This document shows, piece by piece, positions 1 through 10,210 of a stretch of DNA of 10,210 nt (positions within the stretch are counted from its first letter, which is position 1; the number at the start of each line of letters is the position of its first letter). Source of the stretch: Methylomicrobium sp. (GTDB lineage Bacteria > Pseudomonadota > Gammaproteobacteria > Methylococcales > Methylomonadaceae); the NCBI GenBank assembly GCA_007135635.1, contig SLIO01000231.1, forward strand, positions 1 through 10,210. Direction: 5' to 3'. The translations under genes were made by a program, and so were the position numbers. The notes under the pieces were generated by a model. The model was given only the letters and a program-made list of their open reading frames with translations, was not told the origin of the DNA and did not search any database.

Positions 1-1212
1 AACCGGGATGTGCATTATCCGTTTCGTCAGGATAGCGACTTCTATTATTTAACAGGGTTCAACGAACCGGATGCGCTGGCTGTTTTTATACCGGGCCGAC
101 CGCAAGGGCAATATTTGCTTTTTTGCCGTGAATACGATGAGAAAAAAGCGCTTTGGGAAGGGGCGCATGCCGGTTTGGTCGGTGCGACGGTCGATTATGG
201 AGCCGACGATGCGTTTCCGATCGACGATATCGACGAAATTCTACCCGGGCTGATCGAAAATAAAGAGAAGGTTTTTTATCCGATGGGCAAGGATAGCGAT
301 TTGGATCATCGTCTGCTCGAATGGGTGCATCATTTACGCAGCCAATCGCGGGCCGGCGTCAACGCACCGTTGGAGTTGGTATCGCTCGAACATATCTTGC
401 ACGAAATGCGTTTGTTCAAAAGCGAGGCCGAAATTAAATTGATGCGCAAGGCGGCCGAAATTTCCGCCGATGCGCATGTCAAGGCGATGCAAAAATGCCG
501 CGCCGGCTTATATGAATATCAAATCGAATCCGAAATTATCTATCATTTTCTCCAGCAAGGTTTAAGGGCGGTCGCCTATCCTTCTATCGTCGCGACCGGC
601 AAGAATGCTTGCGTACTGCATTACACCGAAAATAACTCAAAATTGGCCGAAGGCGATTTATTATTGATCGATGCCGGTGCCGAATGCGATCACTATGCGG
701 CCGATATCACGCGCACCTTTCCGGTTTCCGGACGTTTTGCCGAGCCTCAAAAGCTGCTTTATCAACTGGTGCTCGATGCCCAGGCGGCTGCCTTGGCCGA
801 GATCAAGCCGGGCAGTCCTTGGAATCAGGCTCATGAGGCATCGGTAAAAACCTTGACCAAAGGTTTGGTTAAATTGGGTTTGCTGAAAGGGCGCGTATCG
901 AAATTGATCAAGGACGAAGCCTATAAAAAATTCTATATGCACCGAATCGGGCATTGGCTAGGGATGGACGTACATGATGTCGGCGATTACAAGGTTAAGG
1001 ACGAATGGCGGATATTGGAACCGGGCATGGTGTTGACGATAGAGCCCGGCCTTTATATCCCGCAAGATTGCGACAAGGTAGACGAACAATGGCGAGGTAT
1101 CGGTATTAGAATAGAGGATGATGTGTTGGTGACGCAAGACGGCCACGAAGTTTTGACGGCGGGTGTGCCGAAAAGCATTGAAGCCATCGAAGCGTTGATG
1201 CAGGCAGACTAA
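1..1212 (+). CDS. pepP: Xaa-Pro aminopeptidase (aminopeptidase P), N-terminus cut off by the window edge
   Basis: Cytoplasmic metallopeptidase that removes the N-terminal residue from peptides with proline in second position. The reading frame is open from base 1 (Asn-Arg-Asp precede the first GTG at 10), and the visible start aligns, from memory, with about residue 40 of E. coli PepP. So the GTG at 10 is internal and roughly 36 residues lie outside the window. Counting from that GTG, the five metal ligands of the pita-bread fold are all present: D221 (LLIDAG), D232 (ADITRTF), H315 (GHWLG), E345 (TIEPG) and E369 (RIEDD). H322 in VHDVG is also kept. Residues 1 to about 130 are the N-terminal domain, and the rest is catalytic. 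The TAA stop shares one base with the ubiH ATG, so the genes are translationally coupled. In E. coli pepP sits in the same position, although its link to ubiquinone synthesis is not understood. Confidence 0.96.
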   Translation, partial: NRDVHYPFRQDSDFYYLTGFNEPDALAVFIPGRPQGQYLLFCREYDEKKALWEGAHAGLVGATVDYGADDAFPIDDIDEILPGLIENKEKVFYPMGKDSDLDHRLLEWVHHLRSQSRAGVNAPLELVSLEHILHEMRLFKSEAEIKLMRKAAEISADAHVKAMQKCRAGLYEYQIESEIIYHFLQQGLRAVAYPSIVATGKNACVLHYTENNSKLAEGDLLLIDAGAECDHYAADITRTFPVSGRFAEPQKLLYQLVLDAQAAALAEIKPGSPWNQAHEASVKTLTKGLVKLGLLKGRVSKLIKDEAYKKFYMHRIGHWLGMDVHDVGDYKVKDEWRILEPGMVLTIEPGLYIPQDCDKVDEQWRGIGIRIEDDVLVTQDGHEVLTAGVPKSIEAIEALMQAD

Positions 1213-2423
1213 TGCGAGATCAATACGATGCATTGATAGTCGGCGGAGGATTGGCGGGTAATTGCTTGGCCTTGGCCTTGAAAGGTTCGGGACTCGATAT
1301 CGCCGTGGTCGAAGCGCAGAGTCGTGAACAGTTACAAAACTCATGGGCCGGTGATCGCGCCTTGGCATTGGCGGCCGGCACCGTAACGATGCTCGATGCG
1401 CTTGGCGCGTGGCAAGGAGTTGCCGAAAAGGCAGCGCCGATCGAGGACATTCATGTGTCCGATCGCGGGCATTTCGGAAAAACCCGCTTGTCGGCGAAAA
1501 AGGAAGGCGTTAAGGCGCTGGGTTATGTGATCAAGGCGCGCGATATCGAAAACCATGTCGCGGAATTGGTCGAACGGACCGGGGTTGTCAAACTCAGCCC
1601 TGCTCGATTGGCTGGTTTGGCTAGTACCGATAGCGATGTTGGCGCGAGTCTCAAATACCGTGACGAATCAATAACCTTGACTGCCAAGCTACTGATCGGC
1701 GCCGACGGAGGTAATTCCTCGGTGCGGAAATTGCTCGAAATCGGGCAGCAAACGACCGAATACGGGCAAACGGCGTTGGTGGCGACCGTGAACTGCTCGC
1801 TACCGCATCGCAATACCGCTTTTGAACGATTTACCGTTTCCGGCCCTTTGGCTTTATTACCGATCGAGGGAAATCAATGTGCCGTGGTGTGGACCAATAC
1901 GCACCGGGATGCCGAAAGCTTGATGTCGGTTTCCGACGAAGAATTCATCGAACGTTTGCAAGATTGTTTCGGTTATCGCTTGGGTGAATTGAGCTTGGCC
2001 TCGCCGCGCCGGGCTTTCCCTCTGACCTTGGTCCAAGCCGAAACGATGGTAAAAGGACGTGCCGTCATTATCGGCAATGCGGTGCATCAACTGCACCCGG
2101 TCGCAGGACAAGGCTTCAACCTTGGGCTTCGCGATGTCGTGCAGTTGGCAGAGATGTTGGCCGAACAAGCCCGTAACCGCCGAGACATTGGCGATTCGAT
2201 GTTCTTACGGGGCTATGCTCAATCCAGGCGCAAGGATCTCAAGAAAGTCATAAACTTTACCGATAACGTAGTCAGGATTTTTTCGAATGATTGGATCGCT
2301 ATGGCGGCGGCCAGAAATCTCGGTTTGGCATTGCTCGATACGCTGCCCGGCGGTAAATCCTTATTGACCCGTCACGCCATGGGTTTGGCCGGCAGGTTGC
2401 CGCGCGTCGGCAGCAGGAGATAA
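1212..2423 (+). CDS. ubiH: 2-octaprenyl-6-methoxyphenol hydroxylase (ubiquinone FAD monooxygenase)
   Basis: Class A flavin monooxygenase that hydroxylates the aromatic ring (C1 in E. coli) during aerobic ubiquinone synthesis, working at the membrane in the Ubi complex. The 403 residues match the usual length. The Rossmann FAD motif GGGLAG is at 11-16, the DG motif GADGGNSSVR at 163-172, and the second FAD/ribose motif IIGNAVHQLHPVAGQGFNLG at about 286-305. The last has GN where most relatives have GD. E. coli UbiH also has GN, which favours UbiH over UbiI or UbiF, as does HVSDRGHFG at 81-89. The start codon overlaps the pepP stop (TAATG). ubiI follows 5 bp downstream. I see no frame damage. 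Exact ring position cannot be read from sequence, since this family changes regiospecificity between lineages. Confidence 0.93.
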   Translation: MRDQYDALIVGGGLAGNCLALALKGSGLDIAVVEAQSREQLQNSWAGDRALALAAGTVTMLDALGAWQGVAEKAAPIEDIHVSDRGHFGKTRLSAKKEGVKALGYVIKARDIENHVAELVERTGVVKLSPARLAGLASTDSDVGASLKYRDESITLTAKLLIGADGGNSSVRKLLEIGQQTTEYGQTALVATVNCSLPHRNTAFERFTVSGPLALLPIEGNQCAVVWTNTHRDAESLMSVSDEEFIERLQDCFGYRLGELSLASPRRAFPLTLVQAETMVKGRAVIIGNAVHQLHPVAGQGFNLGLRDVVQLAEMLAEQARNRRDIGDSMFLRGYAQSRRKDLKKVINFTDNVVRIFSNDWIAMAAARNLGLALLDTLPGGKSLLTRHAMGLAGRLPRVGSRR

Positions 2424-2428
2424 GGCCG

Positions 2429-3649
2429 ATGACGGTTCAAGCGGAAGTGATAGTGGTCGGTGGCGGCATGGTCGGAGCGGCCTTGGCCTGTGCGTTGGGG
2501 CATGGCGGGATCGATACCCTGTTATTGGATAGACGTAGTCCGGAACGGGAATGGGATGAAGGCCAGCGGGATATTCGCGTGTCGGCACTCACTAAAGCCT
2601 CGCAGGCTATTCTCGAATGTATCGGCGCTTGGTCCGGTATCGTGCAAAGAGGCGCGGCCCCCTACAAAGATATGCGCGTCTGGGATGGCCGATCCGAGGG
2701 CTATTTGCATTTCGATTGCGCCGATACGGTTTTTACCGAATTGGGGCATATCGTCGAAAACCGGATCACAGTCGCAGCGCTCTGGGATGTTTTAGATAGT
2801 TTACCGACCGTCCAATGCATCACGCCTGCTGAAATTGAGGGAATGGACTTGACCGAAAACGGCAGGCGCTTAAGATTGACGGACGGACGTTGTTTTAAAG
2901 CGCCGTTGGTGATTGCCGCCGATGGGCGCGAATCGGCGTTACGGTCGATGGCCGGTATCGGCGTGACGGGTTGGCCTTATCAACAAGACGGTTTGGTCGC
3001 GACCGTACAAACCGAGTTTGAGCATCAGGCAACGGCTTGGCAACGGTTTCTCGAAGAGGGCCCCTTGGCCTTTTTGCCTCTTTTCGATGGGCAATGTTCG
3101 ATCGTCTGGACCTTATCGACCCATACCGCGCAGCGATATTTAGCATTGCCTGATGACGAGTTTTTAAGGCTATTACAACAAGCATCGGGCGGCATCCTAG
3201 GCGACATGCTTAAGATAGGGCCGCGCGCGGCCTTTCCGCTGAAATTTCAATTTGCCGACCGTTATACTGATGCGCATTTTGCGTTGGCGGGCGATGCGGC
3301 GCACGCAATGCATCCTTTGGCCGGTCAAGGCGCCAATGCCGGCTTGTTGGATGCAGCGGCCTTGGCCGAAGCCATCATAGTCACTAAGCGAGACGGCCGA
3401 CCATTGGCCGGCAAGCAGTATTTAAGACAATATGAACGTTGGCGCAAAGGCGATAACTTAATGATGATGATGAGTATGGATTTAATCAATAAAACCTATG
3501 CGGTCGATAGCCCAATCTTTGCCAAGCTTCGGTCGTTCGGCATGAACCGCATTAATCATACTGCGGCATTGAAAGATTATTTGAATCGTCATGCCATGGG
3601 CTTAAGAGATGACTTGCCGTGCTTGGCCAAGGGGGATATCTTTTGGTAA
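2429..3649 (+). CDS. ubiI: UbiI-type 2-octaprenylphenol hydroxylase (ubiquinone FAD monooxygenase)
   Basis: Paralogue of UbiH in the same class A flavin monooxygenase family, probably hydroxylating C5 of the ring. It has 406 residues with GGGMVG at 11-16, the DG motif AADGRESALR at 163-172, and ALAGDAAHAMHPLAGQG at 285-301. UbiI is preferred over UbiF because of the MRVWD segment (82-86), LGHIVEN (105-111), the C-terminal RHAMGL (387-392) and the ubiH-ubiI gene order; UbiF or a UbiL/UbiM-like protein is the alternative. After GQG it reads ANAG where relatives usually have VNLG, a change next to the flavin. A run of four methionines (345-348) comes from tandem ATG codons. The SD AGGAGA at 2415-2420 lies 8 bases before the ATG, inside the end of ubiH. 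It is the last gene of the operon. The only downstream hairpin nearby (GCCGA 3661-3665 with TCGGC 3675-3679) is weak and lacks a T-run. Confidence 0.88.
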   Translation: MTVQAEVIVVGGGMVGAALACALGHGGIDTLLLDRRSPEREWDEGQRDIRVSALTKASQAILECIGAWSGIVQRGAAPYKDMRVWDGRSEGYLHFDCADTVFTELGHIVENRITVAALWDVLDSLPTVQCITPAEIEGMDLTENGRRLRLTDGRCFKAPLVIAADGRESALRSMAGIGVTGWPYQQDGLVATVQTEFEHQATAWQRFLEEGPLAFLPLFDGQCSIVWTLSTHTAQRYLALPDDEFLRLLQQASGGILGDMLKIGPRAAFPLKFQFADRYTDAHFALAGDAAHAMHPLAGQGANAGLLDAAALAEAIIVTKRDGRPLAGKQYLRQYERWRKGDNLMMMMSMDLINKTYAVDSPIFAKLRSFGMNRINHTAALKDYLNRHAMGLRDDLPCLAKGDIFW

Positions 3650-3721
3650 TTCGGTAAAGCGCCGAGGGTTTGTATCGGCTTCTGCCCATCGTTAAGCTCT
3701 GTATGCGTTTCCATGCTGGAG

Positions 3722-3869
3722 GGGCTGTGAAAGTATAAGCGAATACATCATAAAAATTTATTCACGATTAAGAACATCAAGGTAATGAAGAAAAAAGCCG
3801 AAAATCAAAGGCCTAGTTCTGCATGCACTTCATGGTTAGTTCGTTATATTGAATACTTTTACAGCCTTA
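3722..3869. mobile_element. MITE-like inverted-repeat element, ~148 bp, no coding capacity
   Basis: The ends carry a 14-bp inverted repeat with one mismatch: GGCTGTGAAAGTAT at 3723-3736 and ATACTTTTACAGCC at 3853-3866. The direct repeat GGAG (3718-3721 and 3870-3873) is a candidate 4-bp target duplication, although the two ends are not equally trimmed (one extra base left, three right), so exact borders are uncertain. Inside are inverted 9-bp-periodic AAG/CTT motifs. The length, the lack of an ORF and the position inside another palindrome fit a non-autonomous element. No transposase family can be assigned. Confidence 0.42.
3761..3842. repeat. Inverted, 9-bp-periodic ATGAAG-type repeats inside the MITE-like element
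   Basis: At 3764-3790 AAG recurs every nine bases in the register gat-taAGa, cat-cAAGg, aat-gAAGa. At 3817-3842 the same type of motif runs on the opposite strand (CTTCATGGTTAG, read in reverse as CTAACCATGAAG followed by TGCATGCAG). The two arms are degenerate and flank an AT-rich centre. Confidence 0.4.
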
Positions 3870-3970
3870 GGAGCATGGGAACAAGAAAACCGGGAGAGAT
3901 TAGGTGGCTCGCTTAACAGGTTGCCTTGTGGGCCCGTTGCCGAAATTTGGTTAGCAATTGGCATTTACAG

Positions 3971-4000
3971 TTTACCCGGTCGCGCGGCTTCTGGTATATT
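3971..4000 (+). promoter_or_regulatory. Candidate sigma70 promoter with extended -10 for the small membrane gene
   Basis: TATATT at 3995-4000 is preceded by TG at 3992-3993, giving an extended -10. A partial -35 (TTTACC, 3971-3976) lies 18 bases upstream. A start near 4007 would give an ~80-nt leader before the ATG at 4087. Judged by eye only. Confidence 0.4.
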
Positions 4001-4074
4001 CGCTTTATCGCCAAACGCCTGATTTTTTATTAAAAATATGGTTGTTTTCGGCGGAAATAGAATAATAAATTAAA

Positions 4075-4080
4075 AAGGAG
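4075..4080 (+). promoter_or_regulatory. Strong Shine-Dalgarno that supports the 30-residue ORF
   Basis: AAGGAG lies six bases before the ATG at 4087 in an A-rich context. It is among the best ribosome binding sites in the window and is a main reason to call such a short ORF a gene. Confidence 0.75.
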
Positions 4081-4086
4081 TAAACG

Positions 4087-4179
4087 ATGGCAACGGGGTT
4101 ATATATTCTGACGACGCTATTTGTCGCATATGTCGTCTATGTGGTGGTCGGGGACGAAGTTAAAAAAAATACCGAATGA
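4087..4179 (+). CDS. 30-residue single-helix membrane microprotein, unknown function
   Basis: I do not recognise this protein. It is a 30-residue ORF with a strong SD (AAGGAG, 6-base spacing). Residues about 5-21 form one hydrophobic helix rich in Val and Tyr, ending GDEVKKNTE. The lysine-rich tail suggests an N-out/C-in inner-membrane topology. Residues 5-25 match residues 5-25 of the 149-residue protein encoded at 4289 at 17 of 21 positions with no gaps. Of those 17 identical residues, 11 use different synonymous codons, so the protein rather than the DNA has been conserved. That is strong evidence that this is translated and selected. Conserved positions are T9, T10, F12, A14, Y15, Y18, G22 and D23. 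A terminator-like hairpin overlaps the stop codon, so it may be made from its own short mRNA. It could be a partner, competitor or assembly helper of the longer paralogue; this is inference. Confidence 0.75.
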   Translation: MATGLYILTTLFVAYVVYVVVGDEVKKNTE

Positions 4180-4196
4180 GTCCTACGACCTTTTTT
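4146..4196 (+). terminator. Terminator-like hairpin overlapping the end of the microprotein gene
   Basis: GGTCG (4146-4150) pairs with CGACC (4186-4190), and GGAC (4152-4155) pairs with GTCC (4180-4183), with a single-base bulge on the left and a 2-base bulge on the right. Six T residues follow at 4191-4196. The loop is long (24 nt) and A-rich, so strength is uncertain. It would end or attenuate transcription between the microprotein and the 149-residue gene. Confidence 0.45.
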
Positions 4197-4221
4197 AAAC
4201 GATGAAAAAATAATAACAAAC

Positions 4222-4259
4222 TGCCCAATGGTCATGCCGAATGGCGAAGTTACTGGGCA
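4222..4259 (+). other. Imperfect palindrome before the 149-residue gene
   Basis: TGCCCA (4222-4227) pairs with TGGGCA (4254-4259), and an inner GCC (4236-4238) pairs with GGC (4243-4245) around GAAT. Together they could fold as a hairpin in the leader of the next gene. It has no T-run, so a terminator is unlikely. An operator or mRNA-stabilising fold is possible, and chance cannot be excluded. Confidence 0.25.
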
Positions 4260-4288
4260 ACTCAATTAATTAACTGGAGGAAGGGAAT

Positions 4289-4738
4289 ATGGCGGAAATA
4301 TTGTTTATTTTAACGACGATTTTTGTGGCTTATGTAGTTTACGCGGTGGTTGGCGATCAAGTGGCCGATATGAAGGCCATTACGTCGAAAGCCGATTCGC
4401 ACCCAGTGAAAGCCGAAGCGGCTAAAACCACTGAAGTGAAAGTTGTCGAAAATAAAACGGTACCGCGAACCGCTAAAAAATCGTCTGAGCCTGTTGCTAA
4501 GGCGCCTGAGGCGGATCAATCGTCCGCAAGTAAGAGCGGTTTGCGCGATCCAGCGACCGGCGAAACGGCCAGTATTCCGACCAATTACCGCTTTGCCAAG
4601 CGCTGGATAAAAGAGGCGATGGTCAAAGAAGGCTTGCTCGATAAGGTCTATAAAAACACCGAATTGGACGATGAAGCCAATACCAAAATAAAAACCGCTT
4701 TAGACGGTTTGCTGCAAATGGATAAATACCGGGCCTGA
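4289..4738 (+). CDS. Hypothetical single-helix membrane protein with charged linker and small C-terminal domain
   Basis: I do not recognise this 149-residue protein. Residues about 4-22 form one transmembrane helix that is nearly the same as the whole 30-residue protein encoded upstream. Residues about 26-85 are a low-complexity Lys/Ala/Glu/Ser/Thr/Pro linker, probably disordered and, from its many lysines, cytoplasmic. Residues about 86-149 look folded and helical: LRDPATGE (85-92), then FAKRWIKEAMVKEGLLDKVY (102-121) and a final helix to MDKYR. There is no signal peptidase site, no cysteines and no catalytic motif I can name. The start is well supported: GGAGG at 4276-4280 lies 8 bases before the ATG. 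No clear promoter lies between 4197 and 4288, so readthrough from the promoter near 4000 is likely. It converges on pilR. The layout suggests a membrane anchor holding a small adaptor domain at the inner face; this is inference. Confidence 0.82.
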   Translation: MAEILFILTTIFVAYVVYAVVGDQVADMKAITSKADSHPVKAEAAKTTEVKVVENKTVPRTAKKSSEPVAKAPEADQSSASKSGLRDPATGETASIPTNYRFAKRWIKEAMVKEGLLDKVYKNTELDDEANTKIKTALDGLLQMDKYRA

Positions 4739-4752
4739 CGACGGGTGTATCG

Positions 4753-4779
4753 CCTCAATCGTACGGTTTACGGTTGAGG
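4753..4779. terminator. Hairpin between convergent genes, possible bidirectional terminator
   Basis: CCTCAATCGT (4753-4762) pairs with ACGGTTGAGG (4770-4779) over ten base pairs including one T.G wobble, with a 7-nt loop. Only TTT follows on the plus strand and no T-run on the minus strand, so termination would be weak or factor-dependent. It lies in the 78-bp gap between the stop of the 149-residue gene and the stop of pilR. A smaller GGGC/GCCC hairpin sits at 4789-4800. Confidence 0.5.
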
Positions 4780-4816
4780 TTTGGAAGAGGGCGCTAGCCC
4801 GTTTAAAGCATAAGGC

Positions 4817-6154
4817 TTAGTCCAAACCCAGTTTTTTTAACCGGTAACGTAATGATCGGAACGATAAACCAAGCTCTTTTGCAGCGGCTGTTTTATTCCA
4901 TCGGTTATTTTCGAGTGCGATGGTAATGGCGGTTCGCTCGATATTTTCCAGATAATCTTCCAACGACGCTTTTGACGGATCGAACGCCGGCGCATCAGGG
5001 ACGGTTTCCGGATTAATCGGCAGATTTAAATCGTCCGCATCAATTGTTTTACCATCGCTGAGCGCAACGGCGCGTTCCAGAATATTCTCGAGTTCCCTGA
5101 CGTTGCCCGGAAAATGATAATGTTTCAATGCGGTCAGCGCACTTTCCGATAGTTGAGATTGATAAGCGCTGTTGCTATTTAACGATGCCAGGATGTGTTC
5201 GGCTAATTGCGCGATATCATCGCCTCGTTCCCGAAGAGGCGGAATATTAAGATCGATAACATTGATCCGGTAATATAAATCTTGCCGAAATACTCCCGCT
5301 AGCACCAATTGATTCAAGTCTTTATGCGTGGCGCTCAGTATTCGTATATCGACCGGTGTTTCGTGTTGCTCGCCGACCGCGCGTACTTTTTTTTCCTGAA
5401 TCGCACGGAGCAATTTGACTTGCAACGGCGGCGGTAAATCAGCGACTTCATCGAGAAACAGTGTACCGCCCTCGGCCGCTTGAAATAAACCTTTTTTATC
5501 GGCAATTGCACCGCTGAAACTGCCTTTTTTATGTCCGAAGAACTCGCTTTCCATGAGTTCAGGTGGAATTGCACCGCAGTTGACTGCAACAAAAGGCTTG
5601 TCGCTACGCGGGCTTTGCTGATGAATCAAACGTGCAACCAACTCCTTGCCCGATCCCGATTCGCCACTGATATAGACCGGTGCCTGGTTACGTGCCAACT
5701 TGTCGATTTTAGACCTGACTTGACACATCGGCTCCGATTCGCCTAATAAAATATGTCGTGTGCGTCTTTCCTTGGTATTGGAGTCGGGGCTCAGTTGTAA
5801 GGCTTTCGTGACGATTTGCCGAAGTACCGGTAAATCGATCGGTTTTGAGATAAAATCGAAGGCGCCGGCTTTCATTGCCTTGATTGCGGTGTCCATGTTG
5901 CCGTGCGCGGTAATCACGGCAATTGGAATCGTGCTGCCGGTACTTTGTAGGTATTCGACCAATTCGAGCCCATTGCCGTCGGGTAGCTTCATATCGGTCA
6001 GGCAAAGATCGACCGGTTGTTGCTGCAACAACCGACGAGCCGAGCCGACATTTTCCGCGCTCAGCGTATGGATGCCCATACGCTTGAGCGTAATGGTTAA
6101 CAGTTCTCGGATATCCGGCTCGTCGTCGACTACTAAAGTCAGGGGGTATTTCAT
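4817..6154 (-). CDS. pilR: PilR-type sigma54-dependent response regulator
   Basis: NtrC-class transcription activator; in Pseudomonas PilR turns on pilA (type IV pilin) with sigma54. The 445 residues fall in three domains. The receiver is about 1-120, with acidic pocket D10/D11, phospho-acceptor D54, T82 and K104. The AAA+ domain is about 135-365, with Walker A GESGSGKE at 164-171, Walker B LFLDE at 232-236 and FPGNVRELEN at 348-357. The C-terminal Fis-type helix-turn-helix is about 405-443. The segments GHKKGSF, FLDEVADLP and the ending RWNKTAAAKELGLSFRSLRYRLKKLGLD match P. aeruginosa PilR closely from memory, better than NtrC or other relatives. The sigma54-contact loop reads GSFSGA rather than GAFTGA. 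There is no SD; the ATG overlaps the kinase stop by 4 bp (ATGA), implying translational coupling. No pilus gene is visible nearby, so the target is inferred from the family. Confidence 0.9.
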   Translation of the reverse strand: MKYPLTLVVDDEPDIRELLTITLKRMGIHTLSAENVGSARRLLQQQPVDLCLTDMKLPDGNGLELVEYLQSTGSTIPIAVITAHGNMDTAIKAMKAGAFDFISKPIDLPVLRQIVTKALQLSPDSNTKERRTRHILLGESEPMCQVRSKIDKLARNQAPVYISGESGSGKELVARLIHQQSPRSDKPFVAVNCGAIPPELMESEFFGHKKGSFSGAIADKKGLFQAAEGGTLFLDEVADLPPPLQVKLLRAIQEKKVRAVGEQHETPVDIRILSATHKDLNQLVLAGVFRQDLYYRINVIDLNIPPLRERGDDIAQLAEHILASLNSNSAYQSQLSESALTALKHYHFPGNVRELENILERAVALSDGKTIDADDLNLPINPETVPDAPAFDPSKASLEDYLENIERTAITIALENNRWNKTAAAKELGLSFRSLRYRLKKLGLD

Positions 6155-7782
6155 ATTTCAATCAAAGTTTGTTCGGCGTTCGGTAAACAGAGTCTGAAGC
6201 AACTTTGGCTCTGGTCGGTAATATGATAGCTGAGTCGGGCTTGATTCAGTTCGGCTAATTCCTTTGAAATATAAAGCCCCAGCCCGGTTCCTTGCGCTGA
6301 GGTTGTAAAGAAAGGTTCGAATAGATGTTTGCGGTGGCTTGGGTCGATACCGGTTCCGGAGTCTATCACTTCGATGCAGGGCATTTGTTCATGCTGGCCA
6401 ATCGCTAAGGTGATGATTTTTTTTTCGGGACTGCCGTATTTCAAGGCGTTTTGGCACAGGTTGTCGAGAATTTGTTTTAAATGGCCTTTATCTACCAATA
6501 CTTGCGGCTGCTCCAATTCGGTCGTTACGATGAAAAGATCGTTAGTGAAAGCGTTTTCAGCGCAGAACTGTTTAATGTAGTCGTCTAACCATTGAATCAA
6601 GTCTACTTTTTTGCGTAACGAAGCGCTACGCCGGGACAATTGTAAAATATCCTCGATGATCTTGTTCACGCGGGTTGAATGGTCCCTGATAATTTCGGTT
6701 AGGCGTCGGTCTTCGTCCGATAACTCGAGGTTTTCCGCAAGTAGTTGTCCCGCATGGCTAATTGCGCCGAGCGGGTTGCGAATTTCATGGGCGATACTGG
6801 CAGTTAACTGCCCTAGCGAGGCGAGTTTGCTTTGTTGCAAACGCTGGTTGTAAAACGCGATATCTTCCAAAATTATCATGTTGAGTGCTTCGTGCCGAGT
6901 TGGCAAAGACGTAAAGCGGGTTTGCATTTCGCTGTCGTTCGCTAAAGGGATGACAGCGAAATCCTGGCTGGAGTCGTTCAGCCAGAACGAAAAGGCTTCG
7001 GCTAAATGCGGAGAAATATCCTGAAGGTAATCGGGCATAGTTGAACGTTGCGTAAGCCTCGCGGCAGCTTCGTTACTCATCCGTATTTGATGATCGCGAT
7101 CGGTAATGATAATGCCTGATTGTAAATGTTGAATGATGTATTGGCTGAGTTCCTCGAGGTGGCTAATGGTTTTTTGCTGCGCGGCGGACTGTTCGGTGCG
7201 TTGCGCGAGCGCATAAGCCAGCATTGCGATTGTAAAGAATGAAGCGCCAAGCATAGCGGCATAGGTATAGGCGGTATCTCTGAAACTATGAGTTTGAAAC
7301 GCATAAATCTGCTCGGCAAGAATAGCCAAACTGGCAATGGCGGCGAATAGAAGCGCGCAGCGTCCGCCGATGAGAAGTCCGCTTGCGGCAATCGATGCGG
7401 CAAGTAAAATGCCGACGCCGCTGTTGATGCCGCCGCAGGCGTGCATAATCAGCGTAATGATGATAATGTCGGAAAAAATTAATGTTTGAGCCTGAACGGT
7501 ATAGCTAACCCATCTCCGCAACAAGCAAAAGCCGGATACTATCGTCAGCGCCAAATGACTGCCGCCACTGATGATAAACAAGTATTCGTCGTGACGCTCG
7601 CCTGTAGCGGGACCGAGTCGGCTATAAAACAACATCAGGAATAAGCAGGCCAGAATCAGCCGGTAAATCAGAAAAACTTTTAATAACAGCCAAGCTTGTT
7701 GACGCGGGATGCCGTATCCCATAGAAAAAGGACAAGGATAAATAATATCGAATTTGTTTTCCGGTTTGAGTTCATTAAGCAT
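6151..7782 (-). CDS. pilS: PilS-type membrane sensor histidine kinase
   Basis: Sensor partner of PilR: it autophosphorylates on histidine and passes phosphate to D54 of the regulator. Of 543 residues, about 31-193 hold six transmembrane helices with very short loops, as in Pseudomonas PilS, where the membrane part senses pilin within the bilayer. A PAS-like segment follows at about 208-310. The HisKA domain is at 318-384 with the phospho-acceptor H332 in SIAHEIRNPLGAISHAGQ. The HATPase domain is about 430-535, with the N-box NLCQNALKYG (441-450), DSGTG (474-478) and GTGLGLYIS (498-506). A stop codon lies three codons upstream of the ATG at 7782, so this is the longest possible start. Neither it nor Met21 (ATG at 7722) has a good SD; the later start would still keep all six helices. 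The gene is transcribed divergently from sucC. Confidence 0.9.
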   Translation of the reverse strand: MLNELKPENKFDIIYPCPFSMGYGIPRQQAWLLLKVFLIYRLILACLFLMLFYSRLGPATGERHDEYLFIISGGSHLALTIVSGFCLLRRWVSYTVQAQTLIFSDIIIITLIMHACGGINSGVGILLAASIAASGLLIGGRCALLFAAIASLAILAEQIYAFQTHSFRDTAYTYAAMLGASFFTIAMLAYALAQRTEQSAAQQKTISHLEELSQYIIQHLQSGIIITDRDHQIRMSNEAAARLTQRSTMPDYLQDISPHLAEAFSFWLNDSSQDFAVIPLANDSEMQTRFTSLPTRHEALNMIILEDIAFYNQRLQQSKLASLGQLTASIAHEIRNPLGAISHAGQLLAENLELSDEDRRLTEIIRDHSTRVNKIIEDILQLSRRSASLRKKVDLIQWLDDYIKQFCAENAFTNDLFIVTTELEQPQVLVDKGHLKQILDNLCQNALKYGSPEKKIITLAIGQHEQMPCIEVIDSGTGIDPSHRKHLFEPFFTTSAQGTGLGLYISKELAELNQARLSYHITDQSQSCFRLCLPNAEQTLIEI

Positions 7783-7810
7783 GGTGTTTTATTGCGGCTT
7801 GGTTAAAATA

Positions 7811-7838
7811 AACCTACAGTAAAAAAGATTCGAGTCAA
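7811..7838 (-). promoter_or_regulatory. Candidate promoter for pilS-pilR
   Basis: Read on the minus strand, TTGACT (plus 7833-7838) is followed after 16 bases by TAGGTT (plus 7811-7816). The -35 is good and the -10 poor. It sits about 30 bases upstream of the pilS ATG. Judged by eye only. Confidence 0.25.
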
Positions 7839-7895
7839 AAGCAGGATAAATAGGAGTCTGTTTGCCGGCCAAATGCGAAGGCTATATTTTCAAAT

Positions 7896-7922
7896 TTGAC
7901 CGAAATGTAAGCAAGATATCAG
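7896..7922 (+). promoter_or_regulatory. Candidate promoter for sucCD
   Basis: TTGACC (7896-7901) is followed by TATCAG (7917-7922) with a short 15-base spacer. An alternative -10 is TATATT at 7883-7888, with TTGCCG at 7862-7867. Neither pair is convincing, so the true start may use a different site in the 169-bp divergent gap. Confidence 0.22.
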
Positions 7923-7951
7923 GTAATTTTTTAATCACCGGAAAAAAAACG

Positions 7952-9118
7952 ATGAACATCCATGAATACCAGGCCAAACAGTTGTTTAAACTCTATGGCA
8001 TCCCGGTGCCGGAAGGCTCTCCGGCTGAAACGGCGGGGCATGCCGAACAAGTCGCGCGCGAACTCGGCGGTAATGCTTGGGTCGTCAAGGCGCAAGTTCA
8101 TGCGGGCGGGCGGGGCAAGGCCGGCGGCGTACATATCGCTAAAAGTCTAGACGAGATTACCGAATTCAGCCGTAAATTGTTGGGTACGCGCTTAGTAACG
8201 CAGCAAACTGGTGCCGAAGGCTTGCCGGTCGAGACGCTCTACGTCGAAAAAGCAGGGCAAATCGACCGCGAGTTTTATTTGAGCGCACTAGTCGACCGGG
8301 GCAGCGAACGGGTAATTTTTATCGCATCGGAGGCCGGCGGCATGGATATCGAAGAAGTAGCGGAAAAAACGCCGGACCGCATTATTTCGTTTCAAGTCGA
8401 TCCTGCGGCCGGGTTACAGCCCTATCAATGCCGCAAAGTGGCTTTTGCGTTCGGACTTGAACCTGCCCAGTTCAAAAGTCTTGAAAAAATTATGACCGGC
8501 ATCTATAAGTTGCTGCTCGAAAAAGACGCTGGACAGATCGAAATCAACCCCCTTGTGACGACGGACTCGGGCGAATTGATCGCAGTCGATGCAAAGATCA
8601 ATTTCGACGATAATGCGGTCGCCGCGCATCCGGATATCACCGCGATGCGTGATCCGGGACAGGAAGACGAAAAAGAACACAAGGCGCAGCAGTTCGGACT
8701 TAACTACATCACCCTGGACGGAAGTATCGGCTGCATGGTCAACGGCGCGGGTCTCGCGATGGCGACGATGGACCTAGTTAAATTAAAAGGAGGAAGTCCT
8801 GCCAATTTTCTCGATGTCGGCGGCGGCACGAATACCGAAAAAGTTGCCGAAGCGTTTAAATTGATTCTGGCCGACCCGAATGTCAAGGCGGTGCTGGTCA
8901 ACATTTTCGGCGGTATCGTCAAATGCGACGTGATCGCCGAAGGCATTCTAGCGGCGGTCAAGGAGGTCAGTGTCAAGATTCCTGTGGTAGTGCGTCTCGA
9001 AGGTACGAATGCCGAGGCGGGGCGCAAATTACTGCGGGAATCGGGATTGAATTTAGTGGCGGCCGATAACTTGGCAACGGCTGCGGAACAAGTGGTTGCA
9101 CTGGCGGAGGGTGTATGA
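7952..9118 (+). CDS. sucC: Succinyl-CoA synthetase (ADP-forming), beta subunit
   Basis: Nucleotide-binding subunit of the TCA-cycle enzyme that converts succinyl-CoA, ADP and phosphate to succinate, ATP and CoA in the cytoplasm, as a complex with SucD. With the ATG at 7952 it has 388 residues, the same as E. coli SucC, and starts [12 protein letters not shown] like that protein. The frame stays open upstream to a TTG at 7862, but those 30 residues do not resemble the family. The ATP-grasp fold covers about 1-235 with the glycine-rich segment [11 protein letters not shown] (49-59). The magnesium and nucleotide residues E197, N199 (IEINPLV) and D213 fall at E. coli numbering. The ligase domain includes [11 protein letters not shown] (260-270) and NIFGGIV (317-323). 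The SD before 7952 is poor. Malate-CoA ligase (MtkA) is a close relative, but overall similarity favours SucC. It overlaps sucD by 4 bp. Confidence 0.95.
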
Positions 9119-9984
9119 GTATTTTGGTGAACAAAGCAACGAAAGTCATCTGTCAGGGCTTTACCGGTAAACAAGGCACTTTCCATTCGTTGCAAACGCT
9201 CGAATACGGCACGCAACTGGTCGGCGGCGTAACCCCTGGGCGCGGCGGCGAAACCCATTGCGGCTTGCCTGTGTTCGACTCGGTTGAGCAAGCTGTGCAA
9301 AGAACCAGTGCCGAAGCTACGGTAATCTATGTACCGCCGTTTTATGCGGCTGATGCGATATTGGAAGCCATCGATGCCGGCATCAAAGTGATCGTCTGCA
9401 TCACAGAAGGCATTCCGGTATTGCATATGCTGCGTGTTAAAGCAGCGATGGCCGGCTCCGATGCCGTATTGATTGGCCCCAACTGTCCCGGCATCATCAC
9501 GCCGGGCGAATGCAAAATTGGCATTATGCCGGGTTTCATTCATCAGTCTGGTAAGATCGGCATCGTGTCGCGTTCAGGGACATTGACTTATGAGGCGGTG
9601 CATCAAACAACGCGCGAAGGTTTGGGGCAAAGTACCTGTGTCGGTATCGGCGGCGATCCGATTCACGGCATGAATTTCATCGATGTGATCAGCCGTTTTC
9701 AGGCGGATGAACAAACGCAAGGCATCGTCATGGTCGGTGAAATCGGCGGTAGCGAAGAGGAAGAAGCGGCCGAGTATATCAAGGAGCATGTCACAAAGCC
9801 GGTGGTCGGTTACATTGCCGGACAAACCGCACCGCCCGGTAAGCGTATGGGCCATGCCGGCGCGATCGTGACCGGCGGTAAAGGTACGGCGGCAAGTAAG
9901 ATCGCCGCGATGAAAGCGGCCGGTGTAGAAATGGTCAGCTCACCCACCGAGATCGGCGAGGTCATGAAAAAAGTCTGCGGCTAG
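9115..9984 (+). CDS. sucD: Succinyl-CoA synthetase (ADP-forming), alpha subunit
   Basis: Partner of SucC; it binds CoA and carries the catalytic histidine that is phosphorylated during the reaction. The length of 289 residues equals that of E. coli SucD. The CoA-binding Rossmann motif [10 protein letters not shown] is at 15-24, the [16 protein letters not shown] block at 121-136, [10 protein letters not shown] at 152-161 and GIGGDPIHG at 177-185. The phosphohistidine is H247 counting Met, in RMGHAGAI. The ATG lies in the sucC stop (ATGA overlap) with GGAGG at 9106-9110, so both subunits should be made in matched amounts from one mRNA. sucAB and other TCA genes are not next to it, unlike E. 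coli. No defects seen. Confidence 0.96.
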
Positions 9985-9987
9985 AAA

Positions 9988-10008
9988 AGGGTGCGCGATG
10001 CGCACCCT
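9988..10008. terminator. Perfect 9-bp hairpin after sucD
   Basis: AGGGTGCGC (9988-9996) pairs perfectly with GCGCACCCT (10000-10008) around a 3-nt loop, four bases after the sucD stop. On the plus strand no T-run follows. On the minus strand the stem ends in TTTT (the AAAA at 9985-9988), the form of an intrinsic terminator for transcription coming from the right. It may act for both directions. Confidence 0.6.
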
Positions 10009-10021
10009 AAGACTGACATTA

Positions 10022-10055
10022 GCGGCTTCGAAAGCCGCGACGAAGGCGTCGTTTC
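10022..10055. repeat. Two adjacent short hairpins
   Basis: GCGGCTT (10022-10028) pairs with AAGCCGC (10032-10038) around CGA. It is followed at once by CGACG (10038-10042) pairing with CGTCG (10047-10051) around AAGG, then TTTCT. The second could be a weak terminator for the sucD transcript. The first contains the octamer GGCTTCGA that recurs, inverted, three times further right. Confidence 0.5.
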
Positions 10056-10076
10056 TACAAGAGGCAGGGTAGTTCT

Positions 10077-10100
10077 GTGGGAGCGATCCCCAGATCGCGA
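10077..10100 (+). repeat. REP-like hairpin with GTGG head
   Basis: GTGG (10077-10080) precedes GCGATC (10083-10088), loop CCCA, and GATCGC (10093-10098). A head of GTGG or GTAG followed by a hairpin is the known design of REP sequences recognised by RAYT (TnpA-REP) transposases. The flanks, TGTGGGAGCGA and TCGCGA, resemble the Pseudomonas REP consensus from memory. Confidence 0.55.
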
Positions 10101-10167
10101 TTTCGAAGCCGGGAGGGTTAGATGATATCAAACGGTATCGAAGCCATATTAGCTAAACCTAAGCAGC

Positions 10168-10196
10168 GTAGCCCGGATGGAGCGCCGCAATCCGGG
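10168..10196 (+). repeat. REP-like hairpin with GTAG head
   Basis: GTAG (10168-10171) directly precedes CCCGGAT (10172-10178), which pairs with ATCCGGG (10190-10196) around an 11-nt loop. The sequence looks like a widely scattered proteobacterial repeat (GTAGCCCGGAT...ATCCGGGA) that I know by memory. It has the same orientation as the GTGG-headed hairpin upstream but a different stem. Confidence 0.6.
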
Positions 10197-10210
10197 ACGT
10201 TCGAAGCCAC

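Follow-up and report, generated by a model that had tools for sequence, protein, structure and literature searches.

Dispersed free transmembrane helices related to an anchored protein that spans the order are indicated by comparison of the sequences, a finding larger than the pair of adjacent genes from which it arose. The window (the whole stretch of DNA analysed, 10,210 nucleotides, contig C287 of genome G000, with Methylotuvimicrobium buryatense 5G (L032) as nearest named relative and source of the genus name used here) contains an open reading frame of 30 residues, the microprotein, followed by a gene of 149 residues, the long protein. The microprotein is apparently the Methylotuvimicrobium member of a free-helix family found so far only in family f1, which we take to be the Methylomonadaceae. 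Numbers beginning with g and f are labels of the analysis for genera and families, g1 being the genus and f1 the family of the window.

The gene order of the locus is aminopeptidase P, two FAD-binding monooxygenases (presumably of the UbiH type), the microprotein and the long protein; 3' of the long gene, on the opposite strand, lie a sigma-54 response regulator and then a PilS-type kinase, beyond which are two genes that we assume to be sucC and sucD. The features of the region are as follows:

3971..4000, + strand: promoter-like TTTACC-18-TATATT with TG upstream, before the microprotein, 9 of 12 matches
4075..4080, + strand: Shine-Dalgarno-like AAGGAG, 6 nt 5' of the microprotein start codon, from sequence
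4087..4179, + strand: microprotein open reading frame, 30 residues, MATGLYILTTLFVAYVVYVVVGDEVKKNTE, a single helix with a lysine-bearing C-terminus
4276..4280, + strand: Shine-Dalgarno-like GGAGG of the long gene, from sequence
4289..4738, + strand: long protein gene, 149 residues, with a helix at residues 2-33, a low-confidence linker to about 80 and a conserved domain at about 83-149
4301..4363, + strand: residues 5-25 of the long-protein helix, common to the microprotein

Promoter-like sites are as frequent in this region (two) as in shuffled sequences (2.0 expected), and the site at 3971-4000 is weak taken alone; its TTTACC and TATATT hexamers and their spacing are kept in all seven aligned genomes. 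A search of the window against Rfam at the gathering cut-off gave no match. In the gap before the microprotein, approximately 300 bases (3650-3960) are absent from four of the five other genomes of the genus, and the fifth (L005) carries another insert at that place.

Both reading frames lie where the original prediction had placed them, and residues 5-25 of the two proteins are identical at 17 of 21 positions without a gap, 11 of the 17 identical residues being encoded by different codons. Chance similarity of the two helices is ruled out by 200,000 shuffles of the 21 residues, which gave a mean of 3.1 matches and a maximum of 11, against the 17 observed. Among 764,897 windows of 21 residues from open stretches of the fetched loci, a soft control since these loci were fetched for holding the family, the 25 distinct peptides printed with 9-11 matches were all family helices, in register or shifted (peptides with at least 12 matches were counted only). 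The two helices match at 15-17 of 21 positions within each of seven genomes, at a pS between them of 0.56-0.80.

From its conserved frame, start and stop and from purifying selection, the 30-residue open reading frame looks like a real, if putative, protein-coding gene. Start, frame and stop are intact in all six genomes of the genus (the window's own and G001-G005), none having the frame-breaking changes that would have told against the original prediction, and an intact version of 32 residues is present in a genome of another genus (G021). Within g1 the pN/pS of the microprotein is 0.22 (six sequences), calculated from few changes (a mean of 3.2 synonymous and 2.5 non-synonymous differences per pair); that of the long protein is 0.20 over its full length and 0.11 over its first 25 residues. 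The free helices of two other genera give similar values: 0.227 in g15 (19 of the 20 sequences read, excluding the divergent L073) and 0.221 in g11 (six sequences of a single type, from 18 loci read). An ancient duplication maintained by selection, as originally proposed, is well supported as the origin of the two helices by their synonymous divergence in seven genomes together with the low pN/pS within the genus, and homologues with the helix conserved are present in related genomes.

Short open reading frames encoding a helix with the motif described below were found in 13 genera of f1 (g1, g17, g6, g15, g11, g14, g2, g5, g12, g20, g25, g28 and g29), gathered by profile searches of 301 genomes, by profile searches of chosen genomes and by reading fetched loci. 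Among the matches listed, which cover genomes without a match only in part, the g15 free helix occurs in 20 of 21 genomes. Most free helices are of 23-44 residues, with one g5 member of 58, and not all are plain single helices, the g20 members (L139 and L144) having a second hydrophobic stretch. The g29 frame would have to use a TTG start codon, and the profile matches there are weak (E 0.006-0.018). A purine-rich stretch precedes the start in many, not all, of the frames. When 55 genomes, mostly chosen for having no free helix seen before, were searched with the broader profile A6, only four gave convincing matches in short frames (G032, G033, G146 and G189) and most gave the long protein. 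In 14 genomes from other families, profile A5 found only two matches, each in a frame about as long as that of the long protein, and two further genomes of other families (G041 and G048) have weak profile matches (E 0.009 and 0.029) for which E-values rather than rows are listed. Beyond the order, 183 genomes of the class yielded five weak partial matches to the free-helix profile (E at most 0.1), fewer than expected by chance, and a wider spread in the class is rejected. The window's genome has a third helix relative (L154, contig C437, 2413-2604, minus strand), in a frame of about 63 residues beginning MSEFIYVLTVVYFIFVIKEAEGEN; profile matches of this type (E 6e-6 to 3e-5) occur in all six genomes of the genus, and the sequence was read in the window's genome.

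The pairing of microprotein and long protein as a unit, which the original prediction had assumed, does not extend to the family: the free helix lies directly before the long gene in only three of the 13 genera (g1, g17 and g6) and elsewhere in the other ten. In g14, g2, g5 and part of g11 it is directly downstream of a transketolase-like gene of about 630 codons (L104, L107, L108, L116, L078 and L113); the L107 enzyme, the sole one scanned, scores below the NCBIfam transketolase cut-offs. Other neighbours mostly vary between genera. A tree of PilR, encoded by the neighbouring gene, made from the 20 of 30 loci with a piece of at least 250 residues, joins g1 and g6 with support 1.0, so that the tandem order looks like one event, g17 having given no piece and being absent from the tree.

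Conservation in 56 distinct free helices is highest at Tyr6 (100%), Thr9 (98%), Tyr15 (96%), Val16 (91%), and Leu8 and Tyr18 (89% each), in keeping with the earlier view that the helix is more than a greasy anchor. That view had named T9, T10, Y15, Y18, G22 and D23 as fixed residues; T9, Y15 and Y18 stand, whereas Thr10 (12%), Gly22 (32%) and Asp23 (60%) do not. The 56 do not include repeats, the shortened copy in G008 (see below), or L138 and L146, of which the start codons are unclear, yet both of these have isoleucine-tyrosine at the same place. Helical periodicity of the conservation is not significant in either set (p = 0.08 free, p = 0.27 anchored), and a conserved helical face was rejected on this test, no docking face being evident.

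Free and anchored helices are distinguished at two positions: at position 6 each of the 56 distinct free helices has Tyr and each of the 53 distinct anchored helices of alignment A4 has Phe, and Glu3 is present in 98% of anchored but 8% of free helices. The free helices of the tandem genera have the free pattern at both positions. In a tree of 109 helices, one split (support 0.80) parts the free from the anchored set with one misplacement. These patterns favour one old free-helix lineage and two subfamilies over repeated recent births from the long gene, a reading of the alignments that is weakened by possible convergence and by the nature of the tree (26 columns, with rows gathered by profile search). 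Tyr6 is not wholly confined to free helices: two long proteins outside A4 (L028 and L037) carry it, distant families have other residues there, and the shortened G008 copy combines Glu3 with Tyr6, so that intermediates exist. This copy (L075, 3451-3669) consists of the helix and part of the linker of the long protein without the C-terminal domain, in a genome with an intact long gene elsewhere, and is itself a possible intermediate.

The long protein was found in 258 of 301 genomes of the order, in 46 of 50 genera, using a profile of 76 relatives, a count in which not every match is full-length and the match in G009 is its free helix. Of 185 genomes drawn across the class, it was found in two, both of this order, and some near-complete genomes of the order gave no match (for example, G007, G025 and G042). 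In an alignment of the 76 relatives the N-terminal helix hardly varies, the linker is variable and the C-terminal region is conserved, P88, G91, E92, Y100, F102, R105, W106, K108, A110, V112, E114, Y121 and Y147 being invariant. The AlphaFold model (overall pLDDT 72, pTM 0.43) has the same layout: a helix at 2-33, then a linker modelled with low confidence and, from about 83, a small domain with pLDDT 79-91 by blocks. The original description of a C-terminal domain of about 60 residues is upheld by both. Foldseek found no PDB neighbour of this model below E 4.5, and a known fold for the long protein is rejected. The C-terminal domain of about 65 residues encoded within 4289-4738 (NYRFAKRWIKEAL...EGLL..VYKN.EL) has no clear Pfam family or fold match. 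In many of the relatives examined, the long gene is convergent with the response regulator gene, and in others it is beside unrelated genes; the convergence is probably merely an old gene order.

At E 0.1 the microprotein matches nothing in Pfam or NCBIfam; the window's long protein likewise lacks a Pfam match at E 0.1, and its single NCBIfam match scores 13.8 bits where the cut-off is 80. FeoB_associated (PF12669) matches six of 14 free helices weakly (best E 0.003, cut-offs not printed), but the window's microprotein is without a match at E 0.1 and the 14 aligned free helices have one cysteine in total (L076), in contrast to the Cys-rich tail of PF12669; the microprotein does not qualify as a FeoB-associated Cys-rich membrane protein. 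Nor are these proteins members of FixQ/CcoQ (PF05545), which matches two of 14 free helices (best E 0.046) and four of 76 long relatives (best E 0.012) and neither protein of the window at E 0.1. The commonest Pfam match among the 76 long relatives is SasG_E (13 members, best E 0.00081, cut-offs not printed). A PDB sequence search at E 10, in a file that leaves out chains of unknown residues and is not a full test for native-membrane helices, returned no chain for the free helices or for the window's long protein, and one chain at E 1.5 for a long relative from G039.

Small accessory subunits such as CydX, KdpF, CcoQ/FixQ, CcoM and AcrZ, of 20-50 residues with a single pass, are conserved in their lineages and often missed in annotation. 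The free helices are likewise small, single-pass and lineage-conserved, but a helix paralogous to the microprotein also anchors a protein of 149 residues, and the Pfam matches of the relatives are weak. In plants and animals, microProteins are short proteins with one domain of a larger paralogue. The short frame described here is likewise paralogous to one part of a larger protein and maintained by selection, as expected of a domain-sharing microprotein; unlike the eukaryotic cases, it is bacterial, what it shares is a transmembrane helix, and the free form mostly lies apart from the long gene. In methane and ammonia oxidisers, supernumerary helices have been reported to accompany pMMO/AMO in native membranes, and the free helices would resemble them as extra single helices in such membranes, but no PDB chain in the file searched matches them or the window's long protein.

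Tentatively, the microprotein may be a small accessory membrane protein that docks, by way of the same motif, on the kind of partner used by the anchored protein, an explanation that is preferred here at less than even confidence. It draws on the conserved frame, start and stop, purifying selection, shared motif, two subfamilies and dispersed loci. With lysines following the helix, the free helix would be oriented N-out/C-in. Conservation of Y6, L8, T9, Y15, V16 and Y18 in proteins that are little more than a helix suggests specific membrane contacts, and this pattern would be the means by which the helix recognises a membrane partner; because the motif is common to free and anchored proteins, the partner may be of a common kind. 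Lacking the cytoplasmic domain, the free form would be an accessory subunit seated in a docking site of the kind that the anchored form uses, and the two forms could then pair or displace each other. We infer, in agreement with the original prediction, that the free helix may pack with, cap or compete with the anchored helix; the mechanism is a reasoned guess.

Several other explanations were weighed against docking on a common kind of partner. The free helix may instead be an extra subunit of some large membrane complex of methanotrophs, such as a respiratory or methane-oxidising enzyme, with the anchored protein sharing its descent and having another partner. Dispersed loci and the distinct Tyr6 signature argue for such independence, as do the extra helices reported for pMMO, while the weak FeoB_associated and FixQ similarities fit the type of protein only; but free and anchored helices are conserved at largely the same residues (conservation along the two sets correlates at r = 0.68), no PDB chain was found by sequence at E 10, and AMO/pMMO genes do not closely track the long protein. 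Among 61 genomes, drafts in which absences are soft and with the G009 match counted being its free helix, 45 have both, six the long protein only, eight the AMO family only and two neither, and a simple link with AMO/pMMO genes is rejected. Independent subunits are considered somewhat unlikely. Direct pairing of the microprotein with the helix of the long protein into hetero-oligomers, which would tune the oligomeric state of the long protein much as transcription factors are tuned by domain-sharing microproteins, would account for the tandem order in g1, g17 and g6, for the single promoter-like site before the tandem in g1 and g17, and for the 15-17 of 21 matches between the helices of these two genera, but fits poorly with the separate location of the free helix in ten genera and with the consistent differences at residues 3 and 6, and is judged rather unlikely.

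The size, hydrophobicity and dispersed loci of the free helices recall the small hydrophobic toxins of type I toxin-antitoxin systems. However, the same helix is kept in an anchored protein throughout the order, T9, Y15 and Y18 are conserved, and the sole sigma-70-like site on the minus strand between 3640 and 4860 is at 4599, away from the microprotein frame, making a toxin highly improbable. Hardly credible is a leader peptide or a degenerating copy left by tandem duplication of the long gene, despite the position of the frame directly upstream of that gene in three genera: no intrinsic terminator-like site was found on the + strand between the two frames, the short frame is under purifying selection and unbroken throughout the genus, and its dispersed relatives have open frames. 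On the same grounds, a pseudogene is out.

Proteins of 23-35 residues are readily missed by gene callers, and a family of them in 13 genera of environmentally important methane oxidisers, together with an anchored paralogue, offers a concrete handle in its motif, its loci and a tractable host strain. In the most far-reaching form of the docking idea, which is speculative and quite improbable, the methanotrophs of f1 would have an unrecognised class of free helices that share a docking code, IYxLTxxFxxYxIY, with the anchored protein, occupy the same site on a methanotroph-specific assembly and so set the number of cytoplasmic domains that it presents. If docking is true, a hidden component of methanotroph membranes would have been identified; if false, the family would still be a clear example of a transmembrane helix that has been retained in both free and anchored form.
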